Of a stretch of 64,000 nucleotides of DNA, positions 1-64,000 are shown piece after piece. A program made the translations under genes and the position numbers. The first letter of the stretch is position 1; every line of letters begins with the position of its first letter. Under the pieces are notes generated by a model. It had not been told where the DNA came from. It made no database searches and was given only the letters and a program-made list of their open reading frames with translations. The stretch comes from Agromyces aurantiacus (GTDB lineage Bacteria > Actinomycetota > Actinomycetes > Actinomycetales > Microbacteriaceae): NCBI RefSeq assembly GCF_016907355.1, contig NZ_JAFBBW010000001.1, positions 744,001 to 808,000 on the forward strand, written 5' to 3'.

Positions 1-219
1 TGGTGCGGGTGGACTCGGGCGAACTCGGGATTCGATGCATCCAAGGGGTGAGGTGGTCGGGGTGTGCGGTCTCGAGTCCCGGGTTGGTGTGGGTGGACCC
101 GCGCGAACTCGGGATTCGGTGCCCCGGGGGTCGGGTGGTCCGGGGTTGAGGTGGTCGGGGTGTGTGCGGTGCCGGGTCCCGGGTTGGTGCGGGTGGACTC
201 GCGTGAACTCGGGATTCGG
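1..219. repeat. Family A array: 46-nt nested palindromes
   Basis: Two full copies lie at 74-119 and 174-219 with a 100-nt period, and a partial copy (1-37) is cut by the window edge. Each copy has outer arms near GAGTCCCG and CGGGATTC and an inner near-palindrome around GTGCGGGTGGACTCGC. The spacers are also related: a GAGGTGGTCGGGGTGTG stretch recurs at about 50 and 149. The same 46-nt element forms the array at 52193-52403. This stretch upstream of the LuxR-type regulator otherwise holds no convincing gene; its apparent reading frames come from the repeats. Confidence 0.85.
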
Positions 220-307
220 TGCATCCGGGGGCAGAAGCGGCCCCGGGCGCCCGCGGCTCCGGGCCTGCACGGTTGCGATCTCCGCGACGCGCGGGCACGA
301 TCACTGC

Positions 308-2890
308 ATGGGGCGGGCCCTCCTCGAACGCGATCGCGAGCTCGACGCGCTGCGATCCGCGGCGCGCGATGCGGCCCGCGGGCGCGGTCGAGTGGTGCTG
401 CTGCTCGGCGAGGCCGGGATCGGCAAGTCGACGCTCGTGCACGCGCTCCGCGCCGACCCGCCGGCAGGTGTGCGCGTCCTCCTCGGTTCGTGCGACGCGA
501 TGTCGACCCCGCGCCCGCTCGGGCCGCTCCGCGACCTCGCGGCGGAGGTCGGGCCCCGACTCGGTCAGGCACTGCGATCGGGCGATCGCGAGGAGGTCTT
601 CGAGGCCCTCCGCGACGAGCTGTCAGGCGCACCCGCGACGGTGCTCGTCGTCGAGGATGCGCAGTGGGCGGATGAGGCGACGCTCGACGCGCTGCGTTTC
701 CTCGCCCGGCGGATCGAGCACCTTCCCGCCGCGCTCGTGATCACCTACCGCGACGAGCTCGAACGCGATCACCCGCTGAGTCGCCTGCTCGGCGACCTCG
801 GGCACGGCGACCAGGTCGACCGCATCGCGCCGCGGCGCCTCTCGCCCGCGGCGATCGGCGAACTCACCGCGGGCAGCGGGCTCGACGTCGACCGCGTGGC
901 GGCGCTCACCGAGGGGAACCCGTACTTCGTGAGCGAGCTCGTCGCGTCGGCCGACGAGGCGGGCGTGCCGCCGACGGTCGTGGACGCGGTGACCGGTCGG
1001 CTCCGGCGGCTCGATCCCGCGAGCCAGGAGCACGTCGAACAGCTGGCCGTCGTGCCGTCGGCGGTCGACCTCGACCTGCTCGGTCGGCTCGTGCCCGGCG
1101 GGACCGGCGCGCTCCGGGCTGCGGAGGAGGGCGGCCTGCTCGTGGTCCAGCCCGACGGCGTGCGGTTCCGCCACGAGCTGACGCGGCGCGCCGTGGTCGA
1201 CGGGCTCCCGGCGTCGCGCCGGATCGAACTCGAGCGTCGGGTGCTCGCTGCGCTCCTCGAGACCGGCGGCGTCGACTCCGCGAGACTCGTGCATCACGCG
1301 CTCGCGGCGGGCGAGGTCGACGTCGTCGTCGAATGGGCGCCTCGGGCGGCACGGGATGCCGCGGCATCGGGCGCGCACCGCCAAGCGGCGGCGCACTTCC
1401 GCGTGGTCCGCGACCACGCCGGCCGCTACTCGCCCGCGGAGCGCGCCGACCTGCTCGAGGAGTACGCCATCGAGGCCTACACCGTCGGCTTCGCGGGGGA
1501 GGCGCTGGCTCCACAATCCGAGGCGATCGCGTTGCGCCGCGACCTCGGCGACGCGCATCGACTCGGCGCGAGCCTGCGCTGGATGTCGCGGTTCCAGTGG
1601 TTCGCCGGGAATCGGGCCGAGGCCGAGGCCGCGGCCGCCGAGGCATCCGCGGTGCTCGTCGACGCGGGTGACCCGAGCCTCTACGCGATGGCGCTGAGCA
1701 ATGAGGCGCAGCTCGCCCTCCTCGCACACGACACGCCGCGCGCCCTCGAGCTCTCGGGCCGAGCGATCGACATCGCCCGCGAGACCGGCGCGGCCGGCGT
1801 GCTCTCGCACGCCTTGAACAACCACGGCACGGCGCTCATGTTCCTCGCCGACGACGACGGCATGGGCGAGCTCGTCGAGGCGATCGAGGTCGCTCTGGCG
1901 GTGGACGACATCGAGAACGCCGCCCGCGCGTCGGTCAACCTCGTATGGGGACTGCTCGACCAGTACCGGCTCGACCTCGCGGAGCATCACCTCGCGCGCG
2001 CCCTCGAGATCTCGGAACGGGCCGAGTTCATCGGCTTCGTCACCTACCAGCAGATGGAGCAGGCGCGGCTCGACCTCGCCCGGGCCCGCTGGGACGACGC
2101 GCTGCACACGCTCGACCGCGAGATCGCCGCGCCGCACGCCCGATGCGTGGCGCTCACCGTCGCCGGCACCGTGGCGGTGCGGCGCGGTGACGGCGGCGGG
2201 GACGACCTGCTCGACGAGGCCCGGCGGCTCGCGGACGAGCTGGGCGAGCTCCAGCGGCGAGGACCGGTGGACGCGGCTCGCGCCGAGGCGGCGCTGCTCC
2301 GGGGCGACCTCGCGGCCGCCCGGGCCGTGGCACGGCCCATGTTCGACGAGGCCGATCGACTCGACGCGCGATCGCTTCGCGCCGAGCTCGCCTCCCTCCT
2401 GCGTCGCGCCGGGGACGAGGTCCCGGTCGCCGCCGACGACGAGCACCCCTTCGCCGTGCAGGCCCGTGGCGAATGGCGCCGCGCCGCCGACCTCTGGCAT
2501 GAGGCCGGCGCGCCCTACCAGGAGGCGGCCGCGCTCGCCGAGAGCCCCGATGAGTCGGACCTCATGGCGGCGCTGGCGATCCTCGACCGCATCGAGGCGG
2601 CACCGCTCGCGCGCGCGGTTCGGGCGACGCTGCGCGAGCGGGGCGTGCGCGCCATCCCGCGTGGGCCGTCGACGCTCACTCGTGCCAACCCGGCCGGCCT
2701 CACGGCGAGGCAGGTCGAGGTGCTGCGGCTCGTCGCCGAGGGGCGCACGAACGCCGAGATCGCCGATCGGCTCGTCCTGTCGGTGCGCACGGTCGACACG
2801 CACGTGGCCGCCGTCCTCGCGAAGCTCGGGGTGTCCACGCGCGGCGAGGCGGCACGGATGGCGCCGGACATCCTCGAGCAGGCCGGCTGA
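308..2890 (+). CDS. Large AAA-ATPase LuxR-family transcriptional regulator
   Basis: An 860-residue regulator of the LAL/MalT-like type. The N-terminal ATPase domain has a Walker A motif (GEAGIGKST, residues 34-42) and a Walker B region ([11 protein letters not shown], near 112). A long helical, TPR-like middle follows, and the C-terminus is a LuxR helix-turn-helix ([20 protein letters not shown], from about 798). Such proteins bind ATP and an unknown inducer and then activate transcription. The open frame extends upstream into the repeats, but ATG 308 is chosen because homology begins there; a CACGAT box 6 nt upstream would suit leaderless transcription. The next genes are two small proteins on the same strand. 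The inducer and targets cannot be read from the sequence; a sugar-related role would be a guess from the neighbouring amylase genes. Confidence 0.9.
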
Positions 2891-2963
2891 CGCCTCGCCC
2901 GTTCCGTGCCGTCCCGGCCGATCGCCGTCCCCTCCTACCGACGAGCCGCGGCCATGAGCCGCC

Positions 2964-2999
2964 GATCTCGGTAGCCGCCCCGGGTGATCTCGGTAGCCG
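2964..2999. repeat. 14-nt direct repeat, 22-nt phase
   Basis: GATCTCGGTAGCCG occurs at 2964-2977 and again at 2986-2999. The 22-nt phasing, about two helical turns, and the position upstream of the small membrane-protein gene suggest a regulator binding site. That role is inferred. Confidence 0.5.
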
Positions 3000-3087
3000 T
3001 CCCCGACGAGCGCCGATGCCCCTCTTCCGTAGAACAGAGATGAGCCCGATCGGGCCTTCGAAGATCGAGACGGAGAGGAGGGACGAG

Positions 3088-3198
3088 ATGCTCGCCACCA
3101 TGATCCTGCTGGGACTGCTCGCGGCCGCGGCGGTCGCCGGCGCATCCGTGCAGTTCCGCCGCGACGGCTATCGCCGCACGCCGACCCTGCCTCGCTGA
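3088..3198 (+). CDS. 36-residue single-span membrane protein
   Basis: A very short protein of unknown function: a hydrophobic helix (residues 1-20, LLGLLAAAAVAGA core) followed by a basic, Arg-rich tail. ATG 3088 is preceded by a strong GGAGAGGAGGG ribosome binding site. The frame opens further upstream, but that extension lacks a binding site. It lies about 200 nt after the LuxR-type regulator and just before another small gene, so the three may be linked. The layout suggests a small membrane peptide with a cytoplasmic basic tail. Confidence 0.55.
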   Translation: MLATMILLGLLAAAAVAGASVQFRRDGYRRTPTLPR

Positions 3199-3281
3199 CC
3201 TCCGTGTCCGACGCCGGTCCGCCGACGGGACTCATCACCGCACACACGATCCACCATCCGCATCCACGGAAAGACCTCACC

Positions 3282-3500
3282 ATGAACTCCGCAGCTCTCG
3301 CCCCCGCACCGTCCACTCGCGGCATCCGGCGCTGGACCCTTCCCGGGCGCATGCTCCGACGCATCTCCGCCGGGGTCGCGCGTGGCCGGTCGCACTTCCT
3401 CGAGGACCTGGACCCTCGGGAGGTCCACCGCCTCCAGCAGGAGGCCGACTCGCTCCGCACCGAGAACTTCCGCACCGTGGCGGTCGGTCGGCTCATCTGA
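3282..3500 (+). CDS. 72-residue hypothetical protein
   Basis: Unrecognised small soluble protein. The N-terminal half is basic and Pro/Ala-rich; the C-terminal half (about residues 40-65) is charged and probably helical (DLDPREVHRLQQEADSLRTE). ATG 3282 has a GGAAAG motif upstream and is preferred over an in-frame start at 3204. It follows the 36-residue membrane protein by 83 nt, and a strong hairpin 44 nt downstream closes the unit. Confidence 0.5.
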   Translation: MNSAALAPAPSTRGIRRWTLPGRMLRRISAGVARGRSHFLEDLDPREVHRLQQEADSLRTENFRTVAVGRLI

Positions 3501-3543
3501 GCCGCTCGATCGAGTCAGCGGTCCGGAGGCGGACGGAGATGCA

Positions 3544-3580
3544 GGGCGGCATCGGCGCGACTCGCGCGCCGATGCCGCCC
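3544..3580. terminator. Bidirectional hairpin terminator
   Basis: Perfect 16-bp stem (GGGCGGCATCGGCGCG and its complement) with a 5-nt loop. It sits between the converging ends of the small + strand gene and the - strand amylase gene. There is no strong T-tract on either side, as is common in GC-rich actinobacteria. Confidence 0.8.
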
Positions 3581-3625
3581 CTTCCCGGCTCACGGCGCCG
3601 GAAGCCCCGGCAGCCGTGAGGTCTC

Positions 3626-5728
3626 TCAGCTACACGGGTTGCCGGCGGAGACGGTGCCGTTCTGCACCTTCATCACGCCCGCCCCGATCGCGTAGTCCTT
3701 GCCGCCGTTGTTGTCCCACGAGCCCGAGCCGTTGTTGAACGCGGCGGTGACGCCGGTCGCACCGCCGAGGTCGATCGTCCTGACCTTCCAGCCCGCGCAG
3801 GCGTTCGCCATCGCGACGCCCGGCACGGCCGTCCACGAGCCCGAGCCCACCTGGTAGTGGATGTTCGCGGTGCTCCATCCGGTGGCGTAGTAGACGGTCG
3901 TCGTGGTCGGTTGCGCGGCGCACGGGTTCGTCGACGAGACCACCCCGTTGTTCACCGCGGCGACGGGGCCGGCCAGGGCGTAGTCGGCCCCGCCGTTGTT
4001 GTCCCAGGAGCCCGAGCCGTTGTTGAACGCCGCGGTGATGCCCGTCGCCGAGCCGAGGTCGATGATCTTCGACACCCAGCCCGTGCAGGCCGCGCCCATC
4101 TGCGCACCCGGCACCGTGGTCCACGTGCCGGAGCCCACGCGGTAGTGCACGTAGTGGTTCGTCCAGCCCTTGGTCGACGCGTAGTACACCGTCATGGTCG
4201 AGCCCGACGGCGGCGGGGTCGTGCCCGATCCGCCCGCCTTCGCCCCCGCGTGAAGGGCCAGCGCCGTGTCGGCGCCGACGGAGGCGGTGAAGCGACCGCT
4301 CGAGTCGACCGTGATGACGCCGCCGGCGCTGCATCCGCTCGCCGTCGGCAGCCCGGCGATGACGTTGCAGTACTGCCCGGCGGGGAGCGAGGTCTGCCAG
4401 GTGCGGTCGATCGCCGCGGTGCCGCGGTTGATGGCGACGAAGCCCTTGTCGGCCCGACCGAAGGCGATCGCCGACGAGCCGTTGTCCCACTTGTCCGTGA
4501 TCGCCGTGCCGTACGTGGCCGTGCGGAAGCCCACCATGTTCTCGATGGCGGTCCGGGCGTGCGTGCAGGTCCATCCGTTCTGCCCGCAGACGGCGTCGAC
4601 GACCTCGCCGTTTCCGGCGAGCGCCGGACCGGCGTCCGTGTTCGAGAACGCGTAGCCGGAGTGGACGGAGGGCGAGCCGTAGTTCCACGCCAATGTGAAC
4701 ACCTGCGCGAGGTCGTAGGCCGCGCCGTCCTTGTAGTTCAGCGTCTCGCCGTTGCGCTCGGTGTCGTGGTTGTCGACGAAGACCGCGGCGTTGGCGTTCG
4801 GCAGGAAGCCCGACCAGGTCGGGCCGATGCCGCTGCCGCTGATCAGCCAGTTCAGCGTCCGGCCGCCGAACGCCTCCTTGAGCTTGCGGGCGAACGCGAA
4901 CTCGTGGATGTCGCCAAGACTCGTGTACTCCTCGGGCTGGATCGGCTCGTTCGCGCGGATGACCTCCTGCACGACGTACATGCGCGCGCGGTCGTTGACC
5001 CGGGAGAGGATGCCCTGCATGTCGGTGGCCGCGATGTGCTTGACCGCGTCGATCCGGAACCCGTCGACGCCGAGCGAGACCAGGTCGTTGAGGTAGGCGG
5101 CGATGCGGCCCTGGACGTACGACGATCCGGTGTTCAGGTCGGCGAGATTGACGAGGTTGCACTCCTGCACCTCCCACCGGTCCTGGTAGTTCGCGATGTC
5201 TCGGCGGCACGAGTGGAAGTCCTGCGACTGGTAGGTCCCGGGGTAGTCGTAGTGCTGGTACGCCGAGCCCGCCCAGCCGACGCCGCCGTCGCTGTCGCCG
5301 CTCATGTGGTTGATCACGGCGTCGGCGATGACCTTCACGCCCGCGGCGTGGCAGGTGTCGACCATGGCCTTGAACTCGGCGCGCGTGCCGAGCCTGGACT
5401 CGACCCGGTAGCTCACGGGCTGGTAGTGGATCCACCACTGGGGGCCCTGCACGTGCTCCTGCGGCGGCGAGGTCTGCACGTAGCCGTAGCCGGCGGGGCC
5501 GAGGTTCTCGGTGCACTCGCGCGCGATGGCGTTCCACGTGTACTCGAAGAGCACGGCGGTGACGTCCTTGGGGCCAGGCGCGGCGGCCTCGGCGGGATCG
5601 GCCGGCACGGTCGGACCCGCGACGAGAATGGTGGCGGCGAGCGACGCGACGGCGATTCCGACGAGTGCTCGTAAACGCTTGCGGAGCGGGGTGCCGCGGT
5701 CGGTCCCGGCGGCATTCAGGCCTGTCAT
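3626..5728 (-). CDS. amyA: Secreted GH13 alpha-amylase with tandem starch-binding modules
   Basis: Endo-acting alpha-amylase for extracellular starch. The 700-residue protein begins with a basic, hydrophobic signal peptide (cleavage probably near AEA-AAPG). The GH13 barrel shows all conserved regions: DAVINH (about 134), GFRIDAVKH with nucleophile Asp227, acid/base Glu255 in VVQEV, and Asp322 in FVDNHD. After a short Pro/Ser linker, two copies of a module of roughly 90 residues (each with VYYAS/VYYAT, a WDNNGG motif and a final Cys) resemble starch-binding CBM25/26 modules. ATG 5728 has AAGGAA at the right distance. It is transcribed away from the amylopullulanase gene, and a LacI-type operator lies between them. 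Confidence 0.93.
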   Translation of the reverse strand: MTGLNAAGTDRGTPLRKRLRALVGIAVASLAATILVAGPTVPADPAEAAAPGPKDVTAVLFEYTWNAIARECTENLGPAGYGYVQTSPPQEHVQGPQWWIHYQPVSYRVESRLGTRAEFKAMVDTCHAAGVKVIADAVINHMSGDSDGGVGWAGSAYQHYDYPGTYQSQDFHSCRRDIANYQDRWEVQECNLVNLADLNTGSSYVQGRIAAYLNDLVSLGVDGFRIDAVKHIAATDMQGILSRVNDRARMYVVQEVIRANEPIQPEEYTSLGDIHEFAFARKLKEAFGGRTLNWLISGSGIGPTWSGFLPNANAAVFVDNHDTERNGETLNYKDGAAYDLAQVFTLAWNYGSPSVHSGYAFSNTDAGPALAGNGEVVDAVCGQNGWTCTHARTAIENMVGFRTATYGTAITDKWDNGSSAIAFGRADKGFVAINRGTAAIDRTWQTSLPAGQYCNVIAGLPTASGCSAGGVITVDSSGRFTASVGADTALALHAGAKAGGSGTTPPPSGSTMTVYYASTKGWTNHYVHYRVGSGTWTTVPGAQMGAACTGWVSKIIDLGSATGITAAFNNGSGSWDNNGGADYALAGPVAAVNNGVVSSTNPCAAQPTTTTVYYATGWSTANIHYQVGSGSWTAVPGVAMANACAGWKVRTIDLGGATGVTAAFNNGSGSWDNNGGKDYAIGAGVMKVQNGTVSAGNPCS
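5670..5683. promoter_or_regulatory. Weak LacI/CRE-like site inside amyA 5' end
   Basis: CGTAAACGCTTGCG matches the LacI-family consensus TGNAANCGNTTNCA except at its first and last bases. It lies in the signal-peptide coding region, where a bound repressor could block elongation. Weaker than the perfect site at 5882. Confidence 0.35.
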
Positions 5729-5881
5729 GGAGCGGATTCCTTTGCAGATCTGCGGTTCCAGGCCGGGAACCCCGGAAGCCCGCGCCACTGCCGCGTCGCT
5801 GCGGCAGCCGCGTCACGACGACGACTGCCCCCCAAGATAGGGACGGGTCGGGAACCGCGCAAGAGTTCGGCGCCGCAATGT

Positions 5882-5895
5882 TGCAAGCGCTTGCA
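5882..5895. promoter_or_regulatory. LacI/MalR-type operator between amyA and apu
   Basis: TGCAAGCGCTTGCA is a perfect 14-bp palindrome and an exact match to the LacI-family (CcpA/MalR-type) consensus TGNAANCGNTTNCA. It lies in the divergent control region of the two starch enzymes, 154 nt from the amyA start and 76 nt from the amylopullulanase start, so one repressor could control both. Similar sites flank malE near 61.65 and 61.75 kb. Confidence 0.75.
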
Positions 5896-5970
5896 TTAAC
5901 GCGGCCTCGCGCGATAGCGTCGCACCCAATGTCGGTGGCACGTCGTCGTGCCGGGAATCGGGAGTCAAGG

Positions 5971-8900
5971 ATGACGCAACGCGCGCGCGTTCGAAGGTGG
6001 TTGGCAGCGGGACTGACGGGCGCGGTCGCGGCATCCGTCATCGCCCTGGTCCCCACGATGGGAGCGGCATCCGCCGAGGGCGACACGTTCGCCCTGGTCG
6101 GCTCGCTGCAGTCCGAGCTGGGCTGTTCGGAGGACTGGCAGCCCGCGTGCGAGGCCACGCACCTGCTCCCGACCGACACCGCCGGCGTCTACGCCGCGGA
6201 GTTCACGGTGCCCGCGGGCTCCTGGGAGTACAAGGTCGCCGCGAACGACTCGTGGGATGCCTCGTGGGGCCTGAACGGCGGCGGCGACAACATCCCGCTC
6301 ACCGTCGCGGGCGACACCCGCGTGCGCGTCGTGTTCGACGACGCCCAGAAGCGCGTCGGGCTCGAGCTGCTCGACACGCGCGGCGCCTATGACGACGCGG
6401 CTGACGGCGGCCTCGTGGCCGCGCCTGCCCGCCAGCCGGGCAGCGACGAGAACTTCTACTTCGTCATGACCGACCGCTTCGCGAACGGCGACCCCGCCAA
6501 CGACCAGGGCGGCCTCGAGGGCGACCGCATGGTCACCGGGTTCGACCCGACCGACAAGGGCTTCTACCAGGGCGGCGACATCCAGGGCCTGCGCGACCGG
6601 CTCGACTACATCGACGGGCTCGGCACCACCGCGATCTGGCTGACGCCGAGCTTCAAGAACCGCCCGGTTCAGGGCGAGGCCGCGAACGCGAGCGCCGGCT
6701 ACCACGGCTACTGGATCACCGACTTCACGCAGATCGACCCGCACCTCGGCACCAACGCCGAGCTGGAGGCCCTCATCGCCGAGGCGCACGCCAAGGGCAT
6801 CAAGATCTACTTCGACATCATCACTAACCACACGGCCGACGTCATCGACTACGAGGAGCAGCAGTACTCGTACATCGACCAGGCGACGAGCCCCTACACG
6901 GATGCCTCGGGCACCGCGTTCGACCCGGCCGACTACGCCGACGGCGACCCGGCGTTCCCGGCGCTCGACCCGGCGACGAGCTTCCCCTACACGCCCGTCG
7001 TCGCCCCCGAGGACGCCGACCTCAAGGTCCCGGCGTGGCTGAACGACCCCACGCTGTACCACAACCGCGGCGACTCGACCTGGTCGGGCGAGTCGGTCAC
7101 CTACGGCGACTTCGTCGGCCTCGACGACCTCATGACCGAGCACCCGACCGTGGTGAACGGGTTCATCGACGTCTACAAGACGTGGGTCGACCTCGGCATC
7201 GACGGCTTCCGCATCGACACCGCCAAGCACGTGAACTTCGAGTTCTGGGAGCAGTGGTCGACCGCCGTGCTCGACTACGCCCACGCGCAGGGCAAGCCCG
7301 ACTTCTTCATGTTCGGCGAGGTCTACGACGCCGACCCGGTCAAGCTCTCGCCGTACGTGCGCAAGACCGACATGAACTCGGTGCTCGACTTCACCTTCCA
7401 GTCGCAGGCCGTCTCGTACGCGTCGGGCAACAGCGCGAAGAACCTGCAGTCGCTCTTCGCCGGCGACGACTACTACACGACCCCCGACTCGTCGGCGACG
7501 GCCCTGCCGACCTTCCTCGGCAACCACGACATGGGCCGCGTCGGCTACTTCCTCGCCTCGACGGGCGACGCCCTGCAGCGTGACGAGCTCGCGCACGAGC
7601 TCATGTACCTCACGCGCGGCCAGCCGGTCGTCTACTACGGCGACGAGCAGGGCTTCGCGGGCACCGGCGGCGACAAGGACGCCCGCCAGACGCTCTTCGC
7701 GACGCAGGTCGGCGAGTACGCGAACCAGCCGCTCGTCACCGGCGAGAACGCGGGCAGCGTCGACCGCTACGGCACGGACGCGCCCCTCTACCAGCACATC
7801 GCGGCGCTCGCGGCACTGCGCGACGCACACCCCGCGCTCGACCAGGGTGCGCAGATCGAGCGGTACGTGACGGATGGCGCGGGCGTCTACACGTTCAGCC
7901 GCGTCGACCGCGACGAGAAGGTCGAGTACCTCGTGGCCGTGAACAACGCGGCCGAGGCGAAGACGGTCGACGTGCCCACGCTGACCGCGGATGGCGTGTT
8001 CTCGCCCCTGTACGGCACCGACGGCCCCGGGGTCGCCGCGAACGCCGAGGGCGTGCTCTCGGTGAGCGTGCCGGCGCTCGGCGCGGTCGTGCTGCAGGCC
8101 GACCGGCAGGTGACCGCTCCCGAGGCGGCCGCGGCGATCACGGTCGACGTCCCCGCTGCGGGCGCCGGCGTGAAGGGGGTCACCCCGGTCTCGGCGGACG
8201 TCGCCGACTCGACGTGGCAGGAGACGAGCTTCGCGTGGCGCGTCGCCGGCTCCGACGAGTGGCACGCGCTCGGCACCGCCGAGGACACGACGCCGCGCGT
8301 CTTCCACGACACGGCGGGCCTCGCGAACGGCACGCTCGTCGAGTACCGCGCGATCTCGACGGATGCCGCGGGCCACCGCGCGGCCGCGTCGAGCTACGCG
8401 TCGGTCGGCAATGCCGTGAACCTCGTCGTCGAGGAGGAGCCCGAGCCCGAGATCGCCCTCGTGACGGTGCCCGGCAACCACAACTCCGAGATGGGCTGCG
8501 CGGGCGACTGGGCCCCGGGCTGCGAGGCCGCGAAGCTCACCAAGCGCGCCGACGGCATCTACGCCGGCACCTTCCAGATCCCGGCCGGCACCTACGAGTA
8601 CAAGGTCGCGCTCAACGGGTCGTGGGCGCTGAACTACGGCGCGAACGGCGTGCAGGACGGCCCGAACGCCACCTACACGACGGATGGCACGACGCCCGTC
8701 ACGTTCTACTGGGACCCGCGCACCAAGGTGTTCTCCTCGACCGCCGAGGGCCCCATCGTCACGCTGCCGGGCAACCTGCAGTCCGAGCTCGGCTGCCCCG
8801 GCGACTGGGCGCCCGACTGCATGGTCACGTTCGCGCAGGACGGCGACAAGGACGGCGTGTACGAGTTCGCGACCGACCAGCTGCCCACCGGCAACTACGA

Positions 8901-11900
8901 GGTGAAGGTCGCGCACGGCCTCTCGTGGGACGAGAACTACGGCGTCGGCGGCGCACCCGGCGGGGCGAACTACTCGTTCAGCGCGACCGAGGGCAAGCTC
9001 GTGACCTTCCGGTACACGCTCGCGACGCACGTGCTCGACATCGAGGTGGCCGACCCGCCGCTGGCCGGCACGGGCGCGCAGCGCGCGTACTGGCTCGACG
9101 CCGACACGCTCGCGTGGCCGCAGTCGCTGCTCGGCGGCGCGCAGGCGGGCGACCTGACCTTCACGCTCGAACACTCGGCCGACGCCGGGCTCGCGGTCGC
9201 CGACGGCGCCGTGACGGGCGGCGGCGACCCGATCGCGCTCGAGTTCGACCCCGCCGGCATCGGCGACGCGCTCGCTGCGACCTACCCGCACCTCGCGGGC
9301 TACGTCGCCCTGCGCCCGGTCGGCCTCGACCGCGCGGCGATCGCCTCGCTCGTCACCGAGGAGCTCCAGGTCGCCCAGCGCGACGGCGACACGCTCACGG
9401 CGTTCACCGGCGTGCAGCTGCCCGGCGTGCTCGACGACCTCTACGCCGACGGCGTGGCCTCCACCACGCTCGGCACCTCGTGGAGCGGCGACCGGGCCAC
9501 CCTCGCGGTGTGGGCGCCGACCGCGCGCTCGGTGTCGCTCCAGCTCTGGGACGCGGGCACCACGGGCGACCCGCAGGTGCTGCCCGCGACGTTCGACGCG
9601 GCATCCGGTGCCTGGTCGGTGACGGATGACGCGGTCGACGCGGGCAGCGAGTACCGCTGGCTCGTCGAGGTCTTCGCCCCCTCCACGGGCGCGATCGAGA
9701 CGAACTCGGTGACCGACCCGTACTCGCAGGCGCTCACGGTGAACTCGGCGCGCACGGTCGTCGTCGACCTCGACGACCCGTCGATCGCCCCCGAGCAGTG
9801 GGCCGAGACGCCCGCGCCGGTCGTGGAGCGCGCGGTCGACCGCGCCATCTACGAGCTGCACGTGCGCGACTTCTCGATCACCGACGAGACGGTCCCCGAG
9901 GAGGAACGCGGCACGTACCGTGCGTTCACGCGCGACAGCGCGGGCGCCGCGCAGCTGCGCGAGCTCGCCGAGGCGGGCATCAACACGGTGCACCTCCTGC
10001 CGACGTTCGACATCGCGACGATCGAGGAGCGGCGCTCCGAGCAGGCCACGCCCGACTGCGACCTCGCGTCGTTCGGACCGGCCTCGCCCGAGCAGCAGGC
10101 GTGCATCAACGCCATCCGCGACCTCGACGGCTTCAACTGGGGCTACGACCCGTTCCACTTCCAGGCGCCCGAGGGCTCCTACGCGGTGGATCCGGATGGC
10201 GCGTCGCGCGTCGAGGAGTTCCGCGAGATGGTCGGCGCGCTGCACGCCACGGGCCTGCAGGTCGTGCTCGACGAGGTGTACAACCACACCGCCGAGTCGG
10301 GTCAGGGCGGGAAGTCGGTGCTCGACCGGGTCGTGCCCGGCTACTACCAGCGGCTCAACGCGCTCGGCGCCGTCGAGACCTCGACGTGCTGCCAGAACGT
10401 GGCCACCGAGAACGCCGTCGCCGAGAAGCTCATGGTCGACTCGGTCGTGCTCTGGGCCAAGGAGTACAAGGTCGACGGGTTCCGCTTCGACCTGATGGGC
10501 CACCACTCGAAGGAGAACATGCTCGCGGTGCGGGCCGCGCTCGACGAGCTCACGCTCGAGGAGGACGGCGTCGACGGCTCGAAGGTCTACCTCTACGGCG
10601 AGGGATGGAACTTCGGCGAGGTCGCGAACAACGCCCGGTTCGAGCAGGCCACGCAGGGCCAGCTCGGCGGAACGGGGATCGGCACGTTCAACGACCGGCT
10701 TCGCGACGGCGTGCACGGCGGCAGCCCGGTGGTCGGCGACTCGATCTTCGACCAGGGCTTCGGCACGGGCCTCGCGGGCGACCCGAACGGCACGCCCGTC
10801 CGGGAGGGCACGCGCAACCTCGGCCAGCAGACCGACCTGGTGAAGGTGGGCCTCGCGGGCAACCTGCGCGACTTCCAGTTCACCGGATACGACGGCGTCG
10901 TGAAGACCGGCGCCGAGGTCGACTACAACGGCGCACCCGCCGGCTACGCCGACCAGCCCGACGAGGTCATCAACTACGTCGACGCGCACGACAACGAGAC
11001 GCTGTACGACCTCGGTGTCCTGAAGCTGCCGACCGACACGTCGATGGCCGACCGCATCCGCATGAACACGCTGTCGCTCGCGACCGTGACGTTCTCGCAG
11101 ACGCCCTCGTTCTGGCACGCCGGCACCGAGCTGCTGCGTTCGAAGTCGCTCGACCGCAACAGCTACAACTCGGGCGACTGGTTCAACCGGATCGACTGGA
11201 CCGGCCAGGAGTCGACCTTCGGGTCGGGTCTGCCGATGGCGGCCGACAACGCCGACAAGTGGTCGTTCATGGAGCCGCTGCTGGCGGATCCGGCGCTCAA
11301 GCCCGGTGCGGCCGACATCGCCGCGGCCGAGGCATCCGCGCTCGACCTGCTGCGCGTGCGCTCGTCGGTCGACCTGATGCAGCTGGGCTCGGCCGAGCTC
11401 ATCGAGCAGAAGGTGTCGTTCCCGAACAGCGGCCCGGATGCCACGGACGGCCTCATCGTGATGCTCATCGACGACCTCGTCGGCGACGACGTCGATGAGG
11501 AGCTCGAGGGCGCCATGGTGGTGTTCAACGCCTCGCCCGAGGCGATCACCGAGCAGGTCGACGGGCTCGCCGGGCGCGACTTCGCGCTGAACGCGGTGCA
11601 GGCCGGCGGCGCCGACGAGGTCGTGAAGGGCACGTCGTGGGATGCCGCGTCCGGCACGCTCACGATCCCGGCGCGCACCGCGGCGGTCCTGGTCGACGAG
11701 CAGGAGCCCGACGGCGTGGCGACGGTCACGCTCGCCGCGCCCAGCAAGGCGATCGCGAAGGCCGGCAGCACGGTCAAGGTCAGCGGGCAGGTCACCGCGC
11801 TCGACGGCTCGCGTCCGGTGGGCACCGTGTCGGTCCTGGTCGACGGCCAGGTCGTGGCGACCGAGCCGGTCGAGTCGAAGGACAAGGGCGGGTTCAGCGT

Positions 11901-12009
11901 CAAGCTGCCGAAGCTCGGCGCCGGGGTGCACTGGATCCAGGTCTCGTTCGGCGGGGGCGACGGGTTCGCCGACTCCGAGTCGGTGCCGGCGATGCTGGTG
12001 CTCTGGTGA
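5971..12009 (+). CDS. apu: Secreted bifunctional alpha-amylase/pullulanase fusion
   Basis: A 2012-residue secreted enzyme expected to cut alpha-1,4 and alpha-1,6 bonds of starch, glycogen or pullulan. Order of parts: signal peptide (about 1-35); an X25-like carbohydrate-binding module (about 38-130); an amylase-type GH13 domain (about 155-710) with Asp416, Glu450 and Asp520; two more X25-like modules (about 830-1030, starting VPGNHNSEMGC and LPGNLQSELGC); a pullulanase N-terminal region and CBM48-like domain (VWAPTARSVSLQLWD); a pullulanase-type GH13 domain with DEVYNHT, Asp1507 (GFRFDLMGHH), Glu1544 (YGEGWNFGE) and Asp1674 (VDAHDNE); and a C-terminal Ig-like domain. No sortase signal is visible, so it is probably released or held non-covalently. 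ATG 5971 is preferred over 5929 because a basic, hydrophobic signal peptide follows it. Both catalytic sets look intact. Confidence 0.92.
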   Translation: MTQRARVRRWLAAGLTGAVAASVIALVPTMGAASAEGDTFALVGSLQSELGCSEDWQPACEATHLLPTDTAGVYAAEFTVPAGSWEYKVAANDSWDASWGLNGGGDNIPLTVAGDTRVRVVFDDAQKRVGLELLDTRGAYDDAADGGLVAAPARQPGSDENFYFVMTDRFANGDPANDQGGLEGDRMVTGFDPTDKGFYQGGDIQGLRDRLDYIDGLGTTAIWLTPSFKNRPVQGEAANASAGYHGYWITDFTQIDPHLGTNAELEALIAEAHAKGIKIYFDIITNHTADVIDYEEQQYSYIDQATSPYTDASGTAFDPADYADGDPAFPALDPATSFPYTPVVAPEDADLKVPAWLNDPTLYHNRGDSTWSGESVTYGDFVGLDDLMTEHPTVVNGFIDVYKTWVDLGIDGFRIDTAKHVNFEFWEQWSTAVLDYAHAQGKPDFFMFGEVYDADPVKLSPYVRKTDMNSVLDFTFQSQAVSYASGNSAKNLQSLFAGDDYYTTPDSSATALPTFLGNHDMGRVGYFLASTGDALQRDELAHELMYLTRGQPVVYYGDEQGFAGTGGDKDARQTLFATQVGEYANQPLVTGENAGSVDRYGTDAPLYQHIAALAALRDAHPALDQGAQIERYVTDGAGVYTFSRVDRDEKVEYLVAVNNAAEAKTVDVPTLTADGVFSPLYGTDGPGVAANAEGVLSVSVPALGAVVLQADRQVTAPEAAAAITVDVPAAGAGVKGVTPVSADVADSTWQETSFAWRVAGSDEWHALGTAEDTTPRVFHDTAGLANGTLVEYRAISTDAAGHRAAASSYASVGNAVNLVVEEEPEPEIALVTVPGNHNSEMGCAGDWAPGCEAAKLTKRADGIYAGTFQIPAGTYEYKVALNGSWALNYGANGVQDGPNATYTTDGTTPVTFYWDPRTKVFSSTAEGPIVTLPGNLQSELGCPGDWAPDCMVTFAQDGDKDGVYEFATDQLPTGNYEVKVAHGLSWDENYGVGGAPGGANYSFSATEGKLVTFRYTLATHVLDIEVADPPLAGTGAQRAYWLDADTLAWPQSLLGGAQAGDLTFTLEHSADAGLAVADGAVTGGGDPIALEFDPAGIGDALAATYPHLAGYVALRPVGLDRAAIASLVTEELQVAQRDGDTLTAFTGVQLPGVLDDLYADGVASTTLGTSWSGDRATLAVWAPTARSVSLQLWDAGTTGDPQVLPATFDAASGAWSVTDDAVDAGSEYRWLVEVFAPSTGAIETNSVTDPYSQALTVNSARTVVVDLDDPSIAPEQWAETPAPVVERAVDRAIYELHVRDFSITDETVPEEERGTYRAFTRDSAGAAQLRELAEAGINTVHLLPTFDIATIEERRSEQATPDCDLASFGPASPEQQACINAIRDLDGFNWGYDPFHFQAPEGSYAVDPDGASRVEEFREMVGALHATGLQVVLDEVYNHTAESGQGGKSVLDRVVPGYYQRLNALGAVETSTCCQNVATENAVAEKLMVDSVVLWAKEYKVDGFRFDLMGHHSKENMLAVRAALDELTLEEDGVDGSKVYLYGEGWNFGEVANNARFEQATQGQLGGTGIGTFNDRLRDGVHGGSPVVGDSIFDQGFGTGLAGDPNGTPVREGTRNLGQQTDLVKVGLAGNLRDFQFTGYDGVVKTGAEVDYNGAPAGYADQPDEVINYVDAHDNETLYDLGVLKLPTDTSMADRIRMNTLSLATVTFSQTPSFWHAGTELLRSKSLDRNSYNSGDWFNRIDWTGQESTFGSGLPMAADNADKWSFMEPLLADPALKPGAADIAAAEASALDLLRVRSSVDLMQLGSAELIEQKVSFPNSGPDATDGLIVMLIDDLVGDDVDEELEGAMVVFNASPEAITEQVDGLAGRDFALNAVQAGGADEVVKGTSWDAASGTLTIPARTAAVLVDEQEPDGVATVTLAAPSKAIAKAGSTVKVSGQVTALDGSRPVGTVSVLVDGQVVATEPVESKDKGGFSVKLPKLGAGVHWIQVSFGGGDGFADSESVPAMLVLW

Positions 12010-12036
12010 TCCGCGCCGAGCGCGGAGCCGCCTGAA

Positions 12037-12077
12037 CGGTCCGGGCGGAGCGGGTGTGCGCCGCTCCGCCCGGACCG
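12037..12077. terminator. Bidirectional hairpin terminator
   Basis: Perfect 16-bp stem (CGGTCCGGGCGGAGCG at 12037-12052, complement at 12062-12077) with a 9-nt loop, between the converging ends of the amylopullulanase gene and the small secreted-protein gene. Confidence 0.8.
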
Positions 12078-12093
12078 CTCCCTGCGGGTGGGC

Positions 12094-12507
12094 TCAGAAA
12101 CCCAGGCCGCAGGCCTCGTAGCTGCCGACGATCTCCGCGCCGTAGTTCGCGAAGATCTCGTCGATGCCGCTGCCGTCGGACGCCTTCTCCTCGTGCGGGT
12201 TCTTCGACGCGATCGTCCCGTCCTGCCCGACGGCGCCCTTCACCATGATGGTGAAGCTCGTGGGCGCTCCCGTCGCCTCGTAGGCCTCGAGCACGCACTC
12301 GGCGTCGTCTGGCGACAGCTCCTCGGTGAGCGCCGCCGCGACGTCGAGCGTCCACCACGCCTGCGAGTGCGACGCGCCGGCGTTGCCCTGCTCGGAGCGG
12401 TCGGCGTTGTAGCACTCGTGGGCGTAGGCGGCGGCGCCAGAGGCGAGCACGCCGGCGGCGGCGAGCGCGACGCCCGCGCCGATGCTGGTCAGGGTCCTTC
12501 TGGGCAT
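12094..12507 (-). CDS. Small secreted hypothetical protein
   Basis: A 137-residue exported protein: MPRRTLTS followed by an Ala/Gly-rich hydrophobic stretch and a likely cleavage after AYA, so the mature protein begins HECYNADRS. The mature part has three cysteines (HECYN, AECVL and EACGL) and a conserved-looking KNPHEE segment. It resembles a family of exported actinobacterial proteins of unknown role that I know only by pattern. ATG 12507 is set by GGAGG 8 nt upstream; a longer in-frame reading lacks a binding site. No catalytic motif is visible. Confidence 0.75.
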   Translation of the reverse strand: MPRRTLTSIGAGVALAAAGVLASGAAAYAHECYNADRSEQGNAGASHSQAWWTLDVAAALTEELSPDDAECVLEAYEATGAPTSFTIMVKGAVGQDGTIASKNPHEEKASDGSGIDEIFANYGAEIVGSYEACGLGF

Positions 12508-12707
12508 GTGCGGTTCCTCCGTGTCGTTCGATCGGGCGCCGGATCTCCGGCGCACGATCTCCACCGTCGCGCGTCGCCCCGAAGCGGTCATCGGTGCAGT
12601 CCCTGATCATCCACGGTTTCCGGCGTGCGATCGCCCCCGTCCGGGGGCTGGCGCGTCTCGTGCGGGGCTGGTCTCGCCCGGGGCTCTTCGCGGGGTGATC
12701 TCGTCCC

Positions 12708-12840
12708 GATGGCTCATCTCAGTGCGGCCTCATGTGAGGCTGCGTTGATATCGGTTGCCTCGATGCTGCGTGGTGCGTGGCCGTTCGGGTCGCTCATGTC
12801 GGCGGCGCCTCATTTGAGGCTGCGTTCAGATGAGCCATCC
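12708..12840. repeat. Family C pair: inverted GCCTCA-TGAGGC elements
   Basis: Two related elements in opposite orientation occupy 12708-12740 and 12807-12840. Each carries a small hairpin (GCCTCA-NN-TGAGGC at 12727-12740 and 12807-12820) next to an arm reading GATGGCTCATCT or its complement. Element 1 matches the complement of element 2 at about 27 of 34 positions. A third copy is at 20471-20500. The rest of the 436-nt gap between the secreted-protein gene and menC (12508-12943) shows nothing else I can support. Confidence 0.7.
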
Positions 12841-12943
12841 GGATGGCGTCTCGGTCCGTCAGTCGGGGGCGAGGGGCCTCGCCTGGCGTCGCGCGTGGCT
12901 CGAGGGTCGGTATCGCCCCGTGGGCGGGCCGCCCGGTACGTGG

Positions 12944-13957
12944 TCAGCCCGCGTCGGCGCGCGCGGCGAGCACCGCGTGGCAGCGCTCGAGTCGCGCGAG
13001 CCACCAGGCGGTGCGCTCCTCGTCGGCGGCGCAGCGAGCGAGCAGGGCGGGATCGGGGTCGACGCGACGCACGTCGATCCCCCCATCGCGTGGGAGCAGC
13101 GGGTCGCGCGTGACATCCGCCGCCAGCAGCGACGCCGTGCCGAGGCCGCAGTCGTAGTCGAGGCCGGGCACGGATGCCGCGAGGAACGCGCCCATCGCGA
13201 GGCCGACGCTCGTGTCGAGGGCGCTCGAGACCACGACCGGCAGGCCTGCGCGGTCCACGATGTCGAGGGCGCGGCGGATGCCGCCGAGCGGCGCCGCCTT
13301 GATCACGAGCAGGTCGGCGGCGCCCGCTGCGGCGACCGCGAGGGGGTCGTCGGCTCGGCGCACGCTCTCGTCCGCCGCGATCGGGATGCCCATGTACGTC
13401 GTGCGACGTCGGATCTCGGCGAGCTCCTCCACGGTCGCGCACGGCTGCTCGACGTACTCGAGGTCGAACGGCGCGAGCGCGTGGATCGCGTGCTCGGCCT
13501 CGTCGAGGTTCCACCCGGCGTTCGCGTCGACGCGGATGCGACCCTCGGGACCCATCGCCTCGCGGACGGCGCGGACCCGCGCGACATCCTGTGCGAGGGT
13601 CTGGTCGGATGCCGCGACCTTGACCTTCGCGGTCCGGCAGCCGGGGAAGCGCTCGAGCACCGACGGCACCGCGTCGGGGTCGACCGACGGCACGGTCGCG
13701 TTCACGAGCACGCGGTCGCGCGCCCTCGGCGGCGTCGGGCGCCATCCGAAGTCGACCGCGGCGGCGAGCCAGGTCGCGGCCTCGTCGTCGGGGTACTCGG
13801 CGAACGGCGCGAACTCGGTCCACCCCTCCGGGCCTTCGAGGAGCAGGGCCTCGCGCACGTCGATCCCACGGAAGCGGGTGACGAGGGGGAGTGCGACGAC
13901 CCGGGCGGTCGCGAGCAGGTCGTGCAGGGGCGGGAGGCTCGGCGCGACGTCGCTCAT
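12944..13957 (-). CDS. menC: o-Succinylbenzoate synthase
   Basis: Menaquinone biosynthesis, in the cytoplasm: dehydrates SHCHC to o-succinylbenzoate. The 337-residue protein has the enolase-superfamily MenC signatures: TAKVKV (catalytic Lys), RVDANAGW and YVEQP (metal ligands), AADES (third ligand) and the second lysine in VIKAAPLGG. The first six bases of the message are CGGAGG directly against the ATG, too close for ribosome binding, while CAGACT ends 6 nt before the start, suggesting a leaderless transcript. It is transcribed in the same direction as the aldo/keto reductase gene upstream and away from menB/menE. Confidence 0.93.
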   Translation of the reverse strand: MSDVAPSLPPLHDLLATARVVALPLVTRFRGIDVREALLLEGPEGWTEFAPFAEYPDDEAATWLAAAVDFGWRPTPPRARDRVLVNATVPSVDPDAVPSVLERFPGCRTAKVKVAASDQTLAQDVARVRAVREAMGPEGRIRVDANAGWNLDEAEHAIHALAPFDLEYVEQPCATVEELAEIRRRTTYMGIPIAADESVRRADDPLAVAAAGAADLLVIKAAPLGGIRRALDIVDRAGLPVVVSSALDTSVGLAMGAFLAASVPGLDYDCGLGTASLLAADVTRDPLLPRDGGIDVRRVDPDPALLARCAADEERTAWWLARLERCHAVLAARADAG

Positions 13958-13963
13958 CCTCCG

Positions 13964-13969
13964 AGTCTG
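13964..13969 (-). promoter_or_regulatory. Probable leaderless -10 box of menC
   Basis: CAGACT on the minus strand with 6 nt before the menC ATG. A variant (C for T at the first position) of the TANNNT boxes seen at the other menaquinone genes. Confidence 0.4.
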
Positions 13970-13993
13970 CCACCGGCCTCGCTCGAAACCCGG

Positions 13994-14941
13994 CTACTTC
14001 TCTCCGATCCAGCTCTCCCGCGCCGGCACGAGCTCCTCGAGCCGGTCCCAGAGCGCCTCGGGGATCGGCGTCGCGTGCGACTCCAACGTCTGCGCGATGC
14101 GCGCCGGCGTCGACATGCCGATGATCGTCGAGTGGATGCGCGGATCGCGCGTCGAGAACTGCAGCGCGGCCGCCGCGAGCGGCACGTCGAACTCGGCGCA
14201 CGCCGCCGCCATCCGCTCGGCGGCGGCGTGCATGTCGGGCCGCTCGCCGTACGCGTACCTGGTGGTCGCGGCGGGGCCCTTCGCGAGCAGACCGCCGCCG
14301 TACGGCGCCGCGTTCAGCACGCCGAGCCCGATCTCGGTCGCACGGTGGATCAGCTCGTCGGCCGACCGGTCGAGCAGCGTGAAGCGGTTGTGGGTAAGGA
14401 CGACGTCGAACACGCCCGTCTCCATGAGCGGTCGCGCGACCGAGAGCGTGCCGCCGGCGAGGCCGATCCAGTCGACGGCGCCCTCGGACTTCAGCGCACG
14501 CAGCGCCGCGACCGGGCCGTCGGGAGCGAGTGCGGCGTCCACGCCGATGCGCTCCGCGTCGTGCAGGTGCAGCAGCGGCACGCGGTCGACGCCGAGCCGC
14601 TCGAGGCTCTCGGCGTACGACTCGCGCACCCGCCGCCCGGAGAAGTCGTCGCTGCCGTGCAGGGGGTCCACCTTCGTCGCGAGCAGCACGTCGGCGGGCA
14701 GCCCGCCCGCGGCCCGCAGCGCCGCCCCGATGCGCTGCTCGCTCTCGCCGTGCCCGCCGTAGTTGTTCGACGTGTCGATGAAGCGGATCGGACTGTCGAG
14801 GACGGCGAGCACCGTCTCGACCGCGCGCTGCTCGTCGACGGGTCCGTAGAGCTCGGGGATGCCGAGCGGGCTGGTGCCGAAGCACAGCTCCGTCACGGTG
14901 AGGCCGGTCCGGCCCAGCGTTCGCGTCCTCATCCCGGTCAT
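13994..14941 (-). CDS. Aldo/keto reductase (D-threo-aldose dehydrogenase-like)
   Basis: A 315-residue NAD(P)-dependent oxidoreductase of the aldo/keto reductase superfamily, closest in pattern to galactose/L-fucose (D-threo-aldose) 1-dehydrogenases. The catalytic tetrad is visible: Asp and Tyr in FIDTSNNYG, Lys in LLATKVD and His in LLHLHD. The start is set at ATG 14941 by AGGAG 7 nt upstream; a second ATG three codons later is possible. It lies just upstream of menC on the same strand and probably has no link to menaquinone synthesis. The substrate cannot be assigned. Confidence 0.85.
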   Translation of the reverse strand: MTGMRTRTLGRTGLTVTELCFGTSPLGIPELYGPVDEQRAVETVLAVLDSPIRFIDTSNNYGGHGESEQRIGAALRAAGGLPADVLLATKVDPLHGSDDFSGRRVRESYAESLERLGVDRVPLLHLHDAERIGVDAALAPDGPVAALRALKSEGAVDWIGLAGGTLSVARPLMETGVFDVVLTHNRFTLLDRSADELIHRATEIGLGVLNAAPYGGGLLAKGPAATTRYAYGERPDMHAAAERMAAACAEFDVPLAAAALQFSTRDPRIHSTIIGMSTPARIAQTLESHATPIPEALWDRLEELVPARESWIGEK

Positions 14942-15083
14942 GCTCCTGCTCCTCGTCCGCCGCCTCGGCACCCTCGGCCTCCACGCTAGCCAGTGCGCGA
15001 GATGACGGACACCGCGGTCGGACACGCGCGCGAAGCGCGGTTCGCGTTTTCCCGGTGGGCGGCCGGTCGGGGAGTGCCGGGAA

Positions 15084-15089
15084 TAGGCT
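15084..15089 (+). promoter_or_regulatory. Leaderless -10 box of menB
   Basis: TAGGCT followed by 7 nt and then the menB ATG, with no ribosome binding site between; transcription would begin at or next to the start codon. Confidence 0.6.
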
Positions 15090-15096
15090 GGACGGC

Positions 15097-16032
15097 ATGG
15101 CAGGCGAGGTGTCGGAACTGTTCGATCCGGGCGAGTGGACGGATGCCGCGGCATCCGTCACCGGCGGAGGCGGTTTCACCGACATCACCTACCACCACTC
15201 GACCGACGGGCGCATCGCGCGCATCGCCTTCGACCGGCCCGAGGTGCGCAACGCCTTCCGTCCGCACTCGGTCGACGAGCTCTACCGCGCCCTCGAGGAT
15301 GCCCGCACGAACCCCCGCATCGGGGTGGTGCTGCTCACCGGCAACGGGCCGAGCCCCAAGGACGGCGGCTGGGCGTTCTGCTCGGGCGGCGACCAGCGCA
15401 TCCGGGGGCGCGACGGGTACAAGTACTCCGACGCCGAGACGGGCCTGGTCGAGGGTGAGCGACACGGCCACGCGGCCGTCGGGCGCCTGCACATCCTCGA
15501 GGTGCAGCGGCTGATCCGGTTCATGCCGAAGGTCGTGATCGCGGTGGTGCCGGGCTGGGCGGCCGGCGGCGGCCACTCGCTGCACGTGGTCTGCGACCTC
15601 ACGATCGCGAGCCGCGAGCACGGCCGGTTCAAGCAGACGGATGCCGACGTCGGCAGCTTCGACGCCGGCTACGGCAGCGCGTACATGGCGCGCCAGGTCG
15701 GCCAGAAGTTCGCGCGCGAGGTGTTCTTCCTCGCGGAGGAGTACTCGGCCGAGCGGGCGTACGAGATGGGCGCGGTGAACCGCGTCGTGCCGCACGCCGA
15801 CCTCGAGCGCGAGGCGATCGCGATGGCGCGCACGATCCTCACGAAGTCGCCGACCGCGATCCGCATGCTGAAGTTCGCGTTCAACGCGGTCGACGACGGG
15901 CTCGTGGGCCAGCAGGTCTTCGCGGGCGAGGCGACCCGGCTCGCGTACGGCACCGACGAGGCGGTCGAGGGACGTGATGCGTTCCTCGAGAAGCGCGAGC
16001 CCGACTGGGGTGCGTTCCCGTGGCACTACTGA
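15097..16032 (+). CDS. menB: 1,4-Dihydroxy-2-naphthoyl-CoA synthase
   Basis: Crotonase-family enzyme that cyclises o-succinylbenzoyl-CoA to 1,4-dihydroxy-2-naphthoyl-CoA in menaquinone synthesis. The 311-residue protein carries the oxyanion-hole and active-site segments typical of MenB: WAFCSGGDQRIRG, WAAGGGHSLHVVCDLTIAS and DVGSFDAGYGSAYMARQVG. The C-terminal tail PDWGAFPWHY is the usual MenB ending. ATG 15097 is favoured by the TAGGCT box 7 nt upstream; an upstream in-frame GTG lacks similarity. menE follows 33 nt later in the same direction, so the pair is likely co-transcribed. Confidence 0.95.
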   Translation: MAGEVSELFDPGEWTDAAASVTGGGGFTDITYHHSTDGRIARIAFDRPEVRNAFRPHSVDELYRALEDARTNPRIGVVLLTGNGPSPKDGGWAFCSGGDQRIRGRDGYKYSDAETGLVEGERHGHAAVGRLHILEVQRLIRFMPKVVIAVVPGWAAGGGHSLHVVCDLTIASREHGRFKQTDADVGSFDAGYGSAYMARQVGQKFAREVFFLAEEYSAERAYEMGAVNRVVPHADLEREAIAMARTILTKSPTAIRMLKFAFNAVDDGLVGQQVFAGEATRLAYGTDEAVEGRDAFLEKREPDWGAFPWHY

Positions 16033-16065
16033 CTGAGCCGGTTACCGCGCCCGAGGGCCGGTGAG

Positions 16066-17250
16066 ATGAAACCGCTCCTGCAGGTGTCGACGGCGGATGT
16101 CGCGGCGCTCCGCGAGCGGCTCGCCGACGCGCTCGCCGACGGCCCGGCGATCTGGCCCGTCCCGCCCTCGGGCGGTCACGAGGCCTCGGTCGAGATCGGG
16201 CACGTCGACGACGGTGTCGCGGTCGTCGTCGAGACCTCCGGTTCGACGGCCTCGCCCAAGCGCGTGCTGCTCTCCGCGGCGGCCCTCCGCGCGAGCGCTG
16301 AGGCGACGGCGACCGCGCTGGGCGGCCACGGCCGGTGGGTGCTCGCCGTGCCGGCTCACTACATCGCAGGCGTTCAGGTGCTGGTCCGGTCGATCGTGGC
16401 CGGGCCTCCCGTGGTCGCGATGTCCGACGGCTCGTTCACGCCCGACGCATTCGCGGCGGCGACCATGCAGGTGATGCGCACGCGCGACGCCCTGCCGCGC
16501 TACACGTCGCTCGTGCCCGTGCAGCTCGCCCGCATCGTGGAGGCCGCCGAAGCGGAGCCGTCGGGGCACCTCGCCCGAACGCTGGCCTTCTACGCGGCGA
16601 TCCTGGTCGGCGGCCAGCGCGTCGATCCCGCCCTCGTCGAGCGGGCGACCGCGTTCGGCGCGCGGGTCGTGCGCACGTACGGGTCGAGCGAGACTGCGGG
16701 CGGCTGCGTGTACGACGGGCGCCCGCTGCCGGGCGTGCGCGTGCGCGAGGCCGACGGCCTCATCGAGCTCGGCGGCCCGATGCTCGCCGACGGCTACCTC
16801 GACGACCCGGAGCGCACGGCCGCCGCGTTCCCGACCGACGCGGACGGCACGCGCTGGTACCGCACGGGCGACCTCGGCTCGGTCGACGAGCACGGCGTGC
16901 TCCGCATCACTGGTCGGGCCGACGACGTCATCATCTCGGGCGGGGTCAAGGTCGTGCTCGCCGAGGTCGAGCGTGCGGTCCACGGCGTTCCCGGGTTCGG
17001 CGAGGCGGTCGTGGTCGGGGTGCCCGATCGCGAGTGGGGCGAGCGCGCGGCCGTGGTCGCGACGCGCACGGCCGCGGCCGCGGCATCCGACGCGCTCGCG
17101 GCCCTGGTCGCCGCGACGGATCGCGCCGGGCTCGGGCCGGCCGCGCGGCCCTCGCGCCTCGAACTGGTCGACGCGCTGCCGCGGCTGTCATCGGGCAAGC
17201 CCGACCGCCGCGCCCTCGAGGCGAGGCTCCGCGGCGACGGGGCCGAGTAG
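16066..17250 (+). CDS. menE: o-Succinylbenzoate-CoA ligase
   Basis: AMP-forming ligase that activates o-succinylbenzoate with CoA, supplying MenB. The 394-residue protein is short for the ANL superfamily, with the N-terminal part abbreviated as in other actinobacterial MenE proteins. It shows the P-loop VVETSGSTASPKRVLLS (about 55-71), the YGSSETAGG motif, the hinge-region YRTGDLGSVDEHG and the C-terminal catalytic lysine region SSGKPDRRAL. ATG 16066 has GGTGAG directly upstream. It sits head-to-tail behind menB and converges on the MFS gene with only 2 nt between them. Confidence 0.93.
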   Translation: MKPLLQVSTADVAALRERLADALADGPAIWPVPPSGGHEASVEIGHVDDGVAVVVETSGSTASPKRVLLSAAALRASAEATATALGGHGRWVLAVPAHYIAGVQVLVRSIVAGPPVVAMSDGSFTPDAFAAATMQVMRTRDALPRYTSLVPVQLARIVEAAEAEPSGHLARTLAFYAAILVGGQRVDPALVERATAFGARVVRTYGSSETAGGCVYDGRPLPGVRVREADGLIELGGPMLADGYLDDPERTAAAFPTDADGTRWYRTGDLGSVDEHGVLRITGRADDVIISGGVKVVLAEVERAVHGVPGFGEAVVVGVPDREWGERAAVVATRTAAAAASDALAALVAATDRAGLGPAARPSRLELVDALPRLSSGKPDRRALEARLRGDGAE

Positions 17251-17252
17251 CC

Positions 17253-18740
17253 TCACGCGATCGGCGCCCCCGCGTCGGCCCGGGTGTCGGCCTCGGCGTC
17301 GGCCTCCGCCAGACGGCGCGCCTCCTCGAGGTGCGCCCGCACCCGGCCTCGGCTCGGCAGGAGCAGGCTCGCGACCGCGGCGAGGGCGAAGCCGCCGACC
17401 GATACCCCGACCGACGCGCCGAGCGCCGTGAGCACGTGCTCGCGCGCCCAGTCGTCTCCGACGACCGCGAAGAAGACGGTGGTCGACACCGCGACGCCGG
17501 CCGCCGCACCCAGCTGCTGGAAGGTGCTGTAGGCACCCGACGCCGCGCCGGCGTCGGCGACCGGGACCGTCGCGAGCGACACGTCGACCAAGGGGATGAC
17601 CAGCAGCGCGAGGCCGACGCCCGCGAGCAGCATGGGCCAGACGGCGGCCCATCCGGTGAAGTCCGCCCCCGTCTGCGCGACGACGGCGAACACCCAGAGG
17701 ACGCCCGCGCCGAGCAGCACGGCGCCGGCGGTGACGAGCAGCTTGCCCACGCGGGCGACGAGCGGGATGACGAGGCCGGTGCCGACCATCGCGCCGAGGC
17801 TGAAGGCCAGGAGGTTCAGGCCCGCGGTCAGCGCGTCGAAGCCGAGGCCGACCTGCAGGTAGATGATGAACGGCAGCGTGAAGGCGTTGAGCGAACCCTG
17901 GAACGCGGCCTGCGTCACGATGCCCGCCGAGAACCCGCGGTCGGCGAAGAGCGGCATGGGCAGGAGCGCGGAGCCGTCGCGGCGCATCCGCGCGCGCTCG
18001 TGCCGCACGAAGACGGCGAGCAGCGCGACGCCCGCGCCCACCGGCCACCAGAGCCACGCCGGCCAGCCGAGGGACCGGCCCTCCACGAGCGGCACCATGA
18101 ACGCGAGCACGACCGCGCTGAGGAGCGCGACGCCGGCCAGGTCGAGGCGCATGGGCCGGGGCGAGCGGGTCTCGGGGACGAACCGCGAGGCGAGCGCGAC
18201 GATCACGACGCCGATCGGAACGTTGAGGAGGAACACCGTGCGCCAGCCGAGCCCCCAGAGGTCGGCGTCGATGAGCCATCCGCCGAGCACGGGCCCGAGC
18301 ACCGCGGCGAGGCCGCTGACGCCGCCGATGAGCCCGTACATCGGCGCGCGCTCGCGGGGCGAGAACAGCGCCTGCACGGACGCGAGCAGCTGCGGCACCA
18401 TGAGCGCGGCGAAGAGCCCCTGCGCGATGCGCGTGAGCACGAGCACGTCGCCCGACCAGGCCAGCGCGGCGGATGCCGACGCGAGCGTGAACCCGGTGAT
18501 GCCGATGAGGAACACGCGGCGCCGCCCGTACAGGTCGCCGAGGCGGCCGCCGGTGATGAGCCCCATCGCGAACGCGAGCATGTAGCCGCTGACGATCCAT
18601 TCGAGCTGTGCCTCGGATGCGTCGAGGTCGGCGCCGATCGACGGCAGCGCGACCTGCACGATGGTCACGTCGAGCAGGTCCATGAACGCGGCGAACAGGA
18701 GGATGCCGATGGCGAGGCCTCGGCGTGGTGCGGTGGTCAT
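17253..18740 (-). CDS. MFS drug exporter (DHA2, 14-helix type)
   Basis: A 495-residue proton-driven efflux protein of the EmrB/QacA type in the cytoplasmic membrane. About 14 hydrophobic helices are seen. MDLLDVTIVQVALPSIG in helix 1 is the DHA2 motif, and GGRLGDLYGRRR (loop 2-3) is the MFS motif A. The start ATG 18740 is preceded by GGAAGG. It is divergent from a MarR regulator and shares with it a 101-nt region full of inverted repeats, the classic arrangement of a MarR-controlled exporter. The substrate is unknown. Confidence 0.9.
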   Translation of the reverse strand: MTTAPRRGLAIGILLFAAFMDLLDVTIVQVALPSIGADLDASEAQLEWIVSGYMLAFAMGLITGGRLGDLYGRRRVFLIGITGFTLASASAALAWSGDVLVLTRIAQGLFAALMVPQLLASVQALFSPRERAPMYGLIGGVSGLAAVLGPVLGGWLIDADLWGLGWRTVFLLNVPIGVVIVALASRFVPETRSPRPMRLDLAGVALLSAVVLAFMVPLVEGRSLGWPAWLWWPVGAGVALLAVFVRHERARMRRDGSALLPMPLFADRGFSAGIVTQAAFQGSLNAFTLPFIIYLQVGLGFDALTAGLNLLAFSLGAMVGTGLVIPLVARVGKLLVTAGAVLLGAGVLWVFAVVAQTGADFTGWAAVWPMLLAGVGLALLVIPLVDVSLATVPVADAGAASGAYSTFQQLGAAAGVAVSTTVFFAVVGDDWAREHVLTALGASVGVSVGGFALAAVASLLLPSRGRVRAHLEEARRLAEADAEADTRADAGAPIA

Positions 18741-18770
18741 CCTCGTCGTCCTTCCGTAACGTGGGTGGTG

Positions 18771-18824
18771 ATCGTTTCAGCATGGGATAGTCCCGATCTG
18801 AAACATTCCCATAGTGGGAACGAT
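18771..18824. promoter_or_regulatory. MarR-type operator cluster between MFS and marR genes
   Basis: Nested inverted repeats: ATCGTT (18771) with AACGAT (18819-18824), GTTTCAG with CTGAAAC, and TTCCCATAGTGGGAA (18806-18820), a 6-bp perfect palindrome around TAG. The pattern fits binding by the adjacent MarR dimer, repressing both genes. Confidence 0.6.
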
Positions 18825-18841
18825 AGGAGGTCGACGCTCCG

Positions 18842-19288
18842 ATGTCAACCAGGGCCGAGGTGACCGAGCGCATCATGGGGCTGCTGCAGCTCGTGATCGC
18901 GTCGTCCGTCATGACGAACGAGCGCATCGCGCGCTCGATCGGGCTGAACGTCGTCGATCTCCAGGCGCTCGGCTTCATCGCCCGCCACGGCGCCCCGATG
19001 ACGGCCGGGGAGATCAGCCGGGTGACGGAGCTGCCGACGAGCACCACGACGCGCGTGCTTGACCGCCTCGAGAAGCAGGGCCTCATCGTTCGCTCGGCCG
19101 ATCCGGCCGATCGTCGTCGGGTCGTCGTGCAGCTCCGGCCCGGCGCGCTCCCCGGCACGGGCCGCGGCGGGGAGGGCGACCCCTACGCCGGAATCGTCGA
19201 TGGCATGGCGCGCGTGCACGAACGCTTCACGGTCGACGAGCTCGAGGTGGTCGCGCGCTATCTCGATGCCATCAAGGACGTGCGCTGA
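18842..19288 (+). CDS. MarR-family transcriptional regulator
   Basis: A 148-residue dimeric winged-helix repressor. The recognition region (MTAGEISRVTELPTSTTTR) and wing (SADPADRRRVVVQL) are typical of MarR, flanked by N- and C-terminal dimerisation helices. AGGAGG lies 11 nt before ATG 18842. It is transcribed divergently from the DHA2 exporter, which it probably represses together with itself through the shared inverted repeats; the inducing ligand would relieve this. The gene lies just upstream of menA but is probably unrelated to it. Confidence 0.88.
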   Translation: MSTRAEVTERIMGLLQLVIASSVMTNERIARSIGLNVVDLQALGFIARHGAPMTAGEISRVTELPTSTTTRVLDRLEKQGLIVRSADPADRRRVVVQLRPGALPGTGRGGEGDPYAGIVDGMARVHERFTVDELEVVARYLDAIKDVR

Positions 19289-19381
19289 GCGGGCCGTCCG
19301 ACCCAGCGGACCGCGGGGACGCATGGCGGATCCATAGGGACTGCCGAGCGGGCGCCGAGGTGCGATCGGGCCCGTCCGCAA

Positions 19382-19387
19382 TACGAT
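19382..19387 (+). promoter_or_regulatory. Leaderless -10 box of menA
   Basis: TACGAT, then 7 nt, then the GTG start of menA. No ribosome binding site is present. Confidence 0.55.
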
Positions 19388-19394
19388 GTGACCC

Positions 19395-20405
19395 GTGGCC
19401 CGCCCGAGACCCCAGCGCATGACCCCGCCCGCCAAGCCCGCCGCGAAGTCGCGCTCGCGCACGAACGGCCGTTCGGGCAATCCCGCCAGGGCCGCCGCCG
19501 CGCCCGTCGCGCACCGCGGCCCGATCACCTGGCGCGACTGGGTGGGCGGCGCGCGCCTGCGCACACTGCCGCTCGCGATCGCCCCCGTCGCGCTCGGCAC
19601 GGGCGCCGGCGTCGTCGCGGCCTCGTACCTCGACGAGCCGTTCCATCCGTGGCGCTTCGCGCTGGCCCTGACCGTCGCGCTCGCGCTGCAGATCGGCGTG
19701 AACTACGCGAACGACTACTCCGACGGCATCCGCGGCACCGACGCCCACCGGGTCGGGCCCGCGCGCCTGACCGGGTCGGGCCTCGTGCCGCCCAGGCGCG
19801 TGCTCGCGGTCGCGCTGACCTTCTTCGGCATCGCGGCGGTCGCTGGCCTCGCGCTCGTCGTCATCACGCAGCAGTGGTGGTTGCTCGCCGTCGGCGCGGC
19901 CGCGATCGTCGCCGCCTGGTTCTACACGGGTGGGAAGCGGCCATACGGTTACGCCGGCCTCGGCGAGCTGTTCGTCTTCGTCTTCTTCGGCATCGTCGCG
20001 ACCGCCGGTTCCGCCTACGTGCAGGCGCTCACCGTGAACCTCGAGGCGTGGACCGGCGGCGCGGGCGTCGGGCTCATCGCCTGCGCGGTGCTCATGGCGA
20101 ACAACCTGCGCGACCTCGACCAGGACCGCGCCGCGGGCAAGCGCACGCTCTCGGTGCGCGTCGGACCGCTCTGGTCGCGCATCCTCTTCGCGGTCTTCAT
20201 GCTGGCGCCGTTCGCGGTCGTGGTGTTCTGGGCGTTCCTGTACCCGCCCGCCTGGCTGGTCCTCTTCGCCCTGCTCGCCGCGATCCCGGCATGCATCATC
20301 GTCGGGTGGTCGCGCACGCCGCGCGAGCTCATCACGGCGCTCCAGCTCGCGAGCCTCACGGCGCTCGCCTTCGGCGTGGGGCTGGGGCTCGCCTTCGCCC
20401 TCTGA
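19395..20405 (+). CDS. menA: 1,4-Dihydroxy-2-naphthoate polyprenyltransferase
   Basis: Membrane UbiA-family prenyltransferase that joins 1,4-dihydroxy-2-naphthoate to the polyprenyl chain, giving demethylmenaquinone. The 336-residue protein begins with a basic cytoplasmic extension and has about eight to nine hydrophobic helices. The first Asp-rich motif is NDYSDGIRGTD and the second is NLRDLDQDRAAGKRTL, both intact. GTG 19395 is chosen because TACGAT lies 7 nt upstream and the downstream ATG lacks a ribosome binding site. It stands alone between marR and the converging DUF4229 gene, with a family C repeat just after it. Confidence 0.94.
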   Translation: MARPRPQRMTPPAKPAAKSRSRTNGRSGNPARAAAAPVAHRGPITWRDWVGGARLRTLPLAIAPVALGTGAGVVAASYLDEPFHPWRFALALTVALALQIGVNYANDYSDGIRGTDAHRVGPARLTGSGLVPPRRVLAVALTFFGIAAVAGLALVVITQQWWLLAVGAAAIVAAWFYTGGKRPYGYAGLGELFVFVFFGIVATAGSAYVQALTVNLEAWTGGAGVGLIACAVLMANNLRDLDQDRAAGKRTLSVRVGPLWSRILFAVFMLAPFAVVVFWAFLYPPAWLVLFALLAAIPACIIVGWSRTPRELITALQLASLTALAFGVGLGLAFAL

Positions 20406-20470
20406 CGGGTCGGGCCTCCGGCGTCGCGTCGGCATGGTGCGTCGCCTTCCAGATGCGTCGTGTCGACACG

Positions 20471-20500
20471 GCCTCATATGAGGCAACGCTCACATGAGCC
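20471..20500. repeat. Family C element downstream of menA
   Basis: GCCTCATATGAGGC (20471-20484) is a perfect 14-bp palindrome, followed by AACGCTCACATGAGCC. It is the third copy of the element pair found at 12708-12840 and lies 66 nt after the menA stop codon. Confidence 0.65.
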
Positions 20501-20565
20501 TGCTCGAACGACGCTCCCGCTGGCCAAGAGATGAGGGCGGGCGATCGGATGCCGCGCCGCGCCGT

Positions 20566-20847
20566 CTATTCGGCCGGCCGGTGCTCCGACGCGTCGACCG
20601 CGGCATCCTCGACCTCGTCGTCCTCGCGGACGACGGGCGTCTCGCGGTGGCGGGCCGCGTACAGGTCGCTCGCGAACTGCTCGCGCTGACGGCGCAGGAA
20701 CAGCAGCGACGCGCTGAACCCGAAGAGGGCGGCGACGAGGACCGAGATCCACGGGGTGACGCCCGCGACCAGCAGCACGACGAGCGGCGCGACGAACAGC
20801 AGCACGCGCAGCAGCGTGTAGCGGAGCCAGACGGGGACGGACTTCAC
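20566..20847 (-). CDS. DUF4229 small membrane protein
   Basis: A 93-residue actinobacterial protein of unknown function: two hydrophobic helices (about 11-28 and 31-51) and a charged, acidic C-terminal tail rich in Glu/Asp. The pattern (VPVWLRYTLLR start, FLRRQREQFASDL after the second helix) matches the DUF4229 family, often encoded beside menaquinone genes. The GTG start lies 6 nt after a TACACT box, with no ribosome binding site. It is divergent from the PLDc_N-type gene. Confidence 0.8.
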   Translation of the reverse strand: MKSVPVWLRYTLLRVLLFVAPLVVLLVAGVTPWISVLVAALFGFSASLLFLRRQREQFASDLYAARHRETPVVREDDEVEDAAVDASEHRPAE

Positions 20848-20853
20848 GCGATC

Positions 20854-20859
20854 AGTGTA
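20854..20859 (-). promoter_or_regulatory. Leaderless -10 box of the DUF4229 gene
   Basis: TACACT on the minus strand, 6 nt from the GTG start. Confidence 0.5.
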
Positions 20860-20909
20860 GGCGCCGGAGTCTGGGTGGTCGCTCCCAGCCGACTGTGACG
20901 CAGCGCGCG

Positions 20910-20915
20910 TAGGAT
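20910..20915 (+). promoter_or_regulatory. Leaderless -10 box of the PLDc_N-menD unit
   Basis: TAGGAT with 6 nt to the ATG of the PLDc_N-type gene; it would drive that gene and the overlapping menD. Confidence 0.55.
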
Positions 20916-20921
20916 CGGTGC

Positions 20922-21359
20922 ATGGTCCGCCTCTGGGTGATCCTCGGCGTCGCCGCCGTGGTCTTCACGATCTACGCGGCGGTCGATTGCGCACTCTTCG
21001 ACCGCTCCCGCATCCGCGGTCTGCCGCGCGGCTGGTGGATCGTCGTCATCCTCGTGGTGCCGATCATCGGCGGGCTGCTCTGGTTCCTCGTGGGCCGCGG
21101 TCGTGCCGTCCGCGTCGGCCGCGTCTTCCCGCACTCCGCCGCGCCCGACGACGATCCCGAGTTCCTGCGGCGCCTGCGCGTCGACGCCGAGCACCAGGAG
21201 CGGATCCGACGCCTCGAGCAGGAGCTCGCCGAGCTCGACGACGACACGCCCCCGTCGCGGGCCCGCCCCGACGACGCGCTCGGCAGCGACCGCCGTCGCA
21301 ACGAGGGCGGCACCGACACTCCGGGAGAGCCGGGCCCGTCGGGCCGGCCGAATGCGTGA
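20922..21359 (+). CDS. PLDc_N-domain small membrane protein
   Basis: A 145-residue protein with two N-terminal membrane helices (about 5-20 and 40-57) in the pattern of the phospholipase D N-terminal (PLDc_N) domain, including [20 protein letters not shown] between them. A highly charged cytoplasmic tail follows, with a likely coiled segment ([19 protein letters not shown]). There is no HKD catalytic motif, so it is not a phospholipase. Its last 8 nt overlap the start of menD, so the two are translationally coupled. The function of this widespread actinobacterial gene is unknown. Confidence 0.82.
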
Positions 21360-23226
21360 GGCCCCCGCGGTCGCGAGCCCCGCGACCGCGTCGTCGTTCG
21401 CGCTGCTCTCCGAGCTCGTCCGCGCCGGCGTGACCGACGTCGTCGTCGCGCCCGGTTCCCGCTCCCAGGCGCTCGCGCTCGCCGCGGCCGAGCTCGAGCG
21501 GGTCGGCGCCGTCCGGTTGCACGTGCGCATCGACGAGCGGGGTGCGGGGTTCCTCGCGCTGGGCCTCGCGGTCGAGTCCGGCCGTCCGGCCGTGGTCGTG
21601 ACCACGTCGGGCACCGCGGTCGCGAACCTGCACCCGGCCGTGCTCGAGGCGCACCACGCGGGCGTCCCGATGATCCTCGCGACGGCCGACCGGCCGGCCG
21701 ACCTGCGCGGCATCCGGTCCAACCAGACGACGATGCAGCCCGGCATCTTCGCGGGCGCCGTGCGCCTCGAGCGCGACGTGCCGCCGCCCGAGGGGCGGGT
21801 GGGCGAGGCGGATGCCGCGGCGCGCCTGGCACGCGAGGCCGTGCGCGCGGCGCTCGGCATCGACGACGAGGGCCGCCTCATCCCGCACCCCGGACCCGGA
21901 CCCGTGCACCTCAACCTGCAGCTCCGCGAGCCGCTGTCGTCGGCTGCCGAGCTCGACCCCGCCGATGTGCCCCGAGCGGATGCCCGGGCCCCCGCGGCGC
22001 GCGAGGCCGCCGCCGCAGCGACCGACGTCCCCGTCGCGCACCTGGCACACGGATCGCGCACGATCGTCATCGCGGGCGCCGGAGCCGGGCCCGCGGCCGA
22101 GGAACTCGCCCGCACCGCGGGCTGGCCCCTGCTCGCCGAGGTGACGAGCGGCGCGCGCTTCGGCCCGAACCTCGTGGTCGCGTACCGCGAGCTCCTGCGT
22201 GAGCCCGGGTTCGGCGATCACGTCGAGCGCGCGATCGTGTTCGGGCATCCCACGCTCTCGCGCGAGGTGCCCGCACTCGTGCAGCGCGAGGGCGTCGAGG
22301 TCATCGCGGTCGCGCCATCCGGCATCGAATGGTTCAACCCCGGGCATGCCGTCGACCGGTTCGAGCGCGCGGTCGCGGCCGAGCCGCACGAGCCCGACGC
22401 CGAGGAACGCGCCTGGACCGGGCGGTGGGTGCGCGCGAGCCGCATGCTGCTCGACGAGGCTGCCGGCGAGGGCCCGACGGATGGCGCGCCGCTGCGCAGC
22501 GGCGTCGACGAGACCGGGCACGTGTCCGACTTCGCGGCGCAGCGCGAGTACCTGCGCGACCAGCTGGCGCGCATCCGCACGCCGGTCGACCGGCGCATGC
22601 TCGTCGAAGCCGTCTGGGCTGCGACGTGGCCGCACGACCGGCTCGTGTTCGGCGCCTCGCGCCTCATCCGCGATGCCGACCGGGCGGTGTCCGGCCGCCG
22701 CATCCCGGCGCACGCCAACCGCGGGCTCGCCGGCATCGACGGTACCGTCGCGACCGCGATCGGCATCGCGATCGCGAGCCAGTCGCCGGCGCCCGGTGCA
22801 TCGGCCGCCGCACCCGCGGCCGATACGGCGAGCGATTCGGGCGCCGCGGCCGCCGCCTCGTCCGCGGACGGCGTGGCATCAGCGCCCTCGGCGCGTGGCA
22901 CGACCCGCGCGCTCATCGGCGACCTCACGCTGCTGCACGATGTCGGCTCGCTCCTCATCGGCGAGGGCGAGGCGCGCCCGCGCGTGCTCGTGATCGTCGG
23001 CAACGACGGCGGCGGCACGATCTTCGACGCGCTCGAGGTCGCGGCGTCCGCGCCATCCGACGCCTTCGACCGCGTGCAGTTCACGCCCCAGCACGTGGAC
23101 CTCGCAGCCCTCGCCGCCGCCTACGGATGGGAGTACCGCCGCGCCGCGACGCGCGGCGAGCTCGACGAGGCGCTCGGCACCGCCGTCACCGGCCCCACCC
23201 TGCTCGAGGTCCCCCTCTCGCGCTGA
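21352..23226 (+). CDS. menD: SEPHCHC synthase
   Basis: Thiamine-diphosphate enzyme that condenses isochorismate and 2-oxoglutarate, the committed step of menaquinone synthesis. The 624-residue protein shows [10 protein letters not shown] near residue 40, [17 protein letters not shown] with the conserved Glu, [17 protein letters not shown], and the C-terminal cofactor site [12 protein letters not shown] with NDGGG. An Ala/Ser/Pro-rich stretch of about 35-40 residues (near 480-517) sits between [16 protein letters not shown] and GDLTLLHD, where most MenD proteins have only a short loop. ATG 21352 overlaps the end of the PLDc_N-type gene. An inverted repeat lies 29 nt past the stop codon. Confidence 0.94.
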
Positions 23227-23254
23227 GCCACCCGGGGCGGCGCCGCACCCGCCC

Positions 23255-23336
23255 GCGCAATGCAGGTGCGCGCCCGGCGCGTCGCGCGACGCGCCGAGCC
23301 CGCGGCAGCGACACGCGCTCCGCACCTGCATTGCGC
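23255..23336. repeat. Nested inverted repeat downstream of menD (family E)
   Basis: Outer arms of 16 bp (GCGCAATGCAGGTGCG at 23255-23270, complement at 23321-23336) enclose 50 nt containing a perfect 20-bp palindrome (23276-23295, GGCGCGTCGC core). It could act as a terminator, but the nested form and long loop resemble the other inverted repeats of this window. Confidence 0.75.
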
Positions 23337-23434
23337 ACGTGGACGTGATGGTGAGCGCCACCCCTTGCCGCGGCATCCGTCGGGCGCCCAAGATGAAGTC
23401 CAGCGGCGGCCGACGCCGCGACGAGGGGAGTGAC

Positions 23435-24292
23435 GTGGGTCTCGAAACGTACTGGGCGACCGATCCGTCCGAAGTGCTGCGGGTCAGGCAGGGATTCCGG
23501 CTCGAGGAGGTCGAACCGCGCGGGACGCCGGGGTTCGCCGGCGGCAAGAAAGAGGCCGAGACGTCGCTCGCCGAGGGCGCCGCGATCTTCGCGGAGCAGC
23601 AGGAGATGCTCTTCGCGGGCAACCAGATGGGCGACGACCCGCGTCGCATCCTGCTCGTGCTGCAGGCGATGGACACGGCCGGCAAGGGCGGCATCGTCAA
23701 GCACGTGATGAGCGCGGTCAACCCGCAGGGCGTGCAGTACGCGGCGTTCAAGCAGCCCACCGAGGAGGAGCTCGAGCACGACTTCCTCTGGCGCATCCGC
23801 AAGGAGCTGCCGGGTGGGGGCATGGTCGGGGTGTTCGACCGCTCGCACTACGAGGACGTGCTCATCGCGAAGGTGCGCGAGCTCGCGCCGCCCGAGGAGA
23901 TCGAGCGGCGCTACGACGCGATCAACGAGTTCGAGGCCGAGCTCGCGGCATCCGGCACGACCATCATCAAGGTCATGCTGCACATCTCGATGGACGAGCA
24001 GAAGCAACGGCTGCTCAAGCGACTCAAGCGGCGCGACAAGCACTGGAAGTTCAGCCCCGGCGACATCGACGAGCGCATGCTCGCGCCCCGGTACCGCGAG
24101 GCGTACCAGGTCGTCTTCGACCGCACCACGACCCCGCACGCGCCCTGGTACGTGGTGCCCGCCGACCGCAAGTGGTACGCGCGGCTCGCGGTGCAGCACC
24201 TGCTCATCGAGGCGCTCGAGGCGATGCGGCTCGACTGGCCGGTCGCCGACTTCGACGTCGAGGAGCAGAAGCAGCGGCTGATGGTGAGCTGA
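23435..24292 (+). CDS. ppk2: Polyphosphate kinase 2 family protein
   Basis: A 285-residue PPK2-type phosphotransferase, which uses polyphosphate to phosphorylate nucleoside mono- or diphosphates. The Walker A-like MDTAGKGGIVKHVM (about 85), the FDRSHYEDVLIAKV segment containing the Walker B aspartate, and the lid KRRDKHWKFSPGD are all present. GTG 23435 follows GGGGAG closely and gives a start (VGLETYWATDP) that looks conserved; ATG starts at 23339 and 23393 are less likely. It is a single gene between menD and menF. The exact nucleotide preference cannot be read from the sequence. Confidence 0.88.
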   Translation: MGLETYWATDPSEVLRVRQGFRLEEVEPRGTPGFAGGKKEAETSLAEGAAIFAEQQEMLFAGNQMGDDPRRILLVLQAMDTAGKGGIVKHVMSAVNPQGVQYAAFKQPTEEELEHDFLWRIRKELPGGGMVGVFDRSHYEDVLIAKVRELAPPEEIERRYDAINEFEAELAASGTTIIKVMLHISMDEQKQRLLKRLKRRDKHWKFSPGDIDERMLAPRYREAYQVVFDRTTTPHAPWYVVPADRKWYARLAVQHLLIEALEAMRLDWPVADFDVEEQKQRLMVS

Positions 24293-24319
24293 GCGCCCGC
24301 CGGCGACGTTCGGCGGGGC

Positions 24320-25624
24320 CTACGGGATCGGCGGCGAGGGGGGCGGCGCCCCGAACGCCTCGACGATCGGCCGGAACTTCATGTCGGTCTCGGCGAGCTC
24401 GCTCGCGGGAGCCGAATCGTGCACGATGCCGCAACCGGCATATGCCCGCACCGTGCCATCCGGAGTCACCTGCGCGCAGCGCAGCGCGATCGCCCACTCG
24501 CCGTCGCCGTCGGCGTCGATCCAGCCGACCGGCCCGGCGTAACGGCCGCGGTCGAAGCCCTCGAGCTCGGCGATCGCGCACAGCGCGACTTCCCGCGGCG
24601 TGCCCGCGACGGCGGCCGTGGGGTGCACGGCGGCGACCAGGTCGAGCGAGCTCGAGCCGTCGCCGAGCGTGCCCTTGAGGTCGGTCGCGAGGTGCCAGAG
24701 GTTGGGCAGCTGGAGCGTGAACGGCTCGGGGCTCGCGTCGAGGCGCGCGGTGTGCGGCGCGAGCGTGGCGACGGCGCTCTCGACGGCGAGCGCGTGCTCG
24801 GCGAGGTCCTTGTGCGAGCTCGCGAGGCGCGTGGCCTGCAGGCGATCGGATGCCGCGTCGCGACCGCGCGAGGCCGTGCCGGCCAGCACGCGCGCCGAGA
24901 CCGTGCCGTGGTCGACGCGCACGAGCGTCTCGGGGCTCGCGCCGATGAGGCCGTCGACCGCGAACACCCACGTGTCGGGGTAGTCGTCGGCGAGCTTGGC
25001 GAGGGCCGCGCGCAGGCCCGCATCCTCGCTGAGGGTGCCGACGATCTCGCGGGCGAGCACGACCTTCTCGAACAGGCCGGCGTCGATGCGACCGACGGCC
25101 TCCTCGACGGCGCTCATGTACGACTCGGGTGGCAGCGCACCGGGCTCGAACCGTACGCGCGGCACGTCGCGCTTGGGCGCCGGCTCGGGCAGCTCGACCG
25201 GCGCGGCGGGGCGGGCGGATGACGCGTCGACGAGTTCGATCCGCGTGACCCAGGCACGACCGTCGCGACGGCCGAGCACGATCTCGGGCACCACGAGCAC
25301 GCTCGTCGCGGCGGACTCGTCGGCGAACGTGATCGCGCCGAACGCGACGAGGCCGCTGCCCGGCAGCCCCACGCGGTCGTCGACGTCGGCCGCGGCGGCG
25401 AGGCGACGCCATCCGTCGGCCGCCCGCTCGATGCGGTCGGGTCCGGCGGTCTCGATGCGCAGCACCTCGCCCAGGCCGATCATGCCCTCGCCGCGGCGCA
25501 TCCAGAGCAGCGGATGCCGCGGGTCCAGGCGCGGCACGAGCGGCGCCGTCTCATCGACCGGAACGGTCCGGACGCGCAGCTTCGTGTCGGCGGCCGGCGG
25601 CGCCGCGGCTTCCGTTCGCGTCAC
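24320..25624 (-). CDS. menF: Isochorismate synthase
   Basis: Converts chorismate to isochorismate, the first step of menaquinone synthesis. The 434-residue chorismate-binding-family protein has GLFEKVVLAREI (with the catalytic Lys), IGASPETLVRV, the AGTASRG segment, HPTAAVAGTPRE and the C-terminal YAGCGIV plus DMKFRPI motifs. GTG 25624 is 6 nt from a TAGGCT box and has no ribosome binding site. An entC-type role in siderophore synthesis is formally possible, but every other men gene lies nearby. It ends 27 nt from ppk2, convergent. Confidence 0.92.
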   Translation of the reverse strand: MTRTEAAAPPAADTKLRVRTVPVDETAPLVPRLDPRHPLLWMRRGEGMIGLGEVLRIETAGPDRIERAADGWRRLAAAADVDDRVGLPGSGLVAFGAITFADESAATSVLVVPEIVLGRRDGRAWVTRIELVDASSARPAAPVELPEPAPKRDVPRVRFEPGALPPESYMSAVEEAVGRIDAGLFEKVVLAREIVGTLSEDAGLRAALAKLADDYPDTWVFAVDGLIGASPETLVRVDHGTVSARVLAGTASRGRDAASDRLQATRLASSHKDLAEHALAVESAVATLAPHTARLDASPEPFTLQLPNLWHLATDLKGTLGDGSSSLDLVAAVHPTAAVAGTPREVALCAIAELEGFDRGRYAGPVGWIDADGDGEWAIALRCAQVTPDGTVRAYAGCGIVHDSAPASELAETDMKFRPIVEAFGAPPPSPPIP

Positions 25625-25630
25625 CCCATC

Positions 25631-25636
25631 AGCCTA
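25631..25636 (-). promoter_or_regulatory. Leaderless -10 box of menF
   Basis: TAGGCT on the minus strand with 6 nt to the GTG start of menF. Confidence 0.55.
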
Positions 25637-25668
25637 CGCCGGGGCGCACGGGCGCCGCCGCGCACGGC

Positions 25669-25953
25669 TCACGCCGGGACGACGTCGACCCCGCGCCAGA
25701 ACGCGACGCGGTCGCGGATCTCCTCGGCCGCGGCCGACGGCTGGGGGTAGTACCAGGCGGCGTTCGGGTTGCGCTGCCCGTCGACCTCGACGTGGAAGTA
25801 GCTCGCGGTGCCCTTCCAGTGGCACACGCTGCGGTTGTCGCTGTCGGCGAAGAACTCGGGCCGGATCGCGTCGCGCGGGAAGTAGTGGTTGCCCTCGACG
25901 ACGACCGTGTCGTCGGACTCTGCGATGACCGTGCCGTTCCAGATGGCCTTCAT
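25669..25953 (-). CDS. DUF427 family protein
   Basis: A 94-residue protein of the DUF427 family. It shows the family pattern MKAIWNGTVIAES, EGNHYFP, VCHWKGTASYFHV and AAWYYPQPS. The family folds as a small beta-tent and has no established reaction. ATG 25953 is set by GGAGGAAAC just upstream. It lies upstream of menF on the same strand but has its own ribosome binding site, whereas menF has its own leaderless-type promoter, so co-transcription is not certain. Confidence 0.88.
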   Translation of the reverse strand: MKAIWNGTVIAESDDTVVVEGNHYFPRDAIRPEFFADSDNRSVCHWKGTASYFHVEVDGQRNPNAAWYYPQPSAAAEEIRDRVAFWRGVDVVPA

Positions 25954-26106
25954 GCCGTTTCCTCCGTTCGCGCGGCGGCAGGGTGCGCCGCATCCGTCAC
26001 CAGCAGCCAACGCGCTCTCCGAGCGGATCCATCCCATTGCATGGAATCTCACAGGGTTCCGGCAGGTGGCATCCGGGTTCACCGGCGGCGATCAGGCGCC
26101 GAAACC

Positions 26107-26112
26107 TAGACT
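26107..26112 (+). promoter_or_regulatory. Leaderless -10 box of menG
   Basis: TAGACT with 6 nt to the menG ATG and no ribosome binding site. Confidence 0.6.
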
Positions 26113-26118
26113 GGCAGC

Positions 26119-26832
26119 ATGACGCGCGCTGACCTCGGCAAGGACCCCCGTGACGTCTCGGCGATGTTCGACCGGGTCGCCGCGCGCTACGACCGCACCA
26201 ACACGGTGCTCTCGGTCGGCAATGCCGCGCTGTGGCGCGCCGCCACCACGCGAGCGGTCGGCGCGAAGCCGGGCGAGCGCGTGCTCGACGTCGCCGCCGG
26301 GACGGGAACCTCCAGCGCGAGCCTCGCGAAGTCGGGTGCCAGCATCGTCGCGGCCGACTTCTCGCCGGGCATGATCGAGGTCGGGCGACGCCGGCAGGCG
26401 ACCGTGCCGAACCTCGTGTTCGTCGAGGCCGACGCCATGGCGCTGCCCTTCGGCGACGCGGAGTTCGACGCCGTCACGATCTCGTTCGGCCTGCGGAACG
26501 TGAAGGACCCCAAGCAGGCGCTGCGCGAGTTCCTGCGCGTCACCAAGCCCGGCGGACGTCTCGTGGTGTGCGAGTTCTCGCACCCGCCGACCCGGGTGGT
26601 GCGTGCCGGCTACGACTTCTACCAGCGCGTCGTGATGCCGCCGCTGGTCAGGCTCTCGAGCTCGAACGACGACGCGTACGAGTACCTCAACGAGTCGATC
26701 AATGCTTGGCCCGACCAGCGCACGCTCGCCGCCTGGATCCGCGAGGCCGGGTGGACGGAGGTCGCGTGGCGCAACCTCACGGCCGGCATCGTCGCGCTGC
26801 ACCGGGCGCGCAAGCCGCTCGACGCCGAGTAG
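26119..26832 (+). CDS. menG: Demethylmenaquinone methyltransferase
   Basis: SAM-dependent C-methylation of demethylmenaquinone, the last step of menaquinone synthesis (UbiE/MenG family). The 237-residue protein begins with [17 protein letters not shown], has the SAM site [12 protein letters not shown], and the family motifs [19 protein letters not shown] and [18 protein letters not shown]. It is followed 67 nt later by the polyprenyl diphosphate synthase gene, which makes the side chain, and then by ferredoxin reductase. Confidence 0.95.
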
Positions 26833-26886
26833 CGTCGGCGGGCGCGCATTCGACAAGCTCGCAGCATCCGCTCGGCTCGCTCTCGG

Positions 26887-26892
26887 TAGGCT
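26887..26892 (+). promoter_or_regulatory. Leaderless -10 box of the prenyl synthase gene
   Basis: TAGGCT with 7 nt to the GTG start; no ribosome binding site. Confidence 0.6.
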
Positions 26893-26899
26893 TGGCGCT

Positions 26900-28021
26900 G
26901 TGAATCCGAGCCATCCGGTCGTCCGCCGTGGGTCGACGCTCGCCGCCAACCTCGGCCTCAGCGAGCGCGTGTTCGCGTCCTCGGCCGACCGGGCGATGGC
27001 CCGGGCGATCGACGACGGGCTCGAGCGCGTTGAGTCGGGCCTGGTCGACGAGGTCCACTTCGCCGACAAGATCGCGGATGTCGCGGGCCGCTACCTGCTC
27101 GAGGCCGGCGGCAAGCGGGTGCGACCCATGCTGACCCTGCTCACCTCGCAGCTCGGCGACGGCATCACCGACGACGTGATCACCGCCGCGATGGCCATCG
27201 AGATCACGCACCTCGGCTCGCTCTACCACGACGACGTCATGGACGAGTCGGAGCGGCGCCGCGGCGTGCCGAGCGCGCAGACCGTGTGGGGCAACTCGGT
27301 CGCGATCCTCACCGGCGACCTGCTGTTCGCGCGCGCGAGCCAGCTCATGGCCAAGCTGGGGGAGCGCGCCATCCGCATGCAGGCCGACACCTTCGAGCGG
27401 CTCGTGCTCGGCCAGCTCAACGAGACCGTCGGGCCCGACGCCGACGAGGACCCGATCGACCACTACATCCAGGTACTCGCCGACAAGACCGGCTCGCTCA
27501 TCGCGGCGGCAGCGCAGTCGGGCATCGTGTTCTCCAACGCCGACCCCGCGCTCGAGGCGCCCATCGTCGCGTTCGGCGAGCGGATCGGCGTCGCGTTCCA
27601 GCTCATCGACGACGTCATCGACCTGTCGCCGCAGCCCGAGGAGACCGGCAAGGTCCCGGGCACCGACCTGCGTGCGGGCGTCGTCACGCTGCCGCTGCTG
27701 CGTCTCGAGGAACTCGCGAAGACGGATGCCGCGTCGGCCGACCTGCTCGAGCGGATCCGCCGCGACGTGCTCCCGACTCCGGCCGCCGACGCCGGCGATC
27801 CGCTCGACACCAACACGCTCGCCTCGCGCATCGTGCCCTCGCGCGCGACCATCGACGCGATCGTGGCCGAGCTCCGCGAGCACGAGGCGACGCGGTCCAC
27901 GCTCGCCGAGGCGCACCGCTGGGCGCGCGACGCCGTGGCCGCGCTCGCGCCCGTGCCCGAGGGCAGCGTGAAGAAGGCGCTGACGCGGTTCGCCGACACG
28001 ATCGTCGAACGGTCGAGCTGA
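26900..28021 (+). CDS. Long-chain polyprenyl diphosphate synthase
   Basis: Trans-prenyltransferase that elongates farnesyl diphosphate with isopentenyl diphosphate to the menaquinone side chain. The 373-residue protein holds both Asp-rich motifs (LYHDDVMDE and QLIDDVIDLS), the GGKRVRP site and a KTGSLIAAAAQSG helix lining the product tunnel. Chain length cannot be assigned from sequence alone. GTG 26900 (start VNPSHPVVRRG) is chosen by the TAGGCT box 7 nt upstream; the larger open frame has no supported earlier start. Confidence 0.92.
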   Translation: MNPSHPVVRRGSTLAANLGLSERVFASSADRAMARAIDDGLERVESGLVDEVHFADKIADVAGRYLLEAGGKRVRPMLTLLTSQLGDGITDDVITAAMAIEITHLGSLYHDDVMDESERRRGVPSAQTVWGNSVAILTGDLLFARASQLMAKLGERAIRMQADTFERLVLGQLNETVGPDADEDPIDHYIQVLADKTGSLIAAAAQSGIVFSNADPALEAPIVAFGERIGVAFQLIDDVIDLSPQPEETGKVPGTDLRAGVVTLPLLRLEELAKTDAASADLLERIRRDVLPTPAADAGDPLDTNTLASRIVPSRATIDAIVAELREHEATRSTLAEAHRWARDAVAALAPVPEGSVKKALTRFADTIVERSS

Positions 28022-28048
28022 GGCGATGACGACAGGAGGACACCACCG

Positions 28049-29428
28049 GTGACGAGGAACAAGTTGCGCCTGGCCATCATTGGGGCCGGCCCCGCCGGCA
28101 TCTACGCCGCCGACATCCTGCTGAAGTCCGAGCGCCACTTCGACGTCTCGATCGACCTGTTCGACCACCTGCCTGCGCCATACGGCCTCGTCCGCTACGG
28201 CGTCGCGCCCGACCATCCGCGCATCAAGGGCATCATCACCGCGCTGCGCGAGGTGCTCGATCGCGGTGACATCCGCATCTTCGGCAACGTGCGGTTCGGC
28301 GAGGACCTCACGCTCGACGACCTGAAGCGCCACTACAACGCCGTCATCTTCGCGACCGGCGCCGTGCGCGACGCCTCGCTGAACATCCCCGGCATCGACC
28401 TCGAGGGTTCGTACGGCGCCGCCGACTTCGTCAGCTGGTACGACGGCCACCCCGACTACCCGCGCGAGTGGCCGCTCGAGGCGCAGTCGGTCGCAGTCAT
28501 CGGCAACGGCAACGTCGCGCTCGACGTCTCGCGGATCCTCGCGAAGCACCCCGAGGACCTGCTGCCCACCGAGATCCCCGCGAACGTGTACGAGGGGCTG
28601 CAACGCTCGCCCGTCACCGACGTGCACGTGTTCGGCCGCCGCGGCCCGACCTCGGTGAAGTTCACGCCGCTCGAACTGCGCGAGCTCGGCGAGCTGCGCG
28701 ACGTCGACATGATCGTCCACGACGAGGACTTCGACTACGACGACGCGGCACGCGCCGCCGTCGCCGGCAACAAGCAGGTGCTCGTCATCGACAAGGTGCT
28801 GCAGCAGTGGCGGCAGCGTGAGGTGGGGTCGGCGTCGCGCCGGCTGCACCTGCACTTCTTCGCCAAGCCCGTCGAGGTCGTCGGCGACGAGCACGGCCAG
28901 GTCGCCGCGTTCCGCTGGGAGCGCACCGCGCCCGACGGCGAGGGCGGGGTCGTGGGCACCGGCGAGATCCGCGAGATCCCGGTGCAGGCGCTCTACCGCG
29001 CCGTCGGCTACTACGGCTCGCCGCTGCCCGGCATCCCGTTCGACAAGCGGCTCGGCGTCATCCCGAACCACGAGGGCCAGGTGCTGATCCGCGACAAGGA
29101 GTCGGGCAAGTCGCGCCAGATGTACGGCGTCTACTGCACCGGCTGGATCAAGCGCGGCCCCGTCGGCCTCATCGGCCACACCAAGTCCGACGCGATGGAG
29201 ACGATCAAGCACGTCATCAACGACCTCGGCAACTGGTGGCGGCCCGAGTCGCCCTCCGAGGAGTCGGTCGTGGAGCTGCTCGAGTCCCGCGGCATCCGCT
29301 GGACCGACCTCGACGGATGGCACCGCCTCGACGAGCACGAGCAGGCGCTCGGCGCCGCCGAGGAGCGCGCGCGCATCAAGGTCGTGCCCCGCGACGAGAT
29401 GGTCTCGATCTCGCGCGGCGAGGTGTAG
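28049..29428 (+). CDS. fprA: Ferredoxin-NADP(+) reductase, FprA/adrenodoxin reductase type
   Basis: A 459-residue FAD flavoprotein that moves electrons between NADPH and ferredoxin. The N-terminal FAD site is LAIIGAGPAGIYAADILL, the NADP site is VAVIGNGNVALDVSRIL, and GRRGPTSVKFTPLELRELG and YCTGWIKRGPVGLIGHTKSD are family hallmarks. GTG 28049 follows ACAGGAGGAC at good spacing, unlike its leaderless neighbours. The gene follows the prenyl synthase by 27 nt and may be co-transcribed with it. Its ferredoxin partner is not in this window. Confidence 0.93.
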   Translation: MTRNKLRLAIIGAGPAGIYAADILLKSERHFDVSIDLFDHLPAPYGLVRYGVAPDHPRIKGIITALREVLDRGDIRIFGNVRFGEDLTLDDLKRHYNAVIFATGAVRDASLNIPGIDLEGSYGAADFVSWYDGHPDYPREWPLEAQSVAVIGNGNVALDVSRILAKHPEDLLPTEIPANVYEGLQRSPVTDVHVFGRRGPTSVKFTPLELRELGELRDVDMIVHDEDFDYDDAARAAVAGNKQVLVIDKVLQQWRQREVGSASRRLHLHFFAKPVEVVGDEHGQVAAFRWERTAPDGEGGVVGTGEIREIPVQALYRAVGYYGSPLPGIPFDKRLGVIPNHEGQVLIRDKESGKSRQMYGVYCTGWIKRGPVGLIGHTKSDAMETIKHVINDLGNWWRPESPSEESVVELLESRGIRWTDLDGWHRLDEHEQALGAAEERARIKVVPRDEMVSISRGEV

Positions 29429-29477
29429 TTCCGAACGTCGGGTTGACGCCCCTCGGTGCGATGTCCTGGCGTCGGAG

Positions 29478-29798
29478 TCAGGACTCGCGTCCGACCGGCG
29501 GCTCGCCGACGAACTCGTGCGCTTCGCGCGCGAGTTCCGACCAGAGCTCGCGATCGGCGACACGCACCCACGTGCGGCTGTCGCCGCCTCGCGTCGAGTG
29601 GAACGGTTCGACGATGCCGCGCTGCTGCAGGTCCGACGACCGCCCCGCCGGCAGGTCGACCACGAGCTGGCCACCGTCGAGGAACGCGAACAGCCTGCCC
29701 TTGACGAGCAGCCCGTCAGGCGTGGCATCCACGTCGAAATCGGCATCCTCGAGCAGTTCGTTCGCCACGGCGTCGTAGGTCGACTGCACGTCATCCAT
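29478..29798 (-). CDS. Conserved hypothetical protein, TfoX-like pattern
   Basis: A 106-residue small soluble protein. The central pattern (GLLVKGRLFAFLDGGQLVVD, then LPAGRSSDLQQRG and a final TWVRV) resembles the TfoX N-terminal/YjbR-like fold seen in many actinobacterial proteins of unknown role; this is a pattern match only. ATG 29798 is preceded by a weak GGGGGAT. It stands alone, convergent with fprA. Confidence 0.65.
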   Translation of the reverse strand: MDDVQSTYDAVANELLEDADFDVDATPDGLLVKGRLFAFLDGGQLVVDLPAGRSSDLQQRGIVEPFHSTRGGDSRTWVRVADRELWSELAREAHEFVGEPPVGRES

Positions 29799-29906
29799 GT
29801 CATCCCCCTGTCACTGCCTTCGCGGGGAGCCTACGCCGGGTCCGCGTCGCGCGCAGCGCTCCGCTGGTACCGAGCCCGACGGGCCTGTCGTCGCGTGCCC
29901 GGCCGA

Positions 29907-29912
29907 TATGCT
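29907..29912 (+). promoter_or_regulatory. Leaderless -10 box of the prepilin peptidase gene
   Basis: TATGCT with 7 nt to the ATG at 29920. It supports that start over the upstream in-frame starts. Confidence 0.5.
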
Positions 29913-29919
29913 CCCCACC

Positions 29920-30579
29920 ATGCCCCTCGCCCCCGTCCTCCTCACCCTGGGCGCAGCGATCGTCGGCGCCGTGCTCGGCTGGTGGCCCCTCGCCGACTGG
30001 GCCGACCGCAACATCCGCACTCCAGCTGACGAGCGGATGTCACTGCGCCGCCTGCGCGCGTGGTCGGCCGCCGCGACCGCGGCGGGCTTCGGCGCCGTGA
30101 CGTGGCGATTCGGCCTCGACCCCGTGCTGCCGGCGCTGCTCGCGGTCGTCGCGACGGGGGTGGTCCTCTCGATCGTCGACCTCACCGAGCACCGGCTTCC
30201 GAACGCGGTGATCCTCCCGACGCTCGCCGCGGTCGCGGTGCTGCTCGTGCTCGCCTCAGCGCTCACGGGGGAGTGGATGCGCCTGCTCTGGGCGCTCGCC
30301 GGGGGTGCGGCGATGTTCGCGTTCTACTTCGTGCTCGCGCTGATCGCGCCGGCGGGCATGGGCATGGGCGACGTGAAGTTCGCGGCGCCGCTGGGACTGG
30401 TGCTCGGATGGTTCGGCTGGAGCGTGTGGCTCGTCGGGCTGATGGCCGGGTTCGTGGTCGGCGGGCTCGTCGGGCTCGTCGCCCTCGCGCTGCGACGCGT
30501 GACGCTGAAGGGGTCGATCCCGTTCGGTCCGTCGATGCTGGCGGGTGCCGTCGCAGTCATTCTCGTGCTCGGAGCCTGA
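29920..30579 (+). CDS. Type IV prepilin peptidase (A24 family)
   Basis: Aspartic membrane protease that removes the leader of the Flp pilin and of TadE-like pseudopilins. The 219-residue protein has about six membrane helices. The two catalytic aspartates are Asp87 (SIVDLTEHRLPN) and Asp151 (GMGMGDVKF). The N-terminal Cys-rich methyltransferase domain of Gram-negative PilD is absent, as in TadV/CpaA-type enzymes. It stands 264 nt upstream of the pilin gene and is probably transcribed separately from its own leaderless promoter. Confidence 0.9.
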   Translation: MPLAPVLLTLGAAIVGAVLGWWPLADWADRNIRTPADERMSLRRLRAWSAAATAAGFGAVTWRFGLDPVLPALLAVVATGVVLSIVDLTEHRLPNAVILPTLAAVAVLLVLASALTGEWMRLLWALAGGAAMFAFYFVLALIAPAGMGMGDVKFAAPLGLVLGWFGWSVWLVGLMAGFVVGGLVGLVALALRRVTLKGSIPFGPSMLAGAVAVILVLGA

Positions 30580-30626
30580 CCCCCAGAACGGGGGCCGGTT
30601 CCAGGCTCCCGGCGCGGGAAACGCCG

Positions 30627-30710
30627 TGTCCCCCTGTTGGAGGACTGCTGTCCCCCGGAAGTGCGAACCATAGCAGCGCATTCATCACGTTCTGATCACG
30701 TCTGTCCCCC
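30627..30710 (+). promoter_or_regulatory. TGTCCCCC direct repeats upstream of flp
   Basis: TGTCCCCC occurs at 30627-30634, 30649-30656 and 30703-30710. The first two start 22 nt apart (two helical turns) and the third 54 nt further on (about five turns). An imperfect direct repeat ATCACGT(T)CTG lies at 30684-30704. This 264-nt gap has no gene and most likely holds the control region of the Tad operon; no convincing -35/-10 pair could be fixed. Confidence 0.5.
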
Positions 30711-30843
30711 AGCGTGACCCCAATGCGAGGGGACCCCGAAGTGGGGCGTGGCCGTGGATTCTGTTCCGCCGATAACGTTCACTGGCCGCTTGCGCCCGTG
30801 GGCGGCACCCCTACTTTCGTTCCATACCCGAAGGGTGTCTCCC

Positions 30844-31029
30844 ATGCTCAAGCTCTACACGAAGGCTCAGGCCCGTCTCGCTCAGCTCCGCGAGGAGGAG
30901 GCCGGGAACGCGGCCGAGTACGGCCTCATCATCGCGATCGTCGCTCTTGGCATCGTCGTCGGCCTCGGCGCTCTCGCGCTGGCCCTGAACGGCATGTTCG
31001 GCGACGTCGCCACCGAGCTCGGCCAGTAG
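30844..31029 (+). CDS. flp: Flp-type pilin
   Basis: Major subunit of the Tad (Flp) pilus. The 61-residue prepilin has a charged leader, the processing motif GNAAEYGLIIAIVALGI (cleavage after the Gly, Glu at mature position 5, then Tyr), one hydrophobic helix and a short polar end. ATG 30844 lies downstream of GAAGGG. It is the first gene of the Tad cluster and is followed by a strong hairpin that may let pilin be made in excess of the assembly proteins. Confidence 0.93.
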   Translation: MLKLYTKAQARLAQLREEEAGNAAEYGLIIAIVALGIVVGLGALALALNGMFGDVATELGQ

Positions 31030-31042
31030 CAAGTTAAGCGGA

Positions 31043-31069
31043 GCGGACCCCGGTGACGCCGGGGTCCGC
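31043..31069 (+). terminator. Hairpin between flp and tadE
   Basis: Perfect 11-bp stem (GCGGACCCCGG and complement) with a 5-nt loop and no T-tract, 13 nt after the flp stop. It may act as a partial terminator or 3' stabiliser so that pilin mRNA exceeds that of the downstream genes. Confidence 0.65.
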
Positions 31070-31098
31070 ATCGCCGTTCTCGGCGTGAGGGAGTGGAG

Positions 31099-31479
31099 AT
31101 GGGTCTCAGGCGTGGCGACCGAGGCGCTTCCGCAGTGGAGTTCGCTCTGATCATCCCAGCCCTCCTGCTGCTGGTGCTCGGGGTCATGGAGTTCAGCAGA
31201 CTGTACAACGTTCAAATCTCGCTTTCGAACGCCGCCAGGTCGGCTGCCCGTGTGATGGCGATCGCCAATGATGCAGGTACGGCTGTCGACGCAGGTATCG
31301 ATTCAGCTCCCTCGCTCAATCCCGCTTTGTCGGGCGGCAATTTCGGCTTTAGCCCCGGAACCTGCGCCTCGGGTGCGGTGATGTCCGTGACGGTCACCTA
31401 CACAACCACTCTGCTCACCGGGGCGTTCGGCCCCTCCCTCACCCTCCAGGGAAAGGCGGCCACGCCATGCGGCGGCTGA
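31099..31479 (+). CDS. tadE: TadE-like pseudopilin
   Basis: A 126-residue minor pilin-like protein. After a basic leader, DRGASAVEFALIIPALLLLV is the TadE signature, which has a prepilin-type cleavage site and Glu5, followed by a single helix and an extracellular part with two cysteines. ATG 31099 is preceded by GAGGGAG. It overlaps the next gene by 13 nt. The G+C content is visibly lower than that of the metabolic genes around the locus. Confidence 0.85.
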   Translation: MGLRRGDRGASAVEFALIIPALLLLVLGVMEFSRLYNVQISLSNAARSAARVMAIANDAGTAVDAGIDSAPSLNPALSGGNFGFSPGTCASGAVMSVTVTYTTTLLTGAFGPSLTLQGKAATPCGG

Positions 31480-32444
31480 TTCGACGACTGCGATCCGATC
31501 GCGGGGCTACGGCGGTCACGTTTGGTTTGCTGCTGATTCCGTTGCTCGGATTCGGAGGTATAGCAGTCGATGTCGGAGCCCTTTACGCTGAGAAGGCTGA
31601 GCTCCAGAACGGCGCTGACGCTGCCGCGTTGAAGGTCGCGATCGCATGCGCCAAGGATGAGGCGGCGACCTCCTGTCTTTCCGCGAACCCAACGGACATT
31701 GCCGGCGCCAACGACTCGAGTGACGGTACCGAGGATGTCGAGTCCGTCGCAGTGGACACGGCAGCGAACACGGTAACCGTCACCACGAATACGGAAGACA
31801 TCGGCGTTCGCCACCCTCTTGCATCGATGATTCCCGGCATTGGCGATTCGACAGTTGTAAAGGCGGTCGGCGCCGCCGAGTGGGGTCAGCCGGTGCGCGG
31901 AACAACGCTTGCGCTGGCGATCGGGTACTGCGAGTTCGCCGATCACCCTCCTCAGGAGGGCGTCGCAAACCCGACCAAGATCCTCGTCCAGTACAACACC
32001 GGTACTCGGAGGAACTGTCCCGGAGCATTCGCTCCGGGAGGATTCGGCTGGCTTCCCTCGATCGACTGCTCGATCGAGATCGATGTGACGAACCCATGGG
32101 TGATGAGTAAGCCGGGTAACAGCACGTCAGGCACTGGATGCAGCGACGCCTACCTCGCCGAGCTCAGAGCGCACGGCGACACCGTGTTCATCCCCATTTA
32201 TGACGACTTCCGGGGCAGTGGTTCGAACGTGGAGTTCCACATCCAGCAATTCGCGGCATTCAAGATCACCGGCTTCAAGCTCAGCGGTGGTAATGCCTAC
32301 ACCGACCCGGGTGCTCCGAGTTGCACCGGTAGCTGCCGGGGGATTCAGGGCTACTTCATGAAGTTCGTGTCGATCGACGACGCGTTCGAATTGGGCGACG
32401 GCGTCGTGAACGGCGCAGCCATCGTTCGCCAGATCCTTCCCTGA
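31467..32444 (+). CDS. tadG: TadG-like pilus-associated protein
   Basis: A 325-residue protein with the TadG-type N-terminus (DRGATAVTFGLLLIPLLGFGG, one membrane helix, then VDVGALYAEKAELQNGADAA) followed by a long extracellular region with several cysteine pairs (CAKDEAATSC, CTGSCRG). It probably stabilises or tips the Tad pilus. There is no clear von Willebrand A domain, which longer TadG proteins have. Base composition and codon use are less GC-biased than in the flanking chromosome. Confidence 0.8.
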   Translation: MRRLIRRLRSDRGATAVTFGLLLIPLLGFGGIAVDVGALYAEKAELQNGADAAALKVAIACAKDEAATSCLSANPTDIAGANDSSDGTEDVESVAVDTAANTVTVTTNTEDIGVRHPLASMIPGIGDSTVVKAVGAAEWGQPVRGTTLALAIGYCEFADHPPQEGVANPTKILVQYNTGTRRNCPGAFAPGGFGWLPSIDCSIEIDVTNPWVMSKPGNSTSGTGCSDAYLAELRAHGDTVFIPIYDDFRGSGSNVEFHIQQFAAFKITGFKLSGGNAYTDPGAPSCTGSCRGIQGYFMKFVSIDDAFELGDGVVNGAAIVRQILP

Positions 32445-32502
32445 AGCTGAAACGACCAACCTCCGGCGGTACGCCGAACTCCCTACAGAAAGGCGTCTCT
32501 AG

Positions 32503-33249
32503 GTGATCAGGATCATCGGTGCGATCGTTGCGATCCTTCTCGCCGTGGGCGGCGGGTTCGCTCTCTTCCTCTACGTTCAGAGCGCCGATAAGCGTGCCGC
32601 TGAAGGAGCGGAGTTCCAGCAGGTCTTCGTCGTGAAAGAGGCGGTTCCCAAGGGAACGGCAGGCGAGGCAGTTCAAGACTTCATCGAAGTGGACGAGCTT
32701 CCCGCGATTGCCATCCAGCCCGACATCGTCACCGACCTCGCCGATCTCAAAGGACTAGTCACGAACGCCGAACTCCTGCCGGGTGAGCAACTCCTTCAGG
32801 CCCGTTTCTCATCGCCGGAGGACCTGGCGGCCGACGGTGAGGTTGTGATCCCGGATGGGTATCAGGAGATCACTCTCGCACTCCCAGTGGAACGAGTGGT
32901 CGGTGGTGAAGTACGGCCGGGCGACTCCGTGGGCATCGTGCTTTCCACGAACACTAGAAGCATTGCCGCCAACGACCAGACGGCGCAGAGCCAGTTCATC
33001 TACAACGGCGTGCTCGTGACCCGGGTCACGGCAGGTCGAACGCTCACGAGCGGCGATTCCGCCGACGAGAACCGCGAGGTGAGTGCATTCCTCGTCACGC
33101 TCGCGGTCACCGCTTCGCAGGCGGAGAAGCTTGCCTACGGCGCCGAGCAGCAGGAGGACAACAACGGCGGAATCTGGCTGACGCTGCAGCCCGAGGGTGT
33201 CGACACCAACGGATCCACGAATCGCAGCGGAGAGAACATCTTCCAGTGA
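32503..33249 (+). CDS. cpaB: Flp pilus assembly protein RcpC/CpaB
   Basis: A 248-residue pilus biogenesis protein with one N-terminal membrane helix and SAF/CpaB-type beta domains (VFVVKEAVPKGTAGEAVQDF, LLPGEQLLQARF, ITLALPVERVVGGEVRPGD). CpaB/RcpC proteins act in the envelope part of Tad secretion. Because actinobacteria lack an outer-membrane secretin, its partner here is unknown. GTG 32503 follows AGAAAGG. The stop overlaps the GTG of the next gene, so they are coupled. Confidence 0.85.
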   Translation: MIRIIGAIVAILLAVGGGFALFLYVQSADKRAAEGAEFQQVFVVKEAVPKGTAGEAVQDFIEVDELPAIAIQPDIVTDLADLKGLVTNAELLPGEQLLQARFSSPEDLAADGEVVIPDGYQEITLALPVERVVGGEVRPGDSVGIVLSTNTRSIAANDQTAQSQFIYNGVLVTRVTAGRTLTSGDSADENREVSAFLVTLAVTASQAEKLAYGAEQQEDNNGGIWLTLQPEGVDTNGSTNRSGENIFQ

Positions 33250-34628
33250 CCCGGTACCTGCTGGTCAGTCGGAGCGCGGAGTACGAGTCGCGTCTCCGAC
33301 GGCTGCTGCGCGGGCGGCTGCAGACCGTCCCCGGTGAGTACGTCACCTTCGGACCGGATTCGGTGGTCGGCCAGGTCGAGCGGGCGCCGAGGATCGCGTT
33401 GCTGGGTCCTCTGCTGAGCTACGAGGAGACGAAGGCGCTGACGGCGCTCTTGGGGGAGAAGTACGCCGGGATCGGACTGATCGTGGTGCGCGAGCAGCGA
33501 TCGGACCTGGAGGACTGGGTCGATGGCATGGAGATCCACGCCGTCCTGAGCCCGGAAGCTTCCGACTCGACGACGGAAAGCCTTCTTGCGCGACTCGACG
33601 ACTGGCTGACCACGTCGGGCAGGCTTCCTCCGGTTTCCGACGACGATCTGGCGGCCGAGGCCCGGGGCGACGATGTCGCCAGAGTGTTCGAGCTCCTCAC
33701 TCCGGGGTTCGCTCCAGACCCGAGCGGTGCCCCCGACGTTGAGCGCGTCGAGGCCGAGAGCGCGGAAACGGCCGTCGAGGAGACACCAGCCGCTGAGTCG
33801 TCCGATGCGGTCGAGTCTGCCGAGCAGGAATGGGTGCTGCCGCCGATCGCCGAGGGCGTGAGGTCGGAGATCATCGTCGTCGCCGCCCCCAAGGGCGGAC
33901 AAGGGAAGACGACCACCGCGGTGAACCTCTCGGCGGGATTGGCAGAGATCCACCCGAATTCGGTGGTCCTCGTCGACGCTGACGTCCAGTTCGGAGATAT
34001 TGCGAACGCCCTCGATCTCCGGCCGCAATACTCGCTGGCGGACGTCGTCGGGGTAGGAAACGACGAGGTCGCCATGAAGGCGCTCCTCACCCGTCACGAC
34101 GATGACTTCTTCGTTGTCGCCGCGCCGCCCTCCCCCGAGTTGGCGGATCAGATCCCGCCCGACGCGCTCGCACAGCTTCTCCGTCGCCTCGCGACCATGT
34201 TCAGGTATGTCGTCGTCGACACCACGCCGGGCTTGGGCGAGCACACTCTCGTCTCGCTCGAGCAGGCCACCGACGGTGTCTTCCTGACGAACATGACCGT
34301 TCCCAGCTTGCGCGCACTGCGCAAGGAGTTCGAACTGCTGGTCGCGTTGGGCATGGTGCCGGGCAATCGACACGTCGTGCTCAACTTCGTCGAGAAGAGC
34401 ACTGGCATTCTTCCGAAGGACGCCGAGCGCATCCTCGGGGCGCCGGTCGACGTCGAAGTGCCGCGCTCACTCGGGGTCATCCACGCCTCGAACGCCGGTG
34501 TGCCGCTCATTCACCACGACGTTCGCGACCCGGCGGCGAGAGCAATCCGCGCGGTGGTCCAGCGCATCGAACCCGAGGCAGTACCCACCCGCAAGCGAAT
34601 CCACAGGAAAGCGAGGGCGGCCCAATGA
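33246..34628 (+). CDS. tadZ: TadZ/CpaE-like localisation ATPase
   Basis: A 460-residue ParA/MinD-superfamily protein that places the Tad apparatus. The N-terminal response-regulator-like half (about 1-120) is followed by an acidic Ala/Glu linker and the P-loop domain with the deviant Walker A PKGGQGKTTTAV (Lys221), a VLVDADVQFG switch region and VVDTTPGLGEHT. The GTG start overlaps the preceding stop by 4 nt, and its own stop overlaps tadA, so translation is coupled through the operon. Confidence 0.88.
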   Translation: MTRYLLVSRSAEYESRLRRLLRGRLQTVPGEYVTFGPDSVVGQVERAPRIALLGPLLSYEETKALTALLGEKYAGIGLIVVREQRSDLEDWVDGMEIHAVLSPEASDSTTESLLARLDDWLTTSGRLPPVSDDDLAAEARGDDVARVFELLTPGFAPDPSGAPDVERVEAESAETAVEETPAAESSDAVESAEQEWVLPPIAEGVRSEIIVVAAPKGGQGKTTTAVNLSAGLAEIHPNSVVLVDADVQFGDIANALDLRPQYSLADVVGVGNDEVAMKALLTRHDDDFFVVAAPPSPELADQIPPDALAQLLRRLATMFRYVVVDTTPGLGEHTLVSLEQATDGVFLTNMTVPSLRALRKEFELLVALGMVPGNRHVVLNFVEKSTGILPKDAERILGAPVDVEVPRSLGVIHASNAGVPLIHHDVRDPAARAIRAVVQRIEPEAVPTRKRIHRKARAAQ

Positions 34629-36178
34629 GCCTGAGCGATCGACTCGAACGTGCGCGAGGCGCACACCGAAGCGCCGGCGTCGAGTACCCCGAGCAGGTGC
34701 CGCCGCTCGACGCGACCGACCCGTTGCTCCCTGCCCCATCCGATGGCGAGTCGGCGGCGCCCGAGAGCGACGCCCGCCTGTCGGAGGATGGCGCTGTTGA
34801 GACGCCGGCCGCCGCCGAGTCGGAGGAGCACACCAGCACCTGGTCTGCGCTTGCGGGCGAAATGCCCGAGCCGCATGCCGCCGATCCGCTCACCGATCTC
34901 AAGGAGCGCGCGGCGGAGGAGCTCTTCCGCCGCATCGGAACCCGCCTGAACGATCCGACGCTCACCGAGGACCGACTCCACGCGTTGGCGCGGGAAGAAC
35001 TGAGCTTCATCGTGGAAGCGGAGCAGGTCGCCCTCACCACCGCTGAGCGCAACAGGCTCATCACCGAGATCGGAGCCGACGTGCTCGGGTTCGGCCCGCT
35101 CGAGCCGTTGCTCGACGATCCGGCCATCTCGGAGATCATGGTCAACCGGTTCGACCAGATCTTCGTCGAGCGCAACGGTCGGCTGTACGAGTCGCGGAGC
35201 AAGTTCACCGGCGAGCCGCAGCTCCGTCGCGTGATCGAGCGCATCGTCTCGCGTGTTGGTCGTCGCATCGACGAGTCCTCGCCGCTCGTCGACGCCCGAC
35301 TCGCCGACGGCTCGCGCGTGAATGCGATCATCCCGCCGCTGGCGGTGGACGGCTCATCGCTGACCATTCGAAAGTTCTCTCGCACTCCGTACAAGGTCGA
35401 GGATCTCATCGGGTTCGATACGCTCACGCGTGAGATGGCGACGCTCCTCGATGCAGCCGTGCGCGCCAAGCTCAACATTCTCGTGTCGGGCGGTACCGGC
35501 ACCGGTAAGACCACGTTGCTCAACGTGTTGTCGGCCTTCATCCCGAACGACGAGCGAATCATCACCATCGAGGATGCCGTCGAGCTCCAGCTTCAGCAGG
35601 AGCACGTCGTTCGATTGGAGTCGCGCCCAGCGAACATCGAAGGCCGAGGCGAGATCACGATCCGCGATCTGGTTCGGAATTCGCTGCGCATGCGTCCCGA
35701 TCGCATCGTCATCGGCGAGGTGCGTGGTGGTGAGAGCCTCGACATGCTCCAGGCGATGAACACCGGTCATGAGGGCTCGATCTCGACGATTCACGCCAAT
35801 TCTCCTCGTGACGCCCTTGCGCGCCTCGAGACGCTGGTGCTCATGGCCGGGATGGATCTGCCGCTTCGAGCGATCCGCGAGCAGATCGCATCGGCGATCG
35901 ACGTCGTGGTCCAGATCTCCCGCCTCCGCGACGGCACGCGCAGGGTGGTCAGCGTCACCGAGGTGCAGGGCATGGAGGGCGAGATCATCACGCTGCAGGA
36001 CGCCTACTCGTTCGACTTCGCTGCAGGTGTCGACTCCGATGGCCGGTTCCGTGGGCATGCCATCCCGACCGGTGTGCGTCCGCGATTCGTGGATCGCTTC
36101 GAGGAACTGGGGATCGCCGTTCCGGCCACCATCTTCCGGTACCAGCCACGCGGCTACGGCATCGGGGAGATCGGATGA
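34625..36178 (+). CDS. tadA: Tad secretion ATPase TadA/CpaF
   Basis: Hexameric motor ATPase of the Tad pilus (type II/IV secretion ATPase family). The 517-residue protein has a variable acidic N-terminus (about 1-90), the N-terminal domain, then Walker [11 protein letters not shown] (Lys295), an Asp box around IEDAVELQ, Walker [12 protein letters not shown] and the His box [14 protein letters not shown]. It overlaps tadZ and tadB by 4 nt each. All catalytic segments are intact. Confidence 0.95.
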
Positions 36179-37128
36179 TTCAGCTTCTCGCAATCGGTGT
36201 CGCGTTCGTCCTGCTGGCGCTCCTCGCGCTCGTCCTCCTCGTCCTCTTCCCTCCGCCGAAGCGAGTGGCGATCGAGCGACGCCTTGCGCCGGGCGAGGAG
36301 TACGTGTCTGCGCTGTCGCGCGCGACCGACAAGACGGTGGCGGTCATCGACACGGCGATGGCCCAGCGGAACCGTGGGATGTTCAACGAGGAGCGACTCG
36401 AACTGGCCGGTGTGAAGACCTCGCCGTCGGGCATGGTGCTCGTGACCTTCTCCCTCGCAGCAGTCCTCGCGGTGCTGGGGGTGCTCATCGGCTTCGGATC
36501 GTGGTGGGCGGTGCTGTGGGCCGTCGTGTTCGCGGCGCTGGCTCCGCTGTTCGTGAGCTTGTACCTCACAATTCGCACAAGCCGACGTCGGGCTGCGTTC
36601 GCCGACCAGTTGGATGACACGCTCCAGCTCGTATCGGGGAACCTCCGAGCGGGTCATGGGCTGACCCAGGCACTGGATTCCGTGGCGCGGTACGCCGACC
36701 CGCCCACCACCGAGGAGTTCTCGCGCATCGTCAACGAGACGAGGATCGGCCGCGACTTGGGCGATGCGCTTGCGAGCACCGCCTTCCGGATGCGTTCCGA
36801 CGACTTCAATTGGGCCGCCCAAGCGATCGATATCAATCGCGAGACCGGTGGCAACCTGTCGGAGACCCTCCAGCGCACCGCGGCCACGATCCGTGAGCGC
36901 AACCAGATCCGGCGACAGGTCAAGGCGCTGAGCGCTGAGGGGCGCCTCTCCGCAATCATCCTGATCGCACTGCCGATCGGCGTGTTCCTCGGCGTCCTGC
37001 TCCTGCAGCCGGCGTACCTCGCGCCGTTCTTCGAGAACATCTTCGGCTGGATCGCGATGGCGACGGCCGTCGTGCTCATGGCGATAGGTACGGTCTGGAT
37101 GCTGTTCGCAGTCAGGGTGAAGTTCTAG
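36175..37128 (+). CDS. tadB: Tad pilus inner-membrane protein TadB
   Basis: A 317-residue polytopic protein of the type II secretion F family. It has an N-terminal helix, a central pair of helices (about 80-125), a conserved cytoplasmic F domain (LVSGNLRAGHGLTQALDSV and TGGNLSETLQRTAATIRER) and C-terminal helices. With TadC it forms the membrane platform on which TadA acts. It overlaps tadA by 4 nt and abuts tadC. Confidence 0.92.
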   Translation: MIQLLAIGVAFVLLALLALVLLVLFPPPKRVAIERRLAPGEEYVSALSRATDKTVAVIDTAMAQRNRGMFNEERLELAGVKTSPSGMVLVTFSLAAVLAVLGVLIGFGSWWAVLWAVVFAALAPLFVSLYLTIRTSRRRAAFADQLDDTLQLVSGNLRAGHGLTQALDSVARYADPPTTEEFSRIVNETRIGRDLGDALASTAFRMRSDDFNWAAQAIDINRETGGNLSETLQRTAATIRERNQIRRQVKALSAEGRLSAIILIALPIGVFLGVLLLQPAYLAPFFENIFGWIAMATAVVLMAIGTVWMLFAVRVKF

Positions 37129-38004
37129 ATGACCGGAACGTGGATCGCATATATCTCCATCGGCGCTGTCGCCATCTCCATCGGCGCCCTGGTCTTCATC
37201 GTGTTCACGACGATCCCGGCGAAAGCCGACGTCGTGGCGGCGGTCGCTCCCGCGAACGAGCTCGAACGCAAGCGCGTCGAACGGGCGAGCTTCTCCGAGA
37301 CCCTCGCCGCGGTCATGCCCACCGGCTACACCGGTTGGGTGCAACGCAAGATCATCTATGCGGGTCGGGCGGGCACCTGGACCGTGGGCGGATTCCTCCT
37401 GATCCGGCTCATCGTCACCATCGTCGCTGTCCTGATCATCCTGGGAGCCGTATTCACCTCATCCTCGCTGGTGATTCGTATCGCCGGAATCGCCTTCGGA
37501 CTGCTCATCCTCCTCGCGCCGGAGATCATGCTCAGCAGTCGTGCTGATGACAGGCAGAAGGCCATCCTGCTGGCGTTGCCCGACACCTTGGACCAGATGA
37601 CGATCGCGGTCGAGGCCGGCCTGGGCTTCGAGGCCGCAATGGCGAAGGCTGCGCAAGGCGGCCGAGGCCCCTTGTCCGAAGAGCTCATCCGCACATTGCA
37701 GGACATGAGCATCGGACGATCGAGAAGCGACGCGTATTCTGCGTTGCTTGTCAGGACGGACTGCACCGACTTGAAGCGGTTCGTCCGGGCAGTCCAGCAG
37801 GCAGACCGCTACGGAATCGCGATCGCCGATGTGCTTCGCGTCCAAGCGGCGGAGATGCGCATCAAACGCCGGCAGCGCGCCGAGGAGTCGGCTATGAAGG
37901 TGCCGATCAAGGTGGTGTTCCCGCTGGTGTTCGCGATCCTGCCCGTGCTCTTCATCGTGCTGCTCTATCCTGCGGTGGTCGGCATCATCAAGACATTCGG
38001 CTGA
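37129..38004 (+). CDS. tadC: Tad pilus inner-membrane protein TadC
   Basis: A 291-residue partner of TadB. It has four to five membrane helices and a T2SS F domain with LDQMTIAVEAGLGFEAAMA and QQADRYGIAIADVLRVQAAEMR. It begins directly after the tadB stop. It is the last recognisable gene of the Tad cluster; the downstream hydrolase has its own ribosome binding site and is probably unrelated. No TadD or RcpA secretin gene is present, as expected for a Gram-positive Tad system. Confidence 0.92.
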   Translation: MTGTWIAYISIGAVAISIGALVFIVFTTIPAKADVVAAVAPANELERKRVERASFSETLAAVMPTGYTGWVQRKIIYAGRAGTWTVGGFLLIRLIVTIVAVLIILGAVFTSSSLVIRIAGIAFGLLILLAPEIMLSSRADDRQKAILLALPDTLDQMTIAVEAGLGFEAAMAKAAQGGRGPLSEELIRTLQDMSIGRSRSDAYSALLVRTDCTDLKRFVRAVQQADRYGIAIADVLRVQAAEMRIKRRQRAEESAMKVPIKVVFPLVFAILPVLFIVLLYPAVVGIIKTFG

Positions 38005-38056
38005 GCGCCAGAACCTCGGCGTGATGCCAGCCGCCGACGGATGCGCAGGAGGCGAC

Positions 38057-39118
38057 GTGGACTGGCGACCCGACGTGCTCGGCGAGGGCTTCGAGCAGCT
38101 GACGCTGCCGCTCGAGCCCGACGATGAGGGCGAGGTCGTCGCGACGCTCGTGCGGTACAGGCCACCCGCCGAGGAGGCGCGGCCGCGGCGCCGGTGGCGC
38201 TGGCCGTGGGAACCTGAGTCCGCGCCGACACCGCCGCCCGCGGCGTCCGGATGCGACGTGCTGTACGTGCACGGATGGAGCGACTACTTCTTCAACCCCG
38301 AGCTCGCCCGGTTCTGGGCCGACGCGGGGGCGAGGTTCTACGCGCTCGAGCTGCGCAAGTACGGGCGCAGCCTGCGCGAGTGGCAGACGCCCGGGTACGT
38401 CACCGACCTGCGGGCCTACGACGAAGACATCGAGGCGGCGCTGGCGGCGATCGTGCGGGAGCACGAGGCGCCCGAGGCCGAGGCCGAGGACGTGGCCCGG
38501 CCCACCCGGCCGCTGATCCTCCTCGGCCACTCGACCGGCGGGCTCGTGTTCAGCCTGTGGGCGGCGCGCAACCCAGGCCGGGCCGCCGCGCTCATCCTCA
38601 ACAGCCCGTGGCTGGAGTTCCAGCTCCGGGGGATCGGGCGTCAGGCGATCTCGCCCGTGATCGAGTTCGGCGCACGGGTCAACCCGATGCGCTCGCTGCC
38701 CAACGTCGACCTCGGGTTCTACGCGCGCTCGGTCGCGAAGGAACTCGACGGCGAGTGGGAGTACGACCACGCCTGGCGACCCGACCGCGGCTTCCCGGTG
38801 CATCCGGCGTGGCTGACCGCCATCCTCGCGGGGCACGCCACCGTCGCGGCGGGCATCGACGTGGGGGTGCCCGTGCTCACGCTGCTCTCGGCCCGTTCGG
38901 CGCTGCTGCCGCGGTGGGATGACGCGATGCTGACCTCCGACATCGTGCTCGTCGTCGACGACATCGCGCGCCAGTCGCTCAAGCTCGGACCCGAGGTCGC
39001 GATCTCGCGCCTCGACGGAGCGCTGCACGACGTCTTCCTCTCGCGCGAGCCGGCGCGGGCGGCCGCCTACGCCGCGATCAGCCGCTGGCTCGGGGGCTAC
39101 GCGCCGCGGCACGACTGA
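38057..39118 (+). CDS. Alpha/beta hydrolase (lysophospholipase-like)
   Basis: A 353-residue serine hydrolase with a Pro/Arg-rich insertion near residues 40-75. The core has VLYVHGWSDYFF (oxyanion region), the nucleophile elbow LLGHSTGGLV and a C-terminal catalytic His probably in LDGALHDVFLS. The layout is that of the monoacylglycerol lipase/serine aminopeptidase S33 group. GTG 38057 is 4 nt from AGGAGG and gives VDWRPDVLGEGF; an upstream ATG at 38021 lacks a binding site. The substrate is unknown. Confidence 0.82.
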   Translation: MDWRPDVLGEGFEQLTLPLEPDDEGEVVATLVRYRPPAEEARPRRRWRWPWEPESAPTPPPAASGCDVLYVHGWSDYFFNPELARFWADAGARFYALELRKYGRSLREWQTPGYVTDLRAYDEDIEAALAAIVREHEAPEAEAEDVARPTRPLILLGHSTGGLVFSLWAARNPGRAAALILNSPWLEFQLRGIGRQAISPVIEFGARVNPMRSLPNVDLGFYARSVAKELDGEWEYDHAWRPDRGFPVHPAWLTAILAGHATVAAGIDVGVPVLTLLSARSALLPRWDDAMLTSDIVLVVDDIARQSLKLGPEVAISRLDGALHDVFLSREPARAAAYAAISRWLGGYAPRHD

Positions 39119-39307
39119 CCGGCGCGCGCGGGAGCGCACGGGTGGCGCGGGAACCGCGGTCGACGTGCGCTCACGCGCCATCCGGAAGCTCAGGCACGCG
39201 CGGGCCTGGGCGGCCACCCGTCCTCCCCAAGCGGGTGTGGCCGCGGGGCGGAGGGTACCGGCGACGGGGGAGGCTCCGCCGCGGCCGTCCGACGGCAGCA
39301 TGGCCGG

Positions 39308-40316
39308 ATGCTCGACGAACTGCCCGCCGACGACCACGGGCTCATCCGCTTCGACGACGTCCGTTCGCTGGGCCTGCGCCCCGCACTGCGCGCCGCCGAG
39401 ATCGACGGCCGCGTGCGGCGCGTGCGTCGCGCCGTCTACGCGCGGGTCGCGCCGGCCGAGTCCGCCCACCCGTTCTGGCAGCGCGACCGCGACCGGTACG
39501 CGACGGCCGTGCGCGCCGCGTCGCTCACCATCGCCGCGCCGGTGTTCACGAGCTTCTCGGCGGCGGTGGTGTTCGGGCTCCCGGTGTTCGGCCGTTGGCC
39601 CGACGATGTCTACGTCATGTCGCGGACGTCCACGGGCAGTCGGCGCCCGGGGATCGTGGCCATCGCGGGCAGCTACCGACCCGACGTCGAGGAGGTGGAC
39701 GGGCTCGTTCACCCTGATCCAGATCGCGCGACATGCGACCATCGGCGCGGCGGTGGTCGCGACGGATGCCGCGCTGTTCCGCTCGCGCACCCGGCCGGCT
39801 CCGCCGCGCACCACGATCGAACGTCTGTGCAAGGAACACCGACGGCTGCTCCCGTATCCCGGCAGCAGCCGCGTGGAGGCGGTGCTCGAGCTCGTCGCCG
39901 ACGGGGCGCAGACCCCGCTCGAGTCGGTGAGCCGATTGGTCATGCTCGAGGCGGGATTCTCCGCTCCGCAGTTGCAGGTGCCACTGCGCCTGCCCGAGTT
40001 GGGCACGACGGCCCACCTCGACTTCGGATGGCGCGAACTCGGGATCGCCGCCGAGGCCGACGGCCGCGGCAAGTATCGTTCCGGAGGCGGCGATGGGGTC
40101 GAGGCGGTCATCGCGGAGAAGGATCGCGAGAACGCCATCCGCCGGCAGGTCGTCGCGTTCGACCGCTGGGATTGGGCGGACGCCATTGCGAAGACGCCAC
40201 TCGTGCGGCGGCTCGATCGCCTGGGCGTGCCGCGCGTCGGCGTGCCGCGCAGGCTGGTGGGAGACGCACGTGAACCCGCCGCGCGGCCCTCGTCGGCGTC
40301 GCGTCGCAGGCGATGA
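39308..40316 (+). pseudogene. Frameshifted endonuclease-like (AbiEi/DUF559-type) gene
   Basis: The first half reads from ATG 39308 (LDELPADDHGLIRFDDVRSL, a winged-helix-like AbiEi-type N-terminus). From about 39709 the coding signal moves to the next frame (LIQIARHATIGAAVVATDAA, ending at 40316). Removing one T from GTT at 39707-39709 restores a continuous reading, DGLVTLIQIARHA, so the change is a single-base insertion. The C-terminal part has the restriction-like pattern DFGWRELGIAAEADGRGKY and EKDRENAIRRQVV, as in the intact relative at 58762-59718. It could be a true pseudogene or a sequencing error. A CAGCAT box lies 6 nt before the ATG. Confidence 0.75.
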
Positions 40317-40326
40317 GCACCGGATG

Positions 40327-40379
40327 GCGCTGGAGTCACCGCCTGCACGCGCTCTCGCGCCACACGGTCGCTCCAGCGC
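40327..40379. repeat. Inverted repeat after the frameshifted gene
   Basis: GCGCTGGAG at 40327-40335 pairs with CTCCAGCGC at 40371-40379, with a 35-nt loop, beginning 11 nt after the pseudogene stop. The arm and loop sizes resemble the family D elements, but the sequence is different. It might instead be a terminator for this gene or for the converging yajQ. Confidence 0.45.
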
Positions 40380-40388
40380 GCGACGGCC

Positions 40389-40877
40389 CTAGCGGAAGTT
40401 GACGAACTGCAGGTCGACGTCGAGGTCGGCGGCCTTCAGCAGCCGGATGGTCTCCTGCAGGTCGTCGCGGCTCTTCGACGACACGCGCAGCTCATCGCCC
40501 TGGATCTGCGACTTCACCGTCTTGGGCGCCTCGTCGCGGATGAGCTTGCCGATCTTCTTGGCGTGCTCCTGGTCGATGCCGTTCTTGAGGCCCACCTCGA
40601 GGCGGAACTCCTTGCCCGACGCGTAGGGCTCGCCCGCGTCGAGCGACTTCAGCGAGATGCCGCGCTTGATGAACTTCGACTGCACGACGTCGAGCACGGC
40701 CTTGACCCGCTCCTCGGACGACGCCTTCAGCAGGATCTTCTCGCCCGACCACTCGACCGACGCGCCGACGCCCTTGAAGTCGTAGCGCTGCTCGATCTCC
40801 TTGCGGGCCTGGTTGACCGCGTTGTCGGCCTCCATCTTGTCGACCTTGCTGACGATGTCGAACGTCGAATCTGCCAT
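40389..40877 (-). CDS. yajQ: YajQ family nucleotide-binding protein
   Basis: A 162-residue protein of the YajQ family (two ferredoxin-like domains), beginning [20 protein letters not shown] and ending [11 protein letters not shown], full length. Some proteobacterial members bind cyclic di-GMP; whether actinobacterial ones do is not established. The ATG is 7 nt after TAGACT with no ribosome binding site, a leaderless arrangement. It is monocistronic. Confidence 0.92.
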
Positions 40878-40884
40878 GCGCGCC

Positions 40885-40890
40885 AGTCTA
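40885..40890 (-). promoter_or_regulatory. Leaderless -10 box of yajQ
   Basis: TAGACT on the minus strand, 7 nt before the yajQ ATG. Confidence 0.55.
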
Positions 40891-40943
40891 GCGAGCGGGC
40901 GATCGGATGGCTCGGGGCCGCTCGCGTGCCTCGACCCGCGCCC

Positions 40944-42041
40944 TCATCCGAGGTGCGCGAGCAGCGTCGCGCCCACGTCGTCGACCGACGCCTGGCGGTT
41001 CGACAGCACGATCGCGGCGGTGCCGTCGGTCGTGTCGATGAGCAGCACGCTCGCGAACCCGAGGGTCATGCCGTTGTGCGAGACGATCCGATGCTCGCCG
41101 TCGTCGCGGACGTTCCAGAAGTAGCCGATGCGCGACCCGTCGCCCACCTCGATGAGGTCGGATTGCGCCGCGCTGCCCGTGAGCGGTCCGTCGAGCACGG
41201 CCTGCGCGAAGACCGCGAGGTCGTCGATCGTCGCGTCGATGCCGCCGGCCGGCGCGTACGCGGCGAGCGACGAGGGCGCGACCGCGTCGCCGTCCTCCGC
41301 GAAGCCGCCCGCGTGCGAGGCCGGCACCTCTTCGCCGGTGAGCGGCAGGCTCGCGCCGTCGAGGCCGAGCGGCTCGAGCAGCCGCTCGGTGACGAGCGAC
41401 CGGTAGTCGGTTCCGGCGGCGGCCGCGAGCGCCTGCCCCACGAGCGCGGCTCCCATGTTGCTGTACGAGAAGCCCCGGCCCGGCGCGACCTCGACGCCGC
41501 GGGCTTCGGCGAGCATCTCGTCGACCGTCTCGTCGATGCCGTCCTCGCCCGACTCGATGGCTGCGCTCACGCGTTCGACCCACTCCGGGTCGGTCGGGAA
41601 CGTCGGGATGCCGCCGCGGTGCGCGGCCAGGTCGCGCAGGGTCACGGATGCCACGGGCGCGTCGCCGAGGTCGAGGTACCGCCCGACGGGGTCGTCGGCC
41701 CGGACCTCGCCGCGTTCGATCGCCAGGGCGAGCAGCTCGCCCGTGAACGGCTTCGTGATCGAGCCGATCTCGAAGGTCGTCGAGTGGTCGGCGTCGATGA
41801 ACGCGGTCCGCACCCCATCGTCGTCGATCACGGCCACGGCCACGCGATCGGTCGGGGCCAGGAAGGACGGGCGGATGAGTCGGAGGAGCTCGGCGTCGCC
41901 CGAGGTGCCGCCGTCGGTGGTGGCGGGTGGCGTGCTGTCGGCGCCGGTCGCCGGCGCCCCGGCGACGCAGCCGGAGAGGGCGAGGCAGGCGCTGAGGGCG
42001 AGAGGTCCGAGGAGGCGGAGGCGGGTCTGCGAGCGGCGCAC
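40944..42041 (-). CDS. Lipoprotein serine hydrolase (beta-lactamase/class C-like)
   Basis: A 365-residue exported lipoprotein of the serine beta-lactamase/DD-peptidase superfamily. The lipobox LALSGC places the lipidated Cys at residue 25. The catalytic SxxK is SITK (Ser94, Lys97), the YxN motif is YSN in GFSYSNMGAAL, and the third motif region is IVSHNGMTLG (HNG). This is the esterase/peptidase pattern rather than true AmpC, so the substrate is unknown. GTG 42041 is chosen because TACGAT ends 6 nt upstream and it gives a good signal peptide; the longer frame is not needed. Confidence 0.85.
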   Translation of the reverse strand: MRRSQTRLRLLGPLALSACLALSGCVAGAPATGADSTPPATTDGGTSGDAELLRLIRPSFLAPTDRVAVAVIDDDGVRTAFIDADHSTTFEIGSITKPFTGELLALAIERGEVRADDPVGRYLDLGDAPVASVTLRDLAAHRGGIPTFPTDPEWVERVSAAIESGEDGIDETVDEMLAEARGVEVAPGRGFSYSNMGAALVGQALAAAAGTDYRSLVTERLLEPLGLDGASLPLTGEEVPASHAGGFAEDGDAVAPSSLAAYAPAGGIDATIDDLAVFAQAVLDGPLTGSAAQSDLIEVGDGSRIGYFWNVRDDGEHRIVSHNGMTLGFASVLLIDTTDGTAAIVLSNRQASVDDVGATLLAHLG

Positions 42042-42047
42042 CGGCCC

Positions 42048-42053
42048 ATCGTA
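42048..42053 (-). promoter_or_regulatory. Leaderless -10 box of the lipoprotein hydrolase gene
   Basis: TACGAT on the minus strand, 6 nt before the GTG start. Confidence 0.5.
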
Positions 42054-42219
42054 TGGTCGACACCGTGGTCGGGGCACGACCCCCGTGCGCGGGCGAAATC
42101 GCGCACTCGTCGGCTGCTCGGCGGGGTCCGGCGTCGGTGCCCTCGGGCATCATGGACCTACCGCCGCGCCCGGCGCGGCCCCGGAACGATCGCGAGCAAC
42201 CGACGGCGAGGAGGCCCGC

Positions 42220-43503
42220 ATGCCGCACGACGGCGACGCCGACGTGATCGTCGTGGGCGCGGGACTCGCCGGCCTCCGCTGCGCCGTCCGCCTCGCCGAG
42301 GCCGGACACCACGTCGTCGTGCTCGAGGCCGAGCCCGTGGTCGGCGGCCGTCAGCGCACCGATGAGGTCGACGGCTTCCTGCTGGACCGCGGGTTCCAGG
42401 TCCTGAATCCCGCCTACCCGGCCGTCCGCCGATGGGTGGATGTCGACGCCCTCGGCCTGCGGCGGTTCCCGGTCGGTGTTCGCGTGCGGCGCGACGGCGG
42501 CGTGGTCGAGCTCGTCGATCCGCGCCGGCATCCCGGTCGCATCCCGTCGATGCTCGCGAGCGGGCTGGTGCGCCCGAGCGACGTGGTGGCGCTCGCGCGC
42601 TGGGCGGTGCCGGTGCTGGCGCGGCCGCGAGCCGTCATCGCGGGCCCCGACCGCACGCTGCGCGAGGGATGGGACCGGGTCGGGCTCCGCGGACCACTGC
42701 GCACCGAGGTGCTCGAGCCGTTCCTCGCCGGCGTGCTCGCCGATGGCGATGGCGCGACCTCCGACAGCTTCGCGCGGCTGCTCGTGCGCATGTTCGCGCT
42801 CGGATCGCCGGGCGTGCCGGAGCGCGGCATCGCCGCCCTTCCGGTCCAGCTCGCCGAGGCGGCACGGGCGGCCGGCGCCGAGATCCGGCTCGGCCGCCGC
42901 GTCCGTCGACTGCGCGGCCGAGCCGACCGCACCGGCGTCGAGGTGGACGTCGCGCAGAGCGACGCGCTCGGCGCGCGTGCCGTCGTGGTCGCCGTCGGCC
43001 CGGAGGCGGTCGCCGACCTCGTCGACGTGCCCGCGCCGGAGACGAAGGGATTGCAGACCTGGTGGTTCGCCGCGGATGACGCGCCCGCGACATCCGCTCT
43101 GCTGAGCGTCGACGGCCGGCATCGCGGGCCTGTGGTCAACACGGTGGTCATGTCGCGCACCGCGCCGTCGTACGCGCCGCCGGGCCGTCACCTCGTCGAG
43201 GCCACGTGCCTGCTTCCTCGGGCGATGGATGGCGCGACCGCGCCGACCGAGGCCGACGTGCGCCGGCAGCTCGCCGAGATCTGGGGAGCGGATGCCGCGG
43301 CCTGGGCGCTGCTGCGCCGCGACGACCTCCCGCACGCGTTGCCGGCGCAGCCGCCCCCGCTGCGCACGACCAGCCCGGCCCGCATCGGGCCGGGCCGGTA
43401 CGTCGCCGGCGACCACCGTGACACCGCGTCGATCCAGGGCGCGCTCGTGTCGGGGGATCGGGTCGCGCGCGCGGTGCTGCGCGATCTGCGCGGGGCAAGT
43501 TGA
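42220..43503 (+). CDS. FAD-dependent oxidoreductase (amine oxidase/phytoene desaturase-like)
   Basis: A 427-residue flavoprotein. The N-terminal dinucleotide fold VIVVGAGLAGLRCAVRLAE ends in VVVLEAEPVVGGRQRT, the usual amine-oxidase/desaturase pattern. The C-terminal FAD-contact segment is GRYVAGDHRDTASIQGALVSG. The protein is shorter than carotenoid desaturases and has no carotenoid genes nearby, so a pathway cannot be assigned. ATG 42220 is set by GAGGAGG 5 nt upstream. It stands alone between the lipoprotein hydrolase and the alpha-galactoside locus. Confidence 0.82.
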   Translation: MPHDGDADVIVVGAGLAGLRCAVRLAEAGHHVVVLEAEPVVGGRQRTDEVDGFLLDRGFQVLNPAYPAVRRWVDVDALGLRRFPVGVRVRRDGGVVELVDPRRHPGRIPSMLASGLVRPSDVVALARWAVPVLARPRAVIAGPDRTLREGWDRVGLRGPLRTEVLEPFLAGVLADGDGATSDSFARLLVRMFALGSPGVPERGIAALPVQLAEAARAAGAEIRLGRRVRRLRGRADRTGVEVDVAQSDALGARAVVVAVGPEAVADLVDVPAPETKGLQTWWFAADDAPATSALLSVDGRHRGPVVNTVVMSRTAPSYAPPGRHLVEATCLLPRAMDGATAPTEADVRRQLAEIWGADAAAWALLRRDDLPHALPAQPPPLRTTSPARIGPGRYVAGDHRDTASIQGALVSGDRVARAVLRDLRGAS

Positions 43504-43549
43504 CCCAGCCCGCCGGGGCCGGACGGGCCGGTACGCGACCAGCGACCCC

Positions 43550-43594
43550 GGCACCCGCGACCCGGGCACCCGCGACCCGGGCACCCGCGACCCG
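43550..43594. repeat. 15-bp tandem repeat, three units
   Basis: GGCACCCGCGACCCG is repeated three times without interruption between the convergent ends of the oxidoreductase and glucosidase genes. It is a minisatellite-like array that could vary in copy number. Confidence 0.8.
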
Positions 43595-43617
43595 GGCGCG
43601 CCCGGGACCTCACCGGG

Positions 43618-45318
43618 TCAGCGCGTCCACACCGTAGTGGCCGGCGGCACCACGATCCCGGGCGCCGCCGCATCGAGCGGTGCGCTCGCGAGCAGCACCT
43701 CCATGCCGCCGAGGCCGTCGGGCAGCGCGAAGGATGACGAGCCGAAGTTCGTCACCACGGTCCATCCGCCCGGGCGCTGGAACGCGAGCACCGTGGGCTC
43801 GTCGAGCGTCACCCACGCGAGCTTCTCCTCGCCATGCAGCTCGTGCCGCAGCGCGAGCGCGCGGCGGTACATCGAGAGCGTCGAGTCGGGGTCGGCCGCC
43901 TCGACGTCGACCGCGTACCGCGCGAACCACGACGGCTGCGGCAGGTGGGAGGCCGCGGTGGGCCCGAACCCGAACGACGGCGCGTCGGCGACCCACGGCA
44001 GCGGCACGCGGCATCCGTCACGCCCGACCTCGACGCCCGCGTTGCGGAAGAACGTGGGGTCCTGGCGCGACGCATCCGGGATCTCGCCGACCTCGGGCAG
44101 GCCGAGCTCCTCGCCCTGGTAGAGGTAGGCGCTGCCGGGCAGGCCCAGCAGGAACAGGGTCGCGGCGCGCGCGCGACGCAGGCCGAGCGCCTCGTCGACC
44201 TCGGCGGGGGAGCCGCCGCGCAGCAGCCACTGCTTGCCCACGTCGCCCTCGTTGCTGTCGTCCTCGGGCAGGCCGTAGCGGGTCGCGTGCCGCACGACGT
44301 CGTGGTTGGAGAACACCCACGTGTTCGACGAGCCCGTCTCGCCGGCGAACGTCATGTTGCGGTCGACGATCTCGTGGAACTCGGCCGCGTCGAAGTTCGC
44401 GCGCAGCAGGTCGAAGTTGAACGCCTGGCCCAGGCTCGTCGGCGCCGCGTACCGGTGCCGGCGCGTCGGGGCGACCCAGGCCTCGGCGACCGCGATGCGC
44501 GGCGGGTCGTACTCGTCGAACACGGCGCGCCACTCGGCGTAGATCTCGTCGAGCTCCTCGCGGTCCCACAGCGGGTGCGAGCCGTCCTCGGCGAGCTTCG
44601 TCGCCTCGAGCTCGGCGTGCGACCGCAAGGGGTAGGTGAGGTCCTTCGCGAGCGCGTGCGCCACGTCGACGCGGAATCCGTCGACGCCGCGGTCGGACCA
44701 GAAGCGCAGCGTGCGCAGGAAGTCGTCCCGCACCTCGCGATTCGCCCAGTTGAGGTCGGGCTGCTCGGGCGCGAAGAGGTGCAGGTAGAACTGCCCCTCG
44801 CCCACGGGCTCCCACGCCGAGCCGCCGAAGATCGACTGCCAGTCGCTCGGCGGCTGCGTGCCGTCCGAACCCTCGCCGTCGCGGAAGATGTAGCGGTCGC
44901 GGGCCGCGGAGCCCTTCGGCGACGCCAGCGCCTCGCGGAACCACTCGTGCCGGTTGGAGGAGTGGTTCGGCACGATGTCGGCGATGAGCCGGATGCCGGC
45001 GGCGTGCAGCGCCGCGATCATCTCGTCGAAGTCGGCGAGCGTGCCGAGCTTCGGGTCGACGTCGCGGTAGTCGTCGACGTCGTACCCGCCGTCGGCCAGC
45101 GCCGACGGGTAGAACGGCGAGAGCCACACCGCGTCGACCCCGAGCTCGACGAGGTACGGCACGCGCGAGGTGATCCCCTTGAGGTCGCCGATGCCGTCGC
45201 CGTTCGCATCCGCGAAGCTGCGCGGATAGATCTGGTAGACGGCGGCCTGGCGCCACCAGTCGGGGTCGGCGGCGAGCACGGTGCCGGTGTCGAGCGTCGA
45301 CGGCTGGGCGTCGGTCAT
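43618..45318 (-). CDS. aglA: GH13 alpha-glucosidase
   Basis: Intracellular exo-acting alpha-glucosidase/oligo-1,6-glucosidase type GH13 enzyme, 566 residues, no signal peptide. The conserved regions are intact: DIVPNHSS, GFRVDVAH (nucleophile Asp218), AVAEAWV (Glu279) and FSNHDVVRH (Asp339), followed by LYQGEELGLPEV. It is the last gene behind binding protein and permeases of a sugar importer, 82 nt after the second permease gene, with a hairpin in the gap. It probably hydrolyses the imported oligosaccharides. A near-paralogue lies at 59940-61628. ATG 45318 has GAGAGGAA upstream. Confidence 0.9.
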   Translation of the reverse strand: MTDAQPSTLDTGTVLAADPDWWRQAAVYQIYPRSFADANGDGIGDLKGITSRVPYLVELGVDAVWLSPFYPSALADGGYDVDDYRDVDPKLGTLADFDEMIAALHAAGIRLIADIVPNHSSNRHEWFREALASPKGSAARDRYIFRDGEGSDGTQPPSDWQSIFGGSAWEPVGEGQFYLHLFAPEQPDLNWANREVRDDFLRTLRFWSDRGVDGFRVDVAHALAKDLTYPLRSHAELEATKLAEDGSHPLWDREELDEIYAEWRAVFDEYDPPRIAVAEAWVAPTRRHRYAAPTSLGQAFNFDLLRANFDAAEFHEIVDRNMTFAGETGSSNTWVFSNHDVVRHATRYGLPEDDSNEGDVGKQWLLRGGSPAEVDEALGLRRARAATLFLLGLPGSAYLYQGEELGLPEVGEIPDASRQDPTFFRNAGVEVGRDGCRVPLPWVADAPSFGFGPTAASHLPQPSWFARYAVDVEAADPDSTLSMYRRALALRHELHGEEKLAWVTLDEPTVLAFQRPGGWTVVTNFGSSSFALPDGLGGMEVLLASAPLDAAAPGIVVPPATTVWTR

Positions 45319-45363
45319 GCGATCGGGTTCCTCTCGAGTGGGGTGGTGGGGTCGAGCGGATGC

Positions 45364-45387
45364 CGCGGGGCGCCGGAGCGCCCCGCG
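45364..45387 (-). terminator. Hairpin between permease and aglA genes
   Basis: Perfect 10-bp stem (CGCGGGGCGC and complement) with a 4-nt loop, directly after the permease stop and without a T-tract. It may attenuate transcription into the glucosidase gene or protect the transporter mRNA. Confidence 0.6.
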
Positions 45388-45400
45388 ACATCCGTGCAGG

Positions 45401-46309
45401 TTACTTGATGGAGCCTCGCGTCACGCCGGAGATGACCCAGCGCTGACTGAAGATGTAGACGATGAGCAGCGGCGCCATCGCCATGAGGTACGACGCGAAC
45501 GCGACGGTGTAGTCGGTGTTGAACTGTCCCTGGAACACGTACTGGGCGAGTGGCAGCGTTCGCGCGGCGGGATCGGTCAGCACGACGAGCGGCATGATGA
45601 AGTCGTTCCACGCCCACACGCACGTGAGGATCCCGACGGTCGCGTTCATCGGGGTCAGCAGCGGGAAGATCACCTGCCAGAACACGCGCCAGGTGCTCGC
45701 GCCGTCGACCCGTGCGGCCTCCTCGAGCTCGATCGGGATCGAGCGGATGTAGGCGGTGTAGATGAAGATGTTCAGCGACAGACCGTAGATCGTGTAGAGC
45801 ACGATCATGCCCGCCTGGTTGTCGAGCCCGAGGATCGCCGTCTGTTTCACGAGCGGCAGCATGATGATCGGGAACGGGATGAACAGGGCCGCGAGCAGGT
45901 AGAAGAACACGCCCTTGAAGAACGGCCGGTGGATGTTGCGGGCCAAGGCGTACGCGACGACCGAGCTGGTCAGCAGCGTGAACACGACCGAGCCGACCGT
46001 GATGATCGCGGTGTTCATGAGCGCCTGCGGGAAGTTCGTCCGCTGCCATGCCTCGGCGAAGTTCGACCAGTTCACCGGGTTCGGCCACTCGAAGCCCGTG
46101 CCCGACACCAACTGATCGGGAGTCTTGAGCGCGACCACGACCGCGAGGTAGAGCGGGACGAGGATCGTCAGCGAGCAGACCGCGATGAGGGCGGTCGCCC
46201 ACCAGTTGGTGCGGCGGGTGTCGTCGTCGTCCGAGGTGCGGCGTCTCCGAGCCGGGATGGCGGGCAGGGCCTCCTCGGCCTGCACCGGGGTGCTCGTTGC
46301 GGTCGTCAT
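45401..46309 (-). CDS. Sugar ABC transporter permease (MalG type)
   Basis: A 302-residue membrane permease of the carbohydrate uptake-1 family. It has a short cytoplasmic N-terminus, six helices and the coupling motif EEAARVDGASTWRVFWQVIF, where the ATPase docks. Its start overlaps the stop of the preceding permease gene by 1 nt (ATGA), showing co-translation. No ATPase gene lies in the locus; a shared MsiK-like ATPase elsewhere is the usual actinobacterial solution. Confidence 0.92.
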   Translation of the reverse strand: MTTATSTPVQAEEALPAIPARRRRTSDDDDTRRTNWWATALIAVCSLTILVPLYLAVVVALKTPDQLVSGTGFEWPNPVNWSNFAEAWQRTNFPQALMNTAIITVGSVVFTLLTSSVVAYALARNIHRPFFKGVFFYLLAALFIPFPIIMLPLVKQTAILGLDNQAGMIVLYTIYGLSLNIFIYTAYIRSIPIELEEAARVDGASTWRVFWQVIFPLLTPMNATVGILTCVWAWNDFIMPLVVLTDPAARTLPLAQYVFQGQFNTDYTVAFASYLMAMAPLLIVYIFSQRWVISGVTRGSIK

Positions 46310-47247
46310 CAGAAATCGGCCTCTCTGCGCTGAAGGACCCGGAACTGGAAGAGCGAGACGACCGTGATGACGATGAAGAAGACCACCGCGTTGGCCGTCT
46401 GGTAGGCGAACTCGCCGCCCGAGAACCCGCCGCGGAAGATCAGCAGCGTGACCGATTCCGTCGACGTGCCGGGGCCGCCGTTCGTGAGAGCGACGATCGG
46501 GTCGAACACCTGGAGGAACCCCTTGAGGCTCAGCACGATGTTGATGGTGAAGAACGCGCTGATGAGCGGGAACGTGATCGACCAGAACTGCCGCCCGGCG
46601 CGGGCGCCGTCGAGCGAGGCCGCCTCATAGAGCTCGGCGGGGATCGTCTGCAGCCCCGAGAGGTAGATGATGATCGAGAACGCGCAGGCCTGCCACACCG
46701 CGAGCCCGACGATCGCCGTCCACGCCCAATCGGGGTTGGTGAGGATGTTGTCGCGGAAGATCGGGATGCCCGACAGGATCTTCGGCAGCGAGTTCGAGAA
46801 GAAGAACTGGAACACGTAGCCGATCACCAGGATCGCGAGCACGTACGGCACGAAGTAGACGCCGCGCCAGAAGTTGCGCGCCCTGATCTTCGCGTTGAGC
46901 CCGAGCGCGATCGCGAGCGAGAGCACGTTCGTGAGGATCGTCGCCACGATCGCGAACAGGAACGAGAAGCCGTAGGCGGCGAGCACTCGGTCGTCGCGGA
47001 ACAGGTTGACGTAGTTGGCGAAACCGACGAAGTTCCACGCGCCGTAGCCCGCGTAGTTGGTGAAGCTGAAGAAGACGCCGATGAGCACCGGGAGCGTGTG
47101 GAACGCCGCGAAGGCGATCACCGCGGGCCACACCATCCAGTAGTAGGCGGATGGCGCGCGCCGGGCCTCGACGCGCACGCGCGCGGCGCGCCGGCGCTTG
47201 GTGCCGCCCGTCGAGGACGTGCGCACCGCTTGGGTCAACGTGGTCAT
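46309..47247 (-). CDS. Sugar ABC transporter permease (MalF type)
   Basis: A 312-residue permease, partner of the MalG-type protein, with six helices after a basic N-terminal tail and the ATPase-docking loop YEAASLDGARAGRQFWSITF. It begins 2 nt after the binding-protein gene ends, so the three transporter genes form one operon. ATG 47247 (TLTQAVRTSSTGG) follows GGGAGAG; a much longer open frame that runs into the binding-protein gene is a shadow. Confidence 0.92.
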   Translation of the reverse strand: MTTLTQAVRTSSTGGTKRRRAARVRVEARRAPSAYYWMVWPAVIAFAAFHTLPVLIGVFFSFTNYAGYGAWNFVGFANYVNLFRDDRVLAAYGFSFLFAIVATILTNVLSLAIALGLNAKIRARNFWRGVYFVPYVLAILVIGYVFQFFFSNSLPKILSGIPIFRDNILTNPDWAWTAIVGLAVWQACAFSIIIYLSGLQTIPAELYEAASLDGARAGRQFWSITFPLISAFFTINIVLSLKGFLQVFDPIVALTNGGPGTSTESVTLLIFRGGFSGGEFAYQTANAVVFFIVITVVSLFQFRVLQRREADF

Positions 47248-47249
47248 GG

Positions 47250-48575
47250 TCACTCTCCCGTCACTGGGATGGTGCGAGCGGCGACCTTGCTCCACTCGCG
47301 GTCGAGGGTGGCGAGCGCGGCGTCCGCGTCGCCGGTGAACAGGAACTCCTGGTCGATCGCTGCGAGCGGGATGCTCGGCGGGATCTGGTGGTCGATGAAG
47401 CCGGTGATCCGGCCCTCGTCGAACCACGGCGCGACCGACTGGATCGCGGGGTCGTCGCTGAGCTCCGCGCCCTCGACCGAGGGGACCATGTTCTGCGACG
47501 CGGCGAACTCCTCGATGACGTCCTTCTGGAAGAGGTACTCGATGAAGCGCAGCGCCTCCTCCTGGTGCGGCCCGTGCTTGCCCATGGTCACCACGACGTC
47601 GACGCCCGAGACGAGCAGCCGGTCGTCGGGGTCGTCGGTCGCGGGGTAGGGGAAGATCCCGGCGCGGATGTCGGGGTTCACCGCCTTGATCGGGCTGACC
47701 GCCCAGATGCCCTGCATGAGCATGGCGACCTCGCCGTTCGCGAAGGCGGCGTTGCCGTCGTCGTAGGTCTTGCCGCGGTAGCCGTCCTGCGTGTACGAGA
47801 AGAGTTCGTACTGCTGGTCCATCGCCTCGGCGAAGTCCTTCGAGAACGAGACCGCCGAGTCGGGGCCCGTGTCGGCGCCCTGCTCGCGCATCCGGTCGAA
47901 GAAGTCGCCCTGCGCGGGGTACGCGCCGAGCGCGTTGAACGACGGCAGGCCGGTCCACGAGTCGGCGAGGGTGCCGTAGAACGGCGTGATGCCCGCCGCC
48001 TCGAGTTTCTCGCAGACCTCGATCAGCTCGTCCCACGTCTCCGGCACCTCGAGGCCCTGCTCCTCGAAGATGTCCTCGTTGTAGATGATGCCGTTGGCGT
48101 TGTTGACGTACCCGAGCCCGTTCACCTCGTCGGGGTAGGTGCCGAGGTCGGCGAGGATCTCCTGCACCGCGGGATTGATCGTGTCGAGCACGGGCTCGTC
48201 GGAGAAGTCGTAGAACACGCCCGCCTGCGCGAGCCGGCCGAAGTTGCCGTTCGCGTTCAGGGTGATGACGTCGGGCGTGCGGTCCTTCACGAGCAGCGTG
48301 CGGATCAGCGTGTCGGCGTCGGCGACCTGGTTCTGCACCACGTCGATGTCGGGGTTCTCGGCCTCGAAGTCGGCGATGATCCGGTCGAAGTCCTCGAGCG
48401 CCTCGCCCTTGAACTGGAAGAAGTCGAGCTTCACGCGGCCGTCGCCGCCCGAGCCGGCGCAGCCCGAGAGGACGAGGCCCGCGACGGCGACGGCGACGGA
48501 TGCCGCGGCGAGCGCCGTGCGTCGTCGCGCGCGCCGCCTCCGGGGCGGCTGCGAGCGGGTGGGATGGAACGTCAT
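47250..48575 (-). CDS. Sugar-binding lipoprotein of ABC transporter
   Basis: A 441-residue family 1 extracellular solute-binding protein anchored to the membrane. The N-terminus is Arg-rich, with lipobox LVLSGC (Cys39) and then a binding domain with LNANGNFGRLAQAGVF and GEVAMLMQGIWAVSPI. ATG 48575 is preceded by AAGGAGG. Lying between alpha-galactosidase and two permease genes, it probably captures raffinose-family oligosaccharides or melibiose; this is inferred from context. Confidence 0.9.
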   Translation of the reverse strand: MTFHPTRSQPPRRRRARRRTALAAASVAVAVAGLVLSGCAGSGGDGRVKLDFFQFKGEALEDFDRIIADFEAENPDIDVVQNQVADADTLIRTLLVKDRTPDVITLNANGNFGRLAQAGVFYDFSDEPVLDTINPAVQEILADLGTYPDEVNGLGYVNNANGIIYNEDIFEEQGLEVPETWDELIEVCEKLEAAGITPFYGTLADSWTGLPSFNALGAYPAQGDFFDRMREQGADTGPDSAVSFSKDFAEAMDQQYELFSYTQDGYRGKTYDDGNAAFANGEVAMLMQGIWAVSPIKAVNPDIRAGIFPYPATDDPDDRLLVSGVDVVVTMGKHGPHQEEALRFIEYLFQKDVIEEFAASQNMVPSVEGAELSDDPAIQSVAPWFDEGRITGFIDHQIPPSIPLAAIDQEFLFTGDADAALATLDREWSKVAARTIPVTGE

Positions 48576-48715
48576 GATGCGCCTCCTTGCGCGGTCGAGG
48601 GGACGACGGAATGTCCGGTCGTCGAGGATCCGGCGGACCCGGCGGATCCGGCGTCTCGACACCGGGGGTGCGGGTCTCGGGACGCGCTGCGCGCTCCTCG
48701 ACCGTCGGGGCTCGG

Positions 48716-50851
48716 TTACTCGGTCGGCGGTGCGGTGAGCTCGAGCAGCACGAGCTGGGCTGGGAAGAGCACGGGGGCCTGCAGGCCCACCGTGCCGAGC
48801 TGGCGACCGGTCAGCGTGATCGGCTGCTCGACCCAGGGCAGCGACGACTGGCCGGGGCCGTCGGCGACGCTGCCCGCGACGATCCGCACGGTGTACCGGC
48901 GGTCGGGGGCGAGTCCCGGCAGGGTGAACCGGCCGGGCGGGTAGGTCACGCTGGTCGAGACCTGCGTGAACGTGAAGAGGGCGGATGCCGCGTCGCGCGC
49001 GACCACGCCGCGGACGTCGGTCGTGGCATCCGGTGTGTCGCCGTGCACGAGGGCGCCGGAGTGGATGAGCGCGCGGTGGGCCTTGTGCCGTGCGACCCAA
49101 CTCGCGACGGCGTCGAGCCCGGCGTCGTCGAGGTCGGTGAGGTTCCACTCGATGCCGAAGTGGCCGAACAGCGCGATGCCGGCGCTGAGGTCGAGCGAGA
49201 CCGAGCGGCCGGTCGAGTGCACCTCGGGGCTGGTCAGGTGCGCGCCCATGATCTCGGTGGGCACGAGCAGGCCGGTGTAGCGCTGGATCTGCAGCCGCTC
49301 GATCGGGTCGAGCGTGTCGGAGGTCCAGATGCGGTCGGTGTGCTCGAGGATCCCGAGGTCGACGCGAGCGCCGCCCGAGGCGCACGACTCGATCTCGAGG
49401 CCGGGGTGGCGGCGCTTGAGCGCGGCGAGCAGGCGGTACAGCGCGGCGACGTTCTCGTGCACGCGCGGCCGTCCGGTGTCGGCGGCGCCCGCCTCGAGCA
49501 GGTCGCGGTTGTGGTCCCACTTCAGGTAGGCGATGTCGTACTCGGCGAGCAGCGCGTCGAGCCGGTCGAGCAGGTACTGCCGGGCGTCGGGGTGGGCGAG
49601 GTCGAGCACGTGCTGCTGCCGCGCCTCGACGGGCAGTTCGTCGCGGCCGCGCAGGATCCAGTCGGGGTGCTCGCGGGCCAGGTCGCTGTCGAGGTTGACC
49701 ATCTCGGGCTCGACCCAGAGGCCGAACTCCATGCCCAGGCCGCGGACGCGCTCGATGATCGGACCGAGGCCCTCGGGCCACACGTCGGCGTCGACGAACC
49801 AGTCGCCCAGGCCCGAGGTGTCGTCGCGGCGGCCGCGGAACCATCCGTCGTCGAGCACGAAGCGCTCGACGCCGACCCGCGCCGCGCGTTCGGCGAGGGC
49901 GGTGAGCGTGTCGAGGTCGTGGTCGAAGTACACGGCCTCCCACGTGTTGAGCGTGACCGGCCGGGGGCGCTGCGGATGCTGCGGCCGGGCGCGCAGCTCG
50001 TCGTGGAATCGCTTCGACAGCTCGTTCAGTCCGTCGCCCCACGAGCCGATCGCCCAGGGCGTCGTGTACGACTCGCCCTCCGCCAGCCGGATCTCGCCCG
50101 GCGCGAGCAGTTCGCCCGCACTGAGGAAGGCGTCGGCGGTCGGGGTGCGCTCGGCGAGCAGGCGGTGGTTGCCGCTCCAGGCGGTGTGCACGGCGTAGAC
50201 GAGGCCGCGTTCGAAGCCGAAGCCGGCTCGGCCGGCGGCGAGGAGCAGGCTCGCGTCGGCGCCGGGCCGGCCGCGTCGGCTGTCGCGCACGTGCGAGCCG
50301 ATGGTGAACGCGTGCCGCTGCGGGCTGCGCTCGCGGAGGTGTCGCCCGGTCGTGTCGAGCAACTCGTCGACGTCTCGGGGCAGCGGGAACGTGGGCGCGA
50401 GCGCGACGAGCTCGTACGGCTCGGCGGAACGGTTCTCGAGCGTGATGCGCTGGCGGAGCAGGCCCGCGTCGGTCACGTGCAGTTCGATCGTCGCCGCGAG
50501 GCGGGCCGCGGCATCCGTCGCGGTGATCACGGCCGAGGGGCCGTCGACCTCGATGGACTCGGTGACGAGCTTGGTGGAGAAGTCGCGGCCCGCGCGGTGT
50601 CCCGCGAGCCCCGGCGTGCCGAGCCATCCGCCCGACTCCTGCGGGATGACGGTGAGGCGTGCCGGCTGGTCGAGGCCGCCGGAGACGCGCTGCGGCCGGG
50701 CGCCGAGGCCGAGCGCCGCGAGGTCGTCGGGCCCGAGATCACCGAGGTCGGGCCCCCACGCGACGATGACGGGGAGGGCGGCGTGGCGGGCGTCGAGGAC
50801 GACGCTGGTGCCTCCGTTGCGGAGGTAGGCGAGCTCGGTGCGGCGTTGCAT
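48716..50851 (-). CDS. aga: GH36 alpha-galactosidase
   Basis: Retaining alpha-galactosidase acting on melibiose, raffinose or stachyose in the cytoplasm. The 711-residue protein is typical of bacterial GH36: a beta-supersandwich N-terminus (about 1-310), a TIM barrel with FVLDDGWFRGRRDD, the nucleophile Asp446 in YLKWDHNRD, the SCASGGARVDLG substrate segment and the acid/base Asp512 in TSDTLDPIERLQ. It is the first gene of the cluster, 140 nt ahead of the binding protein, and divergent from a ROK regulator. Confidence 0.95.
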   Translation of the reverse strand: MQRRTELAYLRNGGTSVVLDARHAALPVIVAWGPDLGDLGPDDLAALGLGARPQRVSGGLDQPARLTVIPQESGGWLGTPGLAGHRAGRDFSTKLVTESIEVDGPSAVITATDAAARLAATIELHVTDAGLLRQRITLENRSAEPYELVALAPTFPLPRDVDELLDTTGRHLRERSPQRHAFTIGSHVRDSRRGRPGADASLLLAAGRAGFGFERGLVYAVHTAWSGNHRLLAERTPTADAFLSAGELLAPGEIRLAEGESYTTPWAIGSWGDGLNELSKRFHDELRARPQHPQRPRPVTLNTWEAVYFDHDLDTLTALAERAARVGVERFVLDDGWFRGRRDDTSGLGDWFVDADVWPEGLGPIIERVRGLGMEFGLWVEPEMVNLDSDLAREHPDWILRGRDELPVEARQQHVLDLAHPDARQYLLDRLDALLAEYDIAYLKWDHNRDLLEAGAADTGRPRVHENVAALYRLLAALKRRHPGLEIESCASGGARVDLGILEHTDRIWTSDTLDPIERLQIQRYTGLLVPTEIMGAHLTSPEVHSTGRSVSLDLSAGIALFGHFGIEWNLTDLDDAGLDAVASWVARHKAHRALIHSGALVHGDTPDATTDVRGVVARDAASALFTFTQVSTSVTYPPGRFTLPGLAPDRRYTVRIVAGSVADGPGQSSLPWVEQPITLTGRQLGTVGLQAPVLFPAQLVLLELTAPPTE

Positions 50852-50857
50852 GCATTC

Positions 50858-50887
50858 TTTCTACGATGAAAATTATTGCGGTGTCAA
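50858..50887 (-). promoter_or_regulatory. Promoter and possible ROK operator of aga
   Basis: On the minus strand a perfect -35 (TTGACA, 50882-50887) is followed after 18 nt by TAGAAA (50858-50863), just before the aga start. The overlapping near-palindrome TTTC-TACGAT-GAAA (50858-50871) is a candidate operator for the divergent ROK protein. Confidence 0.55.
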
Positions 50888-50980
50888 CCCCAGTGATCAG
50901 ACGGGATCGCGCGCGACCTGGACTGAAGTGGCCTCGGAATTCGTGCCACAATGAAACGAATCGCCGCGAGGGGAGGGCCG

Positions 50981-52138
50981 ATGACGACCGCCGACGCCGA
51001 GATGAGCGACAGTGCGCGCGACCTCGCACGGCTCGTCCTCATCCACGGGCCGGTCTCGCGTGCCGAACTCGGGCGACGACTCGGCCTCTCGCCCGCGAGC
51101 CTCACCCGCCTCAGCAAGCCGTTCCTCGAACGCGGCCTGTTCGTCGAGACGGCCGAGGCCGCGCCTGCGGGAGCGGGCCGGCCGGCCAAGCCCCTCGATG
51201 TCCGGGTCGACGCCGGGCGGTTCGTCGGCGTGAAGCTCACGGGCGACACGGCCCACGCCGCGCTCACCGACCTCCGCGCGAGCCAGCTCGCCGACGCCGA
51301 GCGCACGCTCCGCGACCATGAGGTCGCCTCGGTCGTCGACGCGGTCGTGGCGCTCGTGCACGAGCTCGGCGCAGCTGCCGACCTCGCCGACGGCGAGTTG
51401 GCCGGCGTGGGTGTCAGCATCGGCGGCAACGTCGCCGACCAGCGCGTCGTGACGCGCGCGCCGTTCCTCGGATGGCGCGACGTCGCTCTCGCCGACCTGC
51501 TCGAGGCGCGGCTCGGCGTGCCCGTCGACCTCGAGAACGACGTGACCGCGCTCACCGTCGCCGAGCAGTGGTTCGGCCCCGCACGAGGCACCGACGCCTT
51601 CGCAGTCGTCACCGTCGGCGCCGGCGTCGGCTACGGACTCGTCATGCACGACCGGGTGGTCACCACGCGCGACACCGGTCTCGGCCTCGGCGGGCACCTG
51701 CCGCTCGACCCCAGCGGTCCGCTCTGCGCCGACGGGCATCGCGGTTGCGCGAGCGCGATGCTGTCGATCCCCAGCATCTGCGCGCAGCTCGGCATCGCGC
51801 TGGGCCGCGAGGTGCGCTACGACGAGGTGCTCGAGCTGGCCGCGTCGGGCCATCCGCTCGCCCGATCGGTGACGGATGCCGCGGGGCGCGCGCTCGGCCG
51901 GATGATGGCGTACATCGCCAACCTCGCCATGGTCGACACGATCGTGCTCTCTGGCGAGGGCGTGGCGCTGTGGGAGGTCGCCGGTGAGACCGCGCTCGCG
52001 TCGCTCGCCCTGGACCGCGACCCAGAGGCGACCCCCGTCGTCGTGCACGTCGACGACGCCGGCTTCGACTCGTGGGCCCGCGGCGCGGCGGCGGTCGCGA
52101 TCCAGGGCGCGCTCGCGCGCCTGCGCCTGCCCGCCTGA
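50981..52138 (+). CDS. ROK-family transcriptional regulator
   Basis: A 385-residue repressor with an N-terminal winged helix (SRAELGRRLGLSPASLTRL) and a sugar-kinase-like ROK domain: GVSIGGNV, LENDVTALTVAEQWFG and AVVTVGAGVGYGLV. The zinc-binding segment is degenerate: CADGHRGC keeps two of the usual cysteines. ATG 50981 is chosen because GGGGAGGG lies just upstream; an ATG at 50951 lacks a site. Divergent from the alpha-galactosidase, it most likely represses that operon until an imported sugar or its phosphate binds. Confidence 0.88.
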   Translation: MTTADAEMSDSARDLARLVLIHGPVSRAELGRRLGLSPASLTRLSKPFLERGLFVETAEAAPAGAGRPAKPLDVRVDAGRFVGVKLTGDTAHAALTDLRASQLADAERTLRDHEVASVVDAVVALVHELGAAADLADGELAGVGVSIGGNVADQRVVTRAPFLGWRDVALADLLEARLGVPVDLENDVTALTVAEQWFGPARGTDAFAVVTVGAGVGYGLVMHDRVVTTRDTGLGLGGHLPLDPSGPLCADGHRGCASAMLSIPSICAQLGIALGREVRYDEVLELAASGHPLARSVTDAAGRALGRMMAYIANLAMVDTIVLSGEGVALWEVAGETALASLALDRDPEATPVVVHVDDAGFDSWARGAAAVAIQGALARLRLPA

Positions 52139-52192
52139 CCAGGGGCACCTCCCGCGCGAGCGCCGCGCGCTCGCACCTGCCCACGGCCGCCC

Positions 52193-52403
52193 GAGTCCCG
52201 CCTTTGTGCGGGTGCACCCGCAGCAACCCGGGACTCGGGAGGGTGTCGGCGCGTGTCGCGGGGGCCGGTGTTGCCGAGTCCCGCCTTGGTGCGGGTGCAC
52301 CCGCAGCAACCCGGGATTCGGCATGGGCGGCGAGGTGTCACCGCGGCCGGTGTTGCCGAGTCCCGCCTTTGTGCGGGTGCACCCGCACAAACTCGGGATT
52401 CGG
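52193..52403. repeat. Family A array: three 46-nt nested palindromes
   Basis: Copies at 52193-52238, 52276-52321 and 52358-52403, each exactly 46 nt, spaced 83 and 82 nt. The outer arms are GAGTCCCG with CGGGACTC or CGGGATTC; the inner part of the third copy, GTGCGGGTGCACCCGCAC, is a perfect 18-bp palindrome. Spacers share a GCGGCCGGTGTTGCC-like end. The array lies between the convergent ROK and LacI genes, starting 55 nt after the ROK stop. The same element occurs at 1-219. Confidence 0.9.
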
Positions 52404-52405
52404 AT

Positions 52406-52526
52406 GGGGCTGGATGGGGCGGGCCGGGGCTGGATGGGGCGGGCCGGGGCGGGATGGCGCGGCGCGCGCCGGCGCGGGCGGCGCGGATGGCCGCGGCGCG
52501 CGCCGGAGCGGGCGGCGCGGCGCCGC
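52406..52526. repeat. GC-only tandem and low-complexity tract
   Basis: Two copies of GGGGCTGGATGGGGCGGGCC (52406-52425, 52426-52445) are followed by two longer G/C-rich units built on GCGCGCGCCGG and GCGGGCGGCGCGG. The G-runs could form quadruplexes. Together with the palindrome array this explains the 389 nt between the ROK and LacI genes; I see no gene there. Confidence 0.7.
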
Positions 52527-52527
52527 G

Positions 52528-53544
52528 CTACTCGGGCGGGCGAGCCGTGCTGGAACGCACGCGGAGCTCGAACGGCAACGGCGTCGACGCGGGCGGCGCG
52601 GCATCCGGGCCCGGCTCGAGCTGCTCCATGAGGATCTCGACCGCCTTCTCGCCCTGGCCCCGCGGGAACTGCGCCACCGTCGAGAGCCCGAAGAACTCGG
52701 AGAGGTCGTAGTCGTCGACGCCGATGATCGAGACGTCGCGCGGCACGACCATGCCGAGGTCGCGTGCGGCGAGGATGCATCCGATCGCCATCTCGTCGGA
52801 TGCCGCGAAGATCGCCGTCGGCCGGTCGTGCGGTGCGCCGAGCAGCTGCTTCGCGGCGTGGTACCCGCCCGCGATGGTGAAGTCGGCGGGCGCGAAGAGG
52901 CGCGCGTCGGGCTCGATGCCCGCATCGCGCAGCGCCGCCTCGTAGCCGAGCCGGCGGTTCGTGGGCAGGTGGAAGTCGAGGTCGAACGCGAGGTCGCCGC
53001 CGATGTGCCCGATGCGGCGGTGCCCGAGCCCGATGAGGTGCTCGGTCGCGAGGCGCGCGACCGCGACGTCGTCGATCGTGAGCGTGCGCACGCCCGGGAT
53101 CGGGCCGCCGACGCCGACCAGCGGCTTGCCGAGGTCGTGCAGCCGCTCGACCTCGTGCGGCGTCAGCTCGAGGGAGACGGCGATCACCGCGTCGACGCGC
53201 TGGCGCAGGAGGAAGTGCTCGAACACGCTCGCCCGCTCGCGCCCGTCGCCCGAGAGGTTGTAGAGCGTCAGGTCGTACCCGTGCCGCAGCAGCGCCCGCT
53301 GGGCGCCCTCGAGCACCGAGGAGAAGAACCAGCGGTTGAGGAACGGGATGACCACGCCGATGTTCCGGGTGCGGCCCGATGCGAGGCTCGACGCGTTCGA
53401 CGAGACGACGTACCCGAGGTGCGCGGCGGCCTCCTCGACCTTGGCCTTGGAGCCGGGGGAGACGTGGCCGCGGCCGCTGAGCGCGCGCGACACCGTCGCG
53501 GTGGACACCCCCGCGAGCTTGGCCACCTCTTCGATGCCGACCAT
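52528..53544 (-). CDS. LacI-family transcriptional regulator
   Basis: A 338-residue repressor: N-terminal LacI helix-turn-helix (IEEVAKLAGVSTATVSRALS), hinge region with VSSNASSLASG, and a periplasmic-binding-type effector domain (IGVVIPFLNRWFFSSVLEGA, then AIFAASDEMAIG). ATG 53544 has GAGGGAAC upstream; the longer open frame is not used. It could recognise the TGNAANCGNTTNCA sites near 5.9 and 61.7 kb, or regulate the adjoining alpha-galactoside operon; neither can be decided here. A TAGGAT box lies at 53604-53609 on its strand. Confidence 0.9.
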   Translation of the reverse strand: MVGIEEVAKLAGVSTATVSRALSGRGHVSPGSKAKVEEAAAHLGYVVSSNASSLASGRTRNIGVVIPFLNRWFFSSVLEGAQRALLRHGYDLTLYNLSGDGRERASVFEHFLLRQRVDAVIAVSLELTPHEVERLHDLGKPLVGVGGPIPGVRTLTIDDVAVARLATEHLIGLGHRRIGHIGGDLAFDLDFHLPTNRRLGYEAALRDAGIEPDARLFAPADFTIAGGYHAAKQLLGAPHDRPTAIFAASDEMAIGCILAARDLGMVVPRDVSIIGVDDYDLSEFFGLSTVAQFPRGQGEKAVEILMEQLEPGPDAAPPASTPLPFELRVRSSTARPPE

Positions 53545-53728
53545 GTTCCCTCGCTCGTCGCGCCCGTCGTGGGGCCGCCCGGGATGCGGCAGCGCGACGT
53601 TCGATCCTATCGCCGCACGGAGTGGCGGTTTGCTGCGGCCCGCGTTCTGGGGTAGGAAAGGCACAGTCAAGGGCCGGTCTTCGGGGGCGTGGCTTGCCCG
53701 CGGAACGAGCGACGAGAGGAACGAACAC

Positions 53729-53896
53729 GTGAAGTGGGTCAAGCGGATCCTCCTGGCGCTCGTGGCGCTGTTCGCCCTCTTCTACCTGGTCACCCGACCG
53801 GAGGACGCCGCCAACGCGGTGCAGGGCGCCGTCGCCGCCGTCTGGGGCGGCGTCGAGGCCGTCGGCCGGTTCTTCACGTCGCTGGCCAGCGCATGA
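53729..53896 (+). CDS. 55-residue membrane protein
   Basis: Short protein with one N-terminal hydrophobic helix (about 5-19, LLALVALFALFYLV) and a second, weakly hydrophobic Ala/Val segment (NAVQGAVAAVWGGVEAV). GTG 53729 follows GAGAGGA. Its stop codon overlaps the ATG of the PH-domain gene (ATGA), so the two are coupled and probably act together. Not recognised as a named family. Confidence 0.7.
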   Translation: MKWVKRILLALVALFALFYLVTRPEDAANAVQGAVAAVWGGVEAVGRFFTSLASA

Positions 53897-54624
53897 TCGA
53901 CGCCGGGACCCCCCGGCGACCGAGGCGGGGCCTCTTCACCCCACGACGGGGCAGCATGTTCGACCCCCGCGTCGAGCGGCACCTCATCGTCGACGAGGGC
54001 GAGGTGATCGTCGACGAGGTGGCCAAGCACTGGGCCGCGATCGTCAAGCCGGTGCTCGAGCTCATCGCGGCGATCCTCGTGCTGGTGCTCGCGTTCTACG
54101 TGCCCCCGCAGGCGTGGTGGCTGCCCGCGCTCGGCGCCGCGGCCCTCGCCGGGCACGGGCTCTGGCGCATCCTGCAGGCGCAGATGGATCGGTTCGTCAT
54201 CACGAACATGCGCGTGTTCCGCGTGCACGGCATCCTCACGCAGAACATCGCGACGATGCCCCTCGCGCGAATCCTCGACATCTCGGTGCACCGGCCGATC
54301 CTCGGCCGCATCTTCGGCTTCGGCCACTTCATCTTCGAGTCGGCGGCGCAGACGCAGGGCCTGAAGGAGATCCGGTACGTCGGCGCCCCGAACGAGCGCG
54401 ACCTCACGATCCAGCGTGTCATCGCGCGCGCGGGCCTCCGCGGCCCGGTGCGTCCGCTGAACTCCGGGCCGAACAACACCCAGCCGCTCCTCCCGCCGCC
54501 GCCCCCGGTGCCCGCGCCCGCCCCGGCGGTCGTGATCGGCGACCCGTTCGACGACGACGGCACGGGCGAGACCGTGCCGGAACGGCTCGGACCCAACGAC
54601 ACGCAGCCGATCGAGCGGCTCTGA
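53893..54624 (+). CDS. Bacterial PH-domain membrane protein
   Basis: A 243-residue membrane protein: a basic N-terminus, two adjacent helices (about 56-90), then a bacterial PH domain (bPH2 type) with RFVITNMRVFRVHGILTQNI, DISVHRPILGRIFGFGHFIF and ESAAQTQGLKEI. A Pro-rich tail contains two NDTQP/NNTQP motifs (GPNNTQPLL and GPNDTQPIERL), possible Thr-phosphorylation or FHA-binding sites. The PH domain probably mediates membrane or protein contacts. It is coupled to the 55-residue protein upstream. Confidence 0.85.
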   Translation: MIDAGTPRRPRRGLFTPRRGSMFDPRVERHLIVDEGEVIVDEVAKHWAAIVKPVLELIAAILVLVLAFYVPPQAWWLPALGAAALAGHGLWRILQAQMDRFVITNMRVFRVHGILTQNIATMPLARILDISVHRPILGRIFGFGHFIFESAAQTQGLKEIRYVGAPNERDLTIQRVIARAGLRGPVRPLNSGPNNTQPLLPPPPPVPAPAPAVVIGDPFDDDGTGETVPERLGPNDTQPIERL

Positions 54625-54736
54625 CCGGCGACCGACCGGCCCCGCGGCATCCGCCCGGCCCTCGATTTCTCGCGACGCCCCCGCATGGGTATCCTTGTGT
54701 GGCCCCCGGTCGCGTGAGGAACGTGGTCGGGTGTAC

Positions 54737-54818
54737 GGCGAGTTACCCAAGCGGCCAAAGGGATCTGACTGTAAATCAGCTGGCATAGCCTTCGGGGGTT
54801 CGAATCCCTCACTCGCCA
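54737..54818 (+). tRNA. tRNA-Tyr (GTA)
   Basis: Class II tRNA of 82 nt. The acceptor GGCGAGT pairs with ACTCGCC (54811-54817) and A54818 is the discriminator. The anticodon stem CTGA/TCAG encloses the loop CTGTAAA with anticodon GTA at 54771-54773. A long variable arm follows, and the T loop reads GGTTCGAATCC. CCA is not encoded. A possible -10 box, TATCCT, lies at 54690-54695. Confidence 0.95.
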
Positions 54819-54824
54819 CGCGCC

Positions 54825-54850
54825 GAAGCCCCGGTTCCCACCGGGGCTTC
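54825..54850 (+). terminator. Terminator of tRNA-Tyr
   Basis: Perfect 10-bp stem (GAAGCCCCGG and complement) with a 6-nt loop, 6 nt after the tRNA, followed by a weak T-containing tract. Confidence 0.8.
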
Positions 54851-54881
54851 CGTCGTTTCCGGGGCCGGTACGCGGCGCCTT

Positions 54882-54945
54882 GCCGGATGTCGCGGGAGCC
54901 GGATGTCCCGGGAGCCGGATGGCGCGGGAGCCGGATGTCGCGGGC
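54882..54945. repeat. 16-bp tandem repeat, four units
   Basis: Four consecutive units of GCCGGATGTCGCGGGA, differing at one position or at the last base, lie between tRNA-Tyr and the next gene. Minisatellite-like; it ends 48 nt before the start codon of that gene. Confidence 0.8.
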
Positions 54946-54981
54946 GCCGTCATGCGACTGCGCGGCGGCACCCAGCGCGGC

Positions 54982-54987
54982 TAGCGT
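54982..54987 (+). promoter_or_regulatory. Leaderless -10 box of the IMPase-family gene
   Basis: TAGCGT with 6 nt to ATG 54994. Confidence 0.45.
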
Positions 54988-54993
54988 GGGAGC

Positions 54994-55812
54994 ATGACCG
55001 ACCACGCGGCATCCGCCCTGCTCGACATCGCCCGCCGCATCGCGACGACGGTCGGGGAGACCGCGCTCGAGGAGCGCCGCCGGGGCATCGCCGTCGAGGC
55101 GACGAAGTCGTCGCCGGTCGACGTGGTCACCGCCGTCGACCGCGAGACCGAGGCGCGCATCCGCGCGATGCTCCTCGACGCGCGCCCCGACGACGGCATC
55201 TTCGGCGAGGAGGACGAGACGCACGTCGGCACGTCCGGCCTGAACTGGGTGGTCGATCCCGTCGACGGCACGGTGAACCTGCTGTACGACATCCCGGCCT
55301 GGGCGGTGAGCATCGCGGTGGTCGACGGGCCGCCCGACCCGCTGCACTGGCACGCGCTCGCGGGCGTCGTCGTGAACCCCGTGACGGGCGAGGTGTTCGA
55401 GGCCGCGCGCGGCGGCGGCGCACGGCTCGGCGCGCGCGAGCTGCGCGTGAACGACGACGTGGAGCTGCCGAAGGCGCTGATCGGCACCGGGTTCGGGTAC
55501 GCGGCCGAGCGGCGCCGGACGCAGGCCGAGGTGCTGCTCCAGGTGCTGCCGCGCGTGCGCGACATCCGCCGCATCGGCTCGGCCGCACTCGACCTCAGTG
55601 CCATCGCGGCCGGCCGGCTCGACGGCTTCTACGAGCGCGGGCTCAACCCGTGGGACCACGCCGCCGGAGCGCTCATCGTGCGCGAGGCGGGCGGTCGGGT
55701 CGGCGGCGCGGGCGGTGCGCCCGAGAGCGCCGACCTCCTCGTCGCGGGCGGGCCGTCGGTGTACGACGAGCTGCTGGCACTGGTCGTCGAGGCGGGGGCC
55801 GCCGCCGGCTGA
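54994..55812 (+). CDS. Inositol monophosphatase family protein
   Basis: A 272-residue Mg-dependent phosphatase. The metal-binding motifs are FGEEDE (Glu), WVVDPVDGTVNLLYD (DPxDGT) and NPWDHAAGALIVREAGG. Substrates of this family include inositol-1-phosphate, histidinol phosphate (HisN) and fructose-1,6-bisphosphate; the sequence does not decide among them. The ATG is 6 nt after TAGCGT with only a weak upstream binding site. Confidence 0.88.
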   Translation: MTDHAASALLDIARRIATTVGETALEERRRGIAVEATKSSPVDVVTAVDRETEARIRAMLLDARPDDGIFGEEDETHVGTSGLNWVVDPVDGTVNLLYDIPAWAVSIAVVDGPPDPLHWHALAGVVVNPVTGEVFEAARGGGARLGARELRVNDDVELPKALIGTGFGYAAERRRTQAEVLLQVLPRVRDIRRIGSAALDLSAIAAGRLDGFYERGLNPWDHAAGALIVREAGGRVGGAGGAPESADLLVAGGPSVYDELLALVVEAGAAAG

Positions 55813-55943
55813 CGGATGTCGCGGAGCGCCGTTTCGACGTGGCGAAGACGCCATCGACCGGTTACGCTTTATCGATCCGTGACCTCGGCCACGAGCCGAG
55901 CGATCAACCCGAGCCCCGCCCAACCCGAGCGAAAGTCCCCCAC

Positions 55944-58577
55944 GTGCCCGAGTCCCCCCTCGTGCCCGACCATTCAGCGCCAGGCACTCACGACCGCGTG
56001 CGGTCGGAACGTCCGTTGACGCGTCGCGAAATGCGGGACCGCACCGCCACTTCACCGGCCGAGCCGGTCGACCCCAGGGTCGGCCAGGGTTCGGCCGCCG
56101 CTGTTTCCGGGGGAGCGCCGTTCGGCTCGTACCCGTCCGCACCGGGCTCCTCGCAGGGCGGGCGAACGGATGGCACGGGGCCGCTGCGTCCGCGTGATCG
56201 CCGCGAGGCGGCGCCGACGCACACGACCCACCCCGCCGTCGCTCCGGGCCGAGCCTCGGCTCCGTCGCCCGCCGCACCACCGGCCCCGGAGGCGCAGCCC
56301 GCCGCACGCCGCCTCCGCCGCGACCCGCAACCGGCGCCTGCGGCGCCGCCCGCCGGCGCGCCGGCCGCGCCGGCCTGGTCGGGAGGGGCCTCCGGGCCCG
56401 CCTGGTCGGCGGGTGCCCCCGCGCCCGCCGAGGCGCCGCGATCCGGCCGCCGGGCCGCCGGCCCCGCGCCGTCGCCGGGGGCCGCAGCCGCTGCGGCAGC
56501 TCCCGCCGCAACCGGATTCGCACCCCAGCACGAATGGACACCGCAGCGCCGCCCCGATCCCGCGACCCACGACGCGCGCGAGTCCGCGCCGTCGTCGTCG
56601 CAGGCGCGGCCGCCTGCAGGGGAGCGCCCGGCGTATCCCGGCCGGCAGCCCGGGCTCGACGAGTACGGTCGTCCGGTCCATCCGGGCCGTCCCGCTCAGC
56701 CGACGCGTACGGGTGAGGTCGGTCGTCCGGTCCAGCCGGGCGGTGCCGAGGCCTACGGCGTTCCCGGTCGGTCGGCCCGACCCGAGCAGTACGAGCGTCC
56801 GGGCCAGCCGGGTTCCGACCGGTACGCGCAGCCCGCCCGGCCGGGCGCCGTGCCGAACGACCGTCCGTCGCAGTCGGCGACCGCGGCCCGACCTGAGCAG
56901 CACGGTCGCCAGGGCCGAACAGCTCCGGCAGCTCCGGCCGAGCAGTACGGTCACCCGGCCCAGCGCGCCCGCACCGACGACCTCGGCCGCCCGACCCAGT
57001 CGGCCGCCTCAGGTCGGCAGGTCCTCGACTCCCATCCCGACCGCGCCGGCGGGATCGGTCCGGGGCAGATGCGCGCTGCCCAGCGGCCCGGCGAGTATCC
57101 GCACCCCCACGAGCGCGCGCACCCCGACCAGCGTGCTCGTGCCGACTGGTCGCCGCACCCCGACCAGCGCGCCCGTGCCGAGCAGACGCCGCACTTCGAC
57201 CAGCGCGCACGTGCCGACCGGTCGCCGCAGTCCGACCAGGACCAGTCGCCGCACCCCGACCAGCGGACCCGCGCCGACCAGTCGCCGCACTCCGGCCAGC
57301 GCCGACACCCCGATCAGCCCGCAGCCCCAATTCCCGGCGCCGCGAGGCCACAGGCCGACCGGTTCCCGACGCGCGATCAGCTCCGACCCGCCGCGGGGGC
57401 GTCGGCCGCCGCCGTCCCGCCCGGCGCCGTCCCGGCCGCCGGGCCGTCGCCGCGCCTCGATGAGCGGCGCCCGGCTCCGGCCGGCCCCGCCGCCGACCGT
57501 CGCGCGGCCGAGATCGTCCGCTCCGACGACGCCTCCGACGGCCGGGCGCGACTGCGCCTCGAGGCCGACCCCTCGGCCGGGATGGGGCGCGATCTCCGCG
57601 CCGACTCGGCCGACGACTTCGCCGCGATGTTCGCCGCTGCGACCGGCGGCGAGGGCGCGGCTCGCGCCGGCCTGGAGTTCCGCGACGTCGCCGTCGACGC
57701 CTCCGCGGCCTCGCGAACCTCGCCCGTCCGGCGTGGGCCGGGCGCCGATCGCTCCGCGCGACGAGCGGATGCCGCGGCGGCGACGTCGGGCCCGCGCCGA
57801 TCCTCCGTCGAGCGCCCGGCCGGCGGCGCGGCATCCGTCTCGAAGCCCGCACCGCGGCGGTCGGTGCGCCGCGCGGTGACGACCCGCATCGTCAGCACGG
57901 TCGCGATGGGCTTCGCCGCGATGCTTGCGATCGCGACCTCCGTTCCCTCCCTCTCGCTGCTCTCGCCCGAGGACGTCCAGGCGCTCGCCCTCAGCAACGC
58001 CGCGGGCACCACCGTCGACGGTCAGCGCGTCGACATCGCGGGCGGCACGCTCGCCGCCTCGGTCGACCGGCAGGACTACGAGCACCAGACGCTCGAGGAG
58101 TACGCGCGGGCAGCCGGCATCCGCCCCGAGGCGACCTTCACGAACAACCCGCTCGGCACCATCCAGTGGCCGTTCGCGGTCGGCGTGCACATCGGCGACC
58201 ACTTCGGGTACCGCAACTGCGCCGGCTGCTCGATGGACCACCACGGTCAGGACTTCAATCCCGGCCTCGGCGCCGAGATCCAGGCGATCGCCGACGGCAC
58301 CGTCTCGGTTTCGACCGACGACGGAGGATCGCTCGGTGTCGTCATGATGATCGACCACGTCATCGACGGCGAGGTCGTCACGAGCGTCTACGCGCACATG
58401 GAGTACGGCTCGCGCCGCTTCGAGGTGGGCGACACGGTCAAGGTGGCCGACGTGGTCGGCACCACGGGCAACACGGGTATGTCGACCGGCCCGCACCTGC
58501 ACTTCGAGATCCGCATCGGCGGTGTCGACGGGTACTGGGTCGATCCGCTCGAGTGGCTCTACGCCAACACCAACTGA
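55944..58577 (+). CDS. Long disordered M23 peptidoglycan peptidase
   Basis: An 877-residue protein ending in a LytM/M23 metallopeptidase. The zinc ligands are His766 and Asp770 (HHGQD) and the active-site HxH His851/His853 (HLHFEI), all present. A single membrane helix (about 642-672) separates this extracellular domain from an unusually long cytoplasmic part, rich in Pro, Ala, Arg and Gln. That part contains repeats of a 12-residue unit (HPDQRARADWSP-like, about 393-455). Such proteins cut peptidoglycan cross-links or activate hydrolases. GTG 55944 (VPESPLVPDHS) is chosen because LTRREMR follows, a typical start region; the exact start is uncertain. Confidence 0.82.
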   Translation: MPESPLVPDHSAPGTHDRVRSERPLTRREMRDRTATSPAEPVDPRVGQGSAAAVSGGAPFGSYPSAPGSSQGGRTDGTGPLRPRDRREAAPTHTTHPAVAPGRASAPSPAAPPAPEAQPAARRLRRDPQPAPAAPPAGAPAAPAWSGGASGPAWSAGAPAPAEAPRSGRRAAGPAPSPGAAAAAAAPAATGFAPQHEWTPQRRPDPATHDARESAPSSSQARPPAGERPAYPGRQPGLDEYGRPVHPGRPAQPTRTGEVGRPVQPGGAEAYGVPGRSARPEQYERPGQPGSDRYAQPARPGAVPNDRPSQSATAARPEQHGRQGRTAPAAPAEQYGHPAQRARTDDLGRPTQSAASGRQVLDSHPDRAGGIGPGQMRAAQRPGEYPHPHERAHPDQRARADWSPHPDQRARAEQTPHFDQRARADRSPQSDQDQSPHPDQRTRADQSPHSGQRRHPDQPAAPIPGAARPQADRFPTRDQLRPAAGASAAAVPPGAVPAAGPSPRLDERRPAPAGPAADRRAAEIVRSDDASDGRARLRLEADPSAGMGRDLRADSADDFAAMFAAATGGEGAARAGLEFRDVAVDASAASRTSPVRRGPGADRSARRADAAAATSGPRRSSVERPAGGAASVSKPAPRRSVRRAVTTRIVSTVAMGFAAMLAIATSVPSLSLLSPEDVQALALSNAAGTTVDGQRVDIAGGTLAASVDRQDYEHQTLEEYARAAGIRPEATFTNNPLGTIQWPFAVGVHIGDHFGYRNCAGCSMDHHGQDFNPGLGAEIQAIADGTVSVSTDDGGSLGVVMMIDHVIDGEVVTSVYAHMEYGSRRFEVGDTVKVADVVGTTGNTGMSTGPHLHFEIRIGGVDGYWVDPLEWLYANTN
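57115..57310 (+). repeat. 36-nt coding tandem repeats in the M23 gene
   Basis: About five degenerate units encoding HPDQRARADWSP-type 12-mers (HPDQRARAEQTP, HFDQRARADRSP, QSDQDQSP, HPDQRTRADQSP). The frame is kept in every unit, so the array is translated. Confidence 0.75.
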
Positions 58578-58611
58578 CCCCCGCCACCGCGGGCCGCTGG
58601 GCAGCGTTCGC

Positions 58612-58663
58612 AGGATGAGACGGGCGACGACGCTCCTTTCGGGGTGCTGAGGCGTCTCATCCT
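58612..58663. repeat. Family D element, left of the DUF559-like gene
   Basis: AGGATGAGACG at 58612-58622 pairs with CGTCTCATCCT at 58653-58663 around a 30-nt loop. It starts 35 nt after the M23 stop codon and is a diverged relative of the two elements at 59737-59893. Confidence 0.7.
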
Positions 58664-58761
58664 TCATTCGGCCCTCGATACGGCCGCACCCGGATGGCGC
58701 CGCGCGACCTCGTTCTCCACAGGCGCCGGAGCACGATCACCGGGCGCGGCACACTGCTCGC

Positions 58762-59718
58762 ATGGGAGTCCGACCGGCAGAGGTGGCGACGCACGTGCGC
58801 ACGCACGGCGGCGCGCTGTCGTATCCGCACCTCGACGCACTGGGCGTCGCGCGTGGCGACGTCGGCGCCGCGATCGACGCGGGAGCCATCGTGCGGGTGC
58901 GCCAACGATGGTTCGCGGTGCCGGATGCGCCGGCCGAAGTGGTCCGGGCCGTCCGGGTGGGTGGCAGCCTCACGGCGACGTCGGTCGCACGACTCGAAGG
59001 GCTCTGGCTCCGGCCCGACACGGCCCTGCATGTTCGGGTTCCGCGAACCGCTGGACGGCTGTGGGCGCCCGACGCGCCCGCGGCAGGCGGCGGTCGGGTC
59101 GCGCTCGACCGCCGCAGCCACGACGTGTGCGTGCACTACCGGACCGTGAGCGGGATCGTCGGCGCTCGAGACCCGCTGCCGATCGCCCTCGCCGAGCTCG
59201 CGATGTGCGCACCGCGGCTCGACGCGCAGATCGCCATCGACTCGGCGCTCTCGCTTCGCGTGCTCGAGCCGGCGGGCCTGGCCGAGCTGCGATCGCTCCT
59301 CGGGCCGACGCGGCGCTCGCTCGTCGACGACGCGGATTCCGGCTGCCAATCGGGGACCGAGACGATCGTTCGGCTGCTCCTGCGCGGGCGCCGGGTCGCT
59401 CATCGCACGCAGGTCTGGATCGCGGGCGTCGGACGGGTCGACGTCGTGGTCGGCGACCGGCTGGTGATCGAGATCGACGGCAAGGGGTTCCACACCGGCG
59501 TCGAGTTCGAGCGCGACCGCCGTCGCGACTTCGAGCTCGTCATGCGCGGGTACCTGGTGCTGCGCCTGAGCTACGACATGGTGATGCGCGAGTGGGAGAC
59601 GGTTCGCGAGGGCGTCCTCGCGCTCATCGCGCGCCGCGAGCATCGCTGGGGCGGGCGGTCCGCGCGCCACGAGCCGCTCGACGGTCGCTCGATCGCCCGG
59701 CACCATCTCACGGAGTGA
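58762..59718 (+). CDS. AbiEi/DUF559-type endonuclease-like protein
   Basis: A 318-residue protein with an N-terminal winged-helix-like region (about 1-75, as in AbiEi antitoxin-type domains) and a C-terminal restriction-endonuclease-like fold of the DUF559/Vsr-like group. The pattern VGRVDVVVGDRLVIEIDGKG, then FHTGVEFERDRRRDFELVMR and YLVLRLSYDMV, keeps the Asp, Glu-x-Asp-Gly-Lys and Arg-rich elements expected for a nuclease. CACACT lies 6 nt before the ATG. It is flanked on both sides by family D palindromes, and a frameshifted relative is at 39308. Its biological role is unknown; nuclease activity is inferred. Confidence 0.72.
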   Translation: MGVRPAEVATHVRTHGGALSYPHLDALGVARGDVGAAIDAGAIVRVRQRWFAVPDAPAEVVRAVRVGGSLTATSVARLEGLWLRPDTALHVRVPRTAGRLWAPDAPAAGGGRVALDRRSHDVCVHYRTVSGIVGARDPLPIALAELAMCAPRLDAQIAIDSALSLRVLEPAGLAELRSLLGPTRRSLVDDADSGCQSGTETIVRLLLRGRRVAHRTQVWIAGVGRVDVVVGDRLVIEIDGKGFHTGVEFERDRRRDFELVMRGYLVLRLSYDMVMREWETVREGVLALIARREHRWGGRSARHEPLDGRSIARHHLTE

Positions 59719-59736
59719 GCGATGCCCGTCGGACGC

Positions 59737-59893
59737 GAACGCAGGATGACACGCGTCAGGGGTCCCGTGGAGCGGGTGTGGCGAGCGTCATCCTGCGTTC
59801 GGCGGGTGGGTGGCGGCATCCGGTGGGTGGGTTCGCAGGATGACACGCGTCAGGGTCCCGTGGAGTGCGTCTGGCTCGCGTCATCCTGCGAAC
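59737..59893. repeat. Two family D elements, right of the DUF559-like gene
   Basis: First element: GAACGCAGGATGAC (59737-59750) with its exact complement at 59787-59800. Second: GTTCGCAGGATGA (59831-59843) with its complement at 59881-59893. The loops (36-37 nt) are nearly identical, sharing ACGCGTCAGGG and TCCCGTGGAG. The first begins 19 nt after the stop codon. They account for most of the 221-nt gap before the glucosidase gene. Confidence 0.88.
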
Positions 59894-59939
59894 TCGCGCG
59901 CGTCGGGGTGAGGGAGGAGGCTCGGCGCCCCGCCGCGCG

Positions 59940-61628
59940 CTACGCGCGCAGCCAGGCCGTCGTGTCGGCGGGCAGCACGCCGTCGGCGAGCTCGGCGCTC
60001 GCGAGCAGCACCTCGCCCTCGGGGAGCGGCACGTCGGAGGAGCCCGTGTTCGCGACGACGAGCACGTCGCCGTTGCGGAACGCGAGCACGCCGTCGGCGC
60101 CCGAGGGCTCGACCCACTCGACCGCGCCGGTGGCGAGTGCGTGCGAACGACGGCCGCGCAGCGCGGCGCGGTACAGCTCGAGCGTGGAGCCCGCGACCCC
60201 GCGCTGGCGGTCGCGCGCGAACTCCGCCCACGACGCGGGCTGCGGCAGCCATGCGGCATCCGTCGGCCCGAAGCCGTACGAGGGGCAGTCGGCCTCCCAC
60301 GGGAGGGGCACGCGGCATCCGTCGCGCCCGTACCGCTCGCCGTTGGTGCGGAACCAGGTCGGGTCCTGGCGGGCGTCGTCGGGCAGGTCGATCGCCTCGG
60401 GCAGGCCGAGCTCCTCGCCCTGGTAGACGTAGGCCGAACCGGGCAGCGCGAGCATGAGCGCGGTCGCGGCGCGCGCGCGACGCAGGCCGACCACGGGGTC
60501 GGGCAGGCCGGGCGTCTTCGGGCCGATGCCGTGGCCCTGCAGGTTCTCGGTGGTCAGCGCGAGGCGCGAGGCGTGCCGCACCACGTCGTGGTTGGAGAGC
60601 ACCCAGGTCGAGGGGGCGCCGACGGCGCCGAACGCCTCGATCGACGCGTCGATGACGCGGCGGAGGGCCGCGGCATCCCACGGCGTCTCGAGGTAGGCGA
60701 AGTTGAACGCCTGGTGCATCTCGTCGGGGCGCACCCACTTGGCGACGCGGGGGAGCGGGTCGACCCAGGCCTCGGCGGCGAGGATGCGCTCGCCGGGGTA
60801 CTCGTCGAGCAGCGCGCGCCAGTCGCGGTAGATCTCGTGCACGCCGTCCTGGCCCCAGAAGGGGGCGCCGTCGCCCTGGTCGTGGATCTCGGGCTCGAGC
60901 GGCACGCCCTCCTCGATGAGCGCGTGGCTCGCACCGCCCATGCTGCCGCCCTCGGCGGGCGGGGTCCAGTCGGGCAGGCCGTCGGCCTTGATCATGCCGT
61001 GGGCCACGTCGACGCGGAAGCCGTCGACGCCGCGGTCGAGCCAGAAGCGCAGGACGCGGCGAAACTCCTCGCGGACCTCCTCGTTGGTCCAGTCGAAGTC
61101 GGGCTGCGAGCTGTCGAAGATATGCAGGTACCACTGCCCGGGGGTGCCGTCGGGGTCGGTGGTGCGGGTCCACATCGACCCGCCGAACACGGACTCCCAG
61201 TTGTTGGGCGGCTCGTCGCCGCCGGGGCCGCGGCCCTCGCGGAAGATGTACCGCGCGCGCTCGGCGCTGCCGGGCGCGGCCGCGAGCGCCTGCTGGAACC
61301 AGGCGTGCTGGTCGCTCGAGTGGTTCGGCACGAGGTCGACGATGACCTTGAGTCCGAGCCGGTGGGCTTCGGCGAGCATGTCGTCGAAGTCGGCGAGCGT
61401 GCCGAACCGGGGGTCGACGTCGCAGTAGTCGGCGACGTCGTAGCCGGCGTCCTTCTGGGGCGACGTGTAGAACGGCGAGAGCCAGATCGCGTCGACTCCG
61501 AGGTCGGCGAGGTCGGTCAGGCGCGACCGGATGCCGGCGAGATCGCCCATGCCGTCGCCGTTCGCATCGGCGAAGGAGCGGGGGTAGATCTGGTAGATCG
61601 CGGCGGTGCGCCACCATTCGGTAGTCAT
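59940..61628 (-). CDS. GH13 alpha-glucosidase (maltose locus)
   Basis: A 562-residue intracellular alpha-glucosidase, paralogue of the enzyme at 43618-45318. Conserved regions: DLVPNHSS, GFRVDVAH (Asp207), LAAEAWV (Glu286), LSNHDVVRH (Asp348) and VYQGEELGLPEA. It is divergent from malE and is probably transcribed from the shared control region, with an operator (TGGAAGCGTTTGCA) 21 nt upstream of its ATG. It would release glucose from imported maltodextrins. Confidence 0.92.
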   Translation of the reverse strand: MTTEWWRTAAIYQIYPRSFADANGDGMGDLAGIRSRLTDLADLGVDAIWLSPFYTSPQKDAGYDVADYCDVDPRFGTLADFDDMLAEAHRLGLKVIVDLVPNHSSDQHAWFQQALAAAPGSAERARYIFREGRGPGGDEPPNNWESVFGGSMWTRTTDPDGTPGQWYLHIFDSSQPDFDWTNEEVREEFRRVLRFWLDRGVDGFRVDVAHGMIKADGLPDWTPPAEGGSMGGASHALIEEGVPLEPEIHDQGDGAPFWGQDGVHEIYRDWRALLDEYPGERILAAEAWVDPLPRVAKWVRPDEMHQAFNFAYLETPWDAAALRRVIDASIEAFGAVGAPSTWVLSNHDVVRHASRLALTTENLQGHGIGPKTPGLPDPVVGLRRARAATALMLALPGSAYVYQGEELGLPEAIDLPDDARQDPTWFRTNGERYGRDGCRVPLPWEADCPSYGFGPTDAAWLPQPASWAEFARDRQRGVAGSTLELYRAALRGRRSHALATGAVEWVEPSGADGVLAFRNGDVLVVANTGSSDVPLPEGEVLLASAELADGVLPADTTAWLRA

Positions 61629-61648
61629 GCGGAAACCCTAGGCCAATC

Positions 61649-61662
61649 TGGAAGCGTTTGCA
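61649..61662. promoter_or_regulatory. LacI/MalR-type operator upstream of alpha-glucosidase
   Basis: TGGAAGCGTTTGCA fits TGNAANCGNTTNCA at every fixed position, 20 nt from the glucosidase start codon. It is positioned to block that promoter. Confidence 0.7.
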
Positions 61663-61717
61663 GATCCGAGCAACCCCCGTGATCCTGAGGATCCGGTATC
61701 GATCGGATAACGCCGAG

Positions 61718-61746
61718 TTGTCAACTCGACGTGAAGAGGGTATACC
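61718..61746 (+). promoter_or_regulatory. malE promoter
   Basis: -35 TTGTCA (61718-61723), a 17-nt spacer and -10 TATACC (61741-61746). The LacI-type operator begins at the next base, so repressor binding would cover the transcription start. A leader of about 140 nt follows before malE; I found no convincing riboswitch in it. Confidence 0.65.
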
Positions 61747-61760
61747 TGAAACCGCTTGCA
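61747..61760. promoter_or_regulatory. LacI/MalR-type operator at malE
   Basis: TGAAACCGCTTGCA matches TGNAANCGNTTNCA completely and directly follows the malE -10 box, a typical repressor position. Confidence 0.75.
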
Positions 61761-61894
61761 ATCGACTTGCGGGCACATCCACACGGAAGAACGGCCTTTC
61801 GAGCACGGTGCGCGGTTCCCATCAACGGAACAGGGCAGCGTCCCACACCAGGCGAAGGCGCCGGTCTCACGCACACTGAGAAGGGCACACACCA

Positions 61895-63133
61895 ATGCGG
61901 GTGAACACCAAGAGCCTCCTCGCGGCCGGCGCTGTCGCCGTGGTCGCGACGCTCGGCCTCGCGAGCTGCGCGGGCGGCAACAGCGAGGGCGACAACGGCG
62001 CCGCCGGCGAGGGCGGCACGCTCACGGTCTGGGTCGACGCCGAGCGCGTCGACGCGCTGAAGGGCGCAGCCGAGGCCTACACCGAGGAGACCGGCGTCGA
62101 GGTCAAGCTGGTCGGCAAGGACAACGCCACCATCAAGGACGACTTCATCCAGCAGGTCCCGACGGGCAAGGGCCCCGACATCACGATGGGCGCGCACGAC
62201 TGGCTGGGCGAGCTCTCGACCAACGGCGTCGTCGCGCCGCTCGAGCTCGGCGACTCCGCCGGCGACTACCTCGACGTGGCGATCAACGCCTCGACCTACG
62301 AGGGCACCGTCTACATGCTCCCCTACGCGGTCGAGAACATCGCCGTGCTGCGCAACGCCGACCTCGTCCCCGAGGCCGCGACGAGCTTCGACGACATGAT
62401 CGCCAAGGGCAAGGCCGCCGGCCTCGACCAGCCGTTCGTGGTCGAGCAGGGCGCCGAGGGCAACCCCTACCACCTGTACCCGTTCCAGACGGCGTACGGA
62501 GCCCCGGTGTTCGGCACCAACGACGAGGGCTACGACCCCACCGACCTGCAGCTCGGCAACGAGGGCGGCGTCGAGTTCGCGAAGTGGCTCGGCAGCCAGG
62601 GCAAGACCGGCACCGGCGTCTTCAACACCGACATCGACGGTGACATCGCGAAGCAGTCCTTCCTCGACGGCAAGGCCGCGTTCTGGCTGACCGGCCCGTG
62701 GAACGTGGGCGCTGCGGTCGACGGCGGCGTCAACGTCGCGATCGACCCGGTCCCGAGCCCGACCGGTGACGTCGCCTCGCCGTTCGCCGGCGTGAAGGGC
62801 TTCTTCATCTCGTCCGAGTCGAAGAACAAGGTCGCCGCGAACGACTTCCTCGTGAACTACATCGGCACCGAGGACGTGCAGCTCGACCTGTTCAAGGCCG
62901 GCAACATCCTGCCCGCGCTCTCGGCCGCGGCCGAGTCCGCCTCGAGCGACCCGATCATCGAGGGCTTCGCGGCCGTCGGTGCCGACGCCGTCCCGATGCC
63001 GGCCATCCCGGCCATGGGTTCGGTGTGGCAGTACTGGGGCATCGCGGAGGCCGCCATCATCAACGGCGAGGACCCGACCGCGACCTGGAACAAGCTCGCC
63101 ACCGACGTCCAGGCGGCGATCGACGCCGGCTGA
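61895..63133 (+). CDS. malE: Maltose/maltodextrin-binding lipoprotein
   Basis: A 412-residue family 1 extracellular solute-binding protein; lipobox LASC with Cys25. The MalE pattern is clear: LTVWVDAERVDALKGAAEAY, IAVLRNADLVPEA, GPWNVGAAVDGGVNVAIDPV and PAIPAMGSVWQYWG near the end. ATG 61895 is preceded by AGAAGGG. malF follows 87 nt later beyond a strong hairpin. Together with malF it delivers maltodextrins to the cytoplasmic glucosidase; an ATPase gene is not visible in the window. Confidence 0.94.
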   Translation: MRVNTKSLLAAGAVAVVATLGLASCAGGNSEGDNGAAGEGGTLTVWVDAERVDALKGAAEAYTEETGVEVKLVGKDNATIKDDFIQQVPTGKGPDITMGAHDWLGELSTNGVVAPLELGDSAGDYLDVAINASTYEGTVYMLPYAVENIAVLRNADLVPEAATSFDDMIAKGKAAGLDQPFVVEQGAEGNPYHLYPFQTAYGAPVFGTNDEGYDPTDLQLGNEGGVEFAKWLGSQGKTGTGVFNTDIDGDIAKQSFLDGKAAFWLTGPWNVGAAVDGGVNVAIDPVPSPTGDVASPFAGVKGFFISSESKNKVAANDFLVNYIGTEDVQLDLFKAGNILPALSAAAESASSDPIIEGFAAVGADAVPMPAIPAMGSVWQYWGIAEAAIINGEDPTATWNKLATDVQAAIDAG

Positions 63134-63142
63134 CGCTGACAC

Positions 63143-63180
63143 GCTCCGGGCCGGATGCCTCACCGCATCCGGCCCGGAGC
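63143..63180 (+). terminator. malE-malF intergenic hairpin
   Basis: Perfect 16-bp stem (GCTCCGGGCCGGATGC and complement) with a 6-nt loop and no T-tract, 9 nt after malE. It probably protects the 3' end of malE mRNA or partly terminates, so that more binding protein than permease is made. Confidence 0.75.
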
Positions 63181-63220
63181 CGTCGCGTTCCCAGTACCGC
63201 GCCACGAGAAGAGCGAGCAG

Positions 63221-64000
63221 ATGAGCATCACGACTGACGAGGACGTCACGGCCGAGTCCGTGCCGCCGCCCACGAAGCGGCAGCGACGGGCGGCATCGAT
63301 CGCGGATGCCGCATCCGGCGGTCTCCGCACCATCCTGATCAAGATGGTGCTCATCGGCATCGTCGACGCGATCGCGCTCTACGCGATCTTCATCCTCGCG
63401 CTGCAGCAGGACTGGATCGTCCTCGGCGTCGTGGCGGTCGTCACGGCGATCGTCAACTGGATCTACTTCTCACGGCGGAAGCTCCCGGCCAAGTACCTCA
63501 CGCCGGGCGTCATCTTCCTCGTGCTCTTCCAGGTGTTCGTGGTCGTGTACACCGGCTACATCGCCTTCACCAACTACGGGACCGGTCACAACGGCTCGAA
63601 GGAGCAGGCGGTCAGCTCGCTGATGGCCGCGTCCCTCGAGCGGGTGCCCGACTCGCCCACCTACGGCGTCACCGTCGTCGACCAGCTCGGGACCCTCGGC
63701 CTGCTCGTCACCGATCCCGACGGCGAGGTCAGCGTCGGCACGAACGAGCAGCCGCTGCAGGAGGTGCAGGGCGCCGAGCTCGAGAACGGCAAGGCCGTCG
63801 CGGTCGACGGCTGGACCTCCCTCAGCTTCCAGGACGTCATCGCGCGCACCGACGAGATCACGGAGCTCGCGGTGCCGTTCTCCGACGATCCGAACGACGG
63901 CGCCATCCGCACGCCCGACGGCTCGAACGGCTACCTCTACACCTCGACGCTCGAGTACGACGAGGCCGCGGGCACCATGACCGACCTGACCAGCGGCACG
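63221..64000 (+). CDS. malF: Maltose ABC transporter permease MalF (partial)
   Basis: The first 260 residues; the gene runs past the window end. A basic, Pro-containing N-terminal tail (about 1-35) is followed by three hydrophobic helices (about 38-57, 61-82 and 92-115, ending VVYTGYIAFTNYG). A long polar extracytoplasmic segment rich in Asp, Glu and Thr then follows. This matches MalF proteins, whose large P2 loop contacts the binding protein. ATG 63221 has GAAGAGCGAG upstream. Confidence 0.88.
   Translation, partial: MSITTDEDVTAESVPPPTKRQRRAASIADAASGGLRTILIKMVLIGIVDAIALYAIFILALQQDWIVLGVVAVVTAIVNWIYFSRRKLPAKYLTPGVIFLVLFQVFVVVYTGYIAFTNYGTGHNGSKEQAVSSLMAASLERVPDSPTYGVTVVDQLGTLGLLVTDPDGEVSVGTNEQPLQEVQGAELENGKAVAVDGWTSLSFQDVIARTDEITELAVPFSDDPNDGAIRTPDGSNGYLYTSTLEYDEAAGTMTDLTSGT

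Follow-up and report, generated by a model that had tools for sequence, protein, structure and literature searches.

Among the described systems, REP/REPIN sequences and their RAYT nuclease stand close to the repeats presented here. Both share arrays that are dispersed, extragenic, palindromic and species-specific, that are repeated in tandem with their flanks, and that bracket a single nuclease gene, a candidate one in the present case. A second counterpart is provided by the AbiEi and Rv2827c repressors; AbiEi binds two 23-bp inverted repeats separated by 3 bp in its operator. The sites of Noc and SlmA are single and are not known to form phased arrays. According to PMC4726725, these sites are palindromic and unevenly spread, those of SlmA being more abundant near the origin, and Noc is a ParB-type and SlmA a TetR-type protein. 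The last group is made up of Vsr, VsrA (DUF559) and I-Bth0305I, of which Vsr acts on T:G mismatches, as stated in PMC12907096.

The palindrome described in this work also consists of two 23-bp inverted repeats, but in contrast to the AbiEi operator its half-sites abut and it occurs in about 85 dispersed copies. The gene flanked by copies is not a RAYT but encodes P0001, whose residues 2-188 are predicted to adopt the fold of the AbiEi/Rv2827c repressors and residues 191-294 the catalytic fold of Vsr, VsrA and I-Bth0305I. P0001 differs from AbiEi in its predicted fused nuclease domain and from the Vsr group in its predicted AbiEi-like half, and Noc and SlmA are unrelated to either of its predicted folds. 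Compared with REP/RAYT, the genome is without a Y1 transposase match, the nuclease proposed as partner belongs to DUF559 (Vsr-like) and carries a predicted AbiEi-like half, and the palindromes have duplex symmetry without arm covariation and are helically phased. The palindrome/P0001 pair would function like REP/RAYT and is not a member of it; the REP/BIME-like membership that a preliminary description had considered was abandoned, given the missing Y1 transposase and the lack of arm covariation.

The repeats are located on a single chromosome of 3,884,057 bases, in which the window, that is, the whole stretch of 64,000 bases that was analysed, spans positions 744001-808000 (window base 1 is genome position 744001). 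The half-site, CGARTCCCGSSTTnnnGCGGGTG, is 23 bp long and is mirrored with no gap to give the 46-bp palindrome, and the outer symmetry reaches 3-4 bp further as TTCS...GGR. Two arrays fall in the window, with the following features:

1..34, no strand: right part of a palindrome copy clipped by the window edge, complete in the genome at 743989-744034
73..118, no strand: 46-bp palindrome copy, two 23-bp inverted half-sites (weight matrix)
119..172, no strand: 54-bp spacer, G/T-rich on the leading (+) strand
173..218, no strand: 46-bp palindrome copy, end of the first array (weight matrix)
50951..52138, + strand: predicted gene for a ROK/NagC-Mlc-like regulator, under the curated cut-offs of those models; stop about 54 bp before the second array
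52192..52237, no strand: second array, palindrome copy 1 (46 bp; weight matrix)
52238..52274, no strand: 37-bp spacer, G/T-rich on the leading (+) strand
52275..52320, no strand: second array, palindrome copy 2 (46 bp; weight matrix)
52321..52356, no strand: 36-bp spacer
52357..52402, no strand: second array, palindrome copy 3 (46 bp; weight matrix)
52528..53742, - strand: convergent ORF beyond the second array, LacI-type regulator; predicted start probably too long

All five 46-nt copies of the preliminary description are present, with the dyad-centred frame one base to the left of where they had been placed, and the regular spacing noted there was found again (100 bp between the two copies of the first pair, then 83 and 82 bp within the second array). 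The first array, clipped by the window edge, has five copies in the genome, with starts from 743823 to 744173. At Rfam gathering scores, the window gave a tRNA gene alone (54737-54818, + strand), and the palindromes had no match.

The 211-base region of the finding, used as a query, gave 100 listed matches, from which 20 loci were fetched. In this whole set, a symmetric ungapped weight matrix with a threshold of 30 bits detected 85 copies, many more than the five first reported; they form 23 arrays with one to six members each. A profile search found 87, the two additional ones being a 47-nt and a truncated copy, both in L015; the ungapped 46-bp frame fits 85 of the 87. A degenerate 44-bp pattern with up to three mismatches matched 82 sites in the whole genome against none for the reversed control, and since the same scan of the 20 fetched loci also returned 82, no such copy lies elsewhere in the genome. 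This count, along with the helical phasing described below, supports the earlier suggestion of a selected structure rather than chance GC richness. In repeats and spacers, the arrays are unlike CRISPRs, in which repeats are identical and spacers unrelated: here 81 of the 85 repeats are distinct and the spacers are akin within arrays. In the six-copy array L028:3084-3619, two palindrome subtypes alternate by eye, giving a dimer unit of about 187 bp. GANTC is a methylation motif in other organisms; it occupies half-site positions 2-6 in 75/85 left and 79/85 right arms, its N being the degenerate base of the half-site.

The distance from one copy to the next is most often 73, 83-84, 93-94, 104-105 or 113-115 bp, with 79, 80, 90, 100 and 130 off this helical series. 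For the 62 spacings, the resultant is R = 0.74 with a period of 10.45-10.5 bp, and after removal of near-equal spacings within arrays the 37 that remain give R = 0.61 for a period of 10.7; neither value was attained in any of 5000 jittered sets. When a single spacing was taken from each of 19 arrays, mean R was 0.76, the period scan peaked at 10.5, and 0/20000 sets matched it, whether the null was uniform or jittered. The two arms vary independently: paired cells amounted to 80.4% versus 82.9% in shuffles for all copies, and arm pairing to 0.768 versus 0.777 for one copy per array, the deficit of the all-copy test losing its significance when related copies are taken out. Covariation had been set beforehand as a test of the palindrome, and its absence argues against a folded element while leaving a duplex site unaffected. 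The arms therefore indicate a site in duplex DNA instead of a hairpin element. Based on the phasing, the independent arms, the rigid frame and the extended symmetry, we read the palindrome as probably recognized by half-sites on the helix rather than selected as a hairpin or as RNA. The phasing, rigid length and independent arms also make the protein-binding array the best supported of the three interpretations initially offered.

In three copies, the predicted RNA folds were stable and the leading-strand sense folded better than its reverse, which would follow from the G/T excess of that strand. Selection for G-U pairing as the source of the position-4 asymmetry presented below found no support in between-array shuffles. 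Within window positions 51900-52700, the one stretch scanned, there was no terminator-like site (hairpin plus T run).

The palindromes are extragenic and repeated, as in the REP/REPIN definition. Plotting copies against gene ends, as the preliminary description had proposed, showed that 21 of the 23 arrays begin or end at most 115 bp from a predicted stop codon, ORFs being predicted from length and codon composition. The exceptions are the second array of L018, 171 bp from a stop, and that of L027, between divergent ORFs. The adjoining genes (purB, glyS, purA, D-Ala-D-Ala ligase, cardiolipin synthase and regulators) are unrelated, and on this ground the regulon of one repressor was rejected.

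The genome was taken as belonging to Agromyces, the genus of the three closest named PurA relatives (88-89%). In 59 other genomes likewise taken as Agromyces, the site model with stricter filters (103 candidates scored per genome) found no arrays, only two full-length single relatives of the site (G035, G009) and short weak matches in six others. Across 199 genomes of the family, the outer-arm pattern matched 64 times in our genome and once each in 16 of the 198 others, whereas the reversed control matched in 21. The exact degenerate 46-mer gave no stretches in named genome contigs, a set from which near relatives may be missing, the 38-bp core none in viral contigs, and the window array no blastn match in plasmids and phages. 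The relative closest by glyS (94%) is G009. Where both sides of a junction were covered, its gaps were generally shorter: in bp, ours against G009's, 399/26 in L009, 265/185 in L013, 432/35 in L014, 376/256 in L026, 631/48 in L027, 611/66 in L028, 1739/0 in L010 and 289/101 in L011, along with 1485/313 in L016 and 1677/85 in L017, where genes also differ; L012 (1305/1767) was uninformative. Judged from these shorter junctions in one relative, the arrays are lineage-specific, by gain in our genome or by loss in G009. This agrees with the mobile non-autonomous unit also envisaged at the outset, as far as the lineage-specific arrays go; mobility itself would be a further step.

The edges of an array are closer to its own spacers, with best identities of 0.59 and 0.54, than to the spacers of other arrays (0.42 and 0.40), so that units were duplicated together with flanking DNA. 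Spacers of different arrays are almost unrelated except in composition, with a similarity of 10.1 versus 9.2 in shuffles (sd about 0.4), and a common ancestry across arrays was set aside, the excess being only about 2 sd and chiefly at the edges.

Other palindromes were observed in the genus. A near-palindrome of about 75-80 bp, with outer TTTCAGGA..., occurs in G009 C1 (L222-L239), G255 and G012; it occurs 19 times in G009 and 18 times in G255, always at least about 1 kb from the next, and has no match in our genome. Turnover between the two sites was considered and rejected: 18 of 19 G009 loci carry the palindrome family of that genome, five align with our array loci, and a junction shared by palindrome and array was found once, behind glyS, which is roughly the chance expectation. 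A palindrome of G010 has only two places there and makes no family. Downstream of glyS in L074, L077, L072, L075 and L078 we saw, by eye, other palindromes or short palindrome tandems, and this variety suggests a fast turnover of palindrome families. The record of L177, labelled Vibrio cholerae 35D, is probably a mislabelled or contaminated contig, since its purA region shares 68% identity with the actinobacterial query.

With dnaA at 366250 and the terminus taken as the point opposite, 22 of the 23 arrays are confined to the origin-proximal 0.55 of the ori-ter distance and 21 to the origin half (KS p = 2.6e-4; p = 0.0011 for 18 clusters). The intergenic share of sampled DNA (14.9% on the origin side, 11.2% on the terminus side) is too even to account alone for this bias. 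Arrays are depleted toward the terminus, as nucleoid-occlusion sites are, and the sequence-unrelated palindrome family trends alike, although more weakly (KS p = 0.009 in G009; p = 0.054 in G255, with a rounded genome length; dnaA placed in each); the origin bias may therefore be general.

The arrays are also oriented with replication. At positions 4/43 of the leading strand, 54 of the 85 copies have G..T and three have A..C; by array, 17 run with replication, one is reversed (L021) and five have no net sign. Both flanking ORFs are head-on to replication in four arrays (L009, L012, the first of L018, and L019), and each of them is oriented with replication and not with transcription. Leading-strand skews in the 62 spacers are 0.333 (G-C) and 0.423 (T-A), the former positive in 16 of 19 arrays, negative in L021 and near zero in two. 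A genome-wide strand bias as the source was ruled out by the skews of 104 control intergenic regions (0.001 and 0.007). Possible sources of the polarity are a functional direction, the direction of insertion or local strand-biased mutation. The array at L021:3077-3378 (genome 3306076-3306377), the sole one reversed in both palindromes and spacers, possibly reflects a local inversion.

The search for a nuclease gene with matching flanks, suggested from the start, led outside the window to P0001 (296 aa, genome 289749-290639, locus L010), which lies between arrays of six and three copies; the 1739-bp stretch with the gene and both arrays is missing from the G009 junction. The other enzyme proposed there, a RAYT/Y1 transposase, had no match: PF01797 gave none in the whole genome and matched in 5 of 14 control genomes. 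P0001 scores 25.0 bits against PF04480/DUF559 (cut-off 20.6). Its division into an AbiEi-like half (residues 2-188) and a Vsr/I-Bth0305I-like nuclease half (191-294) is a structural prediction; a sequence search of the PDB gave nothing at E <= 0.1. No relatives were confirmed in viral contigs. In Microbacteriaceae, 290 P0001-like proteins were found at E <= 0.001 among 8000 candidates scored, from genera including Agromyces, Leifsonia, Cryobacterium and Microbacterium, and mostly annotated as 'hypothetical' or 'DUF559'. Searches of the open-access literature, judged largely by titles and abstracts, showed no link of DUF559 to palindromes, repeats, RAYT or very-short-patch.

Relatives of P0001 in other taxa also lie beside long palindromes, as a search of all fetched loci revealed. 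The association was counted in 12 loci: L258-L265, which are every distinct plasmid or phage place from five family queries, with L124, L170, L237 and L248. Our own L010 was left out, as was L065, which had been found by palindrome pattern. A palindrome scoring at least 20 occurs within 200 bp of the family gene in 5/12 (L170, L258, L259, L261, L262), and none was found within that distance at L124, L237, L248, L260, L263, L264 and L265. Since L170 and L259 are syntenic, the independent count is 4/11. In the background, palindromes of this score accompany 6/504 ORFs of the named loci L100-L179, and 6/319 and 5/161 when the flanks are required to be free; at a score of at least 17, 4/11 family loci compare with 19/504 (p = 8e-4) and with 9/161 (p = 0.005). 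In a tree of 13 proteins, L124 being left out and most supports modest, within the part closest to P0001 a palindrome accompanies L065, L170, L258, L259 and L261, L260 has weaker ones to either side, and L237 (an ORF of 177 codons) has none; outside this part, one of five has one.

In L170, L258, L259 and L065 the palindrome precedes the start by 49-75 bp, and in L261 and L262, where it is strong, it is found on the 3' side of the gene. In the plasmid collection, palindromes beside family genes are repeated, each found in its own organism only. That behind the L260 nuclease gene is identical at 39 of 48 positions to the L259 palindrome having 38 places. L259:5571-5836 has additional long palindromes, including a member of a family for which BLAST gave 38 places in Arthrobacter sp. 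StoSoilB13. Our half-site matrix does not recognize the palindromes of other family loci, among which only the orthologous L170 and L259 clearly resemble each other; CGAG at the outer end was found in 4/8 family palindromes versus 7/79 background ones. P0001 as the partner of the palindrome is supported by this association.

Other explanations were weighed against P0001 binding. The origin bias and the helical phasing, together with the palindromic and unevenly spread sites of Noc and SlmA (PMC4726725), speak for a chromosome-organising or division-timing array bound by an unrelated nucleoid protein in segregation, domain structure or nucleoid occlusion, with P0001 between arrays by accident. 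We consider this unlikely: the placement may not be specific to the site, given the weaker but similar trend in G009/G255, the lack of arrays in 59 other genomes of the genus is unusual for a cell-cycle system, and the palindromes beside P0001-family genes elsewhere would be left unexplained. Still less probable is that the palindrome is an autoregulatory operator at P0001-type genes and that the other copies are tandem-grown neutral repeats with no present function. AbiEi and Rv2827c autoregulate via such repeats, four family loci have the palindrome upstream of the start, and tandem duplication predicts array edges like their own spacers; nevertheless, neutral drift would blur the phasing, which holds across arrays whose spacers share little but composition, and in L261 and L262 the palindrome lies 3' of the gene.

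A REP/REPIN-type hairpin, whose single-stranded form a Y1/HUH enzyme, since lost, would have moved on the lagging-strand template, would fit the replication orientation of 17 of the 18 arrays with net asymmetry, the better folding of the leading-strand sense in three copies and the tandem repetition, flanks included, of ordered REPIN clusters (PMC3116915). However, the search at the level of the Y1 family found no match, arm pairing is not conserved, the 23 array flanks show by eye a symmetric TTCS...GGR edge and no one-sided foot, and a rigid length with helical phasing would be unexpected for hairpins; we regard this origin as improbable. A role in RNA, as terminator, attenuator or processed hairpins behind genes, seems very improbable, in spite of the stable hairpins and the closeness to stop codons, in view of the independent arms, the missing terminator-like site in the stretch scanned and the four head-on arrays that follow replication.

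We give about an even chance to the dispersed palindromes being binding sites of P0001, which would act in a REP/RAYT-like manner with an unrelated nuclease. The palindrome would be a duplex site of two 23-bp inverted half-sites, bound by P0001 through its AbiEi-like part in a same-face assembly. More speculatively, the nuclease half may nick at or beside bound sites during replication, and such nicking could lead to palindrome insertion into gene junctions and to the growth of tandem arrays. Such a pair would resemble REP/RAYT but employ another nuclease, and it would recognize a duplex instead of a hairpin. More tentatively, and at somewhat less than even chances, a fused AbiEi-Vsr nuclease may spread, and perhaps protect, its own 2 x 23-bp palindromes in phased, replication-oriented arrays, with the palindrome changing along with the nuclease between species. 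It would then be an undescribed genome resident across actinobacteria, a counterpart of REP/RAYT built of unrelated parts. If true, a cognate dispersed site would provide P0001-like proteins with a role and a direct assay, and the origin-side, replication-oriented and helically phased arrays would be a readable record of a protein assembly acting on the chromosome.
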